A stretch of DNA of 64,000 nt from NCBI RefSeq assembly GCF_024346755.1, contig NZ_AP024861.1:2542001-2606000 (forward strand). The letters are read 5' to 3'. The stretch is from Vibrio aerogenes (GTDB lineage Bacteria; Pseudomonadota; Gammaproteobacteria; Enterobacterales; Vibrionaceae). This document shows positions 1-64,000 of this stretch, piece by piece. A program made the position numbers and the translations under genes. The notes beneath the pieces are model-generated. The model saw only the letters and a list, made by a program, of their open reading frames with translations, did not search any database and was not told where the DNA came from. Each line of letters begins with the position of its first letter. Within the stretch, counting starts at the first letter, position 1.

Positions 1-2
1 GT

Positions 3-725
3 TCTTGCTGCCTTTCTGTATTACCACGGATCAAACATTTCATCGCATCAGAGCAAGCATTCAGGCCGGAAATGGAAATCCTTCTCAAACGAACTGATTT
101 TACTATTGTTGATGCCAGGGACGCTTTTTCTGTGATGCCGGTACAACTACTTAACAAATTCAGGGAATTATACTCTGAACAAACCCAGCATACCCAACCG
201 GAAAATAAAATTCTGATTGGTGCTAAACGCGGTGTTTTCAAATATCTTGAAATCATTTCTTTTTTGCGGGCATTAGACAAGGCGGGAATCCTGCGGGATT
301 ATAAATATATGATCTTCACTTATGAAAAAAGAAAGTTTTTCAGAGTGATGATCGATCTTTATTGCCTTTATTTAAGACATATCAGAAAAACAATCATTGA
401 TATCAGCTATCCGACAGTAACCAACAGCGTCACATATAATGCATTGCTCGTCTCATGTTCTCATATCATTTTACAGCCAAGAGGCAGTATGACCAGTGTC
501 AAAGAGTTCATTAAAATGGGACGGGGCGTGGTTCACGTTGAAAAAGATACCCGTAATCATCTGGAGTTAACATTAAGTGTAGGTGTGGACGTTGCAGCAT
601 ACTCTGACCCGGCAGAGCTGGCCGAAAATATCAAGAATAACCACATTGATATTCATGCAAATCAACTTAAAGTCACCCAACGATTTAAAGATAGCTTTGC
701 AAAACTAAACGCACTTTATAAATAA
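3..725 (+). CDS. C-terminal part of a WecF-like glycosyltransferase family protein (5' end outside window)
   Basis: The reading frame is open from the left edge without a stop, so the ATG at 72 is probably an internal Met and the true start lies outside the window. About 240 residues are visible. The stretch near residues 155-175 of the visible part (LQPRGSMTSVKEFIKMGRG) resembles the C-terminal region of the TDP-Fuc4NAc:lipid II transferase (WecF/Rff) family, where a switchable Rossmann domain binds the nucleotide sugar. That assignment is tentative; another envelope-glycan transferase is equally possible. No signal peptide or membrane helix is seen in the visible part. The next gene is convergent, 70 bases downstream. 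Confidence 0.45.
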   Translation, partial: SCCLSVLPRIKHFIASEQAFRPEMEILLKRTDFTIVDARDAFSVMPVQLLNKFRELYSEQTQHTQPENKILIGAKRGVFKYLEIISFLRALDKAGILRDYKYMIFTYEKRKFFRVMIDLYCLYLRHIRKTIIDISYPTVTNSVTYNALLVSCSHIILQPRGSMTSVKEFIKMGRGVVHVEKDTRNHLELTLSVGVDVAAYSDPAELAENIKNNHIDIHANQLKVTQRFKDSFAKLNALYK

Positions 726-794
726 GGCTCCTGACTAACTGACCGCAATTCACGACGTCCTCATGTGATTTGCGGCTATTCTGAAGTAAAAAAA

Positions 795-1928
795 TTATTC
801 CTCCCCAAGAAAAGACGGCAAGCCGGGGATTTCATTAAAATAGGAATGTCCGGCTTTGGTCAGCAGCCTTTTATTCAGCAATTTCGTCACCGATTTCTGG
901 ACGGCACTTTTCGTCACCCGCTTGCGGCCGGTGAGCTGGACTGCCTGTTCAAAAAAGCTTTGTGTATATACCGGCAGGTTATTACACAGCCGCAGATACA
1001 CCTGAACATCCAGCGGCCTGAGCTGCCGGGCGATGCCATCAAAATCGCCATCCAGCTTCATCCGCTCCTGCACAATCTCCAAAGCTGCAAACGGGTGAAG
1101 CCGCAGGGTAATCAGCTCCGCCATCACCATCCGGAACCAGAACGGTGATTCACCGACTTTACGGAAAACATAAGAAAGCTCAGCCTGCGGATAATCAAGG
1201 GCAAATTCGGCAATCAGCAGCGCATAAAAATGATGCACGAAGTCTTCATCCAGCAGCGGAAAATCAATCAACATTGCCGATTGAAAAAACGGCATCGGTT
1301 TAATTATACTGCCGCACAGTGATTCCTGCGTATTAAACATCGCGTTGATCCCCCCCCGGCTGCTGCCGGCGAAAATCACACAGGTCTGCGGAAACGAATC
1401 AAACTGAGTCCGGAGTGTGCCCTGTATATCCCAAAAACTATCGGCTGTATTCAGATGCTGTACTTCATCAATGACGATCAAAGGACGAAAACCAGCCTGA
1501 CCCGCTCTGGAGACCAGTTTGCGAAATAAGCTACTGATTTTTTTCAAAGAGGCAGGGCTGACAGACGCAACACTACCGGTTTCAACCGCGCTGTGCAGAA
1601 TACCAAAGTTAATATCCAGCTTCGTGATTTCCGAAGACAACAATTCCTGAACCGCTTCAATCCCCTTATCATCCAGCGCAGTGAGATAGCGTTGCAGCGT
1701 CTCCGTAATCACTTCCTGAGGCGCTTGCGGGTTCTCCCATAAATTGAGATAAACCGGCATGAATTTCAGTTCAACCGCATGAGCACACACATCATGCAAC
1801 AGAAACGCCGTTTTACCGATCCGCCGGGCGCCGAGCAATACCAGCCGGGAAACCGGGCCGCGGCCCACAGTGGTCAGGTAATGACGAGCCAGCTCAGTGC
1901 GTGGATAATGCCAGTTAATGGGTTTCAT
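795..1928 (-). CDS. AAA+/STAND-type P-loop ATPase
   Basis: This 377-residue protein has a Walker A motif near residues 33-40 (GARRIGKT) and a Walker B motif LIVIDEVQH near residue 150. A sensor-like segment FAGSSRGGINAMF follows, and the C-terminal ~90 residues look like a winged helix (KSAVQKSVTKLLNKRLLTKAG). This layout matches the archaeal/bacterial ATPase superfamily of stand-alone AAA proteins with a wHTH tail, which often act in DNA transactions or conflict systems; the substrate is unknown. The start is supported by AGAGGA upstream of the ATG. It is monocistronic and divergent from the secreted-protein trio. A palindromic GTATCCA...TGGATAC element and a Fur-like site lie in its upstream region. 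Confidence 0.7.
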   Translation of the reverse strand: MKPINWHYPRTELARHYLTTVGRGPVSRLVLLGARRIGKTAFLLHDVCAHAVELKFMPVYLNLWENPQAPQEVITETLQRYLTALDDKGIEAVQELLSSEITKLDINFGILHSAVETGSVASVSPASLKKISSLFRKLVSRAGQAGFRPLIVIDEVQHLNTADSFWDIQGTLRTQFDSFPQTCVIFAGSSRGGINAMFNTQESLCGSIIKPMPFFQSAMLIDFPLLDEDFVHHFYALLIAEFALDYPQAELSYVFRKVGESPFWFRMVMAELITLRLHPFAALEIVQERMKLDGDFDGIARQLRPLDVQVYLRLCNNLPVYTQSFFEQAVQLTGRKRVTKSAVQKSVTKLLNKRLLTKAGHSYFNEIPGLPSFLGEE

Positions 1929-2290
1929 CGACGGGTATCCTCTGTTGTTTTTTTGTCCTGATTAATAAGCATAGGATAAAAGTATCCATTCGTATACTTT
2001 TTGTGGATACTTTTTACACAAAATGAAGCTTCCTGATAAACCTCAATCGCACATAAGCAACCCTGCGATATCAAACAAAATTTTTTAGTGTATAGGATTA
2101 TCATTATCATTCACAAGGTTTGTATCGTGATTTAATGAACGATATTCAATTTATAAGCATTCATTTCTGTATAGTACTATTTTGTCTTTTTTATGACATA
2201 TATATCTTATAGATTAGTGCGGCTTTTAAATAAGCATTCGTAAATTTAAAATAAATGAAAAAATAAAATATTTTCAAGGAATATGACCAA
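1929..2290. promoter_or_regulatory. Divergent intergenic region with an inverted repeat and a Fur-box-like site
   Basis: This gene-free stretch separates the ATPase (leftward) from the first small secreted protein (rightward). It holds an inverted repeat GTATCCA (1982-1988) / TGGATAC (2004-2010), spaced about two helical turns apart, with a further GTATAC between the arms; this could be an operator for the ATPase gene. At 2095-2112 the minus strand reads GATAATGATAATC, which matches the first 13 positions of the classical 19-bp Fur consensus. The rest of the region is very AT-rich. Neither site is tied to a mapped promoter. Confidence 0.4.
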
Positions 2291-2740
2291 ATGAAATTCA
2301 TTCAATTCGCGGCACCGTTATTGTTGTTACCCTCTTTGGCTTTCGCAAACTCATCCACCAGTGTGACAGTTGGCCTTCCGGATACCAATTGTATAAATGA
2401 AGCTATAACTTTGGCTACTATCAGGCTCAGTCTGAACCTGACTGATCTTAACGGCAGCTCGGCCAACACGAATACGATCGGTATCTCTGCTTATGACCAG
2501 TACGGTCACACCCTAAAAGGCTATGGTTCCATCAGTATTAATGGTAAGTACACAAAGACATTTGAGAAAAATTTCGAATTTGCAAGTTGCGATGAGGTAC
2601 CCAAATATCTGGTGATCAAAAATGCCCAAGGAGCCACTCATCCTGTTCTGGCGACTGGATATATAACTGTGCGCGAAGAAAGTAACGGTATGGATTTCTA
2701 CCCCGTCCCACTAAATATCAATCAGGGAAATGCATTCTAA
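2291..2740 (+). CDS. Small secreted protein, paralogue 1 of 3
   Basis: This 149-residue protein begins with a clear Sec signal peptide (MKFIQFAAPLLLLPSLAFA, cleavage after residue ~19). The mature part is about 130 residues, polar and rich in Thr, Ser and Asn. It has two cysteines near residues 34 and 99 (TNCINEA and ASCDEVP) that align with conserved Cys in the next two genes, so a disulfide-bonded beta-sandwich in the periplasm or outside the cell is a reasonable guess. I do not recognise the family. AAGGA lies about 10 bases before the ATG. It is followed by a terminator-like hairpin and then by its paralogue. Confidence 0.75.
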   Translation: MKFIQFAAPLLLLPSLAFANSSTSVTVGLPDTNCINEAITLATIRLSLNLTDLNGSSANTNTIGISAYDQYGHTLKGYGSISINGKYTKTFEKNFEFASCDEVPKYLVIKNAQGATHPVLATGYITVREESNGMDFYPVPLNINQGNAF

Positions 2741-2774
2741 GCTGAATATTGAATAATTATATTAAACAACAATT

Positions 2775-2802
2775 GTGGTGCTGTTTTTTCAGCACCACTT
2801 TT
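2775..2802 (+). terminator. Rho-independent terminator between secreted paralogues 1 and 2
   Basis: GTGGTGCT (2775-2782) pairs with AGCACCAC (2791-2798) and is followed by TTTTA. It lies only about 17 bases before the next start codon, so it may work as a leaky intercistronic terminator that sets the expression ratio. Confidence 0.6.
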
Positions 2803-2818
2803 ATGAGGGTACCATCAG

Positions 2819-3397
2819 ATGAAATTAACTCACATCGCCGCATCTCTGTTATTATTACCAGCGTTGTCATCGTTTGCTTCTACAGAAACACAATATCTCG
2901 ATTTATCGGCGAACATCGCAATTCCCAAACCTTACTGTAGCAGTACAACAAAAGCTTTCATTCAGCTTAATTTCCGTAATTCATCAACGATTCCTGCCCA
3001 TATGGCCCTTCAGTTTACGAATCAAAATGGAGAGCCATATACCTTGATGTTAAAAGATGCACCTGAAGGTATTCAGGATATTCAGCTTGACTCTGAAACG
3101 GTGTTACCCATCAATTCAAAGCTCAAAACACTGAGAATGGTATTTTCGGATCAGAACGGAGATAGCTATAATAAATGTAGTGAAATACCATCCATCATTA
3201 CCGTGATTCATAAAAGTGACGGCGCCCCCCGTGAAGATAATATAGACCCTGTCACGGGTGTCCCATATGCATTTAGCGAAATTAATATCACCGGGTATGT
3301 CTCCACGATTTCCCAGGATGCGATCATTCCACTCGAAACAAATTCAGCGAATTTAGTGTTCGATCAATGGAACTACATATGGCCACCACAGTATTGA
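2819..3397 (+). CDS. Small secreted protein, paralogue 2 of 3
   Basis: This 192-residue protein has a signal peptide (MKLTHIAASLLLLPALSSFA). It shares with the third paralogue a core built of C-S-S-T-T-x-A-F, an LNFRNSS segment and a second Cys in NKCSEIPSI. It is longer than its neighbours because of a ~35-residue insertion plus an extended C-terminus with proline and tryptophan (QWNYIWPPQY). The start follows a GAGGG site about 11 bases upstream. The family is unknown to me. The alternating hydrophobic pattern suggests beta structure and extracytoplasmic localisation. It ends before a strong terminator at 3456. Confidence 0.72.
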   Translation: MKLTHIAASLLLLPALSSFASTETQYLDLSANIAIPKPYCSSTTKAFIQLNFRNSSTIPAHMALQFTNQNGEPYTLMLKDAPEGIQDIQLDSETVLPINSKLKTLRMVFSDQNGDSYNKCSEIPSIITVIHKSDGAPREDNIDPVTGVPYAFSEINITGYVSTISQDAIIPLETNSANLVFDQWNYIWPPQY

Positions 3398-3749
3398 TTT
3401 TATCCTGAGTAGCACCAACAAAATACTGAGCTAATCACCGGTATAGTATTCAATTCTCCCGGCACCCGCCGGGAGTTTTTTGCTTAAAATTTGATCTGAA
3501 AATCAGAATAAAATACATTGATTACAAGAAAAACCTCTCAGTATATAAAACTATCATTACGTTTCATATAACCCCGAAGCACTTTCATTCACTTGCATTT
3601 CAATAATGGAATCAATCAGTTAAATAAAATCAAATTCGCTTTTCCCTGACACATTCCCACAGTAAATTAAAACGGCTTTTAATCCGGTGATTTTAAATCA
3701 CCACCCATTTTAAAATTGATAAATAAGTTGACTGTAAGGAACCCGTCAG
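3398..3749. terminator. Intergenic stretch with terminator 3456-3482
   Basis: CTCCCGGC (3456-3463) pairs with GCCGGGAG (3468-3475), followed by a run of Ts on the plus strand; it ends the second secreted gene. The remaining ~265 bases to the third paralogue are AT-rich and hold no gene that I can support. An almost identical terminator follows the third paralogue, consistent with duplication of gene plus terminator. Confidence 0.75.
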
Positions 3750-4202
3750 ATGAAATTCACTAAATTTGTGGCACCATTATTGTTATTACCTTCTTTGGCT
3801 TTTGCGCATTCGACTGAGATGATGTTTAGTGTGCCAGTCCCTGAATGTGGGAGTACTACTGCTAGATTTGACCTTAATCTGTCAAATCTAAGTGATCATG
3901 CCGCTAATGTGAAAGTAGAATTTTATAGCAGAAGTGGACAATCAGTAACTCCGGACATTGTTTTAAATAGTAATTACAAAGATTTTATTCCTGGGGAAGA
4001 AGTCAGCATTCCAGCAAATAATACCTTTGCCTACCAAGGAAGTTTTTATAATTTAAATAGTTCTCACAACAAGTGCAGTGAATTCCCTGCAATCGTAAAG
4101 ATCATTAAAGATAAAAACAGTGAAATCATGGCAAATGGCTGGTCTACTCTGGACTCAGGCAACATAATGGCTTATCACGTCAACCAAGGCAAAGCATTCT
4201 AA
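3750..4202 (+). CDS. Small secreted protein, paralogue 3 of 3
   Basis: This 150-residue protein has a signal peptide (MKFTKFVAPLLLLPSLAFA) almost identical to that of paralogue 1, and its C-terminus (YHVNQGKAF) also matches that gene (LNINQGNAF). The core carries ECGSTTARFDLNLSN and HNKCSEFPAIV, giving two conserved cysteines. AAGGA precedes the ATG at a good distance. Its own promoter probably lies in the 350-base gap upstream. Function is unknown. The three tandem genes form a small expanded family with different copy lengths, as seen for surface-exposed or interaction proteins. Confidence 0.75.
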   Translation: MKFTKFVAPLLLLPSLAFAHSTEMMFSVPVPECGSTTARFDLNLSNLSDHAANVKVEFYSRSGQSVTPDIVLNSNYKDFIPGEEVSIPANNTFAYQGSFYNLNSSHNKCSEFPAIVKIIKDKNSEIMANGWSTLDSGNIMAYHVNQGKAF

Positions 4203-4227
4203 GCCAACTCAACAGCAAACATTCCAG

Positions 4228-4252
4228 CTCCCGGTACCCGCCGGGAGTTTTT
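4228..4252 (+). terminator. Rho-independent terminator after secreted paralogue 3
   Basis: CTCCCGG (4228-4234) pairs with CCGGGAG (4241-4247) and is followed by five Ts. It is nearly the same hairpin as at 3456-3482. Confidence 0.8.
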
Positions 4253-4274
4253 CGTCCTAAGGACAGACTGAACT

Positions 4275-4616
4275 TCACAATTCAACGCCCACACTTAACG
4301 CCAGCCAGACGACCACAACCACACCAACCACCGACCAGATCGCCGGATGACGCCACAGCTGATGGCGCTGATTTTTCAGATAAACAGATAATGGCCTGAG
4401 ATTCAGGTAGCCGTGCAGCAGTATCAGCGCTACCGCAAAAAAACCAAGATATAAGTGAATATCCTTCAGTTCATGTTTGGTCAGCCCCAGCCACTGCCAA
4501 TAACCGGAGCCCGGCCCATGCGGTGCCAGAAACAGCACAAAACCGGTGATCGCAATCAATATAAATGACAACAGCAGCATCAACGTCGTATAAGGGCGAA
4601 ATTTATTGGGATTCAT
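4275..4616 (-). CDS. Small membrane protein, DUF4405-like (cytochrome b-like helices)
   Basis: This 113-residue protein starts at the ATG at 4616, which has GGAGGTG directly upstream; a longer frame to 4658 lacks such support. It has three hydrophobic helices (residues ~10-30, ~50-70 and ~85-105). His residues lie in KHELKDIHLYLGF and ILLHGYLNLRPL, spaced as in DUF4405/cytochrome b-type proteins, where such His may bind heme. It probably sits in the inner membrane with a redox role, possibly beside a partner encoded elsewhere. It converges with the secreted-protein genes and is monocistronic. Confidence 0.6.
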   Translation of the reverse strand: MNPNKFRPYTTLMLLLSFILIAITGFVLFLAPHGPGSGYWQWLGLTKHELKDIHLYLGFFAVALILLHGYLNLRPLSVYLKNQRHQLWRHPAIWSVVGVVVVVWLALSVGVEL

Positions 4617-5284
4617 CACCACCTCCATCCGGGCTAACCGGGCTAACGATCCAGCCATATCAATTGATTATATTATAAGCAACTCATTGATAAGAGTGAC
4701 CCCGGATACAAAACACGATTGACGCATGCTGATTTTTCAAAAATGAAAGCATAAAATCTTCTTTCCTCAAATAAACAGAAGATTAGCGGTTATTCACTGT
4801 GTATCACAGCTCATCCGGTGCCAAAATCTCCGCTGAATCACAGAAAAAGTTACGGGATTTTTTTGCTTTCTCAAACGGGCTGTCTATACTCAAAATCTCG
4901 CTTGAATGAATGTCATGTTTTTTGCTATATTACTGCCCCTCCTTTGTGCTTTTCCTGTTTTTTTGCAAAAAAATAATCCACTGCTTTTCCCCAAAATCAC
5001 TCTAAAACAGACCATTTATTGAGCAGACTAATAGTTGAGCTATTTTATCCCTGCTTCACAAATAAATCACAATCCCTTTCAATTCATACAGATAAACTAA
5101 CAACCAACGTTTCATCACCCAAGTTATCCCCATATTCATTCTATCATTAATTTTTAATCAGATTTCACTCACACACTTATCCACAAATTTAGTGGATAAG
5201 TAAATACAGCGCACAAACGGCAAGGGCTACAGAAAAGTAAAGTTTTTTTTATGCTTTTTTTATGCTTTTTTTACGGCGAAAAGA
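4617..5284. other. Gene-free AT-rich stretch with DnaA-box-like sites
   Basis: There is no coding frame that I can support here. The notable content is a perfect 10-bp inverted repeat ACTTATCCAC (5175-5184) / GTGGATAAGT (5192-5201). Its left arm runs into the DnaA consensus TTATCCACA (5177-5185), and its right arm is a DnaA-like box on the other strand. A weaker TTATCCCCA lies at 5124-5132. Two TTTTTTTATGC repeats (about 5244-5270) lie just before the tRNA promoter. A CTGTG-TAT-CACAG palindrome sits near 4797-4809. Confidence 0.45.
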
Positions 5285-5313
5285 TTGACACCGGATAGAC
5301 AGCCAGTTACTAT
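5285..5313 (+). promoter_or_regulatory. Sigma-70 promoter of tRNA-Asn
   Basis: A perfect -35 TTGACA (5285-5290) is separated by 17 bases from TACTAT (5308-5313). It is followed by a GC-rich discriminator GCGCCCC, typical of stable-RNA promoters under stringent control. The tRNA begins about 19 bases after the -10. Confidence 0.85.
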
Positions 5314-5331
5314 GCGCCCCGCTTTAGCGAT

Positions 5332-5407
5332 TCCCCCTTAGTTCAGTTGGTAGAACGGCGGACTGTTAATCCGTATGTCGCAGGTTCGAGTCCCGCAGGG
5401 GGAGCCA
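5332..5407 (+). tRNA. tRNA-Asn (anticodon GTT)
   Basis: This 76-base cloverleaf has the acceptor stem TCCCCCT/AGGGGGA with encoded GCCA, a D arm GTTCAGTTGGTAGAAC, anticodon GTT at 5365-5367 in the loop CTGTTAA, and a T arm with GGTTCGAGTCC. It is transcribed alone, from the promoter at 5285 to the terminator at 5419, and lies upstream of rsxA. Confidence 0.97.
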
Positions 5408-5418
5408 TATTTGAGAAA

Positions 5419-5446
5419 ACCGCACTGATTTCAGTGCGGTTTTTTT
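5419..5446 (+). terminator. Rho-independent terminator of tRNA-Asn
   Basis: ACCGCACTGA (5419-5428) pairs perfectly with TCAGTGCGGT (5431-5440) and is followed by a run of Ts. Confidence 0.92.
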
Positions 5447-5588
5447 CGTTTCAGGCGCAACAGATTTTTCTGCCCATCTCCGGCTTTTTCTGGCCATAAA
5501 GCATAAAAACCGCATGTTCTGCCGGTTGTTATTCAGCTCACAAATCAGGATAATAACCAGATCATCATAAATATAAGTAGTGTGAGTC

Positions 5589-6170
5589 ATGACCGAATAT
5601 ATTCTGTTGTTAATCGGCACAGTATTGGTCAACAATTTTGTTCTGGTTAAATTTCTTGGATTATGTCCGTTTATGGGTGTATCCAAAAAACTGGAAACGG
5701 CCATTGGTATGGGGCTGGCAACCACATTTGTCCTAACCCTTGCTTCTGTGTGTTCCTATCTGGTTGAAAGTTATATTCTGCGGCCCTTTGGCATCGACTA
5801 TCTGCGTACCATGAGTTTCATCCTGGTGATCGCAGTCGTCGTACAGTTCACTGAAATGGTGGTGCATAAAACCAGCCCGACCCTGTACCGCTTGCTGGGA
5901 ATCTTCCTGCCCTTAATCACCACCAACTGCGCCGTATTGGGGGTTGCGCTGCTGAACATTAATGAGAACCATAATTTCATCGAGTCGGTGATCTATGGCT
6001 TCGGGGCTGCCGTCGGTTTTGCGCTGGTCCTGATCTTGTTTGCATCAATCAGAGAACGAATTCACGTTGCGGATGTGCCCGCTCCGTTTAAAGGCGCATC
6101 GATTGCAATGATCACGGCTGGCCTGATGTCGCTGGCTTTCATGGGTTTCACCGGACTGGTTAAAATATAA
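5589..6170 (+). CDS. rsxA: Rsx/Rnf electron transport complex subunit A
   Basis: This 193-residue integral membrane protein has six predicted helices, beginning [19 protein letters not shown], with the family hallmarks [11 protein letters not shown] and [13 protein letters not shown]. RsxA/RnfA pairs with RsxE in the membrane core of the Na+/H+-translocating NADH:ferredoxin-type oxidoreductase. In enterics the complex also keeps SoxR reduced. It is the first gene of rsxABCDGE and overlaps rsxB by one base. Its length is normal for the family. Confidence 0.97.
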
Positions 6171-6757
6171 TGAGCGCCATCCTAATCGCAATTATCGCGC
6201 TGGTGGCGCTTGCTGCCGTTTTTGGCGCTATCCTTGGGTTTGCATCGGTACGCTTTAAAGTCGAAGGCGACCCGATTGTGGAACAAATCGATGCTATTCT
6301 GCCACAAACCCAGTGTGGGCAGTGTGGTTACCCCGGTTGCCGCCCGTATGCGGAAGCCATCGCAAACGGGGACGAAATTAATAAATGCCCGCCCGGTGGT
6401 CAGCCCACCATCGAAAAGCTGGCGGACCTGATGGGCGTTGATGTGCCGGAACCGGCGCATGACCTGTCGGATAAAGTCAAACGCGTCGCGTTCATTCACG
6501 AAGATATGTGTATCGGTTGCACCAAATGTATTCAGGCTTGTCCGGTCGATGCCATTGTTGGCGGCACCAAAGCGCTGCATACCGTGATTAAAGATGAATG
6601 TACCGGTTGCGATCTGTGTGTTGCACCCTGTCCGACGGACTGTATTGAAATGATCCCGGTCACGGCCACACCAGACACCTGGAAGTGGCAGATGAACGCC
6701 ATTCCGGTGACCAACATCCCGTCAGACACGGCTTTATCCAACCACGGAGCGGATTAA
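6170..6757 (+). CDS. rsxB: Rsx/Rnf electron transport complex subunit B (ferredoxin-like)
   Basis: This 195-residue protein has an N-terminal membrane anchor (residues 3-25). An Fe-S motif with C49, C52, C57 and C73 follows ([10 protein letters not shown]...NKCPPGG). Two [4Fe-4S] ferredoxin motifs are present: C114-x2-C-x2-C-x3-C124 ([12 protein letters not shown]) and C144-x2-C-x2-C-x3-C154 ([12 protein letters not shown]). RsxB passes electrons between RsxC and the membrane subunits. Its ATG overlaps the rsxA stop, so the two are translationally coupled. Confidence 0.97.
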
Positions 6758-6765
6758 GAACAGAG

Positions 6766-9156
6766 ATGCATTCACTTATCGAACAAATCAAATCAGGCCA
6801 TATCTGGGATTTTCCCGGCGGGATTCATCCGCCGGAAAATAAAGTCCAGTCGAATAAATGTTCTCCGGCAATGTCACCAATTCCTGCTGAGCTGGTGATT
6901 CCGCTGAAACAGCACATTGGAAAACCGGGCGACCTGCTGGTCAAACCGGGGGATACGGTACTGAAAGGTCAGCAGCTGACACAAACCGCATCGCCGGTGA
7001 TGCTGCCGGTTCATGCTCCGACATCCGGTACTGTCAAGGCCATCGAACAACGCACCATCGCCCATCCCTCCGGACTGACAGAACTCTGTGTGGTGATAAC
7101 GCCCGATCATCGCGGCAAATGGTGTGACCGAATCGTGATCGAAGATTTTAAAACCTGCCAGCCGGAGCACCTGATTGAAGTCATCCGTCAGGCCGGCATT
7201 TCCGGTATGGGCGGCGCCGGGTTCCCGACAGCGAGAAAAATACAGGCCGGGCTGGCCCGGACCGAAGTACTGATGATTAATGCGGCCGAATGTGAGCCCT
7301 ACATCACTGCCGATGATGTGCTGATGCAGTATTACGCAGAAGAAATTATTCAGGGGATTGAAATTACTGAGCACATTCTCAAGCCTCAGACGGTCATTAT
7401 CGGTATTGAAGACAACAAACCAGAAGCTATACGGGCTCTGGAAAAAGCGGCTGTGGACAAAGACTATATTATCCGGGTGATCCCAACCAAATACCCTTCC
7501 GGTGGTGAAAAACAGCTGATTAAAGTCCTGACGAACAAAGAAGTTCCCGCGGGCAAAATCCCGGCAGATATTGGTATCTCGGTGCAAAACGTCGGCACCA
7601 TGTATGCAATCCAGCAAGCCATCATCAAAGGCCAGCCACTGATTCATCGTCTGGTGACGCTGACGGGAAATACCTTCCAGCAACCACGCAACGTCTGGGC
7701 GCTTATCGGTACGCCGGTTGCGCATCTGCTGAAAGAGTTTGATTACACCGCAGATAAAAAACAGCCCCGCTTAATCATGGGCGGTCCGATGATGGGTTTT
7801 ACCCTGCCCCATGCGCAGGTGCCGGTGACCAAAACCACCAACTGTATTCTGGCCCCTTCGGTCAAAGAAATTGCGCCACAACAACATGAATTATCCTGTA
7901 TCCGCTGTGGTCAGTGCGCCGAAGTTTGCCCGGTCTCTTTACTGCCGCAACAACTCTACTGGCACAGTAAAGCCGAAGAATACGATAAATGTCAGGAACT
8001 GAATTTAAAAGACTGTATTGAGTGTGGCGCGTGCGCCTATGTTTGTCCCAGCCACATTCCGCTGGTGCAGTACTACCGTCAGGCAAAAGCTGAAATCAAA
8101 ACACGTGATAATGATGCCGCGGCGGCTGAACGGGCACGTCTCCGGTTTGAAGCCAAACAAGCCCGGCATGAGCGGGAGAAACAGGAAAGAGAGCAACGCT
8201 TTAAAAAAGCTGCGGATAACCGCCGTCAGGAAATGGTCAGGCAGCAAGGGGGGCAGGATGCAATTCAGGCCGCCATTGAACGGGTGAAAGCTCAAAAACA
8301 ACCGGAGCAACCAGACAGTCAGGCAGTCAAACCTGCTGTTGCCGCTGCGATTGCCCGCGCCAAAGCGAAGCAGGAAGCAGCCCGCCAGGCGGGTGCATCT
8401 GAGCCGGATAATCAGGAAATGATGCGCCTGCGTGAAGAACGCAAGCAGCAGGCCCGGGAAAGAAAAGCCGCCAGAACCGGGGCCGAAGCCACAGCAACCA
8501 CCGCATCTCAGGCCGCCCCTGAAGATAAAAAAGCCGCCGTCGCTGCCGCCATTGCCCGCGCCAAAGCGCGCAAGGCGCAGCAACAAGCTGAAACTCAGAA
8601 CACCGCCGCAGACACACCGGCAGCACCCGTGCAAGCAAACGCTAAAAGCGATGCTGCAATTGACGCTGAAACCGGCGCTGAAACCAAAGCCGATGCGCAA
8701 GACCCGAAAAAAGCCGCCGTCGCTGCTGCGATTGCCCGCGCCAAAGCGCGCAAGGCCCAGCAACAGGCTGAAGCTCAGGACACCGCCGCGGACACACCGG
8801 CAGCACCCGCGCAAACAGACGCTGAAAGCGATGCTGCAATTGACGCTGAAACCGCCCCTGAAAACAAAGCCGATGCGCAAGACCCGAAAAAAGCCGCCGT
8901 CGCGGCTGCGATTGCCCGCGCCAAAGCGCGCAAGGCGCAGCAACAGGCTGAAGCTCAGGACACCGCCGCGGACACACCGGCAGCACCCGCGCAAACAGAC
9001 GCTGCAACCAATGCTGCAATTGACGCTGAAACTGCCCCTGAAAGCAAAGCCGATGCGCAAGACCCGAAAAAAGCCGCCGTCGCGGCTGCGATTGCCCGCG
9101 CCAAAGCGCGCAAGGCGCAGCAACAGGCTGAAGCAGAACGCAAGGAGAAACCATAG
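6766..9156 (+). CDS. rsxC: Rsx/Rnf electron transport complex subunit C, with repeated Ala/Lys-rich tail
   Basis: RsxC is the peripheral NADH- and FMN-binding subunit. The start is [19 protein letters not shown] at 6766, 8 bases after rsxB; the in-frame ATG at 6685 lies inside rsxB and is rejected. This gives 796 residues. The glycine-rich [15 protein letters not shown] motif and ESxxE-like [13 protein letters not shown] are present, then two [4Fe-4S] motifs, [12 protein letters not shown] and [12 protein letters not shown]. After residue ~450 comes a long charged coiled-coil/linker. The last ~210 residues hold four near-identical 60-residue repeats centred on [19 protein letters not shown]. 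Such tails are known from gamma-proteobacterial RsxC and vary in repeat number. Confidence 0.95.
8521..9154 (+). repeat. 180-bp in-frame tandem repeat in rsxC
   Basis: Units start at 8521, 8701, 8881 and 9061, with an exact 180-base period; the last unit is truncated by the stop codon. Units 2 to 4 are almost identical, the first is more diverged. Each encodes a [19 protein letters not shown] helix followed by an acidic Ala/Thr/Asp linker. The high DNA identity suggests recent expansion or ongoing homogenisation. Confidence 0.92.
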
Positions 9157-10202
9157 TGGCCTTTTTTATTGCCAGTTCACCCCATGTCCATCAGAAACGC
9201 AGTACCTCTGATTTGATGAAGTGGGTGATGATTGCGGCCTGCCCCGGATTGATAGCTCAAATCTGGTTTTTCGGCTGGGGAACACTCATTCAGCTTGTAC
9301 TGGGCCTGTTACTGGCCGTCCTGCTGGAAGGCGTGGTCATGAAGCTGCGCAAGCGCCCGGTGGGTGCTGCAATTGACGACTACAGCGGTCTGGTTACCGC
9401 CTGGCTGCTGGCGGTCGCAATTCCGCCGCTGGCGCCCTGGTGGGTTCTGTTCACCGGCATGTTCTTTGCGATTATTATTGCCAAACAGCTTTACGGTGGG
9501 ATGGGACAAAATCCGTTCAACCCGGCGATGATTGGCTATGTCGTGCTGTTGATCTCTTTCCCGCTGCAAATGACCAGCTGGATGCCACCCCATTCACTGA
9601 TGGGTGACCCACAGTCATTCCGCGATGCGTTGCATGTCATTTTTACCGGCTTTAACACACACGGCCAGTCGCTGCAACAGGTCCGGGACAGCATTGACGG
9701 CGTCACCATGGCGACGCCGCTGGATGCGGTAAAAACCACGATTCGGGCAGGAGGCACCGCCGCTGAAGCTGTGCGGCAAAAACAGTTCGGACTGGTCGCC
9801 GGCCTCGGCTGGGAAATGATCAACCTGGCTTATCTGCTGGGCGGATTACTGCTGATCAGGCTTCGCATTATCCAGTGGTATATTCCGGTTGCATTTTTAG
9901 GCGGTCTGCTGGTGATGAGTCTTACCGGACGTCTGATTTCTCCGGAAACCGTCGCGTCTCCGCTGATGCATCTGTTTTCCGGGGCGACCATGCTGGGGGC
10001 ATTCTTCATTGCGACCGATCCGGTCAGTGCATCCACAACAGTCAAGGGCCGCTTGATCTTCGGTGCCTTCATTGGGGTGATGGTGGTGATTATCCGTACC
10101 TGGGGCGGCTATCCGGATGGTGTGGCATTTGCTGTCCTGCTTGCCAATATGTGCGTACCGCTGATTGATTATTACACCAAGCCCCGAACTTACGGTCATT
10201 AA
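9156..10202 (+). CDS. rsxD: Rsx/Rnf electron transport complex subunit D
   Basis: This 348-residue multi-spanning membrane protein starts at a GTG (9156) that overlaps the rsxC TAG; GGAG lies about 9 bases upstream. It is a NqrB/RnfD-family protein. The covalent FMN site is visible as [10 protein letters not shown], with the acceptor Thr at residue 187, the same number as in the E. coli protein. Helices, the [12 protein letters not shown] motif and a final FATDPVSA-like segment ([12 protein letters not shown]) are in place. Confidence 0.96.
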
Positions 10203-10213
10203 GGAGTGTTCTC

Positions 10214-10849
10214 ATGTTGACGGCTATCCGTAATAACGGCCTTATTCTTGCTGTGTTTGCCTGTTTGTCTACCGGGCTGGTTGCACTGACTTACGCACTG
10301 ACTGCGTCACGGATTCAGGTGCAGGAAGACGCGCAGCTGATGTCGGTGCTCAATCAGGTCATTCCGCCCACAGCGCATGATAACGATTTACACAAAGCCT
10401 GTGTGCTGGTCACGCAGCCCTGGCTGACCAATCAGCCGCCATTCCATGCTTATGTTGCAAAAAAACAGGGCAAACCCAACGGGCTGGCGATTGAAACCGT
10501 TGCACCAGATGGCTATAACGGCGCGATCAAACTGATTGCCGGTATCGATAATCAGGGTGTCATCACAGGTGTCCGGGTGCTGGCGCATCATGAAACACCC
10601 GGCCTCGGTGACCGGATTGACTTACGGATCACTGACTGGATTCTCGGCTTTACCGGTAAACAGGTCACGCCTGAAAACGAATCAAACTGGCAGGTCCGAA
10701 AAGATGGTGGCGGGTTTGACCAGTTTACCGGCGCGACGATCACCCCGCGGGCGGTTGTGAAAGCCGTGAAGAAAATCACGCAGTTTGTTGATCAAAACCG
10801 CGAAGCCATTTATCGTCAACCTTACCAATGTCAGGGAGAATCGAGATGA
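10214..10849 (+). CDS. rsxG: Rsx/Rnf electron transport complex subunit G
   Basis: This 211-residue protein has an N-terminal membrane anchor (residues 8-30) and a periplasmic FMN domain. The flavinylation motif [10 protein letters not shown] places the covalent FMN on Thr175. AAGGAG lies 8 bases before the ATG. The end overlaps rsxE by the ATGA arrangement, giving translational coupling. Confidence 0.96.
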
Positions 10850-11559
10850 ATCCGGAAACCAAAGCCCTAAACCGAAAGCTGATGAAAGACGGTTTGTGGT
10901 CAAATAACCCGGCACTGGTTCAGTTGCTGGGGCTGTGCCCGCTTCTGGCCGTGTCTTCGACCATCACCAATGCACTCGGATTAGGCATTGCCACCATGAT
11001 GGTACTGATTGGCTCAAATGTTACAGTCTCTCTGGTACGGGATTATGTACCGAAGGAAGTGCGGATCCCGGTATTTGTGATGATTATTGCAGCACTGGTC
11101 ACCTGTGTTCAGCTGTTGATGAATGCTTTTGCCTACGGTTTATATCTGTCACTGGGCATTTTTATTCCGTTGATTGTCACGAACTGTATCATCATTGGCC
11201 GTGCAGAAGCGTTTGCTTCAAAAAACCAGGTGGTCCCCGCCATGCTGGACGGGATCTGGATGGGCATGGGTATGACCAGTGCACTGACCGTTTTAGGCGC
11301 AATCCGTGAATTACTCGGTAAAGGGACGCTGTTTGACGGCGCGGATTTGCTGCTGGGTGAGTGGGCGAAAGTGCTGCGGATTGAAGTGGTCCATATTGAT
11401 AACAGCTTCCTGCTGGCACTGCTGCCACCGGGCGCATTTATCTGTGTCGGGTTCCTGATCGCACTGAAATATGTGATCGATCGCTTTATTGCTGCACGGC
11501 AGCCGGAACCAGACAAACCCGTCATTGAACGGGCGCGGGTGACCAAAGTTTCCCAGTAA
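10846..11559 (+). CDS. rsxE: Rsx/Rnf electron transport complex subunit E
   Basis: This 237-residue integral membrane partner of RsxA starts at [21 protein letters not shown] (ATG 10846, overlapping the rsxG stop, with AGGGAGA upstream). An in-frame ATG at 10828 is inside rsxG and less likely. Hallmarks are [22 protein letters not shown] and [20 protein letters not shown]. The C-terminus is cytoplasmic and charged. It is the last rsx gene; nth follows after a hairpin. Confidence 0.96.
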
Positions 11560-11625
11560 AAAAAGTTTCTCAGTAAAAAATAGAAAATGAAGCGTAAACC
11601 AGAACCAGAACAACAAAAATAACAT

Positions 11626-11649
11626 AGGCCCGACTCTCAGTCAGGGCCT
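11626..11649 (+). terminator. Hairpin between rsxE and nth
   Basis: AGGCCC-GACT pairs with AGTC-AGGGCCT (one bulge). No T-run follows, so this may be an attenuator or RNA-stability hairpin rather than a full terminator; nth may be partly co-transcribed with rsx. Confidence 0.5.
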
Positions 11650-11681
11650 GCAGAAGCAAACATTGAGCAGCCGGAAGTCTT

Positions 11682-12317
11682 ATGAACAATCAAAAACGTG
11701 TCGAAATTTTAACGCGCCTGCGGGAACAGAACCCGCATCCGCAAACTGAACTGGAATGGCGCAGTCCGTTTGAGCTGCTTATTTCTGTCCTTCTGTCTGC
11801 GCAGGCAACCGATGTCAGTGTCAATAAAGCCACGGCGAAGCTGTATCCGGTCGCCAACACCCCACAGGCGATATTGGATCTGGGCGTTGAAGGCGTAAAA
11901 GAATATATCAAAACCATTGGCCTGTTTAATTCCAAAGCAGAAAATGTCATCAAAACCTGCCGGATACTGATTGAGAAGCATAATGGTGAAGTACCGGAAG
12001 ACAGAGCGGCTCTGGAGGCACTGCCCGGTGTCGGCAGAAAAACCGCCAACGTCGTGCTCAACACCGCATTCGGCTGGCCAACGATAGCCGTCGATACCCA
12101 TATTTTCCGTGTCTCGAACCGCACCAAATTTGCGATGGGAAAAAATGTCGATGAAGTCGAGCAGAAGCTGCTCAAAGTCGTCCCCAAAGAATTCAAAGTT
12201 GATGTGCACCACTGGCTGATTCTGCATGGCCGCTACACCTGCGTGGCCCGTAAACCGCGCTGCGGCAGCTGCATTATTGAAGATTTATGTGAATTTAAAG
12301 AGAAACTCAGTGATTAA
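11682..12317 (+). CDS. nth: Endonuclease III (DNA glycosylase/AP lyase)
   Basis: This 211-residue enzyme removes oxidised pyrimidines in base excision repair. The helix-hairpin-helix LPGVGRKTANVV carries the catalytic Lys120, and Asp138 is in AVDTHIFRVSNR, numbered as in E. coli. The C-terminal [4Fe-4S] cluster ligands are C187, C194, C197 and C203 (CVARKPRCGSCIIEDLC). Length and motifs are complete. Its stop codon is the first triplet of a 57-bp direct repeat that recurs at 16568, marking this 3' end as the insertion point of an AT-rich island. Confidence 0.98.
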   Translation: MNNQKRVEILTRLREQNPHPQTELEWRSPFELLISVLLSAQATDVSVNKATAKLYPVANTPQAILDLGVEGVKEYIKTIGLFNSKAENVIKTCRILIEKHNGEVPEDRAALEALPGVGRKTANVVLNTAFGWPTIAVDTHIFRVSNRTKFAMGKNVDEVEQKLLKVVPKEFKVDVHHWLILHGRYTCVARKPRCGSCIIEDLCEFKEKLSD

Positions 12318-12371
12318 GAAATCTTGCTCTCATTGTATCCGGGTAGCCTGACGATTCAGGTTACCCGGTTC
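12315..12371 (+). repeat. 57-bp direct repeat, copy 1 (att-like), containing the nth terminator hairpin
   Basis: This copy starts with the nth TAA. It matches 16568-16624 at 55 of 57 bases. Inside it, CCGGGTAGCCTGA (12339-12351) and TCAGGTTACCCGG (12356-12368) form a 13-bp hairpin with a 4-base loop, presumably the nth transcription terminator. Repeats of this kind, made of a gene's last codon plus terminator, are typical of integration or duplication events that preserve the target gene. Confidence 0.9.
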
Positions 12372-12445
12372 GAGACCGTTCATATTTCTGTGTTGCGATC
12401 ATTTTCACAAATCCAGATGCTTATTCAGCCGGGCTGGTAAATATC

Positions 12446-13009
12446 TCAGTTATATGTATTAAACAGTCTATCACCTGTATCTGGTCCCATTCCAGCTGAA
12501 ATGAATTGCACCTTTGCTCCTTCATACTTGTTATTTGATACTCGTACAGTGTATAAATCGTAGCCCTCAAATAGCTCAGTCGAAGAACTTGGGATCACTG
12601 TTGTAGCAAGTTTTATAGAGTTAACGTCTGGGATTTGGTCTATCAGACCAAAAACACTTTTACCAGAATTTATTACTGCATCAACAATGATGACATCTTT
12701 GTCCTTAGTAAGCTCGAGGTCTTCGCTAGAAACCTTATCATCATTGACGAAAATTATTGAGACATTGCTTCCTAGCTGTTCAAGCTTGTCTGCAATGCCA
12801 ATACCAAAACATAAACCTGCCCGCATTAAAATCAGTACAGCATAGTTTTTTTGTTGATTTGAAGATTTTGATATTGGCTCTGCGATGATCTCTCCTAACT
12901 GACAATGTGCAGTTCGAAGTTTATAGCCCATCGACATTGAACTGCTTTTACAAATCTCAATCAGTTGTTCGACTTCATGGTTTTGGCAGTTTTTATTTAA
13001 TATATACAT
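12446..13009 (-). CDS. Uracil-phosphoribosyltransferase-like PRTase (island gene 4)
   Basis: This 187-residue type I phosphoribosyltransferase relates best to the UPRTase family. Visible motifs are LMRAGLCFGIGIAD (residues 61-74, like the UPRTase LRAG segment), the PRPP loop DVIIVDAVINSGKS (105-118), and a C-terminal MGPDTGDRLFNT that mimics the uracil-binding GDAGDRxFGT of UPRTase. Substitutions in that loop suggest an altered base or product. It is the last gene of the island operon, 13 bases after the kinase/HAD gene. The likely reaction is attachment or release of a nucleobase-like group on ribose-5-phosphate; the substrate is unknown. Confidence 0.75.
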   Translation of the reverse strand: MYILNKNCQNHEVEQLIEICKSSSMSMGYKLRTAHCQLGEIIAEPISKSSNQQKNYAVLILMRAGLCFGIGIADKLEQLGSNVSIIFVNDDKVSSEDLELTKDKDVIIVDAVINSGKSVFGLIDQIPDVNSIKLATTVIPSSSTELFEGYDLYTVRVSNNKYEGAKVQFISAGMGPDTGDRLFNTYN

Positions 13010-13022
13010 AATTATACTTCTT

Positions 13023-14273
13023 CTAGTTCATAGAATTTTTAAGGTTATAAGACACTCCAACATCAAAAATTTGTTTAATATTTGTACACACCACTCCAGC
13101 TAAATAAGATTCCACAGCTTTGTTTAATTTTTCGTGGGCAATCAAATACCCTTGATTTGCTGCTTCTAACATTGGAATGTCAATCATCGAATCACCAATC
13201 GCAACTACGTGTTTGCCTTTTTCTCTTAGTAAATTCGCTATTTCTTTCTTGAACAATGGAGTGACAAGATATTCAATTTCTGAGTTACATGTATTGCCTA
13301 ACAAAACATCAAAAATTTCATATTCTTCATTAACTAAACTCCAAATATCGAATACACCTGACGTAATACCTACAACAGCAGAGTCTTTCTGATTCGCTAA
13401 ATAGTCAAATACACTCTGGCTCAGGTTTATCTTTTGCAAAGTTTGAGTAGCTGATTCTCCCACTTTTATAGGATTTTGTTTTTTGTATAGATTCCATACC
13501 TTAAAAAATTGATATGAGGTATACCTGTCATTTCGAAATACAGATTTTAACTCTTCTTTTTTTATCCCTAAATATCTACAAAAATCATAAGTCCCATCAT
13601 TAATTGAAACTGTCTTATCACAGTCAACAAGGATAACCTTATTTGATTTTTCCAGTAAACTTTTATGTTTGTTATAAAAATTTAGCGCTAAGGTTTGATT
13701 ACAAAGCTTTGAGGAATAAAATTCAAACCAGAAATAAATAAATTTAATACTAGACTTAGTATCTTCATCTAAGATCACTAGTTCTTTTCTGTGATTTTTA
13801 CATATTTTATCTAATTCACATTTTTCATAATTTTTCCAATTTCGAACTTGTTCTACAGTAATATTTAAATTTCTTTTATCTCTTGTGCTTTTTTTTGAAA
13901 AATCCACAATCATTTCTGATGGAGTATCCAAATAGAAGAAGTGGTCGTAAACATTTTCATCCTGTTCAGTGAAGACTACTTTGTGAGAATAACCATCTAT
14001 AAAAGAATAATGACCATCTACTAGCACGAGATCGTATTCCGAATCTTTTTCACTCACGATCTCTGTAAATTTTTCTCGTAATACTTTTTTTCTTGATTCT
14101 TCGAGACTTTTAAAGGATTGCTGGAACATATCTTGAGCAAGAGTATTTAATGTCTTTGAACCCTCAATATGAATAACAGTTAACAGCGTTGTTTCCTTTA
14201 AATAGGCTATTACATTTTTGATTAAATAATCTTTACCAGATCTAGATACCCCATAGATAGCTAACTTCATCAT
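13023..14273 (-). CDS. P-loop kinase fused to a HAD-family phosphatase (island gene 3)
   Basis: This 416-residue protein has two enzymatic halves. Residues 1-190 form a nucleotide/nucleoside-kinase-like P-loop domain with Walker A GVSRSGKD (8-15) and a Walker B-like LVLVDGHY (82-89). Residues 211-400 form a HAD hydrolase related to phosphoserine-phosphatase types: motif I DCDKT (217-221, nucleophile D217), motif II GITSG (302-306), a Lys in motif III (FKKEIANLL) and motif IV GDSMID (360-365). All catalytic residues are present. Its ATG overlaps the radical SAM stop (ATGA). The opposing kinase and phosphatase activities in one chain suggest handling of a phosphorylated small molecule. Confidence 0.75.
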   Translation of the reverse strand: MMKLAIYGVSRSGKDYLIKNVIAYLKETTLLTVIHIEGSKTLNTLAQDMFQQSFKSLEESRKKVLREKFTEIVSEKDSEYDLVLVDGHYSFIDGYSHKVVFTEQDENVYDHFFYLDTPSEMIVDFSKKSTRDKRNLNITVEQVRNWKNYEKCELDKICKNHRKELVILDEDTKSSIKFIYFWFEFYSSKLCNQTLALNFYNKHKSLLEKSNKVILVDCDKTVSINDGTYDFCRYLGIKKEELKSVFRNDRYTSYQFFKVWNLYKKQNPIKVGESATQTLQKINLSQSVFDYLANQKDSAVVGITSGVFDIWSLVNEEYEIFDVLLGNTCNSEIEYLVTPLFKKEIANLLREKGKHVVAIGDSMIDIPMLEAANQGYLIAHEKLNKAVESYLAGVVCTNIKQIFDVGVSYNLKNSMN

Positions 14274-15178
14274 CTAATCTCAACATATTTGTCGTAGTAA
14301 CATTCACCGTCCTCTAGAGACTTCATTTTACCCATTTGAAACTCTAAATTTTCAAGATCCATATCGAATGCACCATAATTGTAATTTTCATTTCCATAAA
14401 ACCTGCCACACGGATAAATACCACGTTTAGTGATAAAAATATTGGTTCGACCAACTCCGCAGAGTGTGCCATACATCGTACAGTCATATTTCTTTTTGTT
14501 ATTTTCATCAAGTTGACGTACTTCGAACTGGCTACCTCTAAAATATTCAAGCAAAGATTGATATTGGTCCTTTGATATTGTCATACTTAGATCATGAGAA
14601 TCAAAAAGACGTGAGAACGTGACATCCTTAAAATTGTTATCTTCAAGGTATGCTCTGAGTTTAGTTTTATTCAAAATGGTTTGGCTATGCACTGTACAGT
14701 TTATAGGTGGCTTATATCCAAATTTAGACTCATACTCTTTCACTCCATTAAAAACGACATTATATTTCTCTCGACCTAAATTATGAAGCTCTTCATAACC
14801 ATCCAATGAGAAGCACATTTTTATCGCATTTTTGTGCTCCAAGAAAAAATTTAACATTTTATCTTTTAATATAGTTCCATTTGTAATGGTATAAAATGCT
14901 AATCGATCTAGATTATTATTCTTTACATACTCGATAAGGCCAACAATTTTTCTATATTGTAATGTAGGCTCACCAGAACCAACTATCCCAATTTTGAAAA
15001 TACTTAAATTATTAGTTTTTGCATAATCATTTAGGTTTTTTGCTATTTTTATTAATTCATCAGTAGTAAATTCTTGTGGTATTCCACTTAACTTGCCATT
15101 GTTTTCATTATGAAAATGGCAGTAAGCACATTTTAAGTTACATTTCTCTCCAAGAGATATACAAGCTCGATCAATCAC
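14270..15178 (-). CDS. Radical SAM protein with truncated SPASM/twitch-like C-terminus (island gene 2)
   Basis: This 302-residue protein has a canonical CNLKCAYC cluster motif (C13, C17, C20) for the SAM-cleaving [4Fe-4S] and a GSGEP motif (67-71) that contacts SAM. Late cysteines C233, C240, C257 and C293, with C240-x12-G-x3-C257 in CGVGRTNIF...GIYPC, look like a twitch or half-SPASM auxiliary cluster. The chain is short for SPASM enzymes. No RiPP precursor is visible nearby, so a nucleotide or other small molecule is a more plausible substrate. It overlaps both neighbours by ATGA, so the genes are tightly co-translated. Confidence 0.8.
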   Translation of the reverse strand: MIDRACISLGEKCNLKCAYCHFHNENNGKLSGIPQEFTTDELIKIAKNLNDYAKTNNLSIFKIGIVGSGEPTLQYRKIVGLIEYVKNNNLDRLAFYTITNGTILKDKMLNFFLEHKNAIKMCFSLDGYEELHNLGREKYNVVFNGVKEYESKFGYKPPINCTVHSQTILNKTKLRAYLEDNNFKDVTFSRLFDSHDLSMTISKDQYQSLLEYFRGSQFEVRQLDENNKKKYDCTMYGTLCGVGRTNIFITKRGIYPCGRFYGNENYNYGAFDMDLENLEFQMGKMKSLEDGECYYDKYVEIR

Positions 15179-16392
15179 TTCAACTTTCCTTTGAACAGTT
15201 CAAATATCTCACTACTTTTCGGATTGTTAGCATCTAAATAGTCAATTGCTGTTTTGTTATTTCTACACCGAATCATCAAATCAGTTCTTTCAATTAGCAC
15301 TCTGACCATTTTTATATCGTGCTTAATACACGCTTTCATCAAAGGTGTGCAACCGTTATTATCTTGTTGATTTGTAGACAAAAAGTAATCTGCCGCTTGT
15401 AGAAACCCGCTCCACGCAGCAATCATTAGAGGTGTATTGCCAACATTCTTACCTCCACTCCCATAGTCAAGATCGGCGCCGTTTTCGCCCAACAGCTTTA
15501 TTATTTCCAATTTTTTAATCTGTGTTGCGTGATGGATAGCTGAGAATCGGTATTTGTGTTTATCCCTTACATCAAGGTTGATTTCTTTTAATGTGAGAAG
15601 GTATTTGAGCATCGGTAGGTCACGATTTCTTACAGCACAAATCAATGGTGTTAAGCCACTATCAGGACTATGAAAATTGACATCAACGCCCCGCATATCA
15701 AAATCCATAGCTTGTTGAAGTTTCATTGATTTGACTAAAGAGCCAAACTCTATAGAGCGCACAACATCATAATCGTTGTCTGAGGTATGGAACTTCTCTA
15801 TGTAAATCTTGGGAGTTATTGCTGTGAGATTTCTTGGTTCTCTGGTCAAGAACTGAAAGTAGATATCATCACTTAGTAAATATACATCATCGTAAGGGCA
15901 AGCTTTCGCTCGCTTGATTGCTACATCAGCGATCTTTTCATCATTGTTTCCATCTGTTTTGATGCTTTTTTCTATACAAAATTTTACTTGCTTCTCAGTA
16001 ATGGATTTCATTATCAACCAAGCTTTTTGTTTTGCAGAAGAGTTGCCTCGGTCTTTCAGATTATTCAATTCCGAAACGACTACTTCTGGAATCACGATTT
16101 CTTCAAAGAATTCTTCAAGTTCATCAATGATCGATGGTCTTTTGATCAACGCCGAGGTATCAACAACGATAACCTTTCTCTTGATTGAAGTATTACCGAC
16201 TAACTCATCAGTCGAAGTTTTGAATATTTTCGATAGTTTTAGTAGTTGAGACGAAGACGGCTCGTTTTTCCCGTTTTCCCAATTTGATATCACTGGTCTG
16301 GTAACGTTAAGTTGCTCAGCAAGTTCTTTTTGAGACAGCTTTTGTTCATCTCTAAATGTTTTGATGTTCTTTCCGATTAGCTCTGTCAGCAT
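15175..16392 (-). CDS. XRE HTH - PIN nuclease - ankyrin repeat protein (island gene 1)
   Basis: This 405-residue, three-part protein opens the island operon. Residues 1-62 are an XRE/Cro HTH (QKLSQKELAEQLNVTRPVIS). Residues 73-200 are a PIN domain with acidic residues in place: D79 in VVDTSAL, E108 in VVSELNNL, D151/D156 in NDEKIADVA, and D175/D176 in LLSDDIYF. This set fits an active Mg2+-dependent RNase. Residues ~225-395 carry about five ankyrin repeats (GLTPLICAVRN, NTPLMIAAWSG, GCTPLMKACIK and so on). It could be both autoregulator and RNase effector, with the ankyrins sensing a partner protein. The fusion of these three domains is unusual. Confidence 0.8.
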   Translation of the reverse strand: MLTELIGKNIKTFRDEQKLSQKELAEQLNVTRPVISNWENGKNEPSSSQLLKLSKIFKTSTDELVGNTSIKRKVIVVDTSALIKRPSIIDELEEFFEEIVIPEVVVSELNNLKDRGNSSAKQKAWLIMKSITEKQVKFCIEKSIKTDGNNDEKIADVAIKRAKACPYDDVYLLSDDIYFQFLTREPRNLTAITPKIYIEKFHTSDNDYDVVRSIEFGSLVKSMKLQQAMDFDMRGVDVNFHSPDSGLTPLICAVRNRDLPMLKYLLTLKEINLDVRDKHKYRFSAIHHATQIKKLEIIKLLGENGADLDYGSGGKNVGNTPLMIAAWSGFLQAADYFLSTNQQDNNGCTPLMKACIKHDIKMVRVLIERTDLMIRCRNNKTAIDYLDANNPKSSEIFELFKGKLK

Positions 16393-16887
16393 AATTTACA
16401 CTCATATCCTTTTATTATGCAATCACAATCTCATGTGTATTGAAACATATCAGGACGTTAACGGAGACACAAGAAACAGGTTACTAATGTATAAATACTT
16501 TACAGCGCGTAACGATACGTAACACTCATTCTGTGTGAGCTATCTATGGTGATTTCTGGGGGGTGAGTAAGAGATCTTGCTCTCATTGCATCCGGGTAGC
16601 CTGACGATTCAGGTTACCCGGTTCTGTACTTAACGTTTAGGCGCAGGAAAATGATAAATCAGGCCGACAAACCGACTTTCACCTGCAACCTGAGCGCTCC
16701 GGATATTTCATGTGTGTTCAATCACATATAGATACATTCGCAACATTTTCTTTACACAACAAACTACACTAAAACATATATGCAGCACGTTTATGCCAAT
16801 AAGAAAGATATTCGTATCCGGAGAACCTTCGGGTTCAGTCTTTACCGGGGTAATCAATGAACAAAGTCAGCAGGAAAGGTAAACGAT
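16393..16887. promoter_or_regulatory. Intergenic region: island boundary, CRP-like site and leader hairpin
   Basis: This stretch holds the presumed promoter of the island operon (leftward; XRE autoregulation is likely), the second 57-bp repeat (16568-16624) and the upstream region of the muramidase gene. TGTGTGTTCAATCACA (16711-16726) matches 9 of 10 key bases of the CRP consensus TGTGA-N6-TCACA. In the presumed leader, GAACC-TTCG-GGTTC (16823-16836) forms a hairpin with a stable UUCG tetraloop about 50 bases before the start codon. No gene is supported. Confidence 0.45.
16568..16624 (+). repeat. 57-bp direct repeat, copy 2 (att-like)
   Basis: It matches 12315-12371 with two substitutions and includes the same 13-bp hairpin. 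There is no gene ending here, so this copy is an orphan terminator and marks the right edge of the island. Confidence 0.9.
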
Positions 16888-17433
16888 ATGATTGATTTCA
16901 ACTTTATCGAACAATGTGAAGGCTTACATTGTCAGGGCTATATACCAGAACATCACCATGAAGCAGGCGTCCATATTGCCTGTGGTCTGGATCTGAGTGT
17001 CTACAGAAAGCATGATTTACTCACCCACGGACTGCCGGAAATACTGGTTGCAAAGTTATCCCCCTATCTGGGACTGAAAAACCATGCTGCTGCTGAAGCG
17101 CTGCGAAATAAACCGCTGCACATCAGCGAGAAAGAGGCTCAGTTAATCAACCAGTTATTCCATCATCAGGTATCATCGCGGCTGAAAAGACAATGGCCGA
17201 AATCATACCGCACAGTGCCTTTTGAAAATCTTCCCGATGCATGTCAGACCGTTGTCGCTTCCGTTGCCCACCAGTACGGGAATCTGTCGACACGCACACC
17301 TCACTTCTGGCATCAGTGCACGACCGGTGACTGGCATGATGTTTATAATAATCTGATGCACTTTGGAGATCATTATCCGGAACGCAGACAGCGTGAAGCC
17401 CGTTTGCTGAGCCAATGCCTCGATAATCAGTGA
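16888..17433 (+). CDS. Pesticin/GH24-like muramidase
   Basis: This 181-residue protein resembles the catalytic domain of pesticin and phage-type lysozymes. The N-terminal FIEQCEG carries the expected catalytic Glu (E11, in EG), followed by GVHIACGLDLS, which matches the pesticin-type VTIGTGFDL motif. It would cleave the MurNAc-GlcNAc bond of peptidoglycan. There is no signal peptide, so export would need lysis, a secretion system or a holin; no immunity protein is evident beside it. A CRP-like site and a leader hairpin lie upstream. It could be a phage remnant, a bacteriocin or a T6SS-type effector; I cannot decide between these. Confidence 0.6.
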   Translation: MIDFNFIEQCEGLHCQGYIPEHHHEAGVHIACGLDLSVYRKHDLLTHGLPEILVAKLSPYLGLKNHAAAEALRNKPLHISEKEAQLINQLFHHQVSSRLKRQWPKSYRTVPFENLPDACQTVVASVAHQYGNLSTRTPHFWHQCTTGDWHDVYNNLMHFGDHYPERRQREARLLSQCLDNQ

Positions 17434-17685
17434 TCTGTTGATCCTGAATCCACAGCGGGAAGACAGCTATCATGACGGCATCTTCCCGCTCTCACCTGCT
17501 GTGCCACAGCCTTTACTCACCGCATAAATCACTGAGTTACCGGTCATAAAAATGCATTGTCATTGAATTCATATGCATATAAACTGATTTTTCGGACCAT
17601 GACCGCCAGAGCCGGTTGAACGATATACACAAGTGAACTCAAAATACGCTCTAACCTGACTCACCGGTAACGGAGGGAAAATCAC

Positions 17686-18405
17686 ATGAAGCACCGGGAT
17701 AAAAATATCGCATTCGTCCAGCGCTTTATGCACCATGTCTGGCAGGATAAAAGATACCACGAAGTCGGAGAGTTCCTGAGCCCGCAACTGATTGTTGAGT
17801 CGCCACTGAGAACCTGTGTTGGCTCGCAAAATCTCTCCAATGCCTTTTCTGTCTGGTTACAGGCTTTTCCTGATTTGCAATACCATGAGCAAGATGTCAG
17901 CTTATACGGCGACTGGGTCAAGATTAACTGGATGTGTGACGGAGACCATCTCGGAGAGTTTTTCGGCCTGTCGGCCACCGGTAAAAAAATCACTTATTGC
18001 GGTTCAACGATGGTGCTGATGTCAGATGGGATCATCCATTCATACCGTGCCGATGTATCTCTTCCGGATGTGCTTGAGCGCATCTCAGGTGTACCGCAAA
18101 ACGGGCCATCTATGGCATCACAGCCCTCAGACGATATGTTTGCTCACTTCAACCGAATCACCGGCGCTCAGCTCAGCCGCAGACAAATCGAATGTCTGTC
18201 ACTGGTTTGCCTTGGTAACAACAACAAAACCATTGCCGCCATGCTGGGCATTCAATACAGTACCTTCAGAACACATATAGAAAGAGCCCTGCCGCTGCTT
18301 GGTCTTTCATCACCCAAACAGGTCTTTGACTGGGCTTTTTCCACACATGTTTTAGAGCTGTTAATTCATATTGGCTTGCGCCGGATCCGGCCGGTTCATC
18401 CCTGA
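17686..18405 (+). CDS. SnoaL-like ester-cyclase domain fused to a LuxR-type HTH
   Basis: This 239-residue protein has an N-terminal SnoaL/NTF2-like alpha+beta cone (residues ~5-130) with the family pattern NAFSVWLQAFPDLQYHEQD and DGDHLGEFFGLSATGKKI. The C-terminal domain (~165-235) is a LuxR/GerE HTH (LSRRQIECLSLVCLGNNNKTIAAMLGI...STFRTHIERALPLLG). SnoaL-like domains in such fusions probably sense a small hydrophobic ligand rather than catalyse. It is a transcription factor with unknown target; the adjacent convergent methyltransferase is one candidate. GGAGG lies just before the ATG. Confidence 0.75.
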   Translation: MKHRDKNIAFVQRFMHHVWQDKRYHEVGEFLSPQLIVESPLRTCVGSQNLSNAFSVWLQAFPDLQYHEQDVSLYGDWVKINWMCDGDHLGEFFGLSATGKKITYCGSTMVLMSDGIIHSYRADVSLPDVLERISGVPQNGPSMASQPSDDMFAHFNRITGAQLSRRQIECLSLVCLGNNNKTIAAMLGIQYSTFRTHIERALPLLGLSSPKQVFDWAFSTHVLELLIHIGLRRIRPVHP

Positions 18406-18448
18406 GCATTCACAGCAATACCAGAGGGCTTTGCGGGTTAAAGTTTGC

Positions 18449-19225
18449 TCACTCTGAACACACATCGGTCGCAGTACAGGACGCTGTGAAATAGATAATG
18501 TCATACGCCATGGTTATCGTCTCACTCTCCGTCTGATCAGTCAGCACCATATAACGCGCGAGCCAGTCGTCAATAAAAGAGGCCTGATAATGGGCACAAT
18601 GGGGTAACCAGCCAGCGATATAGTTTTTGAACTGTTCCCGGCTGGCAAAGGTGGCTTGCTTGGATTCCTGCCAAAGCATCGTCTGAGCAAAACCAGCCTG
18701 AATTAACCTCTCTTCAAATATATCACGGGTATAAAAATGATACGGGTTCGAAAATGTCGCTGAGCCGGTCTGATAGGCTGGCAGTGTTTCAACCCATGTT
18801 GCTGCATCCCACAAGTCATGGCACCTTGGATAAATCAGGCCAAAAAATATACCATCTGTCTTCAGTCTGTTTCTGGCCGCCGCAAGCGCGGTATCAATTC
18901 CTTTCACCCAGTGCAGGCAATTAAAACTGGTTATCACATCAAAACGGCCGCGGATCTCAGCCAGCCGCTCTGCGGCTAAATGCTGAAAGCGGCACTCCGG
19001 GAAATGTTGCCGGGCAAAAGCAATCATCTCCTCTGATACATCAATCCCATAAACTGCCGCGCCCTGTGCAGACATCGCGGCAGAAATTTTTCCGTCGCCA
19101 CACCCGACATCAAGCAGTTTTTTATATTTTAAATCCAGATTGAGTCTTTTGATAAGATAATCAGCTTCAGTCGTCTGAACTGATGAATTATTATTATAGT
19201 GACACGCATCACGAAAAATTGTCAT
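18449..19225 (-). CDS. Class I SAM-dependent methyltransferase
   Basis: This 258-residue protein starts at MTIFRDACHYNNN (ATG 19225) with AGAGGA upstream; a longer frame to 19354 has no ribosome site and a sequence unlike the family. Motif I LLDVGCGDGK binds SAM, followed by VYGIDVSEEMI and FDVITSFNCLHWV, typical of UbiE/BioC-like small-molecule methyltransferases. The substrate is unknown. It converges with the SnoaL-LuxR gene. An 8-bp tandem repeat lies in its upstream region. Confidence 0.8.
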   Translation of the reverse strand: MTIFRDACHYNNNSSVQTTEADYLIKRLNLDLKYKKLLDVGCGDGKISAAMSAQGAAVYGIDVSEEMIAFARQHFPECRFQHLAAERLAEIRGRFDVITSFNCLHWVKGIDTALAAARNRLKTDGIFFGLIYPRCHDLWDAATWVETLPAYQTGSATFSNPYHFYTRDIFEERLIQAGFAQTMLWQESKQATFASREQFKNYIAGWLPHCAHYQASFIDDWLARYMVLTDQTESETITMAYDIIYFTASCTATDVCSE

Positions 19226-19582
19226 TCGTTCCTCTTTTGTCCTCATTTTTTGCCGACACCTCTCAGGTGCAGCCATATTATGATGTCTGTATTGTATTTC
19301 ACTGTTGCATATTGTTGTCAACAGACCGGATAAAGCAAAAGAGAGAACAACCAATACGTTAAATTTTTATTTTAGCTAACGGCAGGTGTCATGGTTTTCC
19401 CCTCATGCAAGCATGACACCTTCCGCTAAGCTCAGGGCTGTGAACAAGTTCTGTACACGGATTTGATCAGAACCGGCCCTTTTTCTTTTATACCTTCATA
19501 CCTTCATACCTTCATACCTTCATACCTTCATGTTTTGACAACGCAGACAACGCAACTCATCAGTGAATGTCCCTGATTGGTT
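19226..19582. repeat. Intergenic region with five TACCTTCA repeats (19491-19530)
   Basis: Five perfect copies of the 8-mer TACCTTCA run from 19491 to 19530. This microsatellite lies between the 3' end of the histidine kinase and the start of the methyltransferase, both on the minus strand, so changes in copy number would alter spacing upstream of the methyltransferase gene but not a reading frame. The rest of the gap is unremarkable. Confidence 0.85.
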
Positions 19583-21010
19583 TTATTTTTCCCGGCCAAT
19601 TAAAACCGTAAATGTTGCTTTCAGGCCGTGAGGCTGGTTGGTTGTCAGGCGTAGTGTCCCACCATGTGCAACCGCCAGAGAACGGGTAATAGAAAGGCCT
19701 AATCCGACACTGGCACTTTCGGTATCCCGCGCCTGATTCAGACGGGTAAACGGCTTCATCATATCGTCAAACTTTGCGGCATCGATGCCCGGGCCGTTAT
19801 CCGCCACAGTAACAGACAGGTATTGATTTTCCCGGCGGACTTCCAGAGAAATATGACATCCCTGACCGCCGTATTGGATCGCGTTATTCACAAGGTTTTC
19901 GGTCATACGCCGGATACTCAGCGGCGGTACAGACCAAATACCCAAATCCCCCGGCTGATAATCAATGACAATCTGTTTTTCTGCATATTCATCGACAATT
20001 GTTTGCATCAGCGTATCAACCGCCGTCGGGCAACGTGGTTCAGGTTCAACATCATCGCGGGAAAAACGCATCGTCGCCTGAAGCATATTTTCCATCACAG
20101 TCAGTGTGCGCAGCATCTGTTGTTTATCTTCACCCTCTTCAATAAATTCCAGCCGGAGCCGCAAGCTGGTCAGCGGGGTCCGTAAGTCATGGGAAATTGC
20201 GGCCAGCAATTTGGTGCGATCATCAATATACCCGGTCAGCCGGACCTGCATCTCATTAAACGCCTGAATGGTCGGATATAAATCCTGCGGACAATCCGTG
20301 CTGATCTGTGTTACCGATTTATGTGTGGCAAAATCTTCAGCGGCTTTTTCAAGTGCCCTGACCGGCCTGAGTGCATTGCGGATAATCAGCAAACAAATCA
20401 GAATGGTCCCTGCCACCACCAGCGACAAGGAGATCAGCACACCCGCCGACCAGTGCGTTATCTCCGGGTTGACGCCGGATGAAAAATTGAGCCAGCCACC
20501 ATCGGGCAACCGGACCGACCCAGCCATGGTCGCCACAAATCTCAATCTGCGGTTACGGTACTCTTTGTTACTGAACTCTTTGCTGCGGCCATTCCCGGCC
20601 ATCATACCGTGATGCATCTCAGGCAGCGGCTGCTCCTGTTGCATCCGGGGTGTCAGAGTTAAATAGGCTTCGCTGATCCCGGCCGCTGCAATCCGGTTAA
20701 GTAACAGGGTTGATTCGCTGCTGACCGGCCGGGTTTCCTCAATCTGCGGCGTCGCAGAAACAGACAGGTGAAGGTCTGAACTATTACTGGCCTGAATCAT
20801 CGCCAAATGCAACGATGGTGGCGTTTGAGCAAGAATACTGACGACAGAAATGACCCGCTGCACCGCACCAGACACGGATAAACGGTTCAGCCGCTCCGCC
20901 TTTTCTGCGGATAACAAGTAAAAAGAGAGTAAAAAACTGATGCAAAACCCAGCCAGAACCACCACAGCAATCTGATGAATTAACTTTTGATGGCGAAACC
21001 AGCGAATCAT
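19583..21010 (-). CDS. Sensor histidine kinase (OmpR-partner type)
   Basis: This 475-residue inner-membrane kinase has TM1 at ~12-32, a periplasmic loop at ~35-188, TM2 at ~189-211 and a HAMP region at ~212-260. HisKA follows with the phospho-acceptor His274 in AAISHDLRTPL, then an HATPase domain with N and G boxes (NLVNNAIQYGG, VADNGPGID, GLGLSITRSLA). The periplasmic loop contains EMHHGMMAGNG (131-141), a Met/His cluster that could bind a metal such as copper. It overlaps the response-regulator gene by four bases. Confidence 0.9.
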   Translation of the reverse strand: MIRWFRHQKLIHQIAVVVLAGFCISFLLSFYLLSAEKAERLNRLSVSGAVQRVISVVSILAQTPPSLHLAMIQASNSSDLHLSVSATPQIEETRPVSSESTLLLNRIAAAGISEAYLTLTPRMQQEQPLPEMHHGMMAGNGRSKEFSNKEYRNRRLRFVATMAGSVRLPDGGWLNFSSGVNPEITHWSAGVLISLSLVVAGTILICLLIIRNALRPVRALEKAAEDFATHKSVTQISTDCPQDLYPTIQAFNEMQVRLTGYIDDRTKLLAAISHDLRTPLTSLRLRLEFIEEGEDKQQMLRTLTVMENMLQATMRFSRDDVEPEPRCPTAVDTLMQTIVDEYAEKQIVIDYQPGDLGIWSVPPLSIRRMTENLVNNAIQYGGQGCHISLEVRRENQYLSVTVADNGPGIDAAKFDDMMKPFTRLNQARDTESASVGLGLSITRSLAVAHGGTLRLTTNQPHGLKATFTVLIGREK

Positions 21011-21729
21011 GTCGATACCTCACAACTGAACTGATAACCGCCACCCCAGATTGTTTTAATCAGGCGGGGAGATTTCGGGTCGGATTCAATCTTTTTCCGC
21101 AACCGGCTGATGAGTGTGTCGACTGCCCGGTCATACACATCCGCGCCCCGCCCTTGCACCAACCGGAGCAAGTCTTCTCTGGACAACACCACACCGGGAT
21201 GAGACAAAAATGCAACCAGTAACTCAAACTCTGTCGAGGTCAGCGCAATTAAGGTTCCCTGTGGATCTTTCAGTTCGCGGGAAGCCGAATCAAGCGTCCA
21301 GCCATCAAACTGATACACAAAGTGCTGCCCGGCAAGCTGATCATGCACCTGAGGGATGGTGAAATGTCGTCTCAGGACAGCCCGGATTCGTGCCAGCAGT
21401 TCTCTGGGATTAAATGGCTTGGGCATATAATCATCGGCTCCGACTTCAAGCCCGACGATTTTATCGATCTCTTCTCCCAGAGCGGTCAGCATAATCACCG
21501 GAATATCCGATTTGGCGCGGATTTCCCGGCAAAGCGTCACGCCGTCTTTTCCCGGCAGCATCAGATCTAAAATCAGTAAATCAAAGTGACTGTGATTCAT
21601 CTGCTGTACCATCTCTTCCCCATCGGCAGCCACGGCAACCACCATACCATGCTGCATGAGAAAACGTTTCAGCAGCTCTCTGATATCACGGTGATCATCC
21701 ACCACAAGGATTCTGTAAGATTTATCCAT
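21007..21729 (-). CDS. OmpR-family response regulator
   Basis: The preferred start MDKSYRILVVDDHRD (ATG 21729) has GGAA upstream; an alternative in-frame ATG at 21768 has no ribosome site. The 240-residue product has a receiver domain with acidic residues D11/D12 and phospho-acceptor D55 (LLILDLMLPGKDG), and a C-terminal winged helix (TSTEFELLVAFLSHPGVVLSREDLL). It is co-transcribed with the histidine kinase and divergent from the Met/His/Gln-rich secreted protein. A TGACAAA-G-TTTGTCA palindrome between them is a candidate binding site. Confidence 0.92.
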   Translation of the reverse strand: MDKSYRILVVDDHRDIRELLKRFLMQHGMVVAVAADGEEMVQQMNHSHFDLLILDLMLPGKDGVTLCREIRAKSDIPVIMLTALGEEIDKIVGLEVGADDYMPKPFNPRELLARIRAVLRRHFTIPQVHDQLAGQHFVYQFDGWTLDSASRELKDPQGTLIALTSTEFELLVAFLSHPGVVLSREDLLRLVQGRGADVYDRAVDTLISRLRKKIESDPKSPRLIKTIWGGGYQFSCEVST

Positions 21730-21793
21730 CGGCTTTTCCGTTTTGTATGAAGTCTTTACATCATTCACTATATACCGCCGATCACGGAATGTG

Positions 21794-21825
21794 TGACAAA
21801 GTTTGTCAATCCCGGCGGTTTGTCA
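21794..21825. promoter_or_regulatory. Palindrome plus direct repeat between regulator and secreted-protein gene
   Basis: TGACAAAGTTTGTCA (21794-21808) is a perfect 7-1-7 palindrome, and a further TTTGTCA half-site lies at 21819-21825. The position, between divergent genes of a two-component system and its probable target, suits a response-regulator operator. Confidence 0.5.
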
Positions 21826-21919
21826 TTCATTGTCAGAAACAAAAGGGTTTGCGACACACATTCATGTCCGTTTGCTGATGTAATTAAGATGAATCACAAA
21901 TCATGCGAAGGAGCACATT

Positions 21920-22375
21920 ATGAACACATTCACAAAAACCTTATTGATCATCATGGGTGTTTCACTGTCGGCCGGCGTTCTGGCTCACTATAATGGTCAG
22001 GGAAATAATGGTCAGGGACAGCAGCAGGGAAAAGGGCATTATGGCTGGATGTCACAACAAAACATGCAGGGACAAAACATGCAGCAGCGAATGAATCAAA
22101 TGCAGCGCAACAGTCAGGGACAACAACAGGCTGCGGGTCATGCTCAAGGCCGTGGTCAGTGGATGCATATGAATCATGCCCGCCGCCATGCAAACGGCAA
22201 CCCGGATTGCCCCTATTTCCGCAATCAGACGAATCAGAAAAACCAGCCCGGACTACAAAATAATTCAGGTAAAAACCAGCAGGGACAACCAATGAAAAAC
22301 GGGGCTTTGCGCCGGGGGAACGGCAATCAGTCCGGACAAAACAGCCCTGTAATCCCTAATAACAGTAAACAGTAA
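21920..22375 (+). CDS. Met/His/Gln/Asn-rich small secreted protein
   Basis: This 151-residue protein has a signal peptide (MNTFTKTLLIIMGVSLSAGVLA). The mature chain is low-complexity, with repeated GQ/NGQGQQQG, a methionine-rich stretch (MQGQNMQQRMNQMQ) and a His-rich stretch (HMNHARRHANG). Met- and His-rich periplasmic proteins often bind Cu(I)/Cu(II). The adjoining sensor kinase has an HHGMM loop, so a metal-response unit is plausible but unproven. AAGGAG precedes the ATG. A single Cys (PDCPYF) is present. I know no named family for it. Confidence 0.7.
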   Translation: MNTFTKTLLIIMGVSLSAGVLAHYNGQGNNGQGQQQGKGHYGWMSQQNMQGQNMQQRMNQMQRNSQGQQQAAGHAQGRGQWMHMNHARRHANGNPDCPYFRNQTNQKNQPGLQNNSGKNQQGQPMKNGALRRGNGNQSGQNSPVIPNNSKQ

Positions 22376-22398
22376 CCAATAGCCAGAACTAAATCCCT

Positions 22399-22449
22399 GT
22401 TCCTGATTGCAGGTGACTCAGGCAAATATCGGACACAGATACGTATGAA
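22399..22449 (+). repeat. 51-bp dispersed intergenic repeat, copy A
   Basis: This segment matches 59878-59928 in the same orientation at 43 of 51 bases, without gaps. Both copies are intergenic and run toward a gene 3' end. They may be remnants of an element or a conserved small RNA or regulatory motif. Confidence 0.6.
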
Positions 22450-22472
22450 AAGCCGCACGATTGCTGCGGCTT
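22450..22472. terminator. Hairpin between convergent genes
   Basis: AAGCCGCA (22450-22457) pairs with TGCGGCTT (22465-22472). It sits between the secreted protein and the outer-membrane protein, which converge, and could serve both. Confidence 0.65.
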
Positions 22473-22486
22473 CATCAGGTATTTAG

Positions 22487-23104
22487 TTAATGCCCCGGCG
22501 ACGGGAAATGATAAATCAGATTCAGGTGAAAAGTACCGACGGTATCTTTACCATGATAAGTTGTTCCGGAAACCACCTGAGAAAAGTTGTGATCATAAAT
22601 CCGCATCCACTCAACTTCCAGTTCTACCGGATTGCCGTTATTGACCGCAAAACCAATTCCGTAAATAAAATCATTCTCCGTGTTGGCAAGTCCGCCAACC
22701 GAAAACTTTGTCCGGCCGGCTCCGGCAATGATATAAGGCCTGAACGATTCATCCAGTGGAATAATCCCTTTTGCTAACAGCGCGTAATGCCGGTCAACAG
22801 AGACTGAAATACCAGCCAGCGCATCGTCTTCAGCATTACCATATCCACGCGCTTCAACCGCAAAATTCTCATGGAACTGATATCCGAGATGCACGCCAAT
22901 CAGAATATTGTCAAAACTCGCTTCTCCGACCCCGGATACTTTTTCTTTCATATCTGCCAGTGCAAATCCCATCCCCATGTACATGTGCCGCTGATAACCA
23001 TCAGAAAACGAGTTATCCTGCTGCTCTTCTGCGGCCAGCACAGTGCCTGCCATCAGGAAGAGCAATAAACCGGTGATTAACCGCCGGCAGTGATATCCCT
23101 TCAT
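22487..23104 (-). CDS. Outer-membrane beta-barrel protein (OmpA/OmpX-like small porin fold)
   Basis: The start MKGYHCRRLITG (ATG 23104) has GAGAGG upstream and begins a signal peptide ending AGTVLA; the frame upstream to 23158 is not needed. The mature ~170 residues show alternating hydrophobic strands (YMGMGFALADM, NILIGVHLGYQF, VEARGYGN, YALLAKGIIPL, YIIAGAGRTKF, FIYGIGFAVNN, VELEVEWMRIY, FHLNLIYHF) and end in a strand typical of 8-stranded barrels. It resembles Vibrio OMP_b-brl proteins. Function is unknown. Confidence 0.75.
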   Translation of the reverse strand: MKGYHCRRLITGLLLFLMAGTVLAAEEQQDNSFSDGYQRHMYMGMGFALADMKEKVSGVGEASFDNILIGVHLGYQFHENFAVEARGYGNAEDDALAGISVSVDRHYALLAKGIIPLDESFRPYIIAGAGRTKFSVGGLANTENDFIYGIGFAVNNGNPVELEVEWMRIYDHNFSQVVSGTTYHGKDTVGTFHLNLIYHFPSPGH

Positions 23105-23228
23105 TGAAACCTCTCTGTTTATACCCATATGCATCAAGATACATTTAAGTATAGGCAAATATCACCCGGTCACCGGATAAAGATCCGAAGCACACCAATC
23201 AGGCACAGTTCAATGAAGAAGACAGCCA

Positions 23229-23648
23229 TTATTCCGGCTTAATCATCACATTCAGGTTGGTAAAATGCTGATAGGTTTGTTTATCCAGACGCAACAAATC
23301 CGCCATCGGAAAACTTTGTCTGACCGCGCGAATCGCTGCCTGATCAAACTGCTTTTCCCCGCTGCTTTGTACCAGCCGGACAGCAATCACTTCTGCTTTA
23401 TCATTCAGCTGAAAGTTCACCTTGGCTAACAGCTTTTTATCATAGGGCCCTTGTGTGACATGATCGGCAATCCGGGCCCGAATCTTCAGGGCACAGGTAT
23501 AGAGCGTATGGCAGGTGTCAGCCGGCGCAGAGACCGTCGGCATCGGCACCGAAGAGGCGAGTTCGCCCCCCGGCTGACGCGGTTTCACCGGCACCATACA
23601 GCCGCTGAGAAAAAACAGAGACATCAAAACAATCAGCACATATTTCAT
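23229..23648 (-). CDS. TolA C-terminal-domain lipoprotein
   Basis: This 139-residue protein has a lipoprotein signal with lipobox LSGC (Cys17). The remainder, after a short Pro-rich linker, resembles the C-terminal domain of TolA (PF06519), with the pattern CHTLYTCALKIRARIADHV...VNFQLNDKAEVIAVRLVQSSGEKQFDQAAIRAVRQSFPM. TolA-C domains bind Pal/TolB and colicins or phage proteins; small lipoprotein versions occur in vibrios. It is monocistronic. Confidence 0.7.
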   Translation of the reverse strand: MKYVLIVLMSLFFLSGCMVPVKPRQPGGELASSVPMPTVSAPADTCHTLYTCALKIRARIADHVTQGPYDKKLLAKVNFQLNDKAEVIAVRLVQSSGEKQFDQAAIRAVRQSFPMADLLRLDKQTYQHFTNLNVMIKPE

Positions 23649-23979
23649 AGCATGGATTTTTCCTGTAAACCCTTTTCTGTGGCGCTTTTTCTGCTGACTT
23701 TTTTCTGTAAAGGAAGAATAAAGAAAACGAACAACAGCAGCACCCGATAAAATACAAATTTCCCTTGTTTATCTCAAGCACTGATCTGAAAAAGGCAGGT
23801 TTCCCCGCCTCAGACAAATCACGCTCAATCCTCTGTCTTTTTCTGAGATCCGTCAGACAAGCGGGCACTGATTGATATTGATTTTTTGCAATCTGTTATT
23901 TTCCGGCCTGACTTTTCCCTGATACCAATCTGGAAAATAAACTGATCATCCGGATGTGTCTGGTGGAGCAAGCATACAA
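23649..23979. other. Gene-free region upstream of the TolA-like lipoprotein
   Basis: There is no gene that I can support here. It probably contains the lipoprotein promoter; its right end is the left flank of the IS insertion. Confidence 0.5.
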
Positions 23980-23991
23980 GGGCATGGATGC

Positions 23992-25419
23992 TAATGCCGT
24001 TCACTTAACGTGAGCGGCCCTGCTTTTTCTGGGATATTTACATGGCTTGGGCTTAACAACTCTGGGGAAGGATCTCTGTCTTCGGGGCTCCAGGATTAAG
24101 CTTTCACATATTGAGTAGAAGTTTTTCAACTGCCCCGGGATAGCGCCTGGAGATGAATAAGGGAGCCCAACTAATAAGCGCATTATATGGGCTAAAGCGC
24201 CGTTGAAGCTCAACTGATAAGGTAAGTAGTCTCCTTTCAGATTCATGCACATTTGCACCATTTGGTATCTCACGAGATTGTAAGTCAGCAGAATACCCCA
24301 TAGCTCTTGCCTAACGAGTTCGGGCAACCGACTGCGAAGCGTGAGTCTGTTACCCAGCATATATTGCTTTTGCTCCCGGTAGCCAAGCTCTATTTCCCAT
24401 CGGTATTCATACAGACCAACAATATCTGATTTTGGGTATAACATTGGATCCGTCATGGAGGTTAAGACATCATATTGCTTACCGTCTTTTACTCTCGTGA
24501 TTAAACGGACGGTGACCTCATGTGCAAGCTCAGGCCAGAGCTTACGGGATTTTGGGTTACTTTTCAGTTTAACCAGTTTATCGTGTCGGCCTAAAGACTG
24601 AGCAACTTGATACTTAAGCCCTTTTTTTAAAGGGATAAGCCAGTGCCTGTTTGTTCCTGTGGCATTCCATTGATGTAACAGACCAAGAGAGTGAAAGCCT
24701 TTATCGAAGAGCGTTAAGCTGTTGTCCGGTGTGCTTTCGATTAACTGCTCAGCCAGCTTCATTTCATTGACAGCATAAGAGTCGAAGGCACTCCCTGTAA
24801 TCAGATGACTGCTGAGCTCCATCTGACAGACCATGCGAACCTGAGGATATTGCATTTCCTGTCCATCCCGGTAAGTCGGCTTGGCAAAAGCCTGAGCGTT
24901 TTCTTCAGAATCCTCCGTTCGCCATATTACACCGTCCACCCCTAAAAGGGTCAGACCATTCCAGTCAGGAAAGTTAGCGCAGTCAGTCCAGTGTTTTTGA
25001 GTACATTCAAACAGAGCTTTGGCGGCAGATTCTCCAAGATCTTTTCTTCTCCTCGTTAATGCACTGGGGGCAACAAAGGGTTTACCGGTTCGATCAACAA
25101 TGTCGAGCATATTGACGATGTCAGCCATCGACTTATCATTATATATTGCCATCCCAACGAGCAGCCATGCCATTGACTCCAGAGTGAGTTTTCGTTTTCT
25201 GAGGGTAACTGTATCGGTGAGTTGGTAAGCCTCTTCAATGAGTTCTGTTGGCAGTAAGTCAGCCAGAGTTTCTACTTGGTTGGGTTTCCAGTGATTGATG
25301 ATGTCGAGCGCTTGAGAAACGTGCATAAAAGAATCCGGTAAACAGTGTCTACCGGATTTTTACATACTGTCAGGATCATTCAACTGATCGACGATTAAAG
25401 TCTAAAGTGATCGGCATTA
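23992..25419 (-). mobile_element. IS4-family insertion sequence with terminal inverted repeats and 12-bp target duplication
   Basis: The terminal inverted repeats are TAATGCCGTTCACTT (23992-24006) and AAGTGATCGGCATTA (25405-25419), with one mismatch. They are flanked by the direct repeat GGGCATGGATGC at 23980-23991 and 25420-25431. The element is 1428 bp with one intact transposase, consistent with a recent, possibly active insertion. A 10-13 bp duplication is usual for the IS4 group. Confidence 0.95.
24001..25326 (-). CDS. IS4-family transposase
   Basis: This 441-residue DDE transposase is complete. The first catalytic Asp is in [10 protein letters not shown], the second in [10 protein letters not shown], and the third acidic residue is Glu in the [14 protein letters not shown] (YREK) signature of IS4 transposases. 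An N-terminal IS4-specific region (residues ~1-90) precedes the catalytic core, and the tail is basic ([10 protein letters not shown]). The stop codon lies within the left inverted repeat. It is full length with no frameshift. Confidence 0.96.
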
Positions 25420-25480
25420 GGGCATGGATGCCCTTGTTTAAGCGCCCATGGAGGGCTTGAGCGGTTTGCGGAACCAGATA
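25420..25480. repeat. Palindromic REP-like intergenic element interrupted by the IS
   Basis: After removal of the IS and one target copy, the site reads CAAGGGCAT-GGATGCCCTTG followed by GCGCCCATGGAGGGC, i.e. two adjacent palindromic units. Similar catggatgccc-type palindromes are common between genes in vibrios and relatives (from memory). The IS entered the first palindrome. Confidence 0.5.
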
Positions 25481-25496
25481 TATTCAGATCAGACAA

Positions 25497-27776
25497 TTAC
25501 TTAGAATGGTATGAGTTATTTCTGGCATCATTCAGCGCCTTCAGTGCCAGTGCTGCCTGACGCTGCCCTTCGGCTGTACCGTCATCATGCGCCACGGCCG
25601 CCTGAATCTCTGCTGCCAGCGCCTGATCCAACCCTTCACCACTATCACTGAGGGATTGACCATCTTCCATCAACCAGTTATCACTGGTGTGGTGCGCATA
25701 GACCACATCGTTGTAGCTGCTGCTCCGGTTCACCCGTGCCGACACGTTATGTTCAAAGGTTCGCTCACTCGCTGCACTGTCATCGTACGGACTTTTACGG
25801 ATTAAGAAATTAAACCGCGCATTATCCACAGACAACACATGCTGAATCTTCAGGGAACCAGAGTTAAAGTTATCCGTGACCCCATCCATATTGTTGTTAT
25901 AGGAAACATTATTTTCCAGGACATGGGCAACCGGTAATCCTTCCCCACCAAGTTTAAAACCATTACCGATGGTATTACCGTTGTTATCATCATCCAGCGT
26001 GCGCCCGTTGCTGTATGACACAGAGTCTTTAATGGTCACCACGCCGTCTTCCCCGTCTTCAACCTTATTAAACAGATCCCAGCCATCATCAATGTTGTGG
26101 TGAGAAATACAGTTGATGAACGTATTCCCGTCCCCGACCCGCATTTTGGCGGCAAAGCCGTCGGCATTAATTCGTGAACTGTCCATATTGTTATAGCTTT
26201 CAACATTGATCACCTGGTTATCACTGGCCCAAAGCGCCCGCCCGCTGTCACCGGAGCTGATCTGGAATCCGGTATCCGGAGAATCATGCACTTTCATATC
26301 TTCAAAGATGTTGTGACTGCCTTTAATACGCAAGCGCGCTTGTGCCACTTCCATTCCTTTAAAATGCCAGTAATTTGCGTCCATCGACACCCGGCTGGTG
26401 AATACCACATCATCGCCGTCAGCCACCAGACTTTTCAGCGCACCTTCCGAACCACTGACTGACTGCGACAGCGAGACGGAAGCATACTCACCATCCAGCA
26501 GATGGATCGTGCCACCCGGTGCGACAAGCTGAAGCGCTTCTTTCAGTGTCAGCGGGTCTGATGCTGTGCCTTGTGCCGTGCTGCTGCCTTCGGGCGAGAC
26601 ATAAATTGCTGCCGGGTCGGCGACAGTATGCCGCGTCACGGTGAAAGATTTGCTGCTGGTCCCGGTCATTCCGCTTTCGGTGCCGGTATAACTCACAACA
26701 AAATCGCTGCTGTCACCACTGATGGTGGTTTTCACCGCCAGCAGATCGCCCGCAGCGACTGCTTTATTCACGGCAATTTGCTGGTCATCCTGAATCACCG
26801 AAAACACCCCGCTGTAATTGGCCCGGGCCTGCACGGTATATTCATTTTGTGCGGTTTTTGTGGGTGATGACATCTCAACCCGCAATGTCGCTGGTGTGGC
26901 GACAAAACGTGGCGCATCGACGGTTTGTGCTGCTTCGGCATCAATGTCCAGTGTTGCATTGGTCACATGCATCTTCACATTCCGCGCTGCCGCAAAACCA
27001 ACATACTGATAATCCGGCTCGATCATCTGTACGATATTCGCATAAGCACCATCGATGTCCCGGACGATTTCACCATCTGCCGTCGTGACAGAGACCTGAA
27101 AACCGCTGTTATTACGGCTCAGCGTCATATGGTACTGGCTGCCCACCAGCAGATGATCGGCATACGATTTAACCGTCCGCTTATTCCCCGCTGTCCCCCA
27201 CGGCTCATAAATCCCTTCCCGATAGCTGGTGGACATCTGAATTTCCGTCTCATCGCTGCCTTTGTAGGTCCGGATCTGGTTAAACGCCATATTCGATGCC
27301 GCAGGAAATTCCTCATGGCCTTCAGGTTGCGGATTTTGCCGGGCGGTGCCAATCACATCACGAACCATCAATCCGGCCCCTTCCTGCAAATTCGGCGAGG
27401 CATCGGTTTCCGGACCGATCTGCTCAACCACGACATCAGCACTCAAAGTGAAGTTTTTGCCGGTACTGAGTTTGGTATAATAAAAGGTGATGCCATCATG
27501 GGAATTGGCCAGTTTTCCCCCGCGGCTTTCGATGGTAAAGTCCTGTGCCAGCGCACCCGGCTGGACTGGCAGACCATTGACTAACACTTCATTGGTGCCG
27601 ACCTTCTGTGGCAAAATGGTGGATGCAAAGTTCAGATCGGTGGACTGACCGAAGGTGATCGCCTGCCAGATCACTGTCTCCGAATCCGCCTGCCCGTCTC
27701 CTGAGCGGCATCCGGCAACTGCCAGAACGCCGATAGATAAACCAACTGCAACCCATGGTTTGGCATAGTAAGACAC
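25497..27776 (-). CDS. pelX: PL9-family pectate lyase/exopolygalacturonate lyase lipoprotein (PelX-like)
   Basis: This 759-residue enzyme starts at a GTG (27776) with GAGGAG 6 bases upstream. The signal ends in a lipobox VAGC (Cys23), so it is probably a lipoprotein. Residues ~30-280 form a jelly-roll-like N-terminal region, then a linker/Ig-like part to ~385. A right-handed beta-helix from ~390 to 690 carries YVSPEGSSTAQGTASDPLTLKEAL and SRINADGFAAKMRVGDGNTFINC, as in PL9 enzymes such as Dickeya PelX (pectate disaccharide-lyase). It would release unsaturated digalacturonate from pectate. It is the first gene of the pectin region. Confidence 0.85.
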   Translation of the reverse strand: MSYYAKPWVAVGLSIGVLAVAGCRSGDGQADSETVIWQAITFGQSTDLNFASTILPQKVGTNEVLVNGLPVQPGALAQDFTIESRGGKLANSHDGITFYYTKLSTGKNFTLSADVVVEQIGPETDASPNLQEGAGLMVRDVIGTARQNPQPEGHEEFPAASNMAFNQIRTYKGSDETEIQMSTSYREGIYEPWGTAGNKRTVKSYADHLLVGSQYHMTLSRNNSGFQVSVTTADGEIVRDIDGAYANIVQMIEPDYQYVGFAAARNVKMHVTNATLDIDAEAAQTVDAPRFVATPATLRVEMSSPTKTAQNEYTVQARANYSGVFSVIQDDQQIAVNKAVAAGDLLAVKTTISGDSSDFVVSYTGTESGMTGTSSKSFTVTRHTVADPAAIYVSPEGSSTAQGTASDPLTLKEALQLVAPGGTIHLLDGEYASVSLSQSVSGSEGALKSLVADGDDVVFTSRVSMDANYWHFKGMEVAQARLRIKGSHNIFEDMKVHDSPDTGFQISSGDSGRALWASDNQVINVESYNNMDSSRINADGFAAKMRVGDGNTFINCISHHNIDDGWDLFNKVEDGEDGVVTIKDSVSYSNGRTLDDDNNGNTIGNGFKLGGEGLPVAHVLENNVSYNNNMDGVTDNFNSGSLKIQHVLSVDNARFNFLIRKSPYDDSAASERTFEHNVSARVNRSSSYNDVVYAHHTSDNWLMEDGQSLSDSGEGLDQALAAEIQAAVAHDDGTAEGQRQAALALKALNDARNNSYHSK

Positions 27777-28437
27777 ATTGTTCTCCTCTTGTTGTTTATT
27801 TCGTCATTTCGATCGCATTTTTGTTACTTTTTGTATTGAATATTGATGTGTGCGATTGGCCTGACCGGTCATTACCCTGAATCATCACTTGATATGAATT
27901 CAGTTTTGATCTGAATTCAATGGAGGGAACTTTATCGGCTAACTGTATCTTTGTTTTCAGTAACGATCACAAACTGAAACAATGTATCTTAATTTTTAAA
28001 ATACTATTACATAAATCACATCAGCATATGAATATATTCCGGACAAAAAACAAAAGTAACATAAATATTTCAACATACTGATTTTTATCATTTATTTTTC
28101 AAACACAAATATCCAAAAGACATAAAAAACCGATTGTATTTCTCTGAGTGAAATAAAAACACAGAGAATAAAATCCGCATATAATCCGGTATCAGCGATT
28201 TCTCATCAGAATAATTCATCACTCATGTGTTTACGCATTCAGCAGAAATATTGCACCGGAAAATTTAAATGAATAACAACATGATGAATCTGCACCACTG
28301 AGCGGATGAAAAACAGCCCATCAAAAAGCAATCAGTCTCATATTGATTTCTCTGTCAGTTGTATTCAGAATGCGCAGGTTCAACGGAATGACATCACTTT
28401 CAAACCCCGCAGTAATCTTGAATAAAAGGCACATATC
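27777..28437. promoter_or_regulatory. Divergent promoter region pelX / chemoreceptor with KdgR-like site
   Basis: This stretch holds no gene. TGAAACAATGTATCTT at 27975-27990 has a perfect left half of the KdgR operator (TGAAACA-TGTTTCA type) and a degenerate right half. On the minus strand, GCCGATAA (27932-27939) is a sigma-28-like -10, preceded 15 bases upstream by GAAA instead of TAAA; if real it would drive pelX. Most of the rest is AT-rich. Confidence 0.4.
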
Positions 28438-30357
28438 ATGTCGAAATTTAGTTCATTCAGTATCAGAAAAAAGATGGTACTTGGATTGACCTTTGCCGTT
28501 CTTGCATCAACGATGATCGTTGGCGCCATCACACAATATCAGTCCAGAGAAGCGCTCAGGCACCGCCTTGTGGATATCGAATTTCCGTCATTCCTCGATC
28601 AAATCCGTCAACAGGTGGATCATCAGGTCCAGACTTTATTACAGGCTGCCAGACAGATTGCCCACAATGAATTTGTGAAATCAGCCATCAGCAAAAATCC
28701 GATTGATGCTGACAGCGAGCGCATGCTGGTCCGTCAGCTGAACAACCTCAAACAGCAATACCACTTAAACGATGCTTCTGTCGCCAATAAAGAAACGGCC
28801 CACTACTGGAATCAAAATGGTTTTCTGCGCCAGCTGAAACCCGGTGACGCCTCCTGGTTCTTTGATTTTATTGCGTCCGGTAAACCAACGATGATCAGCC
28901 TGTATCAGGAGAAGAACGGTGACATCAAGATGTTTGCCAATTATCAGGATACCGGTGGTTTCACGCTGTCCGGCATGTCTAAATCACTCGATGATATGGT
29001 CAGCCTGCTGAACAGCTTTAAGATTGAAGAATCTGGTTTTGTCTTCTTAACCGATGCCAAAGGGCAAATCAAAATCCACAAAGACAAGCAGGATTCGGGC
29101 AAGAGTCTGACGGCACTGTTTGGTCAAAAGGCGGCCGGTACATTACTGGATCAGTCCGGTTTCCATCTGACTGAAGCAGAATACCACGGCGAGAAAGTCT
29201 TTCTTGCCAGTGAATATATTGCGTCCATGGACTGGTTTATTGTCGCCGCCGTACCGGAAAGCGAAGTTTACGCCGATCTGGATCAGCAGGCCGTCATGAT
29301 GATGGTCTGGACGACGGTGATCGCTGCTGTCTTTATTCTGCTGAGTGTCTGGCTGGCGGGTGGCATCACCCGGCCTATCCGTCAGATTGCAGAAAGATTC
29401 GAGCAACTTGGTCAGGGCAACGGTGATTTGTCACAGCGGATTGAGGTCAATGGTCAGGATGAAATCGCCCGCTTATCGTGCGGATTTAATGCGTTTATTG
29501 AAACCATTCATCAGTCAATGATCGAAGTCTCTTCAACCAGCCGGACACTGGCTGAAGAAGCACAGCTTGTCTCGGAAAAAGCCCACCACACCCATAATAA
29601 CAGTCAGGACCAACGCGACCAGACCATTCAGGTGGTGACGGCAATGAATGAAATGGGCGCGACCATTCACGAAATTGCATCGAATGCCGGCATGGCAGCT
29701 CAAACCGCAACCGACGCCAGCGCGCTGAGCGATGTGGGTTACGATGTTGTGAATCAAACCCGCAGCGCTATCAATCTGCTGGCAGAAGATATGGCGAACA
29801 ATGCCAAAGCAATTGAAAAACTGGCGACCACAACACAGGATATCGGCTCGATTCTGAATGTGATCCGCGATATTTCAGAGCAGACGAACCTGCTGGCACT
29901 GAATGCAGCGATTGAAGCCGCCCGTGCCGGAGATCAGGGCCGCGGTTTTGCCGTTGTCGCGGATGAAGTGCGTCAGCTCGCTGGCCGCACAGCATCATCG
30001 ACCGATGAAATTCAGACCATCATCAGTCAGTTACAAAATGATGCGCAACTCGCGGTTACAGCGATTGAGAATGGCCGTCAGGTCACTCAGCACGGTGTCG
30101 AATTGTCTGAAAGTGCCGCCACACAGCTGAGTCAGATCACCGAAAGTATTCATGAAATTTCTGACCGGAACACACAAGTGGCAACCGCAACCGAAGAGCA
30201 GTCCACCACGGTCCAGAGCATTAATCAGAATATCGAAGAGATTAATACGATTAATGAAACCACCACAGCCACAGCGCAGGAGCTTGCGACAGCCAGTATC
30301 GATTTGAAACAGCTTTCTGAGCGTTTGGATCAGCTGGTGGGTCAGTTTAAGCTGTAA
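28438..30357 (+). CDS. Methyl-accepting chemotaxis protein, Cache-type sensor
   Basis: This 639-residue receptor has TM1 at ~12-32, a periplasmic Cache-like domain (~33-280; [38 protein letters not shown]) and TM2 at ~282-305. A HAMP region ([27 protein letters not shown]) and a signalling domain follow, with the highly conserved tip [18 protein letters not shown]. There is no C-terminal NWETF-type CheR pentapeptide. Its place between pelX and the other pectin genes suggests that it could sense pectin breakdown products, but this is only context. Confidence 0.93.
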
Positions 30358-30590
30358 CGGGTTGAACCAGCGATACACCGGCTGCTTCTCTGCCAGAGCA
30401 GGAGCCGGTGCGATCAACATCTCAGAAGCAACGACTCACTGCTTCGCTGAATCATGACAGCTTTATCACTTAAATCTCAAATTCATATGTTTTTGCTTGA
30501 AATTCAACATCTCACCCATTAACCTTCTTTCTGATTAACTCCTTTTTGTGAAAGCAGTTTGGCACAGGTTTATCCGGGAGCGGAAACATA

Positions 30591-30818
30591 ATGACAATAA
30601 ACCATAATTATAATACAGGGACGCATACGCGTTATATCCACGTCCATTCGCATGATGGCAACGACGGACCGGATTCAATTCCTCAACTGAGTTTAACCGG
30701 TGGCTGGTTAAATCAATTCGGCTTTGAAATTGGACAACGTTTGAAAATGACACTTTGTGAAGGGAAAATGGTGCTTGAAGTCGAAACAAAAAAAGATGAC
30801 AGCGCTTCACTTCTGTAA
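30591..30818 (+). CDS. SymE-family toxin-like protein
   Basis: This 75-residue protein has a C-terminal half IPQLSLTGGWLNQFGFEIGQ followed by RLKMTLCEGKMVLEV, which fits the SymE toxin family (PF08845, AbrB-derived fold; in E. coli an SOS-induced RNA-cleaving or nucleoid-compacting toxin controlled by the antisense RNA SymR). The N-terminus is His/Asn-rich (INHNYNTGTHTRYIHVHSHDG) and unlike enteric SymE. GGAG lies ahead of the ATG. No LexA box is obvious upstream. It ends near a bidirectional terminator shared with the PL1 gene. Confidence 0.65.
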   Translation: MTINHNYNTGTHTRYIHVHSHDGNDGPDSIPQLSLTGGWLNQFGFEIGQRLKMTLCEGKMVLEVETKKDDSASLL

Positions 30819-30885
30819 ACACAAGTGACAATGAAATATCTCTGGTTGTAAAACATCCCCGTTTTTATTGACACCAGTCATAAAG

Positions 30886-30907
30886 AAGAGCCTCTGCTGA
30901 GGCTCTT
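30886..30907. terminator. Bidirectional terminator between symE-like gene and PL1 lyase
   Basis: AAGAGCCTC (30886-30894) and GAGGCTCTT (30899-30907) form a 9-bp stem with a 4-base loop between convergent genes. Confidence 0.8.
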
Positions 30908-30931
30908 GGTTTATGTCTCAGTGACTTGTGA

Positions 30932-32494
30932 TTATTGATACACTTCAAACTCAGCGATTTTCGGCGTATCCGCAGCGGAAACGACTTCAAAATCTACTTT
31001 ACCCAGTGAGACCGGTGAGAATGAGATCACACCCGGCGCTGAAGAACCGGAAGCCAGTGTATCCCCGGTGTCATGGTTGACGACTTTCCAGCTGGTAATA
31101 GTGCCTTCCGTGCCCGGTAATTCAACAATTTTCACGGTACTGATGGTCGTGTTCAGTTTCTTGACGCTGAGACGGCCGGTTGTTCCTTTCGGTGACCAGT
31201 ACGTGCTGGTATCGCCGTCAATCGCCTTGCCGTAGCTGGTGTTGCTGTCAGCTTTTGAACTGCCGTCAGCCGATGCACTCAACGCCAGATTTGTTCCTGA
31301 AGTATCACCGGAGTTATCGTTGCCGCTGTTATCTGAACCGCTATCTGAGCCGCTACCTGTGTCGTCAGAACCATTGTCATCAGAACCATTGTCATCAGAA
31401 CCACCACTGGTCGTCCCGCAGCTGCCATCAGAAACAGCCAGACCTTTATTTGCACCTGCCGTTGCCAGCACGATGGAAGGAATACAGCTGGCGTCATCTG
31501 CTGTATAGCTGTACGGAATGCTGATCGACGTGGTTGATGTCGGGTTTGGCCCGGCCGGGTGCGACTTGGAAGCGTCTGAAGACCAGGTAATATTATCCCA
31601 GATATTACCACTGACATCCCAGTAGCCCATATCATTGGTATAAAAAGTTCCCAAAGGATCTTTTGAGTCTTTCACGTAGTTGTTTTCAGCTTTGATTTTA
31701 CCGCCGATACGTGGGTTCATGCCGGATGAAATCAAACCATTGTAATAGTTGTTGTACGAGTGTGCAGTTGCGTGACGCAGCAGCGGTGTACGGGAATTGA
31801 TGTTCAGATAGTAGTTATGGTGGAATGTTACTGGTCCGTTTGCATCATCGGAATCACTGGAACCCACCAGACCACCCCGGCCTGAATTTTTCAGAATACT
31901 GTAAGACAACGTCACATATTTCGTGTTGTTTTTCATATCAAACAACGCATCATAACCGTCTTTTTCACCGCCACTGGCTTCCAGTGTGACGTGGTCAACC
32001 CAGATGTTGTGCACATCTTTTTCCATGCCAATCGCATCACCACCGTTGGAGGTTGGCGAACCGGATTTTTTCACATTACGCACATGAACGTTACGGATAA
32101 TGATGTTTGAAGAACTGCGGATATGAATGCCCAGTTCATCAAATAATGCGCCGCCACCCACACCAATCAGTGTGACGTTGCTGACATCTTTCAGCTCGAT
32201 TTTATCATCAGCGGTGTTACAGCTGTCGCCCGACACCTTGCTGGTATTGCCATGATTAATCGTTCCTTCCACCTGAATAATAATCGGTGTATCACTTGAG
32301 GCCCGGCTGCAAAGCGCCTCATGAATTTGTGTGCCTGTGGTCGCTTTCACCACCTGACCACCCTGACCGCCGGTTGTACCGCCGTTCTGTGTGTGGAAGC
32401 CGGAAGCCAGCGCAGGCGCTGAACAAAGTGCTAACAGCACCGCTGACGTTAATAAGCGCACTTTGTTACGCTTATTATTAGTAAGATTTATCAT
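30932..32494 (-). CDS. Secreted PL1 pectate lyase with C-terminal F5/8-type (discoidin-like) carbohydrate-binding domain
   Basis: The start MINLTNNKRNKVRLL (ATG 32494, AGGGA upstream) leads a signal peptide ending CSAPALA. The catalytic beta-helix runs from ~35 to 340 and includes the pectate lyase superfamily motif NIWVDHVTLE and NSRTPLLRHATAHSYNNYYN with the conserved Arg and the Ca2+-site Asp residues (DALFDMKN). A Ser/Gly/Asp linker of ~40 residues (repeated GSDDNGSDD) precedes a ~115-residue F5/8 C-like binding module (NLALSASADGSSKADSNTSY...). It cleaves polygalacturonate by beta-elimination outside the cell. A TGAAACA half-site lies about 150 bases upstream. Confidence 0.9.
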   Translation of the reverse strand: MINLTNNKRNKVRLLTSAVLLALCSAPALASGFHTQNGGTTGGQGGQVVKATTGTQIHEALCSRASSDTPIIIQVEGTINHGNTSKVSGDSCNTADDKIELKDVSNVTLIGVGGGALFDELGIHIRSSSNIIIRNVHVRNVKKSGSPTSNGGDAIGMEKDVHNIWVDHVTLEASGGEKDGYDALFDMKNNTKYVTLSYSILKNSGRGGLVGSSDSDDANGPVTFHHNYYLNINSRTPLLRHATAHSYNNYYNGLISSGMNPRIGGKIKAENNYVKDSKDPLGTFYTNDMGYWDVSGNIWDNITWSSDASKSHPAGPNPTSTTSISIPYSYTADDASCIPSIVLATAGANKGLAVSDGSCGTTSGGSDDNGSDDNGSDDTGSGSDSGSDNSGNDNSGDTSGTNLALSASADGSSKADSNTSYGKAIDGDTSTYWSPKGTTGRLSVKKLNTTISTVKIVELPGTEGTITSWKVVNHDTGDTLASGSSAPGVISFSPVSLGKVDFEVVSAADTPKIAEFEVYQ

Positions 32495-33502
32495 AATATA
32501 ATTCCCTGACATCTTCTGCCCGAAAGATAAAACAACAGACAGAAAGACTTATTTAAATAATGAACATACCCATTCTTTATCTGAGTCAGATATTTATAAA
32601 ACACCCTGCAATTTAACAATATCAGGATTCAACACAATAACTGACTGAAACAAATATAAATAAAAATATAAACAGCATTTCATTTAAGAGAAAACACCAT
32701 ATCGAATTCTCATTTACATTTTGGACAATAGTATCGATCAAATTCAAGTCAAGAATAAAAAACATGGGAAATATATCACAGTTCAATAACAAAAATGACG
32801 CAAAAGGACAAAACTATCAATTTAAATATATGAATTAATTAAGTTTTATTGAAATCCATCAAATTATTAAAACTTTACAAGATTTTACAATTTAAGAATA
32901 ATCTGATGACGAACTCTCTCTTACGGTATGGTATTCCAGAATGGAGATTTAATTCATTAAATGCACAACCATAAATTTTATAATTATCTGACATTTATCG
33001 AATAAATTGCGGTTAAATTAAATCAATCTTTGATAAAAATGATGAGGCTATAATAATATCAGCCAGATAAGTGAAGGAAAAATATATCAATCCGTCAAGA
33101 ATGACATGGGATATAATATACCCGACACCTTCTGTAATAACAGAATAAGCCGGAGGAGTTTTATATTGATTATATTTTCAGATTGATACCTGAAAGGTTT
33201 CAATCAATTACACAAGACGACATAAAAAAGGTGTCTGAATCACAGTTTGGCCATATTTGCAACTCAGCTCATAGATTCAGAAAATGACAATATTGATTCA
33301 CAAATATCTATGGTAAACATAAAAAACCTGATTCATATACCATCCTAATCATTGGTGAAATGATTAATTGGTGAAATGCCTGGCAAAATAACCGGCATGT
33401 CATTCAGGTTTTTTTATTGTGTTCAGGTCACGGCGATCAGGTCGCTGTGAACAGGAAATGATACAAAACTTCTGATTAAAAAAATAAATAGTTGGTTAAC
33501 TT
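32495..33502. promoter_or_regulatory. 1-kb divergent region between two pectate lyase genes
   Basis: No gene is supported. It is very AT-rich. Features are a KdgR-like half-site TGAAACA (32646-32652) for the leftward lyase; an imperfect 23-bp palindrome ATTGATACCT-GAA-AGGTTTCAAT (33182-33204, one mismatch) for the rightward lyase; two 12-bp direct repeats ATTGGTGAAATG (33351-33362, 33367-33378); and a leader hairpin at 33321-33417. The size and density suggest multi-input control. Confidence 0.45.
33321..33417 (+). promoter_or_regulatory. Structured leader or terminator upstream of the PL10 gene
   Basis: AAAAAACCTGA (33321-33331) can pair with TCAGGTTTTTT (33404-33414), enclosing a smaller GCC...GGC hairpin and the two ATTGGTGAAATG repeats. 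The 3' arm ends in a T-run, so the structure would act as an intrinsic terminator about 85 bases before the PL10 start codon. It is either the end of a small upstream transcript or an attenuator. Confidence 0.4.
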
Positions 33503-34885
33503 ATGAAAAAGACAAGAAATACCTTAGCTTTTGCCGTTGCCCTGTGCTGCGGTTCTCTGGCTTCCGCATCATCGATGGCAGCCTCATGCAGCGTTTCCTC
33601 CAATGTCTGGAGTAATGGATATACGCTGACTGTGACTGTTGACAGCGAAACCGCAGCTGTAGACAGCTGGCAGGCACAGTTAAAATTTGCGCAAACGCCG
33701 GATATCACCAACAGCTGGAATGCTGAGATTCAGTCATCCGGTAAAACTGTGACCGCATCGTCACTGGACTGGAACAGCCATATCGAAGCCGGTAACAACG
33801 TCACTTTTGGATTACAGGGCTCTTATGATGGCAGCTTTACCGCCCCTGACTGTGTGCTGGCCAGCAGCGGCAGCTCATCATCCGGTAATGACACCGGCAA
33901 CACTGGCGGTGATTCATCAGACTCGTCTGCCACAGTCCTGTCTCAGGATGGTAACCCGGTGCACCAGCGTTATAAATCCCAGAGAACAGAATGGAGCCAG
34001 AGCAAAGCAGATATTGTGCTTTCCTATCAGTATGACAATGGCGGCTGGCCAAAGAATCAGAAGTATGACAGTAAAGGCAGTGGCGGCAGTGGTAAAGGCA
34101 CCTTTGATAACGGTGCGACCACAACAGAAATGATTTATCTGGCTCAGGTTTACCGTGATGGTAAAAATACCAAATACCGTGACGCCGTCCGCAAAGGGAT
34201 GGATTATACTCTGGAAGCTCAGTACAGCAGCGGTGGCTGGCCTCAGTTTTACCCACTCAAAGGCGGCTACCATGATCATGTGACGTATAACGATAATGCC
34301 ATGAGCAGCGTCCTGACCATGCTTTATCATGCCAGCCGTAAAGATGCGCCTTTTGATACCGATATTTTCTCTGACAGTGACCGGGAAAAAATGAAAAAAG
34401 CCATCACGAAAGGCGTGGAATATATCCTCAAGTCGCAGTGGAAACAGAATGGTCAGCTGACCGTCTGGTGTGCTCAGCACGGCAAAGACGACTATCAACC
34501 GAAAAAAGCCCGTGCATACGAGCTGAAATCGCTCAGCGGCAGTGAATCGGTTGAAGTGCTTGGCTTTTTGATGACCCAGCCTCAGACCGATGAAGTGAAA
34601 AAAGCCGTCAAAGCAGGTCTGGCCTGGTTCAGCAGCCCAAATACTTATCTGGCCGATCATACGTATGATAAGTCTGTCGAAGAGAAAATTGTCTATAAAA
34701 AAGGCAGCCGGATGTGGTATCGCTTCTATGATCTGGACACCAACAAAGGCTTCTTCAGTGACCGGGATGGTAAAAAATATTATGACCTGATGGATATTTC
34801 TTCCGAGCGTCGCAACGGCTACAGCTGGGGCGGTAGCTATGGCGAGAAGATCATCTCTTATGCGAAAAAAGTCGGTTATTTATAA
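33503..34885 (+). CDS. Secreted CBM2-PL10 pectate lyase
   Basis: This 460-residue protein has a signal peptide ending SSMAA. Residues ~28-115 look like a CBM2 (cellulose/chitin-binding) module (CSVSSNVWSNGYTLTVTV...WNAEIQSSGKTVTA), with a disulfide spanning the module (Cys at both ends). A Ser/Gly/Asp linker follows. From ~150 comes a PL10 (alpha/alpha)3 catalytic domain with the hallmarks YQYDNGGWPKNQKYD, TFDNGATTTEMIYLAQVY, YSSGGWPQFYPLKGGYHDHV and YNDNAMSSVL. It cuts pectate by Ca2+-dependent beta-elimination while attached to cell-wall cellulose. An intrinsic terminator follows. Confidence 0.9.
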   Translation: MKKTRNTLAFAVALCCGSLASASSMAASCSVSSNVWSNGYTLTVTVDSETAAVDSWQAQLKFAQTPDITNSWNAEIQSSGKTVTASSLDWNSHIEAGNNVTFGLQGSYDGSFTAPDCVLASSGSSSSGNDTGNTGGDSSDSSATVLSQDGNPVHQRYKSQRTEWSQSKADIVLSYQYDNGGWPKNQKYDSKGSGGSGKGTFDNGATTTEMIYLAQVYRDGKNTKYRDAVRKGMDYTLEAQYSSGGWPQFYPLKGGYHDHVTYNDNAMSSVLTMLYHASRKDAPFDTDIFSDSDREKMKKAITKGVEYILKSQWKQNGQLTVWCAQHGKDDYQPKKARAYELKSLSGSESVEVLGFLMTQPQTDEVKKAVKAGLAWFSSPNTYLADHTYDKSVEEKIVYKKGSRMWYRFYDLDTNKGFFSDRDGKKYYDLMDISSERRNGYSWGGSYGEKIISYAKKVGYL

Positions 34886-34922
34886 TGGCATTCAGCGTCT
34901 GTTGAACTCGTTCAAATCCTTC

Positions 34923-34948
34923 AGGGGCACATCATGTGCCCCTTTTTT
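34923..34948 (+). terminator. Rho-independent terminator of the PL10 gene
   Basis: GGGGCACA (34924-34931) pairs with TGTGCCCC (34935-34942), followed by six Ts. Confidence 0.92.
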
Positions 34949-35000
34949 AGATGGATAAGCATTGTTTTACCGACATGGGCTTTTAACCCATATAAAAATG

Positions 35001-36422
35001 CTATACATGGCGTCCCGGAGTGGATGACGGATTGTCCAGCATATGTAAATCCTTACCCGGATCGATGACCGAGTTTTGTGGTTCAGAGTAGCCTTTTCTG
35101 AGCAGCAGCCGCTCCTCAATGATACCACCCGATTTCGTCAGTACATCACCCGTCCACGGCACGTTGAGCGGGGTATCGTGAACAAACATAGCTGAAGACT
35201 CTTCTTTATCACTGATCGCCCAGTGGCACATCGATAATCCAAGCCGGTCGACAATCTCATACCAGTCTTCGTTATTCTCCCCACATACTTCACCATCACC
35301 ACTCGGCTCTGAATGGCCGTATTCAGAAATAAAGATCGGCACATCCTGCGCCCACGTTTCTAGTTTCGCTTTCAGATGATCGTGGCAGTTGGTTGGATCG
35401 GAGCATGAACCATAATAGTGGAAAACATACATCACATTAAATGCATTCTCCCCTTCCAGTGGCTGATCAACGGCTTCATCGACTTCCTGAGAATAATAGC
35501 CGGTCCCCACCAGAATCAGGGCATTTTCATCATTGTTCCGGATAACCGGAATAACTTCTTCGGCATAGGCTTTGATGGTGTCCCATGACTGATCAACCGG
35601 TTCATTAAAAATTTCGTAAATCACATTGGTATGGCCACTGTATTTCTCTGACACATCGCCGAAAAATGTTTTCGCTTCTTCAAGATATTCATTGGCATCA
35701 TGGGAATGGAAATCAATCACCACATATTGTCCTTTAGCGGTGGCAGCCTGCACAATTTTATCTACCTGATTCATACACAACGCCGGATTATCATAGTATG
35801 AATTCTCATAATTCCAGGTTTCTGTATTATCGGCAGCTATCGCCGCACGAATAATCGGGGCTTCCAGCTCAGTCGCAACTTTGTCACAAACATCAATACC
35901 TGCAACACCTTCAGTATCCCAGTAGTCGGATAAATCGACCTGACTATAGCTATGATTGGACCAAAACAAGCTTAGGCCACAGAGTTGGATTTGCTCATCA
36001 TGCTGGTTATAAATCATTCGTGGGTTCTCTTCGTGGCTGGCATCTCCCAAACGTAATGCACCATGATACGCATGCGGTGTTTCCCCGGTTGAGCCACCAC
36101 TCAACGGCTCGCCATTGAAGTAAATTTCAACCGGCTCACCCTCAAATGAGGCTGCAATGATTTCACTGGGGTCCATACTGAGCGTCGAAAGCGTGAAACC
36201 AAAATCTCGTTCGGAAGTCGGAATACCGACCAGTTCATGAATAATCGTTTTATCATCATCTTCCAGATCGACATTCACCCAGCCACCTTCAATGGTTACG
36301 GAGGTTTCTGTTCTTAAACTGCCTTCAGTTACACTCGTATCAAAAGCGGTATATTCAATCAAAACCGAGTAATCTTCATCCGTGACATAATTTACTTTAC
36401 CAACATAATTTGTTTTCTTCAT
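35001..36422 (-). CDS. GH5-family glycoside hydrolase (cellulase-like) without a signal peptide
   Basis: This 473-residue protein has an N-terminal ~130-residue beta-rich region (CBM-like; WVNVDLEDDD, FEGEPVEIYFNGEPL). It is followed by a GH5 barrel with the acid/base Glu in NVIYEIFNEPV and the nucleophile Glu in PIFISEYGHSE; IQLCGLSLFWSNHS and FDFHSH-like VVIDFHSHDAN also match the family. The ATG has GGAG 8 bases upstream. No signal peptide is seen (MKKTNYVGKVNYVTDEDYS), which is odd for a wall-degrading GH5 with many Cys. It may act on imported oligosaccharides, leave by a non-classical route, or have lost its 5' end. Confidence 0.8.
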   Translation of the reverse strand: MKKTNYVGKVNYVTDEDYSVLIEYTAFDTSVTEGSLRTETSVTIEGGWVNVDLEDDDKTIIHELVGIPTSERDFGFTLSTLSMDPSEIIAASFEGEPVEIYFNGEPLSGGSTGETPHAYHGALRLGDASHEENPRMIYNQHDEQIQLCGLSLFWSNHSYSQVDLSDYWDTEGVAGIDVCDKVATELEAPIIRAAIAADNTETWNYENSYYDNPALCMNQVDKIVQAATAKGQYVVIDFHSHDANEYLEEAKTFFGDVSEKYSGHTNVIYEIFNEPVDQSWDTIKAYAEEVIPVIRNNDENALILVGTGYYSQEVDEAVDQPLEGENAFNVMYVFHYYGSCSDPTNCHDHLKAKLETWAQDVPIFISEYGHSEPSGDGEVCGENNEDWYEIVDRLGLSMCHWAISDKEESSAMFVHDTPLNVPWTGDVLTKSGGIIEERLLLRKGYSEPQNSVIDPGKDLHMLDNPSSTPGRHV

Positions 36423-36934
36423 ACCTTGTCTCCAACAGACGTTCAGTTAAGCGGTTACAAGGGATCCCATGCACCAAAAAAACGGCAATGTGGAGAAACA
36501 GAACGGGATCCCAAGCGGTACATCGTCATCATCGACAACCACACCTTCAAAGAAAGCGCAGAATCCGGATATTGCCCAATCTGTTTGACATAAAACCCAA
36601 TCTATTTGACATAAAAAAAGCACCTTTGTGAGACAAAAACCGAAAACCGGCATCATTATTGTGCTGATTGTCACTGCGAATGACGTACAGCGAAGCCCGG
36701 AAAAATTCCAGCAAACGGTGGACAACATTGATTCAAATCAATTTTCAGGCTCTAAATATCCCTGCAAATTTTTGGCTTTGTTCACAAATTGACCTCATCA
36801 CAAGTGATGATTCTCGCATTTGATGCCCCTCTGTATCGCCACATGTCCCCCGGAAGAGATAAAATACATCCTGAATATTGTTTCATCGATGAATATATAT
36901 TCAAAACAATCATCATCTGACGAGGATAATAAAA
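36423..36934. promoter_or_regulatory. Divergent region GH5 / GPH transporter with 21-bp tandem repeat and KdgR-like site
   Basis: CCCAATCTGTTTGACATAAAA (36575-36595) repeats immediately at 36596-36616 with one substitution, a period of two DNA turns. Each unit carries a TTGACA-like -35. The upstream part holds two GGGATCCCA-like words near 36462 and 36508. Just before the transporter, TGAATATTGTTTCAT (36872-36886) has a good right half of a KdgR operator. ATCACAAGTGAT is a 12-bp palindrome near 36796. No gene is supported. Confidence 0.45.
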
Positions 36935-38296
36935 ATGAACCCTACACATGGAATGACACTCAGAGAAAAATTTTCCTACGGATTAGGTGATACATCGGCC
37001 AATATTTTTATGGGCATGACCATGATGTTCCTGACCATCTATTATACCGATGTCTTCAAACTCAATCCCGCCACGATGGGAACCCTGTTCCTGATCACCC
37101 GTATTATTGATGCGGTTTCAGATCCGTTAATCGGCATGATTGCTGATAAAACCAAACATAAATACGGCCGTTACCGCCCCTGGCTGCTCTGGTTCGCGGT
37201 TCCGTATGGCTTGTCCTGCGCGGCCGTGTTTTTTACACCCGATCTGTCTGAATCCATGAAGACGGTCTATGCTTATGTCACTTATATCAGCCTGGTACTG
37301 ACCTTCTCTTTTGTGGTTGTTCCCTATGTTTCATTGTTGGGGGCAATCTCCAATGACCATGATGAACGCATCGCGATCAATGCCATCCGTTTTTCTCTGG
37401 CAAAATGTGCTTATGTCATCTGTGCCTTGTTTGTTCCGACGCTTCTCGCACTGTTTGATAATAAAGTGGTGGGTTACCGGTTCATCATGTGTGGAATTGG
37501 TTTACTGTGTACCGTGCTTGTCCTGATCTGCTTTTTTAATACCGAAGAACGCTATACCCCGGCGCAGGAGGATATCCCCTTTCCGGATCAACTCCGCGCA
37601 TTAATCAAAAATGATCAGGCATTGTGTATTTTCAGTGCGCAGGTTTTCAATATGATCATGAATACCCTGAAGTTCGGCGCGCTGGCCTATTATGTCAAAT
37701 ACGCTTTAGGCGGTTCTGACGGCAATGTTTCTTTTCTTCTGACCGCAGCATCCATCTGTGGCATTCTGGCACCGCAACTGACCAACTATCTTCTGAAAAA
37801 CCGGATTATCGGACGATTGCGCTTATTGGTCTGGAGTCAGGTCATTGGTGGTGCCATCCTGCTGGCCGGACTCTCCGGCAAGGATTCATTTGCTTTCATT
37901 TGTGTCGTATTCCTGATCTCAACCGTCTGCGTTGAATTAATTGCAGCCATTGTCTGGGCCACCATTCCCGACTGTGCCGATTATGGGTATCAAAAGGATA
38001 AAGTACACATCAGCGGCATTATCGGCGGCGGATTGCTGTTCTCAACCAAACTCGGCATGGCCATCGGTGGTGCGCTGATGGGGTATGTGCTGGCTTTCTA
38101 TCATTACGATCCGGCCACAGCCACCCACTCCACTCCGGAGCAGGTTTTTGGCTTTGAGCTTCTATTTATCTGGTTACCGGCCATATCCATGATGATATCC
38201 GGTGCCATCTTCCGTTTTTATCACCTGGACGAGCATTCAAGTGAACAATTCAAGTCAGAGCTAAGCGAGATACATCATGAAAAAACTGTTGGTTAA
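36935..38296 (+). CDS. GPH-family (MFS) sugar:cation symporter, probable oligogalacturonide transporter
   Basis: This 453-residue, 12-helix protein of the glycoside-pentoside-hexuronide:cation symporter family has the N-terminal signature LREKFSYGLGDTSANIFMGM. The loop DAVSDPLIGMIADKTKHKYGRYRPWLL contains the family's conserved Asp and Arg residues. GAGGA precedes the ATG. Members beside pectate lyases (e.g. TogT) import oligogalacturonides. It overlaps the following glycosidase gene by 20 bases, so the two form an operon, with a KdgR-like half-site upstream. Confidence 0.85.
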   Translation: MNPTHGMTLREKFSYGLGDTSANIFMGMTMMFLTIYYTDVFKLNPATMGTLFLITRIIDAVSDPLIGMIADKTKHKYGRYRPWLLWFAVPYGLSCAAVFFTPDLSESMKTVYAYVTYISLVLTFSFVVVPYVSLLGAISNDHDERIAINAIRFSLAKCAYVICALFVPTLLALFDNKVVGYRFIMCGIGLLCTVLVLICFFNTEERYTPAQEDIPFPDQLRALIKNDQALCIFSAQVFNMIMNTLKFGALAYYVKYALGGSDGNVSFLLTAASICGILAPQLTNYLLKNRIIGRLRLLVWSQVIGGAILLAGLSGKDSFAFICVVFLISTVCVELIAAIVWATIPDCADYGYQKDKVHISGIIGGGLLFSTKLGMAIGGALMGYVLAFYHYDPATATHSTPEQVFGFELLFIWLPAISMMISGAIFRFYHLDEHSSEQFKSELSEIHHEKTVG

Positions 38297-39611
38297 AAAA
38301 CGTCAATTCATCACCGAAGATCAGGAGCCGTTCTTTTTTACTGCCTGCACCGCATGGGAGTTATTCCATAAGCTGACTTTTGCAGAAGCGAAGCGTTATC
38401 TTGATAACCGGGCGGCGAAAGGATTTAACGTGATTCAGGCAGTGGCTGTCGCCGAGCTTGACGGGCTGAATACACCCAGCTACGAAGGGCAGCACGTCCC
38501 TTTTCACTGCATTGAAACCCTTTCAGTCAATGAGGCTTATTTTGATCATGTGGTCAATGTAGTGAACTACGCCAACTCAAAAGGACTCTACGTGGCACTG
38601 GTGCCGATGTGGGGGTCCTATATTGTCCCGACAGCGCAATGGGGCAATGATGTGCAGCCGATCTTTCATCAGGATAATGTGGTGCCATTTATCTCATATC
38701 TTGCAGACAAAATGCAAAATTGTGATGTGATTTGGATGATCGGGGGCGACCGGAGCTATCTCAAAGCAGAGCACAGAAAAGTGATGCGGCTGATGGCAGA
38801 CAGTATCCGGGCAGTCTGCGGGACTTCACAGCTGATTACGGCTCACACTCAGGGCGGCAGAAGCCTCTACGACATGCTTGAACAACCGGACTGGCTTGAC
38901 TTTCTCACCTGGCAAACCGGCCATATGGGTGCGGCTTATCCGTCATGGTATCCGGTTGAACATGACTATAACCGGCATGACATGCCCATCATCAATGCCG
39001 AGCCCTGCTATGAAGCACACCCGATCATGAATGAGTATACGTTTACCCGCTCGGATGGCGCATCACGGCATACCGATGCACAAATACGGCGGGCATCCTA
39101 CTGGAGTGTGTTTGCCGGCAGTGCCGGGATCACCTATGGCTGTTATTCCCTGTGGCAGATGCGCCGTGAAGAAGATGATGCGATTGAGGTGCCGGAAAGT
39201 GCCGCCGTCGCTTACCGGGGAGATACCATTCCATACTGGCATCAGGTACTCGATTATCCCGGTGCTTTTCAGATCGGTATCCTGCGGCGTTTTATCGACG
39301 GGTTGTATCAGCCAGAAAAACGGGTGCCGGCCAATGAACTGCTGCTCAGTGATAACCCGGCGGGTGAATCTCATGTCAGGGTGATGAAGCATGAAGCGGG
39401 AGAATGGGTAGCAGCCTATATTCCTGAAAACCAGAAAATCATCCTTGATGTCTCAGAATTTGGTGTGAACGGGTTTGAAATTTACTGGTTTAATCCGATT
39501 TACGGCATTACCAATAAAATGAGTGACGATATTACTGAAAGCCTGATCCTCAATATCACGACACCACTGAACCAGCATGACTGGGTGTTACTGCTTCAGG
39601 CCAAACCCTGA
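38277..39611 (+). CDS. DUF4038/apiosidase-like (GH140-type) glycoside hydrolase
   Basis: This 444-residue cytoplasmic protein (no signal peptide) has a TIM-barrel DUF4038 core (FFFTACTAWELFHKLTFAEAKRYLDNRAAKGFNVIQ; DVIWMIGGDRSY with an acidic residue; MPIINAEPCYE with Glu). A C-terminal beta domain (HEAGEWVAAYIPENQKIILDVS, GFEIYWFNPIYG) of the putative collagen-binding/DUF5060-neighbour type follows. Characterised relatives (GH140) remove D-apiose side chains of rhamnogalacturonan II; this copy may trim imported pectin oligosaccharides. It is translationally coupled to the transporter. Confidence 0.7.
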   Translation: MKKLLVKKRQFITEDQEPFFFTACTAWELFHKLTFAEAKRYLDNRAAKGFNVIQAVAVAELDGLNTPSYEGQHVPFHCIETLSVNEAYFDHVVNVVNYANSKGLYVALVPMWGSYIVPTAQWGNDVQPIFHQDNVVPFISYLADKMQNCDVIWMIGGDRSYLKAEHRKVMRLMADSIRAVCGTSQLITAHTQGGRSLYDMLEQPDWLDFLTWQTGHMGAAYPSWYPVEHDYNRHDMPIINAEPCYEAHPIMNEYTFTRSDGASRHTDAQIRRASYWSVFAGSAGITYGCYSLWQMRREEDDAIEVPESAAVAYRGDTIPYWHQVLDYPGAFQIGILRRFIDGLYQPEKRVPANELLLSDNPAGESHVRVMKHEAGEWVAAYIPENQKIILDVSEFGVNGFEIYWFNPIYGITNKMSDDITESLILNITTPLNQHDWVLLLQAKP

Positions 39612-39623
39612 AATCACTTTTTT

Positions 39624-39683
39624 TAAAATAGAATGCTATGAAATAGAGCGCTCTAAAATAGAATATTGTGAAAAAGAACGCTC
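39624..39683 (+). repeat. 30-bp tandem repeat (two units) after the glycosidase gene
   Basis: TAAAATAGAA... (39624-39653) repeats at 39654-39683 with five substitutions and no gaps; both units end in CGCTC. It lies just before the operon terminator. Confidence 0.75.
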
Positions 39684-39719
39684 TTAAAGAGAAGGTGCAA
39701 AAAAGCAGGTTCTGAATCT

Positions 39720-39760
39720 ACCCGAATACCTGAAGATCAATCATTCAGGTATTCGGGTTT
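39720..39760 (+). terminator. Rho-independent terminator of the transporter-glycosidase operon
   Basis: ACCCGAATACCTGAA (39720-39734) pairs with TTCAGGTATTCGGGT (39744-39758), a perfect 15-bp stem followed by Ts. Confidence 0.92.
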
Positions 39761-39839
39761 ATATCACATGGTCAAAGCTGCACAGTAAAAGCGATAGGTT
39801 AAAAACTACACCGTAAAAGCTACACCGTAAAATAAGCAA

Positions 39840-41459
39840 CTACACGGTAAAATAAGCAAGCAGCTTTCTTTGCTCATCGGCTTCGGATTCCAGATCATGA
39901 CTAATCTTGGTGCCATCCTGAATCGCGGTGACATTCTGATTAATCATGTCTACAGACATCGCAATATTTCTCGAAATTTCATCCGTGACACTGGTTTGTT
40001 CATCGGAAGCCGCAGCAACCTGAGTATTAAAATCAGAGATTTGGCTCATGCCGGACTTAATTTTTTCAAAGGCATCCATCACCTGCTCTGAAGTCTGCTC
40101 CGATTCCTGCACCAGCTCTAAATTCGCATTCATGAACTGATCCGCCTGTTCCGCCTGGGTTTGCAGCTTCAGGATAATTTCCTGAATATCGACCGTTGAA
40201 TCCTTGGTTTTGGTGGCCAGATTACGGACTTCATCTGCAACAACAGCGAATCCGCGTCCCTGCTCTCCGGCACGGGCGGCTTCAATCGCCGCATTCAGTG
40301 CCAGCAGATTGGTCTGCTCTGAGATCCCATGGATCACTTCAATCACAGTACCAATATCTGTCGAGTAATTTTTCAGCTGATTCACAATATCAGCCGATTC
40401 AGTCACGGACTCAGTGATCCGCTCTGAAATCGTTTTTGCCTGAATCAGGGCCAGATTTCCCTCGTCCACATAAGCTGTCGCCTGACCGGCAAAGTCTTTT
40501 GCCTGCGATGCATTCTGGCTGATTTCCTGCGCCGCACTTGCCATTTCGGTACTGGCTGTCGCGATCATTTCCGCCTGACTGAGGATATGTTCCGCATTAT
40601 CACGGGACTGTGTCATGTTCGCAGCCGGAGATTCGGAGTTGTGACTGACCAGATTGGCGACCTGAGTCAGTTTTGTCGTCATGGTATTAAACTGATCCGA
40701 AGAACGGTTCAGGCTATCAGCCAGCACACCAAGTTCATTGCTGCCCATCTCATCAACCTGCGTGGTTAAATCACCATCGGCCATCCGGGTAATGGCTTCT
40801 TTCAGCTGATAGATGGTCCGGGTCATATAACGTGAAATCATCAGTGCAATCACCGCCATGACCAGCGCCGCAATCACCAGTGTCAGAATCAGCATTTTAA
40901 TCGCCCGGCTGTGGATAACGTCAGCATATTCGCTGGCTTTTTCCGCCGATGCCTTTTCCAGCTCAGACAAATGAGTTAACAGGCCGGAATAATGCACGTA
41001 AGCCTGCAGAGAATCCCCGATAAAACGTTGTTTGGCTTGATCATGTTGCCCTGATGAAGACAGCTTTAACAGTTCGTCCTGCACCACCAGATAATCCTGA
41101 TAACGATGCTCAAATTCTGTCATCAGTTTTTCTTCTTCCTCGTCTGTACTGAATTGTTTGTATTCCTCCAGTGTGTCTGTGATTTGCTGCTTCTTCTGTG
41201 CAAGCAGCTCATCAGCCTTCCTGACTTCTTTGGGATCAGTCAGTATCATATGAACAGCTTCCAGATTTCTCAGATCTGCCGCCAGGCTTTTTAAACGCTC
41301 AACATTCTGAACGGCCGGCAACCAGTTGTCAGAAATGACCGTTGACTGCTGATTGATGGTACTCATCTGGGAGAGGGAAATGAGGGTAATGATAATGAAA
41401 ACCACAACAGGTACAGAGAACCCGGCGGTGAGTAAGTGGCTGATTTTTATATTCTTCAT
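39840..41459 (-). CDS. Methyl-accepting chemotaxis protein, four-helix-bundle sensor
   Basis: This 539-residue receptor starts at [13 protein letters not shown] (ATG 41459); the GGAAGG site is spaced correctly for this ATG, whereas the ATG at 41471 follows it with no gap. TM1 is at ~10-30, a 4HB_MCP periplasmic bundle at ~31-185 and TM2 at ~190-210. HAMP and the signalling domain follow, with the conserved tip [32 protein letters not shown]. The last codons and following bases contain three copies of a CTACACSGTAAAA-like word (39804-39860), a sign of slippage around the stop. Confidence 0.92.
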
Positions 41460-42123
41460 GCGTAAATCCATCCTTCCAATGTGTCATATTCCACGGCTGG
41501 CGGGGAACATAAACAGGCTTCATCCTGAATTATTGTGTGCAGCAGTGCTGCGTATTGTAGACCGAAGCCCTTTCCATTTAAAACAGTGTTGCGCTCTATG
41601 TGACAGAATTTATTAATATTTATTAGAATTTATGATTATCAACTGACGGATTTATCAAATCGCGGGTTATTTTAACCTTATATGCGTCCTTTTTCGAACC
41701 ATGATAAAGTAAAATTATTGTTTGTTGGAACCCTTCTCTCATTTATAACCATTTTCTGCTTTCCGGGTACCTGCTAAAAAACATACAAATTTCATACCGG
41801 CAGACTGAATAAAAAACATGACATTTTTATGATGGAAATACTGCAAACAACGGTCCGGTAAGAGGACCGGATAAAGCTTTGCAGCGGGTCAAAAACCGTT
41901 TGCCGGCGCATCATCCCATGCATCATCCTATGCAACTTCCATGGCAGACTCATATGTGAGACACTTATTCGAATCTGGTGTATTGACATCGGATAAAATG
42001 CATATATACAAATTAATACCACACGCAAGAATCATAATAAAAGCACGCACTTTGCTCCAATATGCGTGCTTTTGTTTTCTTTCGTCTGGTCTGCTGTTAA
42101 TGAGTATTAAATTGAGTAACTCC
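41460..42123. other. Gene-free stretch with a hairpin before the HTH regulator
   Basis: AAAAGCACGCA (42039-42049) pairs with TGCGTGCTTTT (42063-42073), followed by GTTTTCTTTC, an intrinsic terminator about 50 bases before the regulator start. It either ends a small upstream transcript (possibly a regulatory RNA from ~41.8-42.07 kb) or attenuates the regulator. No protein gene is supported; an in-frame extension of the regulator through this hairpin is rejected. Confidence 0.5.
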
Positions 42124-42819
42124 ATGGATACAAATCAAGAGATAACGCCGCTTTTGCTGACGTACAGAGAACAAATTGATCAGTTTAAAGATCGGTTAAA
42201 AGCAGTGATGGGAAATGAATCCGTGCGCTCTTTTTCAAAGCGGTGCGGTATTTCAGAAAGCGTGATCAGAAAATATTTAAAAGGCTCTTACCCGGTCATG
42301 GACAAACTGCCCAAAATTGCGGTCGCCACCGGCATGAGCATGGGCTGGTTAATCTCCGGTTGCGAATCCGACTGTATTGCCGAAACATCCGGCGCAGGTC
42401 AGTTGTTGCCGCAGCGACTCAGGGCCCTGATGGGAAACCGGGATTTAAAAACGACAGCATCAGACTGGGATATCAGTGTCTCCACACTGCAAGCCTGTCT
42501 CGATGGTGCCGTTCCCAGCTTATATATCGCCAGCCGGATTGCCGCCGCAGAGCGAATTTCTCTGCAGTGGCTGGCGACAGATAATGACGACACAAATCCC
42601 CTGTCTGCCGCTGTCACGACTGAGCAGACAGCTCAGGCCGTCAATACCACCGTGCTGTCCCGCGCCATCACGAAAGTGGATTGTCTGTGTCAACAGCACC
42701 ATTTCACGCTGGAACAGGAGAAAAAAGCTCAGGTCATCGCTCTGGTATACCAAATGCTGCTGAACCCGGAAAAAATTGATGAATCGGTCTATTTTGAAAT
42801 CATAAAACTGGCATCCTGA
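42124..42819 (+). CDS. HTH (XRE/CI-like) regulator with two HTH-like segments
   Basis: The chosen start is MDTNQEITPLLLTYREQIDQ (ATG 42124, 231 residues; weak ribosome site). Residues ~18-75 form a CI/XRE-type HTH (RLKAVMGNESVRSFSKRCGI, VIRKYLKGSYPVMDKLPKIA) followed by GMSMGWLISGCE, as in Vibrio phage-repressor-like proteins. Residues ~93-150 repeat the pattern in a degenerate form (RLRALMGNRDLKTTASDWDISVSTLQACLDG). The C-terminal ~60 residues are helical. It lies alone after a terminator hairpin and converges with the phosphodiesterase gene. Targets are unknown. Confidence 0.65.
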   Translation: MDTNQEITPLLLTYREQIDQFKDRLKAVMGNESVRSFSKRCGISESVIRKYLKGSYPVMDKLPKIAVATGMSMGWLISGCESDCIAETSGAGQLLPQRLRALMGNRDLKTTASDWDISVSTLQACLDGAVPSLYIASRIAAAERISLQWLATDNDDTNPLSAAVTTEQTAQAVNTTVLSRAITKVDCLCQQHHFTLEQEKKAQVIALVYQMLLNPEKIDESVYFEIIKLAS

Positions 42820-42952
42820 CAAAAATCAGCGCCACACAACGGGAACCGGCTTGTCCTGCCACCCGGTGCACATCTTTTTCTCTTCCGGGCGACGCTGTAT
42901 CGCACCTCTTTAATGTACACTGTTCTGTAAACGAATACATTGTTCCTCACCA

Positions 42953-43768
42953 TCAACAAATCAACTGATGGTGCTCATCAAAGAAAGGAAAGGGTCCTTC
43001 ACTGGCGTGAATATAGCTGAGATGACTGACGACAGAGTCAGGTGTCAGCGTCAGCAACTGAATGGCTTCAGGCTCCAGAGAAAAAGAAGAAGGGGCCCGC
43101 GGGTCCAAATCCAGTGTCACAGCATGGCTGTGGGACGGCCCGACCCAGACTGGTATATCATGCCAGAGCGCAAACACCGGCCGGTGTAAATGGCCGGTGA
43201 CAATCCCTTTAACATGCTTATATCCCAATAATACCTCATGCAGCTGGTCATCATTTTGTAGTTTTTGAATATCCATATGATGTAACCCAACAGCCAGCGG
43301 CGGATGGTGCATAAACAGCAGTACAGGCCGGTCCGTGTTGCTTTTCAGCACATCATCCAGCCAGCGCAATGTCTCTTCTGTCAGATATCCATGTGGCTCG
43401 CCAATCACGGAGGTATCCAGACCAATCAATACATACGCACCACATTCGCGAATGAAATGGCAATAGTGCGGGTGATCAAATGTCGTCAGCGTTGCCAGCG
43501 ATTCCCGCAGACATCCCCGGTGATCATGATTGCCCGGTATCACCTGAACCGGTGGCAGTAGCCGATTCAGTTCCGGCAAAACGACCGCATACTCTTCCGG
43601 CGTGCCGTAATCTCCCAGATCGCCGGTGATGACGACCAGATCGGGGCGAGGTATTAATCCGTTAATATGGTTGACTGCCGCACGCAGGCAGGCCAGTGTA
43701 TCCACCTGACGATAAGCGGGTTGCCCGCCCTCCCGGATATGTAAATCAGTCAGTTGTGCGATTAACAT
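42953..43768 (-). CDS. Calcineurin-type phosphodiesterase (GpdQ/CpdA-like)
   Basis: The start MLIAQLTDLHIREGG (ATG 43768), 19 bases after the ABC ATPase stop, is preferred; the longer frame to 43921 would lie inside that gene. The 271-residue product has the binuclear metal motifs D-L-H (TDLHI), GDLGDYG, GNHDHRG, MHHPPL and GHLHRP. These define the class III cyclic-nucleotide phosphodiesterase/GpdQ group, which hydrolyses cAMP or glycerophosphodiesters. As the last gene of an ABC-importer operon it most likely processes the imported substrate, so a phosphodiester is a good guess for what the importer carries. Confidence 0.85.
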   Translation of the reverse strand: MLIAQLTDLHIREGGQPAYRQVDTLACLRAAVNHINGLIPRPDLVVITGDLGDYGTPEEYAVVLPELNRLLPPVQVIPGNHDHRGCLRESLATLTTFDHPHYCHFIRECGAYVLIGLDTSVIGEPHGYLTEETLRWLDDVLKSNTDRPVLLFMHHPPLAVGLHHMDIQKLQNDDQLHEVLLGYKHVKGIVTGHLHRPVFALWHDIPVWVGPSHSHAVTLDLDPRAPSSFSLEPEAIQLLTLTPDSVVSHLSYIHASEGPFPFFDEHHQLIC

Positions 43769-43787
43769 TGCATTTTCCACAAGGCAG

Positions 43788-44894
43788 TTACTCCTTTTCA
43801 GCGTTGAGCCAGATGAGCCGGGATGCATCGGGGATAATAAAAACAGTCTGTCCGGGACCATAAATCCGGCGGGAAAAACAATCGATACAAATGTGCGGGT
43901 GACCACCGCCGATATCGACAATCACCCGGGTCCGGTCGCCGAGAAAAACATCCGAGACCACTGTTGCCGGAATCGCTGTATTATCCGCAGTTTCAGTCGC
44001 CAGCCGGATATCCTCCGGACGAATCATCAACGTCACCTCCCCCGCCTGTGGCCAGGCATCAGGTAAACGACATTCAGGGAGTTCCCACACACTGCCCCCC
44101 GGCAGACGCAGCACCGGCGGATGGGATGAACCGGCTTTGATATGCACATGAAGATAATTCATCCGTCCGATAAAATCGGCCACAAACCGGCTTTCCGGGT
44201 TCAGATAAATCGCTTCAGCCGTGCCGGTTTGTGCGATCTGGCCCTGTTCAAGCACCACGATCCGGTCCCCCATTTCCATCGCTTCTTCCTGATCATGCGT
44301 CACATAAACCGCCGTAATCCCCAGACTTTTCAGCAAGAGATGGATTTCTCCCCGCAACCTTTTTTTCAGTTGAGCATCCAGTGCAGACAGTGGCTCATCC
44401 AGCAGCAATACCTGAGGCCGGGTAATAATCGCCCGTGCAAGCGCAACCCGCTGACGCTGTCCGCCGGACAACTGATCCACAGGCCGGTGCGCGCAGGCCT
44501 GCAAATCAAACATCGTCAGCATTTCATCCACTTTCTGCTTTCGCTGTGCAGGTTTTTCGCCTCTGACCCGCAGCCCGTAGCCGATGTTTTCAGCCACATT
44601 CATGTTCGGAAACAGCGCATAAGACTGAAACACCATGCCGACATTGCGTTTTTCGATGGGTAACGCCGTCACATCCTGCGAACCGAAACTGATGTGACCG
44701 CCCGGATCGGCAAACTCCAGCCCGGCAATCAGGCGCAGTGTTGTGGTTTTTCCGCAACCGGAAGGACCAAGCAACACCAGAATTTCTCCGGCGTGAATCT
44801 CTAAATCCAGCGGTTTCAGCGCCAGAGTGCCATCGGCAAAGGTTTTCTGAATCTGTTTCAGGTGAATTGATACACTTGAATCTGATAATTTCAT
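43788..44894 (-). CDS. ABC transporter ATP-binding subunit (PotA/FbpC/PhnT-like)
   Basis: This 368-residue subunit has Walker A GPSGCGKTT, Q-loop VFQSYALFPNM, signature LSGGQRQRVALARA, Walker B VLLLDEPLSALD, an H-loop (VTHDQEEAMEMGD) and a C-terminal TOBE region (MIRPEDIRLA). It belongs to the CUT1/polyamine-iron-phosphonate class of importers and powers the two permeases encoded upstream. There are short gaps on both sides within a six-gene minus-strand operon. Confidence 0.93.
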   Translation of the reverse strand: MKLSDSSVSIHLKQIQKTFADGTLALKPLDLEIHAGEILVLLGPSGCGKTTTLRLIAGLEFADPGGHISFGSQDVTALPIEKRNVGMVFQSYALFPNMNVAENIGYGLRVRGEKPAQRKQKVDEMLTMFDLQACAHRPVDQLSGGQRQRVALARAIITRPQVLLLDEPLSALDAQLKKRLRGEIHLLLKSLGITAVYVTHDQEEAMEMGDRIVVLEQGQIAQTGTAEAIYLNPESRFVADFIGRMNYLHVHIKAGSSHPPVLRLPGGSVWELPECRLPDAWPQAGEVTLMIRPEDIRLATETADNTAIPATVVSDVFLGDRTRVIVDIGGGHPHICIDCFSRRIYGPGQTVFIIPDASRLIWLNAEKE

Positions 44895-44930
44895 CTCTTT
44901 TCCACTTCACAATCATCGGTCAGACACGGG

Positions 44931-45710
44931 TTATACCGGTCTGCGGTTCAGCCACTGTGCCATGATCAACAGCGGTAAAATCAGGCACAGAAAAATCAGC
45001 GTATAAGCAGAGCTGATCTCCAGCCGCATGGATGCATAAGCATCGGCCAGCCCAACCGGTAAGGTTTTGGTCAGCGGCGTGTGCAGCATCCAGGTCAGAT
45101 TGAATTCCCCGACCGACAACGTCAGAGTCATCAGCATCCCGTTCATGATGCCGGTTTTGCAGTTCGGCACAATGACATCCATAAAACGTTGCCGGAACGA
45201 AGCACCCAGACTGGCAGCACCTTCCTCCAGTACCCGGAAGTTGATGCTGTTGAGCACAGCCAGTACCGCTTTGACCATAAATGGCAGGGTAAAAATGACA
45301 TGCCCGGTCAGAATAAACAGCCAGCTTGACCGGAAAGCGGTCAGGTCACCATAAACAGACAGCAGCCCCAGCGCAATCGCCATACCGGGAATCGCCACGG
45401 GCAGTGTCAGGCATTCTTCAAACCCTACGGCAAAGCGCGATGGATACCGGGCCAGATAATACGCACACGGCACACCGGCCAGCACATTGATCACCGTGGT
45501 CGTCAGTGCAATTTGTAAAGTCAGCCACACCGTATCTGCGTACATATCCCAGACTTCCGCGACCCAACGCAGCGTGAAACCACTGCGGATACCGGTAAAA
45601 TAATTCACCGTCAAACCAGCGGTGACTGACATCAGCACCGGCACAATTAAAAAAGCACACACCAGCAATGTAAAAGCGAGCTGAAGATAAAAGAAACCAT
45701 CTCTTTTCAC
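44931..45710 (-). CDS. ABC transporter permease 2
   Basis: This 259-residue, six-helix BPD_transp_1 protein has the EAA loop EEGAASLGASFRQRFMDVIVPN, which contacts the ATPase. It pairs with the permease encoded upstream, from which it is separated by 4 bases. The family resembles PotC/PhnV-type subunits. Confidence 0.9.
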   Translation of the reverse strand: MKRDGFFYLQLAFTLLVCAFLIVPVLMSVTAGLTVNYFTGIRSGFTLRWVAEVWDMYADTVWLTLQIALTTTVINVLAGVPCAYYLARYPSRFAVGFEECLTLPVAIPGMAIALGLLSVYGDLTAFRSSWLFILTGHVIFTLPFMVKAVLAVLNSINFRVLEEGAASLGASFRQRFMDVIVPNCKTGIMNGMLMTLTLSVGEFNLTWMLHTPLTKTLPVGLADAYASMRLEISSAYTLIFLCLILPLLIMAQWLNRRPV

Positions 45711-45714
45711 TGGC

Positions 45715-46599
45715 TTATCCTCCCATATTCACTGAACCTGCCCCTTTCATCCGTGCCATCACCAGACACAGCCAGGTGATCCCACCAAGCACAAGGCTCA
45801 GGGTTGCGGCCATCGCAAAATTAGCATTCAGGGTAAATTCGGTATAAATCGTCATGGGTAACACGTCGATTTGTGTAGCCAGCGTGAAGGCCGTACCAAA
45901 TGCGCCCATGGACGTCGCAAAGCAGACCGACCCCGAAGAGATCAGGCCCGGCATCAATGCCGGTAGCGTAATATCGCGTAAAATCTGCCAGCGACTGGCT
46001 CCGAGAGAGCGCCCGGCTTCCGGTAAACCGGGATCAAGTTTCTCAGCCGCTCCCATCACCGTCAGGACGACTCTGGGAATCGAAAAGTACAGATAACCCA
46101 AAAACAGCCCGGCTATCGAGTAAGCAAACACCCAGCGCTCTCCGCTCAGCGCTAAACTCAGCTGAGCCACCAGCCCTTGTCTGCCACCGAGCATAATGAT
46201 GAAAAAGCCAATCACCACACCGGGAAAAGCCAGCGGAAAACTCAGCATCGCAATCAGCAGGGTTTTCCCCCGAAACGCCTTCCCCTGAGACGGTTTACCC
46301 TGAGACAGTTGGCCCTGAGACGATTTCCCTTGAGACGATTGCCCCTCAAGCCGGGAATCCGTGAGAAAGAGTCCGGTCACCGTGGCAATCACCAGACTGA
46401 TCACAGTCACCGTCACCGATAAAACCACGGTAGAGAGCAGGCTCCGGTAATAGACAGGGTCGGTGATAATCGCCAGATATCCGGCTCCGCCCCCGGAAGC
46501 TGACAACCAAACCAGCCGGGTCAGCGGTAACAGAAAAAACGCCAGACAGATGATACCGGCAGGCAAAATCAACAGCCGGTGATTGAATCGAACATTCAT
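45715..46599 (-). CDS. ABC transporter permease 1, with an in-frame pentapeptide repeat
   Basis: This 294-residue permease starts at MNVRFNHRLLILPAG (ATG 46599, GGA upstream). The EAA loop is EAGRSLGASRWQILRDITLP. Between helix 2 and helix 3 is a hydrophilic insertion made of four SQGK/QX pentapeptides (15-bp DNA repeat at about 46280-46345), not expected in the family. It probably forms an enlarged, variable loop. The rest of the topology is normal. Confidence 0.88.
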   Translation of the reverse strand: MNVRFNHRLLILPAGIICLAFFLLPLTRLVWLSASGGGAGYLAIITDPVYYRSLLSTVVLSVTVTVISLVIATVTGLFLTDSRLEGQSSQGKSSQGQLSQGKPSQGKAFRGKTLLIAMLSFPLAFPGVVIGFFIIMLGGRQGLVAQLSLALSGERWVFAYSIAGLFLGYLYFSIPRVVLTVMGAAEKLDPGLPEAGRSLGASRWQILRDITLPALMPGLISSGSVCFATSMGAFGTAFTLATQIDVLPMTIYTEFTLNANFAMAATLSLVLGGITWLCLVMARMKGAGSVNMGG

Positions 46600-46683
46600 A
46601 GCAACTTCATCCGGAAAATAATGAGACGAAAGCACAGGATAAATCCGGCGGTATCCGCCGCCGGAGCTTACGGCCTGTAAAGA

Positions 46684-47697
46684 TCAATTCACATGCTGAC
46701 GATAATTTTGTGTAAACGCTTGCTGCACCCCGGCCATTTTTCCGAAGTCAACGGTTCCTGCCCGTTGATATTCAGAAGCAGGCAGGAACTTCGCCTTCGC
46801 CTGCGGGCTCATTGCAGACGCAATCACAGGCCTTAAATAAGCGTCCGCCCACAAGCGCTGTCCTTTGTCAGATAAGACAAAATCGAGAATTTTATGCCCA
46901 TTACGCGGATGCGGTGCACCTTTGACACTACTCATCACATAAGGCACCACAATCGTCCCTTCCTGCGGAATCACAAACCGGACATTGGCTTTATCTTTGT
47001 ACTTTGCCCGGTAAGCATTGAAGTCATAATCGAGCAGAATCGGGATTTCTCCGGAAATCACTCTGGCATAAGAGGTTTGTTTGGGGACGACCGGTTTGTT
47101 TTTCGCCAGCTGCTGAAAATAATGGATTGCCGGTGAGAAATCGTCCAGATTTCCGCCCATCGCCTGATTCACTGCAACGGCACTGGCATAACCGACAAAT
47201 GCACTGGTCGGATCAAGATAGCCAACCATGCCCCGGTATTCAGGCTTGAGTAAGTCCTGCCATGACTGCGGCACCGGTTTACCATCGAGTGCATCCACAT
47301 TGACGAAAAAACCAATCGTGCCGGAATGAATCGCGAACCAGTATCCCTGCGGGTCTTTCAGTCCGGCCGGAATTTTATCCCAGTTCTTCGGCTTATAAGC
47401 TTCCGTCACACCTTGTTTCTTCGCATTGATACCAAACGACACCCCATAATAGACAACATCCGCCACCGGGTTATTTTTCTCGGCCACCAGTTGCGACAGA
47501 GACTGACCCGAGTTTTTATTATCCATCGGCACACGAATGCCCAACTCATGTTTGATCTGTTTCAGTTGCCCGCCCCAGTTCGCCCATTCCGGCGGACAGT
47601 TATAACAAATTGCATCTGCAGCCTGCGCCACAGAAACCATCATTCCGGCACTGATAACTGCCAGTTTTGCCCAGTGTTTTAACTTCATTCTCAACAT
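46684..47697 (-). CDS. ABC transporter periplasmic substrate-binding protein
   Basis: This 337-residue protein has a signal peptide (cleavage after SVAQA, ~residue 26). The mature N-terminus ICYNCPPEWANWGG contains two Cys. The fold is of the Fe3+/polyamine/phosphonate-binding type (IFFVN-like TIGFFVNVDAL, WQDLLKPEYRGMVGYLDPTSAFVGYA). No clear iron-binding Tyr pair is obvious. The substrate is not deducible directly; the operon's phosphodiesterase suggests a phosphodiester such as a glycerophosphodiester. Confidence 0.85.
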   Translation of the reverse strand: MLRMKLKHWAKLAVISAGMMVSVAQAADAICYNCPPEWANWGGQLKQIKHELGIRVPMDNKNSGQSLSQLVAEKNNPVADVVYYGVSFGINAKKQGVTEAYKPKNWDKIPAGLKDPQGYWFAIHSGTIGFFVNVDALDGKPVPQSWQDLLKPEYRGMVGYLDPTSAFVGYASAVAVNQAMGGNLDDFSPAIHYFQQLAKNKPVVPKQTSYARVISGEIPILLDYDFNAYRAKYKDKANVRFVIPQEGTIVVPYVMSSVKGAPHPRNGHKILDFVLSDKGQRLWADAYLRPVIASAMSPQAKAKFLPASEYQRAGTVDFGKMAGVQQAFTQNYRQHVN

Positions 47698-47712
47698 AAC
47701 TTTCTACCTGTA

Positions 47713-48723
47713 TCAGGAACAATATAAAGGTGATTGACGTTTCATGACTGAACCACGCAGGCTCATTTCATAATCCAGTTGTCGTTGCAGGGTTAACCCG
47801 GTCTGATGCCGGGAGTTAAACAATAAATCCACCGCACAATTTCCCATTGTCCGGTGCGGCACCCGGACGGTTGCTAAGGGCGGAGAAACCAGCTGCCCGA
47901 AAGACATGCCATCAAATCCAACCACAGATACCGCTTCAGGCACCCGGATGCCGCGGCGGGAAAAGTAATGCATCAGCTTCATCGCCAGCAAATCGTTGCT
48001 GCAAAACCATGCGGTGACCTGACGGTGCATGGTCAGCAGACAACTGTGATCAAAAGGCGCATCGTCACACGGGTCGACTTCGATCAGTGCTTCAGACAGC
48101 GCTGAATCATCCGCATCAATCCGGCTCAGAAATCCCGCATACCGCTGTCTGGCCCGGTCTGAAACCTGAAACTGCCCGGCCACCATGCCCAGCCGGGTGT
48201 GGCCTGATGCAATCAGTTGCGAGGCCACATCATGACCGGCCTGATAGTTATCGACAAAGACAGATGGCTCATTTCCCTCTGAGCGGTTATGGACCAGACA
48301 AAAAGGAAAACGGAATTCCCGGAGCAGCGACAGCGCTTCGTTGTTTTCCACGCTGGCCACCGTCAAAATGACGCCTGCGACCCGCTGACGAATCAGGTCG
48401 ACCACGGCCTGACGCTCGCGTTCCCGTTCATAACCGGTATCGGCAATCATGACCGAGAAGCCAAAATGTCTGGCCCGTGCCTGAATGCCGGAGACAATCT
48501 CCGAAAAAACCGGATTCAGCAGGCTCGGAATGACCACCCCAATTGTCGGATTGTGGTTCACTTCAATGCGTCCTGATTTCCGGCCGGGGTCATAGTCGGT
48601 GGTTTGAATCACTTTTTCGATCCGTTCACGGGCAACGGCACTGACCCTGCCGGTCTGATTCAGTAACCGGGAGACGGTGGCCGGAGAGACACCGGCAAGG
48701 GCTGCAACATCCCGAATATTCAT
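47713..48723 (-). CDS. LacI-family transcriptional regulator
   Basis: This 336-residue regulator has an N-terminal HTH, MNIRDVAALAGVSPATVSRLLNQTGRVS, and a periplasmic-binding-protein-like effector domain (IGVVIPSLLNPVFSEIVSGIQ, VSVVGFDGMSFGQLVSPPLATV). It is the first gene of the operon, 15 bases before the binding-protein gene, so it probably controls its own transcription in response to the imported substrate. A strong CRP-like site lies about 220 bases upstream. Confidence 0.92.
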   Translation of the reverse strand: MNIRDVAALAGVSPATVSRLLNQTGRVSAVARERIEKVIQTTDYDPGRKSGRIEVNHNPTIGVVIPSLLNPVFSEIVSGIQARARHFGFSVMIADTGYERERERQAVVDLIRQRVAGVILTVASVENNEALSLLREFRFPFCLVHNRSEGNEPSVFVDNYQAGHDVASQLIASGHTRLGMVAGQFQVSDRARQRYAGFLSRIDADDSALSEALIEVDPCDDAPFDHSCLLTMHRQVTAWFCSNDLLAMKLMHYFSRRGIRVPEAVSVVGFDGMSFGQLVSPPLATVRVPHRTMGNCAVDLLFNSRHQTGLTLQRQLDYEMSLRGSVMKRQSPLYCS

Positions 48724-49323
48724 GGCTGACCTCTCTATCCGCTTTCCCGGCAGTCCGGTGATGAAAAACTGAACCCAGCATAGGCAGATGAAATGAAGGT
48801 TTTGTGACAGGTTTTTGGAACGTTACTGAGAATTGAGCGCAATTTATCTCAAGATAACCACAAGATACCGGAAGATAGCACGATGAAACATTTTTGTTTC
48901 ATGCAGATACACACTAAAGCTGATGTTTTTTTAAACAAAAAATCGTGATAAATATCACATAAAATAGTTAGGTCGTGAAAGAAAGAGGGATTATCACCGA
49001 TGGGCAAAGGATGGACATATGGACAAAGGACAGAAGAGAAGCGGGCGTGATTTTAAGAGATCTGATGCATTTAAATCAAGCACAGTAACCGGACATGCAT
49101 TTCAATATACATCATGACTATCAATTGCTTATCGCTGTTTTTTTATTACAGTTTTTTATTGCATAAACCGGATTTATTCTCATAAATGAGACAGCATAAC
49201 CCCGGAGTTTAAGCTTTAATAGTTAGTGAGATTCATCTTCATTGTAAACCTTAATAAGCAAGGTCCCGGCGCTCTCCTGCCGGGACCTGTTTTATTTTTC
49301 AGATTAGTATTAGCGGATATTGC
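48724..49323. promoter_or_regulatory. Gene-free region with CRP-like site and a terminator (possible small RNA)
   Basis: CGTGATAAATATCACA (48944-48959) matches 15 of 16 positions of the symmetrical CRP consensus. Further right, AGGTCCCGGC (49261-49270) and GCCGGGACCT (49279-49288) form a perfect 10-bp terminator stem whose T-rich tail (TGTTTTATTTTTC) is on the plus strand. No plus-strand gene precedes it, so a CRP-controlled small RNA between about 48.97 and 49.30 kb is possible; the hairpin could also end the leftward dioxygenase transcript. Confidence 0.45.
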
Positions 49324-50253
49324 TTAACTAATAATAATGCGTTTATAAGCAACCAGCGATCCATCATCGTTCTGCTGTGTATTGAAAATATATCCACTGG
49401 CGCCGCTGCTGAAGACCGTATCTGAGGCAATCAGAGTATCCGGTGCCCCACGGCTGGCATAATCTGTGTGCGTCGTGCATATTTCAGTACAAAAATCATC
49501 GGTAAAGGTAAACTGAGAAATAACTTCGTCACTATTGTTATTGCGCACCCGGAAGTGAATATGGATCACCCGGCTTGAATACCAGCCCGGAAAACAGGAT
49601 TTAAAGTTCACCCGGCCGCTGCTGTCGGTCACCTGAATCCCCCGGAACCAACGGGAAGCAAGCGCTTCACTGTCATTGTCGGTACAAAAACCACTGCTGA
49701 ACCCGCTGGTGTCACTGCTGCCGGTTGTGTCACCGGAATAGAGGCCATCGACGTTACAGTGCCACACTTCAATCTCATAACCAGATAATGGCTCACAATT
49801 CTGGTCGATCAACTGTAAACACAGCATCATTGGCAAACCAGTCTGCGCTTCTGAAATATCTTCCAGATAATCCCCGTCAAAGTAGCACGGTCCTTCGGTC
49901 AGTGCGCCTGTCAGCGAGACAGCACAAGTCCCTGCGGTTTCAAACAGGCTGTCCTCCGGGAAGTTAGCCGTCATATTTTTCGTCCCGCCCGATGCCCAGC
50001 TCACCTCAGATGAATCGGTTGAATCGCTTGAATCCGTGCTCCCGTCTGTCCCTGTATCGGTGTCGCTATCCGTGGTCGAGCTATCCGTTGTTGAACTATC
50101 TGTCGTTGAACTGTCTGTCGTTGAGCTTCCGGAAGCCGCTGTGGTTGATCCCTCACTGTTACACCCGGCAGCAACAGCGGCAACTGCAACAGACAGGATG
50201 GACTTTAATACCTTTCTCCGGTTGGTATCTGACTCTTGCTTATTACTTTCCAT
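49324..50253 (-). CDS. Intradiol ring-cleavage dioxygenase-like lipoprotein with Tat-like signal
   Basis: This 309-residue protein has an N-terminal twin-Arg and hydrophobic stretch (NRRKVLKSILSVAVAAVAAGC) ending in a lipobox Cys31, which suggests Tat export and lipidation. A low-complexity Ser/Thr/Asp linker (~35-85, four TTDSS pentapeptides) follows. The catalytic beta-sandwich from ~100 has the non-heme Fe(III) ligands of intradiol dioxygenases: Tyr in WHCNVDGLYSG, Tyr in FPGWYSSR and two His in VIHIHFRV. It would cleave catechol-type aromatics outside the cytoplasm, e.g. lignin or plant phenolics. AGGAAA precedes the ATG. Confidence 0.82.
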   Translation of the reverse strand: MESNKQESDTNRRKVLKSILSVAVAAVAAGCNSEGSTTAASGSSTTDSSTTDSSTTDSSTTDSDTDTGTDGSTDSSDSTDSSEVSWASGGTKNMTANFPEDSLFETAGTCAVSLTGALTEGPCYFDGDYLEDISEAQTGLPMMLCLQLIDQNCEPLSGYEIEVWHCNVDGLYSGDTTGSSDTSGFSSGFCTDNDSEALASRWFRGIQVTDSSGRVNFKSCFPGWYSSRVIHIHFRVRNNNSDEVISQFTFTDDFCTEICTTHTDYASRGAPDTLIASDTVFSSGASGYIFNTQQNDDGSLVAYKRIIIS

Positions 50254-50462
50254 GATTCATATTTCCTGTATATTTTCTGTTTATTTTTTACGTTGAGATC
50301 ATTGATTATATAAATGCAAATCTGTGTATAAAGCCGATTTACTCAGGTTTACATTGGTGAAACCCCTGTTGAGGATGAAATACAGACTTCAATCATCATT
50401 TTAGTGCTCTGATGGCGCTTCTTTAGAACATTTAATTATTTATCGACGATTCAGGCAGATAG

Positions 50463-50810
50463 CACTGCAATTCATCAAATACCGGCGATGTATCGGTTTT
50501 CAGGTTCATACAACCAGAAGGCACATTTGACGGCCTGTTTGCCTATTCGTGCATCGTTGATGATGTCGATACCGAAATGTTAGCCTTTGGCTCCTGTACC
50601 GGTATGGTGACAGGTCTGGATGATGCCATTATGGATGCCGTCAATGCACAACTGGCCGATCTGGTTGAAGATCCTGAAAACTATGCTTATGAAGACTATT
50701 CTCTGACCGGCGTAGGGATTAAAGCCATGAACCCCGGAACCGGAGCAAAAAAACAAAATTACCCTAAAACCAATATTTGTGATGTGCCAGAACCTGATCC
50801 GGAAGTTTAA
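50463..50810 (+). pseudogene. C-terminal fragment of an unrecognised gene
   Basis: The frame is open from just after a stop at 50460-50462, yet the coding-like sequence (GTFDGLFAYSCIVDDVDTE continuing into the segment from Met at 50577) begins well before the first ATG at 50577. That ATG has no ribosome site. The piece thus looks like the last ~110 residues of a longer protein whose 5' part was deleted. It ends EPDPEV and is followed by a proper terminator. I do not recognise the family; acidic composition and two Cys suggest an exported protein. Confidence 0.5.
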
Positions 50811-50844
50811 TCATTCACATCGTGAACTTCTGTTCAGTGTAAAC

Positions 50845-50880
50845 AACGCCGGTCTGTAAATTTATATACCGGCGTTTTAT
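50845..50880 (+). terminator. Rho-independent terminator after the gene fragment
   Basis: AACGCCGGT (50845-50853) pairs with ACCGGCGTT (50868-50876), followed by TTT. Confidence 0.85.
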
Positions 50881-51244
50881 CGTCAGAATAATATTAAATT
50901 TAAATCGATTCAGTCACATCCGGTTATTTTATTATTTCAGATAAACCTACCGTCACTCAAATCTATATGTATGACCAACATCTGACGACGCATTGATTAT
51001 ATGTACGTTGCTCTAAATATCGGCAAATTTAAAAACATAGCAAAAATGTGACCTCAGATACTGTTATTTCAGCCCCTGATTTAAAAAAGAGCTATTTTTT
51101 TAAAAGCTGAATTAGTTGTCGATCCCGCCTGTTGATATGCTACATCCCATAGAGAGCTCATTACCCTTAACGTTCAAATATGAACATCCCCCCAACCGGA
51201 AATCCCCGGCAGTGCGGGATAAAACAACAAACCAGGAGGTTCCA
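50881..51244. promoter_or_regulatory. Upstream region of the acylating aldehyde dehydrogenase gene
   Basis: This gene-free, AT-rich leader ends in AGGAGGT, a near-perfect Shine-Dalgarno, at the gene start. An in-frame ATG at 51116 without such a site is rejected. I see no clear operator. Confidence 0.4.
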
Positions 51245-52618
51245 ATGAGACGTGAAACCCTACACAATGAATCCGTCGCAGAAGCGATCGATTTGATTCA
51301 GCAAGCGAAAGCCGCACAAAGCCAGTTAAAAACTTTTTCACAGGAAAAAATCGATGCGATCGTGTTAAGCATGGTTGAAGCCGCGCAACGTGAATCAGCC
51401 CGTCTGGCAAAAATGGCCGTATTCGAAACCGGTTTTGGTAATATTGAAGATAAAATCACGAAAAATGATTTTGCCACCAATGACCTGTACCGTTACATCA
51501 AAGATCAAAAAACAGTCGGAATTTTACGTAAAGACACCGAAACACGGACACTGGATATCGCCGTACCCATGGGCGTACTGGGCGCGTTAATTCCGTCAAC
51601 CAATCCGACTTCCACGACCATTTACAAAACCCTGATTGCGGTGAAATCCGGTAACGGTATTGTGATTTCGCCTCATCCTTCGGCGAAAAACTGTATTCTG
51701 GAAACAGCCCGGATCGTCCTTGAAGCCGCAGTCGCAGCCGGCGCACCACAAGGCATTATCGGCTGTATGACCCAGCTGTCGCTGGAAGGTACACAAGCGC
51801 TGATGCACAACCCGGACACGGCACTGATTCTGGCAACCGGTGGTGAAGCGATGGTCAGAGCAGCTTACAGTTCAGGCAATCCCGCCATTGGCGTTGGCCC
51901 AGGTAACTGTCCGGCCTTTATCGAAAAAACAGCCAATGTGAAAGAAGCGGTCAAGAAAGTCGTGCTGAGTAAAACCTTCGACAACGGTGTGATTTGTGCG
52001 TCCGAGCAGTCACTGGTCGTGGAACGGACCATTGAAGCTCAGGTGAAAAAAGAAATTGCACAGCAAGGTGGCTACATTTTGTCGGCGGAAGAGTCTGAAC
52101 AGCTCAGCAAAGTGATTTTGCGCGAAAATGGCACCATGAATCCGAAAATCGTTGGAAAACCAGCCAGTTATGTGGCTGACATGGCAGGTCTGAGTGTACC
52201 GGATGATGTGAAGGTATTGGTGTCACAGCAGTATTCCGTGTCTAAAACCAACCCTTATTCGCGGGAAAAACTCACGCCAATTCTGGCACTGTATGTCGAA
52301 AAAGACAGTAAAGCGGCCATCGATCGTTGCGTGGAACTTCTGGAAAACGAAGGCAGCGGCCATACGGCTTCAATACACTCTGATGATGATCAGGTCATTC
52401 AGGATTTTTCTCTGCGCGTACCGGTCTCACGCTGTCTCGTGAACACGCCAAGTGCGCTGGGCGCGATTGGTGCGACCACAGAACTGATTCCCTCTCTGAC
52501 CTTAGGCTGCGGTGCCATCGGTGGCAGTTCTGTTTCAGATAATGTCGGTCCGGAGCATTTAATTAATATCAAGAAAGTTGTGTATGACTTTGATTGCTGT
52601 GTTAGTAAGGCGGCTTAA
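51245..52618 (+). CDS. CoA-acylating aldehyde dehydrogenase (acetaldehyde dehydrogenase type)
   Basis: This 457-residue enzyme interconverts an aldehyde plus CoA and acyl-CoA with NAD+. The start ATG 51245 follows AGGAGGTTCCA. It aligns by eye with EutE/PduP/AdhE-N-type enzymes: AVPMGVLGALIPSTNPTSTT binds nucleotide, and the catalytic Cys251 is in NGVICASEQSL. With Fe-ADH, AckA and Pta following, acetaldehyde to acetyl-CoA is the simplest role. Sulfoacetaldehyde (SauS-like) or another short aldehyde is an alternative. No microcompartment-targeting peptide or shell gene is seen. Confidence 0.85.
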   Translation: MRRETLHNESVAEAIDLIQQAKAAQSQLKTFSQEKIDAIVLSMVEAAQRESARLAKMAVFETGFGNIEDKITKNDFATNDLYRYIKDQKTVGILRKDTETRTLDIAVPMGVLGALIPSTNPTSTTIYKTLIAVKSGNGIVISPHPSAKNCILETARIVLEAAVAAGAPQGIIGCMTQLSLEGTQALMHNPDTALILATGGEAMVRAAYSSGNPAIGVGPGNCPAFIEKTANVKEAVKKVVLSKTFDNGVICASEQSLVVERTIEAQVKKEIAQQGGYILSAEESEQLSKVILRENGTMNPKIVGKPASYVADMAGLSVPDDVKVLVSQQYSVSKTNPYSREKLTPILALYVEKDSKAAIDRCVELLENEGSGHTASIHSDDDQVIQDFSLRVPVSRCLVNTPSALGAIGATTELIPSLTLGCGAIGGSSVSDNVGPEHLINIKKVVYDFDCCVSKAA

Positions 52619-52941
52619 TTAAGCAAGAAGCAGAAAAATATAAGCAAATCCTGTGATTTAATATGCACTAAACTTCGCTCTTCGAATAGCCATGAAAATA
52701 GTCTGAAACATGATTTAAACAATAAGTTTAATATTATTATTTATATTCAAATCTTTTCAGAAACATATTTAATGCAGCGATTTGCTTATTTCAACTTAAT
52801 TATTTCTGTTTGCTAATTTCGGCTTACTTATAAAAACAAACATCAATATAAGAGAGAAAATAAAAATAGCCATCAGGCAGGTTAAGTTTATATATGAATA
52901 TAAAAAAATAATCAACATTAATTCAATTTTGGAGTTTTATT
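52619..52941. other. AT-rich intergenic region between aldehyde and alcohol dehydrogenase genes
   Basis: There is no gene or strong terminator. The word GCAAATC/GATTTGC occurs in both orientations (near 52643 and 52780) and could form a loose inverted pair. The second gene may have its own promoter here. Confidence 0.35.
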
Positions 52942-54093
52942 ATGTCGAGTGCGTTTTTTATTCCTTCGGTGAATCTCATGGGTGCTGGTTGTCTGGCGGA
53001 TGCAGTCAATCAGATCAAATCATCCGGTTTTAAAAGAAGTCTGATCGTCACGGATGCCGTACTCAGTCAAATTGGTGTCGTCGGAAAAATTCAGACCCTG
53101 CTGAAAGAAGCCGGTCTGGAGGTGGTCGTTTACGATCAAACCAAACCGAATCCAACGACAGAAAATGTCAAAGATGGTCTGGCCCTGTTGCAACAGTCAG
53201 CATGTGACTGTGTGATCTCGCTGGGTGGTGGTTCACCCCATGACTGTGCTAAAGGCATTGCTCTGCTGGCGACCAACGGCGGCCACATTGCTGATTATGA
53301 AGGCGTTGATCAGTCCGGCAAGCCTCAGTTACCGCTGATTGCCATTAATACCACGGCGGGCACCGCATCGGAAATGACCCGCTTCTGCATCATCACCGAT
53401 GAAGCCCGTCATATTAAAATGGCGATTGTTGACAAACACGTCACGCCGCTGATGTCGGTCAATGATCCGGAGCTGATGCTGGGTAAACCGGCTTCGCTGA
53501 CAGCAGCAACCGGTATGGACGCACTCACTCACGCCATTGAAGCTTATGTTTCCACGGCAGCAACACCGGTCACCGATGCACTGGCCATCAAAGCCATTGA
53601 ACTGATCCATCAGAACCTGCGAACTGCCGTTCATCAGGGCGATAACCTCACGGCACGGGAAAACATGGCCAATGCCCAGTTTATGGCGGGCATGGCATTT
53701 AATAACGCGTCACTGGGCTATGTGCACGCTATCGCACACCAGTTGGGCGGTTTTTATGACCTGCCGCATGGTGTCTGTAACGCGGTGTTACTGCCGCACG
53801 TCCAGCAGTTCAATGCCCATGTCTCGGCAGAGCGCTTATCTGATGTCGCCAAAGCAATGGGCGTCGATATCTCCGGGCTGAATACCGCCGAACAGGCGGC
53901 ACAGGCAGCACTGGATGCGATTCGCCAGCTCTCGCAGGACGTGAATATTCCCGCCGGATTGTCTGATTTAGGTGTCAAAGCCTCCGACTTTGATTTGCTG
54001 GCTGAAAATGCACTCGAAGATGCATGCGGGCTGACCAATCCAAGACCGGCAACGCACGGACAGATTGTCGATATTCTGGTTGCAGCCATGTAA
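52942..54093 (+). CDS. Iron-containing alcohol dehydrogenase (YiaY/EutG-like)
   Basis: This 383-residue group III alcohol dehydrogenase is very close in sequence to E. coli YiaY as remembered ([32 protein letters not shown]). It has the NAD-binding [11 protein letters not shown] and the metal ligands Asp/His in [26 protein letters not shown] and [13 protein letters not shown]. It reduces acetaldehyde-type substrates to alcohols or does the reverse. GGAG precedes the ATG. It belongs to the acetaldehyde/ethanol-acetate cluster. Confidence 0.93.
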
Positions 54094-54168
54094 TCCCGTG
54101 CATCAGGTCGCCGGTCATCGGGGGGCCTGATTCCTTTCTCTTAATTTTTATAATGAGGTGGTCTCGTT

Positions 54169-55395
54169 ATGGCAAAGTTTGTTCTTATTCTCAACTGCGG
54201 CAGCTCTTCTCTCAAATTCGCCGTGGTTGATCCGACATCCGGAAGGTCTTATCTGACAGGGCTGGCAGAGTGTCTGTCCCTGCCGGAAGCACGTATCAGC
54301 TGGCATCTGGATGGCAGTCAGTACAGTGCCCCGCTGTGTCACTGCGCCGATCATGAGAAAGCACTGACTTTCATGGCTGAGACCATCCTCGCCTCAACCC
54401 GGGAAATTGCACAAAGCATCGCTGCAATTGGTCACCGTGTCGTCCATGGCGGGGAGCAGTTTACCGACTCAGTTTTGATTGATGACGAGGTGCTCAAAGG
54501 AATTGAAGGCTGCGCAACCCTCGCCCCCCTGCACAACCCGGCGGCAATCACCGGAATTCATGCCGCCCGCAAAGCATTTCCCGGCCTGAGCAACGTGGCG
54601 GTATTCGATACCGCCTTCCATCAGACGATGCCGGAAGCGGCCTATTTGTATGCTTTGCCTTATTCACTGTATCAACAACATGGCATCCGGCGATACGGAA
54701 TGCACGGCACTTCTCACCGTTACATTACCCGCCGGACTGCCACCTTACTCAATCTCCCGCTGCATCAGATCAATCTGATCAGCTGCCACCTTGGTAATGG
54801 TGCATCTGTTTGTGCGGTGAAACAGGGCTGTTCAGTCGATACCTCGATGGGCCTGACACCGCTGGAAGGATTAGTCATGGGCACCCGCTGCGGCGATATC
54901 GACCCGGCGATTATTTTTCACCTGCATGACAGCCTCGGTTATTCCATTGCACAGATAAATACCCTGCTGACCAAAGAATCCGGCCTTGCAGGACTGACAG
55001 AAGAAACCTCTGACTGCCGGTTTGTGACCGATCACTATGGCAGCAACGACAAAGCAACCCGTGCGATGGATGTGTTCTGTCACCGGCTGGCAAAGTACAT
55101 CGCCGGATATATCACAACACTGGAAAGCCATCCGGATGCCATTGTCTTCACCGGCGGTATCGGTGAAAACGCCGCCCTGATCCGTGAAAAAGTCATTCAA
55201 CGCCTGACATTTCTGGGCATGAATGTCAGTCAGGAGGCCAATGCAGCCGCCTGTGGCGGAGCGGAAGCTGTCATCACCACACCGGGCAGCCGGGTGCAGG
55301 CCTGGGTGATTCCAACCAACGAAGAACTGGTCATTGCAGAAGACACTGCGCGGCTGACAACACTTGAACCGGCCCTTGTCGCAGACCTGTTTTAA
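54169..55395 (+). CDS. ackA: Acetate kinase
   Basis: This 408-residue ASKHA-fold kinase converts acetyl-phosphate + ADP to acetate + ATP. Motifs are [13 protein letters not shown] (phosphate 1), [19 protein letters not shown] (catalytic Asp), [10 protein letters not shown] and [17 protein letters not shown] lies before the ATG. A second housekeeping ackA-pta would be expected elsewhere; this copy is probably dedicated to the local aldehyde pathway. It lies 25 bases before pta. Confidence 0.95.
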
Positions 55396-55420
55396 AACGC
55401 TGAAGTAAGCGGAGGAATGA

Positions 55421-57598
55421 ATGATGTCCAGAATAATCATGCTGATCCCTGTCGGTACCGATGTGGGCTTAACCAGCGTCAGCCTTGGCGTTTTAAGAGC
55501 CATGGAACATAAAAGAATCAATGTCTCCTTTTTTAAACCGATTGCCCAGCCACGGCAGGACAATCAGCAGCAGGACCTGACCACGGCGATTCTGCAAGCC
55601 AGCAGCACGCCGCAAATTCCCGAACCTTTGTCGATCAACGAAGCAGAAGCCCTGATCTGTCAGGGTCAGGAAGACACGCTGCTGGAACAGGTCGTCGCCC
55701 GAAGCAAAGCAGTCACCGCGGGTGCAGAAGTCACTTTGATTGAAGGGCTGGTGCCGACCCGTCAGCACCCGTTTGCCGATCAGCTTAATGCGCGGATTGC
55801 CGACACGCTGGATGCTGAAATCATCTTTGTCATTGCCGCGTGCAATGATTCTCCCACACATCTGAAAGAACGGATTGAAGTCGCCTGTGCCGGCTATGGT
55901 GGTGTCACGAATCCACAGATTTCCGGCGTCGTGATCAATAAAGTCAACGCACCGGTCGATGCGCAGGGACGAACCCGGCCTGATTTGTCAGATTTATTTG
56001 AACATCAGGGAGAAACCAGTCAGCCGCGGATGGAACGGTTGCAGGCACTCAATGCCAGCCCGATCCGGGTGTTGGGCTGCGTGCCATGGCATGAAGAGAT
56101 GATTGCAACCCGTGTTGCTGATGTCGCAACTCACCTGAAAGCCAGCATCATTAACGAAGGCGATCTGCAAACCCGTCGCATCCGTAAAATTGTATTCTGT
56201 GCCCGCAGTGTGCCCAATATGGTTGAGCATTTTCGTCCGGGGGCGCTGCTGGTCACCACGGCGGACCGGCCGGATATGATTGTGTCGGCCTGTCTGGCAG
56301 CCATGAACGGGATTGAAATCGGCGCACTGCTGCTGACAGGCAATGGCGATCTGCCGTTATCTGTCGCGGGTTTGTGTCAACAGGCGCTGGATAGCGGTCT
56401 GCCGATACTCAGTGTGCCCGGTAACACCTGGCAAACTTCCCTGAATCTGCAAAATTTCGGTCTGGAAACGCCTGCAGATGATGCGCCACGCATCGAGCTG
56501 GTGAGTGAGTATATTGCCACACATATTGATAAAGCATGGGCAGAATCACTGACTCAGGGAATAAGCCGCAAACGCCGGATGAGTCCGCCCGCTTTCCGCT
56601 ATGAACTGACAGAACTGGCACGCAAAGCCGCGAAGAAGATCATCCTGCCAGAAGGGGATGAACCGCGAACAATCAAAGCGGCGGCAATATGCGCTGAACG
56701 GCGGATTGCAGAGTGTGTGCTGCTGGGCGATCAGGAGAAGATTCTGCGGGTGGCTGAGCAACAGGGCGTCACCCTGGGTGCGGGTGTCACGATTCTCGAT
56801 GCCGACACGGTACGGGAAGATTATGTCGCCCGGCTGGTGGCGCTGCGCAAAGACAAAGGTATGACCGATATCATCGCCCGCGAAAAACTTCAGGACAGCG
56901 TATGGCTTGGCACCATGATGCTGGAAAATGATGAAGTGGACGGGCTGGTTTCCGGCGCCGTACACACCACGGCCAATACGATTGTTCCGCCGTTTCAGGT
57001 CATCAAAACGGCACCGGATGTTTCTATTGTTTCTTCCGTATTTTTCATGCTCCTGCCGGATCAGGTGCTGGTGTACGGTGATTGTGCGATCAACCCGGAT
57101 CCGACGGCTGAGCAGCTGGCTGAAATTGCGATTCAGTCCGCTGATTCTGCACAAGCCTTCGGCATCGAGCCACGGGTCGCCATGATCTCGTATTCAACCG
57201 GCACCTCCGGTCAGGGTGCTGATGTAGAGAAAGTCCGCGAAGCCACCCGGCTGGCCAAAGAAAAACGCCCGGACTTAATCATCGATGGGCCGCTGCAATA
57301 TGATGCGGCCATTATGGAAAATGTGGCTGCGTCCAAAGCACCCGACTCGCCGGTTGCCGGGAAAGCCACGGTGTTTATCTTCCCGGATTTAAACACCGGT
57401 AACACCACTTATAAAGCAGTCCAGCGTTCTGCTGATTTGGTATCCATCGGCCCGATGCTTCAGGGCATGCGTAAACCGGTGAATGATTTGTCACGCGGCG
57501 CACTCGTAGACGACATCGTGTATACCATCGCTCTGACAGCCATTCAGGCAAAACAGGCTGACGATACCACCCGGCTGACACATCCGGCAGCAGCATAA
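55421..57598 (+). CDS. pta: Phosphate acetyltransferase (long, DRTGG-containing)
   Basis: This 725-residue enzyme makes acetyl-phosphate from acetyl-CoA. The N-terminal ~200 residues are a P-loop/CobQ-like domain whose usual GxxxGKT appears as [14 protein letters not shown], so the Lys is replaced. A DRTGG domain follows, and the PTA_PTB catalytic domain is at ~395-715 ([68 protein letters not shown]). GGAGG precedes the ATG. Together with ackA it conserves energy as ATP from acetyl-CoA. Confidence 0.95.
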
Positions 57599-57640
57599 AT
57601 CAATGTGTCCGGGTCTGTTGGTTGGCCCGAAGCAATCCTC

Positions 57641-57672
57641 CGGCCAATTCCCCCGGCCGGGGGATTTGTTTA
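57641..57672 (+). terminator. GC-rich terminator after pta
   Basis: CCGGCC (57641-57646) can pair with GGCCGG (57655-57660), and a CCCCCGGCCGGGGG palindrome overlaps it; TTTGTTTATT follows. Confidence 0.65.
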
Positions 57673-57693
57673 TTCGGGTTTGTTCGTTCGGGT

Positions 57694-58155
57694 TTAGCGC
57701 ATCATTGTCTGCAGACGTGAATCGTAATAATACGGGCTGGTTTCAACGATTTGAATCTTGCCTGAGTCAGGATGTTGTGGATTAATCATATAATTAAATT
57801 CATCCCGGACAATGACACTCGGCACCTGAAGTAACAGCGCCTGATTCTCCTCCAGAAAGGCTTGCCCAACGGCTCTGGCCGTTCCGTTCTCCGGCATGGC
57901 GTCCCAGCCTGCGGGAAGCTGTTGGACTGACCGGCGAAGAACAGAGACATCATCCGGTATCCAGATTGTCATCATCATCAATGAAGGCATATCCGCCATG
58001 GATTCATGCACCAGCCGCTCCAGTACACACAGTGATCTTGAAGACGCGGTATAACAGATCAGGCTCCCTTTCTCATGCCACCGCCCGGCACCGTATAGCC
58101 CACCCCGCCCGGATAAATCAACATAATCAGTGTGAGATAACCTGAATAACTCCAT
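57694..58155 (-). CDS. RES-domain toxin of a type II toxin-antitoxin system
   Basis: This 153-residue RES toxin begins MELFRLSHTDYVDLSGRGGLYGAGRWH, showing the conserved Arg, Gly and Trp-His positions, with Tyr and Glu (YTASSRSLCVLERLVH) and a central Ser-rich pocket. RES toxins are ADP-ribosyltransferase-like; characterised members degrade NAD+ or modify phosphoribosyl pyrophosphate synthetase. The ATG overlaps the antitoxin stop by one base, the usual antitoxin-first order. Confidence 0.88.
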   Translation of the reverse strand: MELFRLSHTDYVDLSGRGGLYGAGRWHEKGSLICYTASSRSLCVLERLVHESMADMPSLMMMTIWIPDDVSVLRRSVQQLPAGWDAMPENGTARAVGQAFLEENQALLLQVPSVIVRDEFNYMINPQHPDSGKIQIVETSPYYYDSRLQTMMR

Positions 58156-58577
58156 TACGCCGTCAGACCATATTTGAGCTTATTGATCTCTTCCATCGCC
58201 AGATGAATCCCGGTGTAAGTATCACAAACAGAAAGTGGCGAGACATTCCCCAAAGCAACAACAGGCTGATTTAACCAGCGCAGTGTCGCTTTACGTTGTG
58301 CAAAATAACCATCCGCGACTCTGACCAACTCTGCCAGCAGCAACGCATGTTCGCTCGCTGCCGGGCTCAGACAGCCGCTCGTCTGTTGTTTGCGTTGCAA
58401 ACTCCGCAAATTCACCCCGATCAAGCGGGCATATTCTGTTTTCGTCACACCAAGCAGCCGGGTACCATGCTCTAACGCAGACACCGGTAATCCGTTGCGG
58501 ATCAGCGCAATACTTTTTTCTACGGTCGCCATCTCTGATTGTTCTCCACCTAACATTTGATAAGCACTTGCATACAT
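58155..58577 (-). CDS. Xre/ParS-type antitoxin (DUF2384)
   Basis: This 140-residue antitoxin starts at MYASAYQMLGGEQ (ATG 58577 with CGGAGG 6 bases upstream); the longer frame to 58640 is not supported. The N-terminal part is an Xre-like HTH (GLPVSALEHGTRLLGVTKTEYARLIGVNLRSLQRK). The C-terminal DUF2384 part ends KATLRWLNQPVVALGNVSPLSVCDTYTGIHLAMEEI, which caps the RES toxin. It probably represses its own promoter. Confidence 0.88.
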   Translation of the reverse strand: MYASAYQMLGGEQSEMATVEKSIALIRNGLPVSALEHGTRLLGVTKTEYARLIGVNLRSLQRKQQTSGCLSPAASEHALLLAELVRVADGYFAQRKATLRWLNQPVVALGNVSPLSVCDTYTGIHLAMEEINKLKYGLTA

Positions 58578-58843
58578 GTCGAACCTCCGGTTGTTATTTT
58601 TCTTACCATAGGCGACAAAATGCAAATTTACAAGCGACAAATGACATCAACATCATCTCACTGAGTTTACTTTACGCAAAAAATGCAGAATAAAAGTATG
58701 ACTTTTGTATGAGAGATTGTGAGCGGTGTTGCGAATTGGCTTACTTTATACGAAAGCGTGACAAATCCAGGCTTAAAAAGACCCCCCAATCGTGACGTCA
58801 TACGATTGAGGGGTTCACTTGAATTTAAAGTTCAGATACAAAC
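58578..58843. terminator. Intergenic: TA promoter region and traT terminator (58776-58815)
   Basis: CCCCCCAATCGT (58783-58794) pairs with ACGATTGAGGGG (58802-58813), with one G-T wobble; read on the minus strand it is followed by a T-run and ends the traT-like gene. A possible TA promoter and operator lie to its left. Confidence 0.8.
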
Positions 58844-59626
58844 CTACATCATCATTTCAACCAAGGTTTCTGCGGTCTTTTTCTCCACCTCAGGAATCGC
58901 TTCTTGAATTTCTAAATTCATTTTATTCGCGGTGGTCACAATCCGGGTTTCGTAAACGATCCAGTTGTATTTGTCACCACGCTTCACAGAACTTTTTTTC
59001 GCCACACCCATCCGGGTATGCCTGTCCCCTGTTGTGCGCAGACTGCCGCTTTTTGACTCATTGACAAACTGGTCGCCTTCCATCGGTCTCTCTCTGAGTT
59101 CAACATCCATCACAAAGGTGTAGTACACATCATCCACCAGTGTATCAGCTAAAAATCCGGCAGCAGCACCAAGTAGTCCTGCCGTGACCGTTTGTCTGCC
59201 ATCTGAACCACTTACAGCAGCGATACCAGCCGCGGCTACACCGCCTTCAACGCCACCTTTATAACCGGATGACAAATATTTATTGGCATCGTCTTCTGTC
59301 ATTTTATCCGCGGAAATAATTGATGCAGTTACCATCAAGTTGGCTTTTTTAGGATTTCTGGTCACCTGAAAGCCTTCCTGACGAAACAACTGTTCGATCT
59401 GTTTTTGCATCTCTTTGCGCATTGAGTTACCACTCAGATCTCTGACTTTTGCGTAAACAATTCGCTCAGAAGGTGCAACCGGCTCTAAAACAACGGCATA
59501 AGAGGTTTTAGACTCAACTGTTAAGTCTCTTTTTTTAATCATCGTCTGAGCGGCAGAACACCCAAGTAATATTGTGGATACCACCACAACCAACATGATT
59601 TTTATTTTTGTAAAATTCATTTTCAT
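58844..59626 (-). CDS. traT: TraT-like complement-resistance / surface-exclusion lipoprotein
   Basis: This 260-residue lipoprotein (lipobox LLGC, Cys23) has the TraT features SAAQTMIKKRDLTVESKTS, KVRDLSGNSMRKEMQKQIE and Gly/Ala-rich segments VEGGVAAAGIAAVSG and TAGLLGAAAGFLADTLVDD. TraT is an abundant outer-membrane protein of F-like plasmids that blocks conjugation by similar donors and protects against serum complement. Here it stands alone without other tra genes, so it is either chromosomal in this lineage or a remnant of plasmid/ICE transfer. Confidence 0.88.
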   Translation of the reverse strand: MKMNFTKIKIMLVVVVSTILLGCSAAQTMIKKRDLTVESKTSYAVVLEPVAPSERIVYAKVRDLSGNSMRKEMQKQIEQLFRQEGFQVTRNPKKANLMVTASIISADKMTEDDANKYLSSGYKGGVEGGVAAAGIAAVSGSDGRQTVTAGLLGAAAGFLADTLVDDVYYTFVMDVELRERPMEGDQFVNESKSGSLRTTGDRHTRMGVAKKSSVKRGDKYNWIVYETRIVTTANKMNLEIQEAIPEVEKKTAETLVEMMM

Positions 59627-60016
59627 TTCCTTTTTTTATCCATACCCAAATGACAGGACTATCCACAAATAATGATGACGTATTGAACGAGCATCATATT
59701 AAATCAATATAAAAGGAACTGACGGAGCGGATAAATAGTAACTTGTTACTATATTCATCCGAATATAAATCAAATGTTTTATAAGGTGATAAAAATAATA
59801 CAGGGATTAATAAACCTCTGTGTTTTTATTTACATAAAACTCAACTAAACACAGATAGTTTCAAGAGAATAACTTTAGTTCCTAATTGCTGGTCACTCAG
59901 GCAGATATTGAACACAGACACGCATGAACCCATCTTTGGGGATCTGCCACGCCCTCCCTGATGCGGAAGGTCTGCTTATCGATATCTGCCTCGTGACAAA
60001 AAGTGGCGCATATTAT
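59627..60016. other. Intergenic region with dispersed repeat copy B (59878-59928)
   Basis: There is no supported gene in this AT-rich stretch. The 51-base segment 59878-59928 matches 22399-22449 (43 of 51 bases, same orientation). A short plus-strand frame at 59924 overlaps the regulator gene and is a shadow. Confidence 0.55.
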
Positions 60017-61153
60017 TTAGCGGCGATCAAGAAATCGCTGATGGCAGGCAACGATTTCAGACCGATCTTTAACTTTCAGTTTCTTTTTCACATGGCTCCA
60101 GTGTGTATGAGAAGTACTTTTTGCCATATGATATTTCTTCATGAAATCAACGACCCGGCCTCCGGTCGCCAGTATTTCAACCAGCTCTTTCTCTCGCCGG
60201 GTCAGTCCAGGGGTTTCCCATATCGGATAGGGCGAAGGTTTCGTCCTGATATTATTGGGCTGAATTGAGATAAACCGGACTGCGGTATCCAGCCCGACAA
60301 CATCCCGCCCATGCCCCAGCAAGACACAGGTCAACACCAGCTCATCCAATTCAATCTGAACTTCGGGCATTTGATTATTCTCTGCAAATCTATCTGCGAC
60401 TACGACTATTTTCTGTTTCAACTCCGCCATTTTCTGCTTGTTGGCGACCAATAAAATATTATTTTTAATCATGATTCCATATTTATTCAGGCGAAAGAAA
60501 GACGCAGCACTCTGATTCATTGCCAATAGATTTAACTGACGGTCAACCAGCAAAGACGGGCTTTTTTGTTGCTCCAGAAAATAGCGAAAACTCTCCGGAG
60601 CATGTGCGAGAGCCCTGAATTGCTGACCCAGTTTCCAATAATCACCCAACAGATCCTGATACTCCTTCAGGAACTCAACACATGCATTTTTCACTTTGCC
60701 ATTGATATCGCAATAAAATAAAAGATTTATAGATATCCAGCTATCAGGCGCACTGAAGATTTCGACCACAGCAGAATCATTGATTTGAAGCGGCTCGAGC
60801 CAATGCCAAAATGCTGTTTGCCGAAGCTCTTCAACCGGCAAATAGGAAGACATCGCATAAGGAATGACAGGATGATATTGACGCTCAATCTCGGTCCAGG
60901 GATCCTGTTGATAATAGTGAGTGAGATAATCGTCTATTTCATCCACTGAAAATCCACATAGCATCGGACTTTTTAATTCCGCGTAGAGATCATTGGGGAT
61001 ATATAATTGCGCTGAATATTTGTCTCTCAGCATAATCATCCCTTTCTTTGCACCGGTACAATGAATAATATGCTGTAAAACATCATGCCATAAACTGACA
61101 TCAGTAATTGTTTTTTTCAGTAACTGCTCAAATTTTAAAGTATGTTTCATCAT
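60017..61153 (-). CDS. LuxR-type transcriptional regulator with GAF/PAS-like sensor region
   Basis: This 378-residue protein has a C-terminal LuxR-type HTH (residues ~310-375; TPGLTRREKELVEILATGGRVVDFMKKYHMAKSTSHTHWSHVKKKLKVKDRSEIV). The N-terminal ~300 residues look like one GAF-like and one PAS-like domain (GAKKGMIMLRDKYSAQLYIPNDL; SPSLLVDRQLNLLAMNQSAASFF); there is no receiver and no obvious autoinducer pocket signature. It follows the GNAT gene by 43 bases on the same strand and likely forms an operon with it, possibly controlling the divergent radical SAM gene. Confidence 0.8.
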   Translation of the reverse strand: MMKHTLKFEQLLKKTITDVSLWHDVLQHIIHCTGAKKGMIMLRDKYSAQLYIPNDLYAELKSPMLCGFSVDEIDDYLTHYYQQDPWTEIERQYHPVIPYAMSSYLPVEELRQTAFWHWLEPLQINDSAVVEIFSAPDSWISINLLFYCDINGKVKNACVEFLKEYQDLLGDYWKLGQQFRALAHAPESFRYFLEQQKSPSLLVDRQLNLLAMNQSAASFFRLNKYGIMIKNNILLVANKQKMAELKQKIVVVADRFAENNQMPEVQIELDELVLTCVLLGHGRDVVGLDTAVRFISIQPNNIRTKPSPYPIWETPGLTRREKELVEILATGGRVVDFMKKYHMAKSTSHTHWSHVKKKLKVKDRSEIVACHQRFLDRR

Positions 61154-61196
61154 TCAGGCTCAGGCCGGAATCCATGCCGGCCTGCCATTTTAATTT

Positions 61197-61781
61197 TCAA
61201 CGTTTTACAATGAATGCGCCATAATCAAGACTATCCTGACAAGGGAAATAATCTTCAATTTCAAATAAAAGCTCAAAGCCATGTTTTTGATATAACATTA
61301 ATTCCGGATCAACAGAAAAACCATCTTGTCTTCTTGACCGAATATATTCCGTGATATTTCCTCCGGTTTTGTGCTTCCATGACGCAAACCCCGGAACCCG
61401 GCTGCCTAAAACCAGCATATAACACAGACCGGATGCGATAAATTTCTGGTAGACATAGTCAATAATCAGGTCTGAGACACCGTAGCTGTCGCCTGACATA
61501 CCTATCCCGTAAAGTATATGTCCTTTTTCATCATGTGTATGCGTAATATAGCCGTTATCTGTTTGAATAAACCAACTATCATTACTGGCACGGGTTACCC
61601 GCTGCACAGCTGCATACCCGACAATCTGCCCGTCATCGTTTGTAACAACCACACTTCCTTCGGGAAAAATTTGATGTCGTGAGCGGATAATCTCATAACC
61701 GGCACCTTCTCTTCCCCACACTTTCTGCTCCAGTTCAACCACACTTTCATAGTCACTTTTTATCATGTCACGTACTTTCAT
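61197..61781 (-). CDS. GNAT-family N-acetyltransferase
   Basis: This 194-residue protein has a GNAT beginning MKVRDMIKSDYESVVELEQKVWG, a central VVVTNDDGQIVGYAAVQRV and a strand/helix pair DLIIDYVYQKFIASGLCYMLVLGSRVPGF in the acetyl-CoA-binding region. The usual QxxGxG/A loop is replaced by SGDSYGVSD. The product ends YQKHGFELLFEIEDYFP..., typical of GNATs. Substrate is unknown. It is divergent from the radical SAM gene; Elp3-type enzymes combine these two activities in one chain. Confidence 0.75.
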   Translation of the reverse strand: MKVRDMIKSDYESVVELEQKVWGREGAGYEIIRSRHQIFPEGSVVVTNDDGQIVGYAAVQRVTRASNDSWFIQTDNGYITHTHDEKGHILYGIGMSGDSYGVSDLIIDYVYQKFIASGLCYMLVLGSRVPGFASWKHKTGGNITEYIRSRRQDGFSVDPELMLYQKHGFELLFEIEDYFPCQDSLDYGAFIVKR

Positions 61782-62003
61782 TGTTTTCTCCGTTTATTGT
61801 GTTAATGACAAGATTCACTATGATTCAACCGGAAAAGAAAAACAGGATAAACCATTGTTATAAATGGAATTTTATCCTTTTATTATCCTTGTTTTATCCT
61901 TTTATACTTCTTTGATTACCTTTGAATTACCCGCGATTTACCCCGACTTTTTGCCTGCCCTGCCGGACAATAATGACAGGTTAAACAAAAAGGAGTTCAT
62001 CCC
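61782..62003. promoter_or_regulatory. Divergent promoter region with direct repeats (iteron-like)
   Basis: TTTTATCCTTTTAT occurs at 61870-61883 and again at 61892-61905, 22 bases apart (two helical turns). A further ATTATCCTTG lies between the copies, and TTTGATTACC/TTTGAATTACC follow at about 61911-61930. The array lies between the GNAT and radical SAM genes and is a good candidate operator for the LuxR-type regulator. AAAGGAG at 61990 is the ribosome site of the radical SAM gene. Confidence 0.5.
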
Positions 62004-63056
62004 ATGACACAGCTTATTTGCGGGTATCCATGTCATACAGGTAACGACATCAGGTATTCTTTTTCCCTCGGCAAACAAATTGTTCAGCAAACCCTTGTTA
62101 TTCCCGGTGGCGGCTGCAGTTATTACCGGTCAAAAAAAGGCAAAGCCTGCACATTCTGCGCTTTTCCGGGACTGACCCGGGCCGTGACCAAAGGCAATGG
62201 ACACGAGGATTTTTTTGGGAGCTGGCGGCTGGAAACAAAGATTTATCAAATGATGTTTGACACGCTGACAAGAGGGACAAAACAGGTGGACAGACTGGCT
62301 ATTTTTAACGGGGGCAGCTTTTTCCCTAAAGCAGAGATCCCGGATGATTTTCAGCAATATGTTTGTCGTCAGGTTGCCCGGCGATCTGATATCCGGCAAT
62401 TGCTGGTTGAGTGTTACCCACGCTTTATCACCCGGCATAAATTACTACAAACTTTGGACTGGCTGGCAGGGAAACAGCTTGTTGTGGCTGTCGGGCTCGA
62501 AAGCCGCGACGATCGGGTTCGTAATCAACTTCTCAATAAAGGGATAGATATCCGCATTTTTGAGCAGAAGGTCAAAATGATGCAGGCCATGGGGGTGAAA
62601 GTTGCCGTTTATGTCTTTCTTAAGGCTCCGCAACTCACGGAGAAAGAAGCATTTGATGATGTGATGAACACCCTGAGTTATCTGCACCAGCTTGGTGTAG
62701 ATGAAATGATGCTCTCCTGCGCTTTTGTTCAGGAAAATACACCACTTGAATCTATGTACAAAGCGGGAACATTTCGTCCGCCCTGGTTGTGGACGATTCT
62801 GCATATTATCCGCGAAGCACAGGAGAAAAGCTGGCCGCTGATTGTGGGTGGTTTTAACGATACACCACCGCCGGTGGCCGGGCCATCCAATTGCACCCAT
62901 TGCGACCAAATCCTGCTTGATATGATCGAATCCAGTCGCAGAAATGGCGTCTTACCGGAAGTGATGCCACCAATGTGTGACTGTTTTAATGAGTGGGACA
63001 AATTGATGGGCGAATCACAACCCGGCGGCCAGAAGACAGAATGTTTATCCGTTTGA
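62004..63056 (+). CDS. Elp3/RaSEA-like radical SAM protein (COG1244 type)
   Basis: This 350-residue protein has the wide cluster motif C-x10-C-x2-C (GGGCSYYRSKKGKACTFCAFP) used by Elp3, TYW1-related and archaeosine-synthase radical SAM enzymes rather than the common CxxxCxxC. The barrel continues with LAIFNGGSFFPKAEIP, LLVECYPRFIT and VVAVGLESRDDRVRNQLLNKGI, and a C-terminal Cys group (NCTHC, PPMCDCF) may hold zinc or a second cluster. AAAGGAG precedes the ATG. The substrate is unknown; relatives modify tRNA or make secondary metabolites. An intrinsic terminator follows. Confidence 0.8.
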   Translation: MTQLICGYPCHTGNDIRYSFSLGKQIVQQTLVIPGGGCSYYRSKKGKACTFCAFPGLTRAVTKGNGHEDFFGSWRLETKIYQMMFDTLTRGTKQVDRLAIFNGGSFFPKAEIPDDFQQYVCRQVARRSDIRQLLVECYPRFITRHKLLQTLDWLAGKQLVVAVGLESRDDRVRNQLLNKGIDIRIFEQKVKMMQAMGVKVAVYVFLKAPQLTEKEAFDDVMNTLSYLHQLGVDEMMLSCAFVQENTPLESMYKAGTFRPPWLWTILHIIREAQEKSWPLIVGGFNDTPPPVAGPSNCTHCDQILLDMIESSRRNGVLPEVMPPMCDCFNEWDKLMGESQPGGQKTECLSV

Positions 63057-63070
63057 CATGAATCTCACGT

Positions 63071-63105
63071 CAGATAAAGAAAGGAACAATGCCTTTCTTT
63101 ATCTG
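63071..63105. terminator. Bidirectional terminator with adjacent palindrome
   Basis: CAGATAAAGAAAGG (63071-63084) pairs perfectly with CCTTTCTTTATCTG (63092-63105) between convergent genes. A second palindrome, ATATACCCA (63107-63115) / TGGGTATAT (63120-63128), abuts it. Confidence 0.85.
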
Positions 63106-63167
63106 AATATACCCACATATGGGTATATACTATCTGCCTGAAAAACAGATGAACAAATTCAGAAGAA

Positions 63168-64000
63168 CTATGGTGAATAAAACAGCTGATCCGCATTGAG
63201 TAAAGCTGCTTTTGATTCGCTCAGCTTACGCACTTTGACGGCAACCGTCGTCTTTTGATAAATATGTTTCACATTCCACAGAGGTAAATTCAGCAGATGG
63301 TTACAACTGAACCACAGGCTGAAATCATTTAAGCCCCCCTTTACACTGGTGGTAAACACACCTTTTCCATGCTGACTCAGCAGCAGACGAACGGTATCAT
63401 TCAGCCTTTCTCTATGGTTGAAGTTCAACGTCACTCTGCATTTTTTTGTGGCCTGCATGACCCCCGGTTCACCCGAATTAAAGTCCAGACTGAATACATA
63501 CATTCCCGGAGAAGAAAAGAAAATATAACCATGATAGTACAGCCCGGAATCCCGGCCTGATGTGGCCTGATACACCCCCGGATTCAACGTATGGTCCGCA
63601 TAAGTAAACAGCCCGCCTTTATGATAAGTCAGGCTACCCACCAGATATTTATCAAAGGAATACATCAAATCTCTGTTTTTTCCTTTAAATACATACACAT
63701 CCAGCTTTAGCCCTTGTTTTAAATCAACATAGGAAGAAGGCTCAAAGGTCTCTTCATCTTCCTGCGGAGCATTTTTGACTTTTTCCGGGGTTGCATGCGC
63801 TTTTTCTGCAGCAGGCAAACTCTGCGAAGAAACAGGGGGAAAAGCCGGCGAAGATGTTGAGGGATGAACCGGTGTGACGTGGGGTGATACAACAGATCGG
63901 CTGGCCGGAAAAACCGTTTTTTGAGGCTGGAGATACGGCTCAGATACAGGAGTATGCTGAAAGTCCGCACTTTCATCCTGGCCCATATTTAATGTATTGG
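63168..64000 (-). CDS. C-terminal part of an unrecognised protein with a Pro/Ser-rich linker (5' end outside window)
   Basis: The frame stays open to the right edge of the window. The Met at 63986 starts no signal peptide or domain, so the gene probably begins outside. The visible ~277 residues comprise a Pro/Ser/Thr/Val-rich linker (~80 residues) and a beta-rich C-terminal domain (YVDLKQGLKLDVYVFKGKN; GLYYHGYIFFSSPGMYVFSLDF) that vaguely resembles PA14-type or other sugar-binding sandwiches. I do not recognise the family. The composition suggests a cell-surface or secreted protein. Confidence 0.55.
   Translation of the reverse strand, partial: NTLNMGQDESADFQHTPVSEPYLQPQKTVFPASRSVVSPHVTPVHPSTSSPAFPPVSSQSLPAAEKAHATPEKVKNAPQEDEETFEPSSYVDLKQGLKLDVYVFKGKNRDLMYSFDKYLVGSLTYHKGGLFTYADHTLNPGVYQATSGRDSGLYYHGYIFFSSPGMYVFSLDFNSGEPGVMQATKKCRVTLNFNHRERLNDTVRLLLSQHGKGVFTTSVKGGLNDFSLWFSCNHLLNLPLWNVKHIYQKTTVAVKVRKLSESKAALLNADQLFYSP

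What the first reader, a model, noticed from the sequence alone, without database searches (positions are those of the whole stretch)
12446..16392. Candidate undescribed system: XRE-PIN-ankyrin + radical SAM + kinase/HAD + UPRTase-like operon
The first three genes overlap by ATGA and the fourth starts 13 bases later. The operon combines a DNA-binding RNase-ankyrin protein with a three-enzyme small-molecule set: radical SAM with auxiliary-cluster Cys, a kinase fused to a phosphatase, and a PRPP-using transferase with a UPRTase-like base pocket. One reading is a pathway making or removing a nucleotide-like signal or modified nucleotide, with the PIN protein as the regulated effector, in a conflict/defence setting. 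I know of no named system with this composition; viperins and Ter-associated clusters are only loosely analogous.
Basis: partly seen in the sequence, partly recalled or inferred. Interest (0 to 1): 0.88.

Follow-up and report, generated by a model that had tools for sequence, protein, structure and literature searches.

The report
Mobile four-gene radical-SAM/PIN nuclease system
A compact set of four genes, in which a DNA-binding RNA-cutting protein is accompanied by three enzymes that look able to make a nucleotide-like molecule, recurs in one fixed order in bacteria and phages that are only distantly related, and it appears to be an undescribed, mobile, defence-like system.

Summary
The four genes are real and form a conserved unit. 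XRE-PIN-ankyrin > radical SAM > kinase-HAD > UPRTase-like occurs in this order in all 19 loci read whose contig spans it (Vibrionaceae, Neptuniibacter, Pasteurellaceae, Clostridia, four IMG/VR contigs); two more loci are cut. In three of the 19 the PRT is fused to kinase-HAD; in one, kinase-HAD is frameshifted. Active-site residues are almost invariant. The unit is rare (4 of 227 genomes of the genus, this one included), AT-rich, flanked here by a 62-bp direct repeat, and elsewhere carried by temperate phages or lies near retron or Abi genes. The three enzymes diverge together (r 0.90-0.96); PIN-Ank does so less and has apparently been exchanged between enzyme sets. One phage pairs an HTH-bearing copy with a dead PIN and an HTH-less copy with an intact one. 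No library or paper searched names the combination. Best reading: a mobile conflict system whose enzymes make (and whose HAD removes) a nucleotide-like signal read by the ankyrin repeats to control the PIN RNase.

The parts
15175..16392 (-). Gene 1: XRE helix-turn-helix (about residues 7-65) + PIN RNase domain (about 75-200) + ankyrin repeats (about 228-400), 405 aa; proposed autoregulator, sensor and effector
   Evidence: PIN residues D78/E108/D151/D176 in 19/21/19/21 of 21 proteins
14270..15178 (-). Gene 2: radical SAM protein, GTG start, CxxxCxxC at C13/C17/C20 and four further Cys C233/C240/C257/C293 (twitch/SPASM-like auxiliary cluster, inferred), 302 aa
   Evidence: all seven Cys in 20 of 20 loci; in the wider alignment A2 one of 20 rows has Ser for C257
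13023..14273 (-). Gene 3: N-terminal P-loop kinase (GVSRSGKD, DGHY) fused to C-terminal HAD phosphatase (DCDKT, GDSMID), 416 aa
   Evidence: G8/G13/K14/D86/H88 and D217/D219/T221/D361/D365 in 19 of 19
12446..13009 (-). Gene 4: UPRTase-fold phosphoribosyltransferase with PRPP loop VIIVDAVINSGKS and C-terminal GPDTGDRLF, 187 aa; fused to gene 3 in some lineages
   Evidence: D110/N114/G116 and G175-T178/R181/F183 in 19 of 19; fusions
16393..16525 (-). Upstream control region, conserved between five Vibrionaceae copies; the window's limit is read by eye from the alignment
   Evidence: the five are not all independent: L010 and L011 share their upstream flank, L009 and L038 share an upstream ORF
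16500..16512 (-). TTACGCGCTGTAA upstream of gene 1; the other four copies have the perfect palindrome TTACACGCTGTAA; candidate operator for the XRE domain
   Evidence: two matches in the window with one mismatch allowed (this exact one, and 22775-22787 with one mismatch), 0.18 expected; alignment
12310..12371 (+). Direct repeat, copy 1: end of nth with its terminator-like hairpin
   Evidence: the only two copies that the genome searches showed are this and the next
16563..16624 (+). Direct repeat, copy 2 (95% identical) on the far side of the unit: likely footprint of its insertion

Best explanation
A mobile, four-gene genetic-conflict system that probably acts against phages. The PIN domain of gene 1 is the effector, an RNase; its XRE domain represses the operon; its ankyrin repeats sense. 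Genes 2-4 form one small-molecule pathway: the UPRTase-like enzyme joins a uracil-like base to PRPP (or takes it off), the radical SAM enzyme carries out a radical step on that nucleotide or its precursor, and the kinase and HAD halves of gene 3 add and remove a phosphate, setting the level of a nucleotide-like signal. The signal binds the conserved face of the ankyrin repeats and switches the PIN RNase and/or operator binding on infection. Shown: gene set, order, residue conservation, fusions, mobility, separate history of PIN-Ank and the enzymes. Inferred: substrates, the signal, the ankyrin repeats as its receptor, RNA as target, phage as trigger.
For: Same gene set and order in 19 of 19 readable loci over two phyla and phages. 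The enzymes act together: PRT fused to kinase-HAD in L014, L097, L098 and in four 599-aa proteins, one named Campylobacter showae; enzyme distances correlate at 0.90-0.96. Catalytic residues kept in all parts. PIN-Ank is a separable unit: L036/L042 and L034/L035/L041 have rSAM 70-76% identical but PIN-Ank only 25-32% identical, the PIN-Ank grouping with other lineages at 100/100 support; enzyme sets that accept foreign effectors suggest a shared diffusible signal. In L041 the HTH-bearing copy has lost two PIN Asp (one to His, one to Lys) and the HTH-less second copy keeps all four residues; in L096 that second copy is reduced by an internal deletion while the enzyme genes stay open, as expected of a costly effector. 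Among 19 proteins with an active PIN, positions conserved in at least 90% of rows are densest in the ankyrin repeats (30 of 173; PIN 13 of 127; XRE 5 of 66, one row having no XRE). Phage carriage next to holin, endolysin and integrase genes in L041; retron VI RT (250.8 bits), AbiLi (109.2 bits) or SNF2-PLD genes near other copies. PRTase and HAD enzymes making a nucleotide-like threat signal have been proposed for Ter systems (PMC7824862, passages).
Against: No biochemical or phage data. The rSAM is closest to peptide- and protein-modifying SPASM enzymes. The kinase substrate cannot be told from sequence. PIN may cut something other than RNA. Defence genes were looked for in PADLOC with only ten neighbours from five loci, and four of those ten had no match. 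The unit was not found, with genes 2 and 3 as queries, in 50,697 phage or 72,556 plasmid records, so the phage link rests on four IMG/VR contigs. The exchange of PIN-Ank is read from trees with long deep branches (the program warns of this), and the rSAM group of L034/L035/L036/L041/L042 has support of only 84/87. The dead-PIN copy is the only full-length PIN-Ank left in L096, so that system may be inactive or may work without cleavage.
Confidence: 0.4

Rival explanations
1. The radical SAM enzyme modifies the PIN-ankyrin protein itself (a cross-link, epimer or similar in the conserved ankyrin loops), switching the RNase; kinase-HAD and PRT supply or reverse a further modification.
For: Nearest described relatives of the rSAM are SPASM/twitch enzymes acting on peptides or proteins: PapB model 90.1 bits, PDB 5wgg 77.5 (I recall it as CteB) and anaerobic sulfatase-maturating enzyme 66.8. 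Four extra Cys in 20 of 20 loci. Gene 1 always accompanies it in the loci read and its ankyrin part has invariant residues beyond what I recall of the repeat consensus (Q291, S312, N316, K353). The gene overlaps leave no room for a separate precursor peptide inside the window's operon.
Against: PRT and kinase-HAD are typical of small-molecule chemistry and are as constant as the rSAM. PIN-Ank appears to be exchanged between enzyme sets, which a co-evolved enzyme-substrate pair would resist, though the invariant ankyrin residues could be the modified site.
Confidence: 0.2
2. Viperin-like: the enzymes make a chain-terminating or otherwise antiviral nucleotide analogue, and PIN-Ank is a second arm or the regulator.
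For: rSAM + kinase + PRT; rSAM matches PADLOC pVip models at 48.9 and 38.6 bits and the NCBIfam viperin model at 47.9.
Against: Far under NCBIfam's viperin cut-off of 180 and weaker than the PapB match; an auxiliary-cluster Cys set absent from viperins (recalled); a fused HAD phosphatase might undo the kinase step; it does not explain why PIN-Ank was missing from none of the 19 loci.
Confidence: 0.13
3. Addiction or toxin-antitoxin module: PIN-Ank is a toxin held off by the products or proteins of genes 2-4; selfish maintenance, not defence.
For: PIN domain with its own HTH, palindrome upstream, mobile and rare. In L096 the active PIN copy is mostly deleted while the enzyme genes are kept.
Against: In Vibrio mimicus CAIM 602 (L011) gene 3 is broken by a frameshift while PIN-Ank is open, so intact kinase-HAD is not needed to live with PIN-Ank (one draft genome; could be a sequencing error; intact V. 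mimicus copies exist). Antitoxins made of three enzymes are unusual (recalled).
Confidence: 0.15
4. RNA cleavage and repair: PIN cuts RNA and kinase-HAD, like T4 polynucleotide kinase-phosphatase, heals the ends.
For: Kinase N-terminal and HAD C-terminal, the order recalled for T4 Pnk, beside an RNase.
Against: No RNA ligase gene within the unit (flanks were not searched for one); HAD is of the PF12710/phosphoserine-phosphatase type (1f5s 21.4 bits, E 0.001) and no PNK family is among the matches; rSAM and PRT are unexplained.
Confidence: 0.04
5. Ordinary metabolic operon (pyrimidine salvage or cofactor synthesis) with its regulator.
For: Enzyme classes typical of metabolism; XRE protein first.
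Against: Host has its own upp; matches to the listed housekeeping equivalogs are far below cut-off; sporadic, AT-rich, mobile, phage-borne; with a PIN protein in all 19 loci.
Confidence: 0.03

Closest known systems
Ter-associated PRTase/HAD nucleoside-like pathway (read here through passages of PMC7824862)
   Same: PRTase and HAD enzymes proposed to make a nucleotide-like threat signal, with separate sensors or effectors
   Different: The passages name no radical SAM, P-loop kinase fusion or PIN-ankyrin effector for it; I ran no search for TerB or TerD beside these loci
Prokaryotic viperins (pVip)
   Same: Radical SAM enzyme in a defence-like setting, sometimes with a kinase (PADLOC's model names say so)
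   Different: Score far below the viperin cut-off; four extra Cys; PRT, HAD and PIN-Ank added
CBASS and similar signal-gated effector systems (recalled)
   Same: Works-like analogy: enzyme makes a nucleotide signal, exchangeable effector reads it
   Different: No cyclase; the enzymes are of other superfamilies; signal unknown
VapBC and other PIN toxins
   Same: PIN nuclease with full acidic tetrad
   Different: HTH and PIN in one protein with ankyrin repeats, no small antitoxin, three enzymes
PIN defence systems DS-3 and DS-5 of DefensePredictor (PMC13092281, passages)
   Same: PIN catalytic residues needed for phage defence there
   Different: DS-3 is one protein, DS-5 has a partner with DUF5830 and an AcrIF4-like domain; no rSAM, kinase-HAD or PRT is mentioned with them in the passages
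SPASM/twitch radical SAM enzymes (PapB model; PDB 5wgg, recalled as CteB; anaerobic sulfatase-maturating enzyme)
   Same: Closest sequence relatives of gene 2; Cys in the C-terminal part
   Different: No precursor peptide gene in the operon; 90.1 bits against the PapB cut-off of 340
Uracil phosphoribosyltransferase (Upp)
   Same: PF14681 match from residue 31 to 185, PRPP loop and C-terminal end included
   Different: 25.3 bits against the equivalog cut-off of 208.35; the host has a separate true upp

Membership tests
Prokaryotic viperin | NCBIfam NF038283 cut-off 180 bits | tested here: not met
   47.9 bits; PADLOC pVip 48.9 and 38.6 bits
Prokaryotic viperin | Makes a ddh-nucleotide | not testable with these tools
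   needs an enzyme assay
PapB-type ranthipeptide maturase | NF047865 cut-off 340 bits | tested here: not met
   90.1 bits
PapB-type ranthipeptide maturase | A precursor peptide gene nearby | tested here: inconclusive
   genes overlap by 4 bases or lie 13 bases apart, so none inside the operon; the flanks were not searched for one
Radical SAM superfamily | CxxxCxxC and Pfam cut-off | tested here: met
   PF04055 45.6 bits over 29.5; C13/C17/C20 in 20 of 20
PIN nuclease | Four acidic active-site residues | tested here: met
   D78, E108, D151, D176 in 19, 21, 19 and 21 of 21; both exceptions are the HTH-bearing paralogue of L041 and L096
Type II toxin-antitoxin (VapBC) | Small antitoxin gene beside a PIN toxin | tested here: not met
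   gene 1 carries its own HTH and is followed by the rSAM gene in the readable loci, save that a second PIN-Ank (L041) or its remnant (L096) stands between
Housekeeping Upp | TIGR01091 cut-off 208.35 bits | tested here: not met
   25.3 bits; true upp elsewhere in the genome, 299.6 bits
UPRTase superfamily | Pfam PF14681 cut-off | tested here: met
   42.1 bits over 27
T4 Pnk-like RNA repair | PNK kinase/phosphatase families | tested here: not met
   no PNK family among the Pfam or NCBIfam matches up to E 0.1
T4 Pnk-like RNA repair | An RNA ligase partner | tested here: inconclusive
   none within the unit; flanks not searched for one
Ter systems | TerB/TerD/TerC genes in the cluster | not tested
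   neighbours were not scanned for Ter families
Any defence system in PADLOC-DB 2023 | Full-length matches to a system's models for these proteins | tested here: not met
   no hit for PRT up to E 0.1, 0.011 for kinase-HAD, single-domain hits for gene 1, pVip at 48.9 bits for gene 2
Anti-phage defence system | Reduces phage infection | not testable with these tools
   needs phage assays

The most novel reading that the evidence does not exclude
A radical-SAM-made nucleotide second messenger of bacterial immunity: a uracil-derived nucleotide, built by the UPRTase-like, radical SAM and kinase domains and erased by the fused HAD domain, is read by ankyrin repeats that gate a PIN RNase. It would be an immune signalling chemistry of its own, with exchangeable PIN-ankyrin effectors.
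Probability: 0.25. Interest if true: 0.95.

Novelty: categorically new. Interest (0 to 1): 0.8.

Why it matters
If the reading is right, a known class of RNase effector is governed by an unknown small molecule made by a radical enzyme, opening an immune signalling chemistry and a tractable four-gene system to study it. Even without the mechanism, a conserved, mobile gene set shared by Gammaproteobacteria, Clostridia and temperate phages, with its active sites kept and no name in the libraries searched, defines a concrete target: four proteins of 187-416 aa with predicted catalytic residues to mutate, natural fusions, and a natural separation of regulator and effector.

Tried and rejected
Structure prediction was asked for twice and was not available, so no fold comparison was made; kinase class and ankyrin binding face rest on sequence alone. 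PDB sequence searches gave no relative for the kinase half: the matches lie in the HAD half, and one weak match (8ain_B, E 0.011, residues 54-117) falls in the kinase half but bears no kinase name and did not return with the profile. Phage, plasmid and E. coli collections gave no match (E. coli at DNA level only). A clean empty site for the insertion after nth was sought in 60 other relatives and 226 other genomes of the genus; nth was found widely (58 of 61 and 128 of 227 genomes, this one counted), but no other genome's match ran past position 81 of the 132-base query, so the terminator was not seen elsewhere and the insertion is argued from the repeat, base composition and sporadic occurrence. 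A direct-repeat footprint was looked for in 11 other loci and seen flanking the unit in one, L037. Comparing contig lengths in protein listings as a proxy for co-occurrence gave 29 of 97 PIN rows sharing a contig length with a kinase-HAD or rSAM row (about 0.6 expected by chance, estimated for contigs under 20 kb); since two of the three lists are cut at 120 rows this is a lower bound and I do not lean on it. L045 is an unrelated ankyrin array and was dropped. L013 and L044 are cut by contig ends and were left out of the 19. A first count of invariant columns gave none in XRE, but one row (the second PIN-Ank of L041) has no XRE, so I give the 90% counts instead.

Nine paper searches combined radical SAM, PIN domain, ankyrin, phosphoribosyltransferase, kinase, viperin, Ter and phage-defence terms; no listing showed a paper on the combination, and the library lacks most subscription papers and all preprints. 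Passages of four papers were seen: PMC13092281, PMC10853773, PMC7641849, PMC7824862; the other papers were seen as listings only.
Full report
WHAT IS THERE. Four minus-strand genes, 16392 down to 12446: XRE-PIN-ankyrin (405 aa), radical SAM (302 aa), P-loop kinase-HAD (416 aa), UPRTase-like PRT (187 aa). The first pair overlaps by GTGA, the second by ATGA, the fourth gene follows after 13 bases. The unit lies between nth (with the rsx genes before it; rsx names recalled from the proteins, nth also by HhH-GPD and EndIII_4Fe-2S matches) and a Pesticin-domain gene. It is 33.7% G+C against 52.2% and 47.7% on its two sides, and a 62-bp repeat of the end of nth and its terminator-like hairpin stands on both sides, 95% identical, 4253 bases apart; no third copy was found in the genome.

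IT IS A CONSERVED SYSTEM. Kinase-HAD relatives number 181 at E <= 0.001, rSAM relatives 425 at E <= 1e-10 (120 listed in each) and PIN-region relatives 97 at E <= 1e-5, of which 92 carry HTH, PIN and ankyrin families by my count of the listing. Named sources include Vibrio, Photobacterium, Pasteurella, Actinobacillus, Neisseria, Pseudoalteromonas and Campylobacter; most rows are unnamed. Neighbourhoods were read in 21 loci with a bona fide part of the unit: the window and L009-L016, L034-L038 (PRT of L036), L041-L044, L096-L098; the short loci lie inside L034-L038. In 19 the contig reaches over the whole unit, and all 19 have the four parts in the same order; in three of them (L014, L097, L098) the PRT is fused to kinase-HAD, in L011 gene 3 is frameshifted, and L041 has a second PIN-Ank (L096 a remnant of one). 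L013 (three of four visible) and L044 (only gene 1, its stretch like that of L043) are cut. Baits were gene 3, gene 2 and, in viral contigs only, gene 1 and gene 4, so the linkage is not an effect of one bait; the one returned locus without the unit, L045, is an unrelated ankyrin array.

IT IS RARE AND MOBILE. 7 loci by pattern search among one genome for each of 84,980 species (patterns restrictive); 4 of 227 genomes of the genus, this one included; 1 of 299 of the phylum sample, that one being this genome; 4 of 392 in the order of the clostridial genome G524, itself included; 2 of 140 in the family of G525, itself included; 5 of 299 in the family of G864, itself included. None in E. coli (DNA search), plasmid or INPHARED phage records (protein searches with genes 2 and 3). 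Four IMG/VR contigs carry it whole. In L041 it follows tail, holin and endolysin genes and precedes an integrase of the serine-recombinase kind (scored; L048 is the same contig); L043 looks alike by sequence, its neighbours mostly unscored; this is a usual place of lysogenic-conversion genes (recalled). In L016 it lies between portal and terminase genes. A NERD-domain gene follows it in L041 and L043 (Pfam), and by sequence likeness in L042, L036 and L097. In L037 a retron type VI-like RT (250.8 bits) lies upstream and a 300-bp direct repeat of a DJ-1/PfpI-like gene (name recalled) flanks the unit. L035 has AbiLi-like (109.2 bits) and weaker Nhi/AbiO-like neighbours, L012 an SNF2-PLD protein. 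L010 and L014 have integrases. Ten neighbours from five loci were scored against PADLOC; four had no match (one of L035, one of L041, two of L010).

THE PARTS ARE UNDER SELECTION. dN/dS between Vibrionaceae copies is 0.00-0.27, apart from one pair too close to count. Radical SAM: all seven Cys, three for the SAM cluster and four in the C-terminal part, in 20 of 20. Kinase G8, G13, K14, D86, H88 and HAD D217, D219, T221, G360, D361, D365 in 19 of 19; PRT D110, N114, G116, G175-P176-D177-T178, R181, F183 in 19 of 19, K117 and N160 in 18. PIN tetrad in 19, 21, 19 and 21 of 21. The PRT matches the UPRTase model to its very end (profile 43-206 of 206); the GPDTGDRLF stretch there is where UPRTases hold uracil (recalled).

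THREE OBSERVATIONS ON MECHANISM. First, the enzymes behave as one unit: distances of rSAM, kinase-HAD and PRT correlate at 0.90-0.96, but only 0.70-0.77 with PIN-Ank (17 loci; 0.65-0.71 with 18 loci, where the dead-PIN copies stood for L041 and L096). Second, PIN-Ank seems to have been exchanged: L034, L035, L036, L041 and L042 have rSAM 70-76% identical to one another (as a group 84/87 support), yet the PIN-Ank of L034/L035/L041 groups with L014 (100/100, 47-55% identity), whose rSAM is only 34-37% identical to theirs, and that of L036/L042 with L043/L097/L098 (100/100, 50-58%), with 25-32% between the two sets (long deep branches are a caveat). An enzyme set that accepts foreign effectors speaks for a common diffusible signal rather than a tightly co-evolved enzyme-substrate pair. 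Third, regulator and effector can part: L041 has an HTH-bearing PIN-Ank with two catalytic Asp changed to His and Lys, followed by an HTH-less PIN-Ank with all four residues; L096 has the dead one, while of the second only about the first 13 and the last 43 residues remain, the enzyme genes staying open. This suggests that PIN catalysis is the costly output.

REGULATION. About 130 bases upstream of gene 1 are conserved between five Vibrionaceae copies, including TTACACGCTGTAA in four and TTACGCGCTGTAA in the window (16500-16512), a candidate operator for the XRE domain. The five are not all independent (L010/L011 and L009/L038 share upstream sequence).

WHAT IT IS NOT. It fails the cut-offs for viperin, PapB-type maturases and Upp, the host has its own upp, and no PADLOC system covers the set. 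The rSAM's nearest solved relatives are 5wgg (recalled as CteB) and an anaerobic sulfatase-maturating enzyme, which act on peptides and proteins, so direct modification of PIN-Ank is the main rival. The PRTase + HAD signal idea has a precedent in Ter systems (passages of PMC7824862), and PIN domains have been validated as phage-defence effectors (passages of PMC13092281), but neither describes this set.

VERDICT. A real, conserved, mobile four-gene system for which I found no name. A conflict role seems likely to me (about 0.7, inference); the exact mechanism is open (0.4 for the nucleotide-signal model as a whole). I call it categorically new because no system that I could find shares its composition; the logic of signal and exchangeable effector resembles CBASS, as an analogy only.

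Noticed in passing
window 16888-17433: Pesticin-domain (phage-lysozyme-like toxin homologue) gene, PF16754 141.1 bits and phrog_24780 177.9 bits, directly beside the unit on the other strand; its DNA was found in none of 40 other relatives but for a 37-base match in one.
   Followed up: partly
window about 8430-9156: The C-terminal end of the large RsxC-like protein holds repeated Ala/Lys/Gln-rich blocks ([22 protein letters not shown]), which also go with long ORFs in other frames that look spurious.
   Followed up: no
L036, L041, L042, L043, L097: A NERD-domain or NERD-like gene of about 326-390 aa follows the PRT (or the PRT-fused gene 3) in several clostridial and phage loci; it may be an optional fifth part.
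   Followed up: partly
L011:7998-9247: Vibrio mimicus CAIM 602 has gene 3 broken by a frameshift with the other three genes open.
   Followed up: partly
L037:6239-6538 and 11386-11685: A DJ-1/PfpI-like gene is partly duplicated on both sides of the unit (300 bp, 96%), a second case of a direct repeat around it.
   Followed up: partly
window 15175-16392: Relative to L009 and L038, this copy of gene 1 lacks four residues in one ankyrin repeat, just before NQQDN.
   Followed up: no
L009:1-744 and L038:11674-11892: Two loci in different genera share a similar ORF just upstream of the unit, perhaps a remnant of the element that moved it.
   Followed up: no
L035:7333-7773 and L034:10930-11232: Two small genes without a clear family and of loosely similar start lie just upstream of gene 1 in two clostridial loci.
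   Followed up: no
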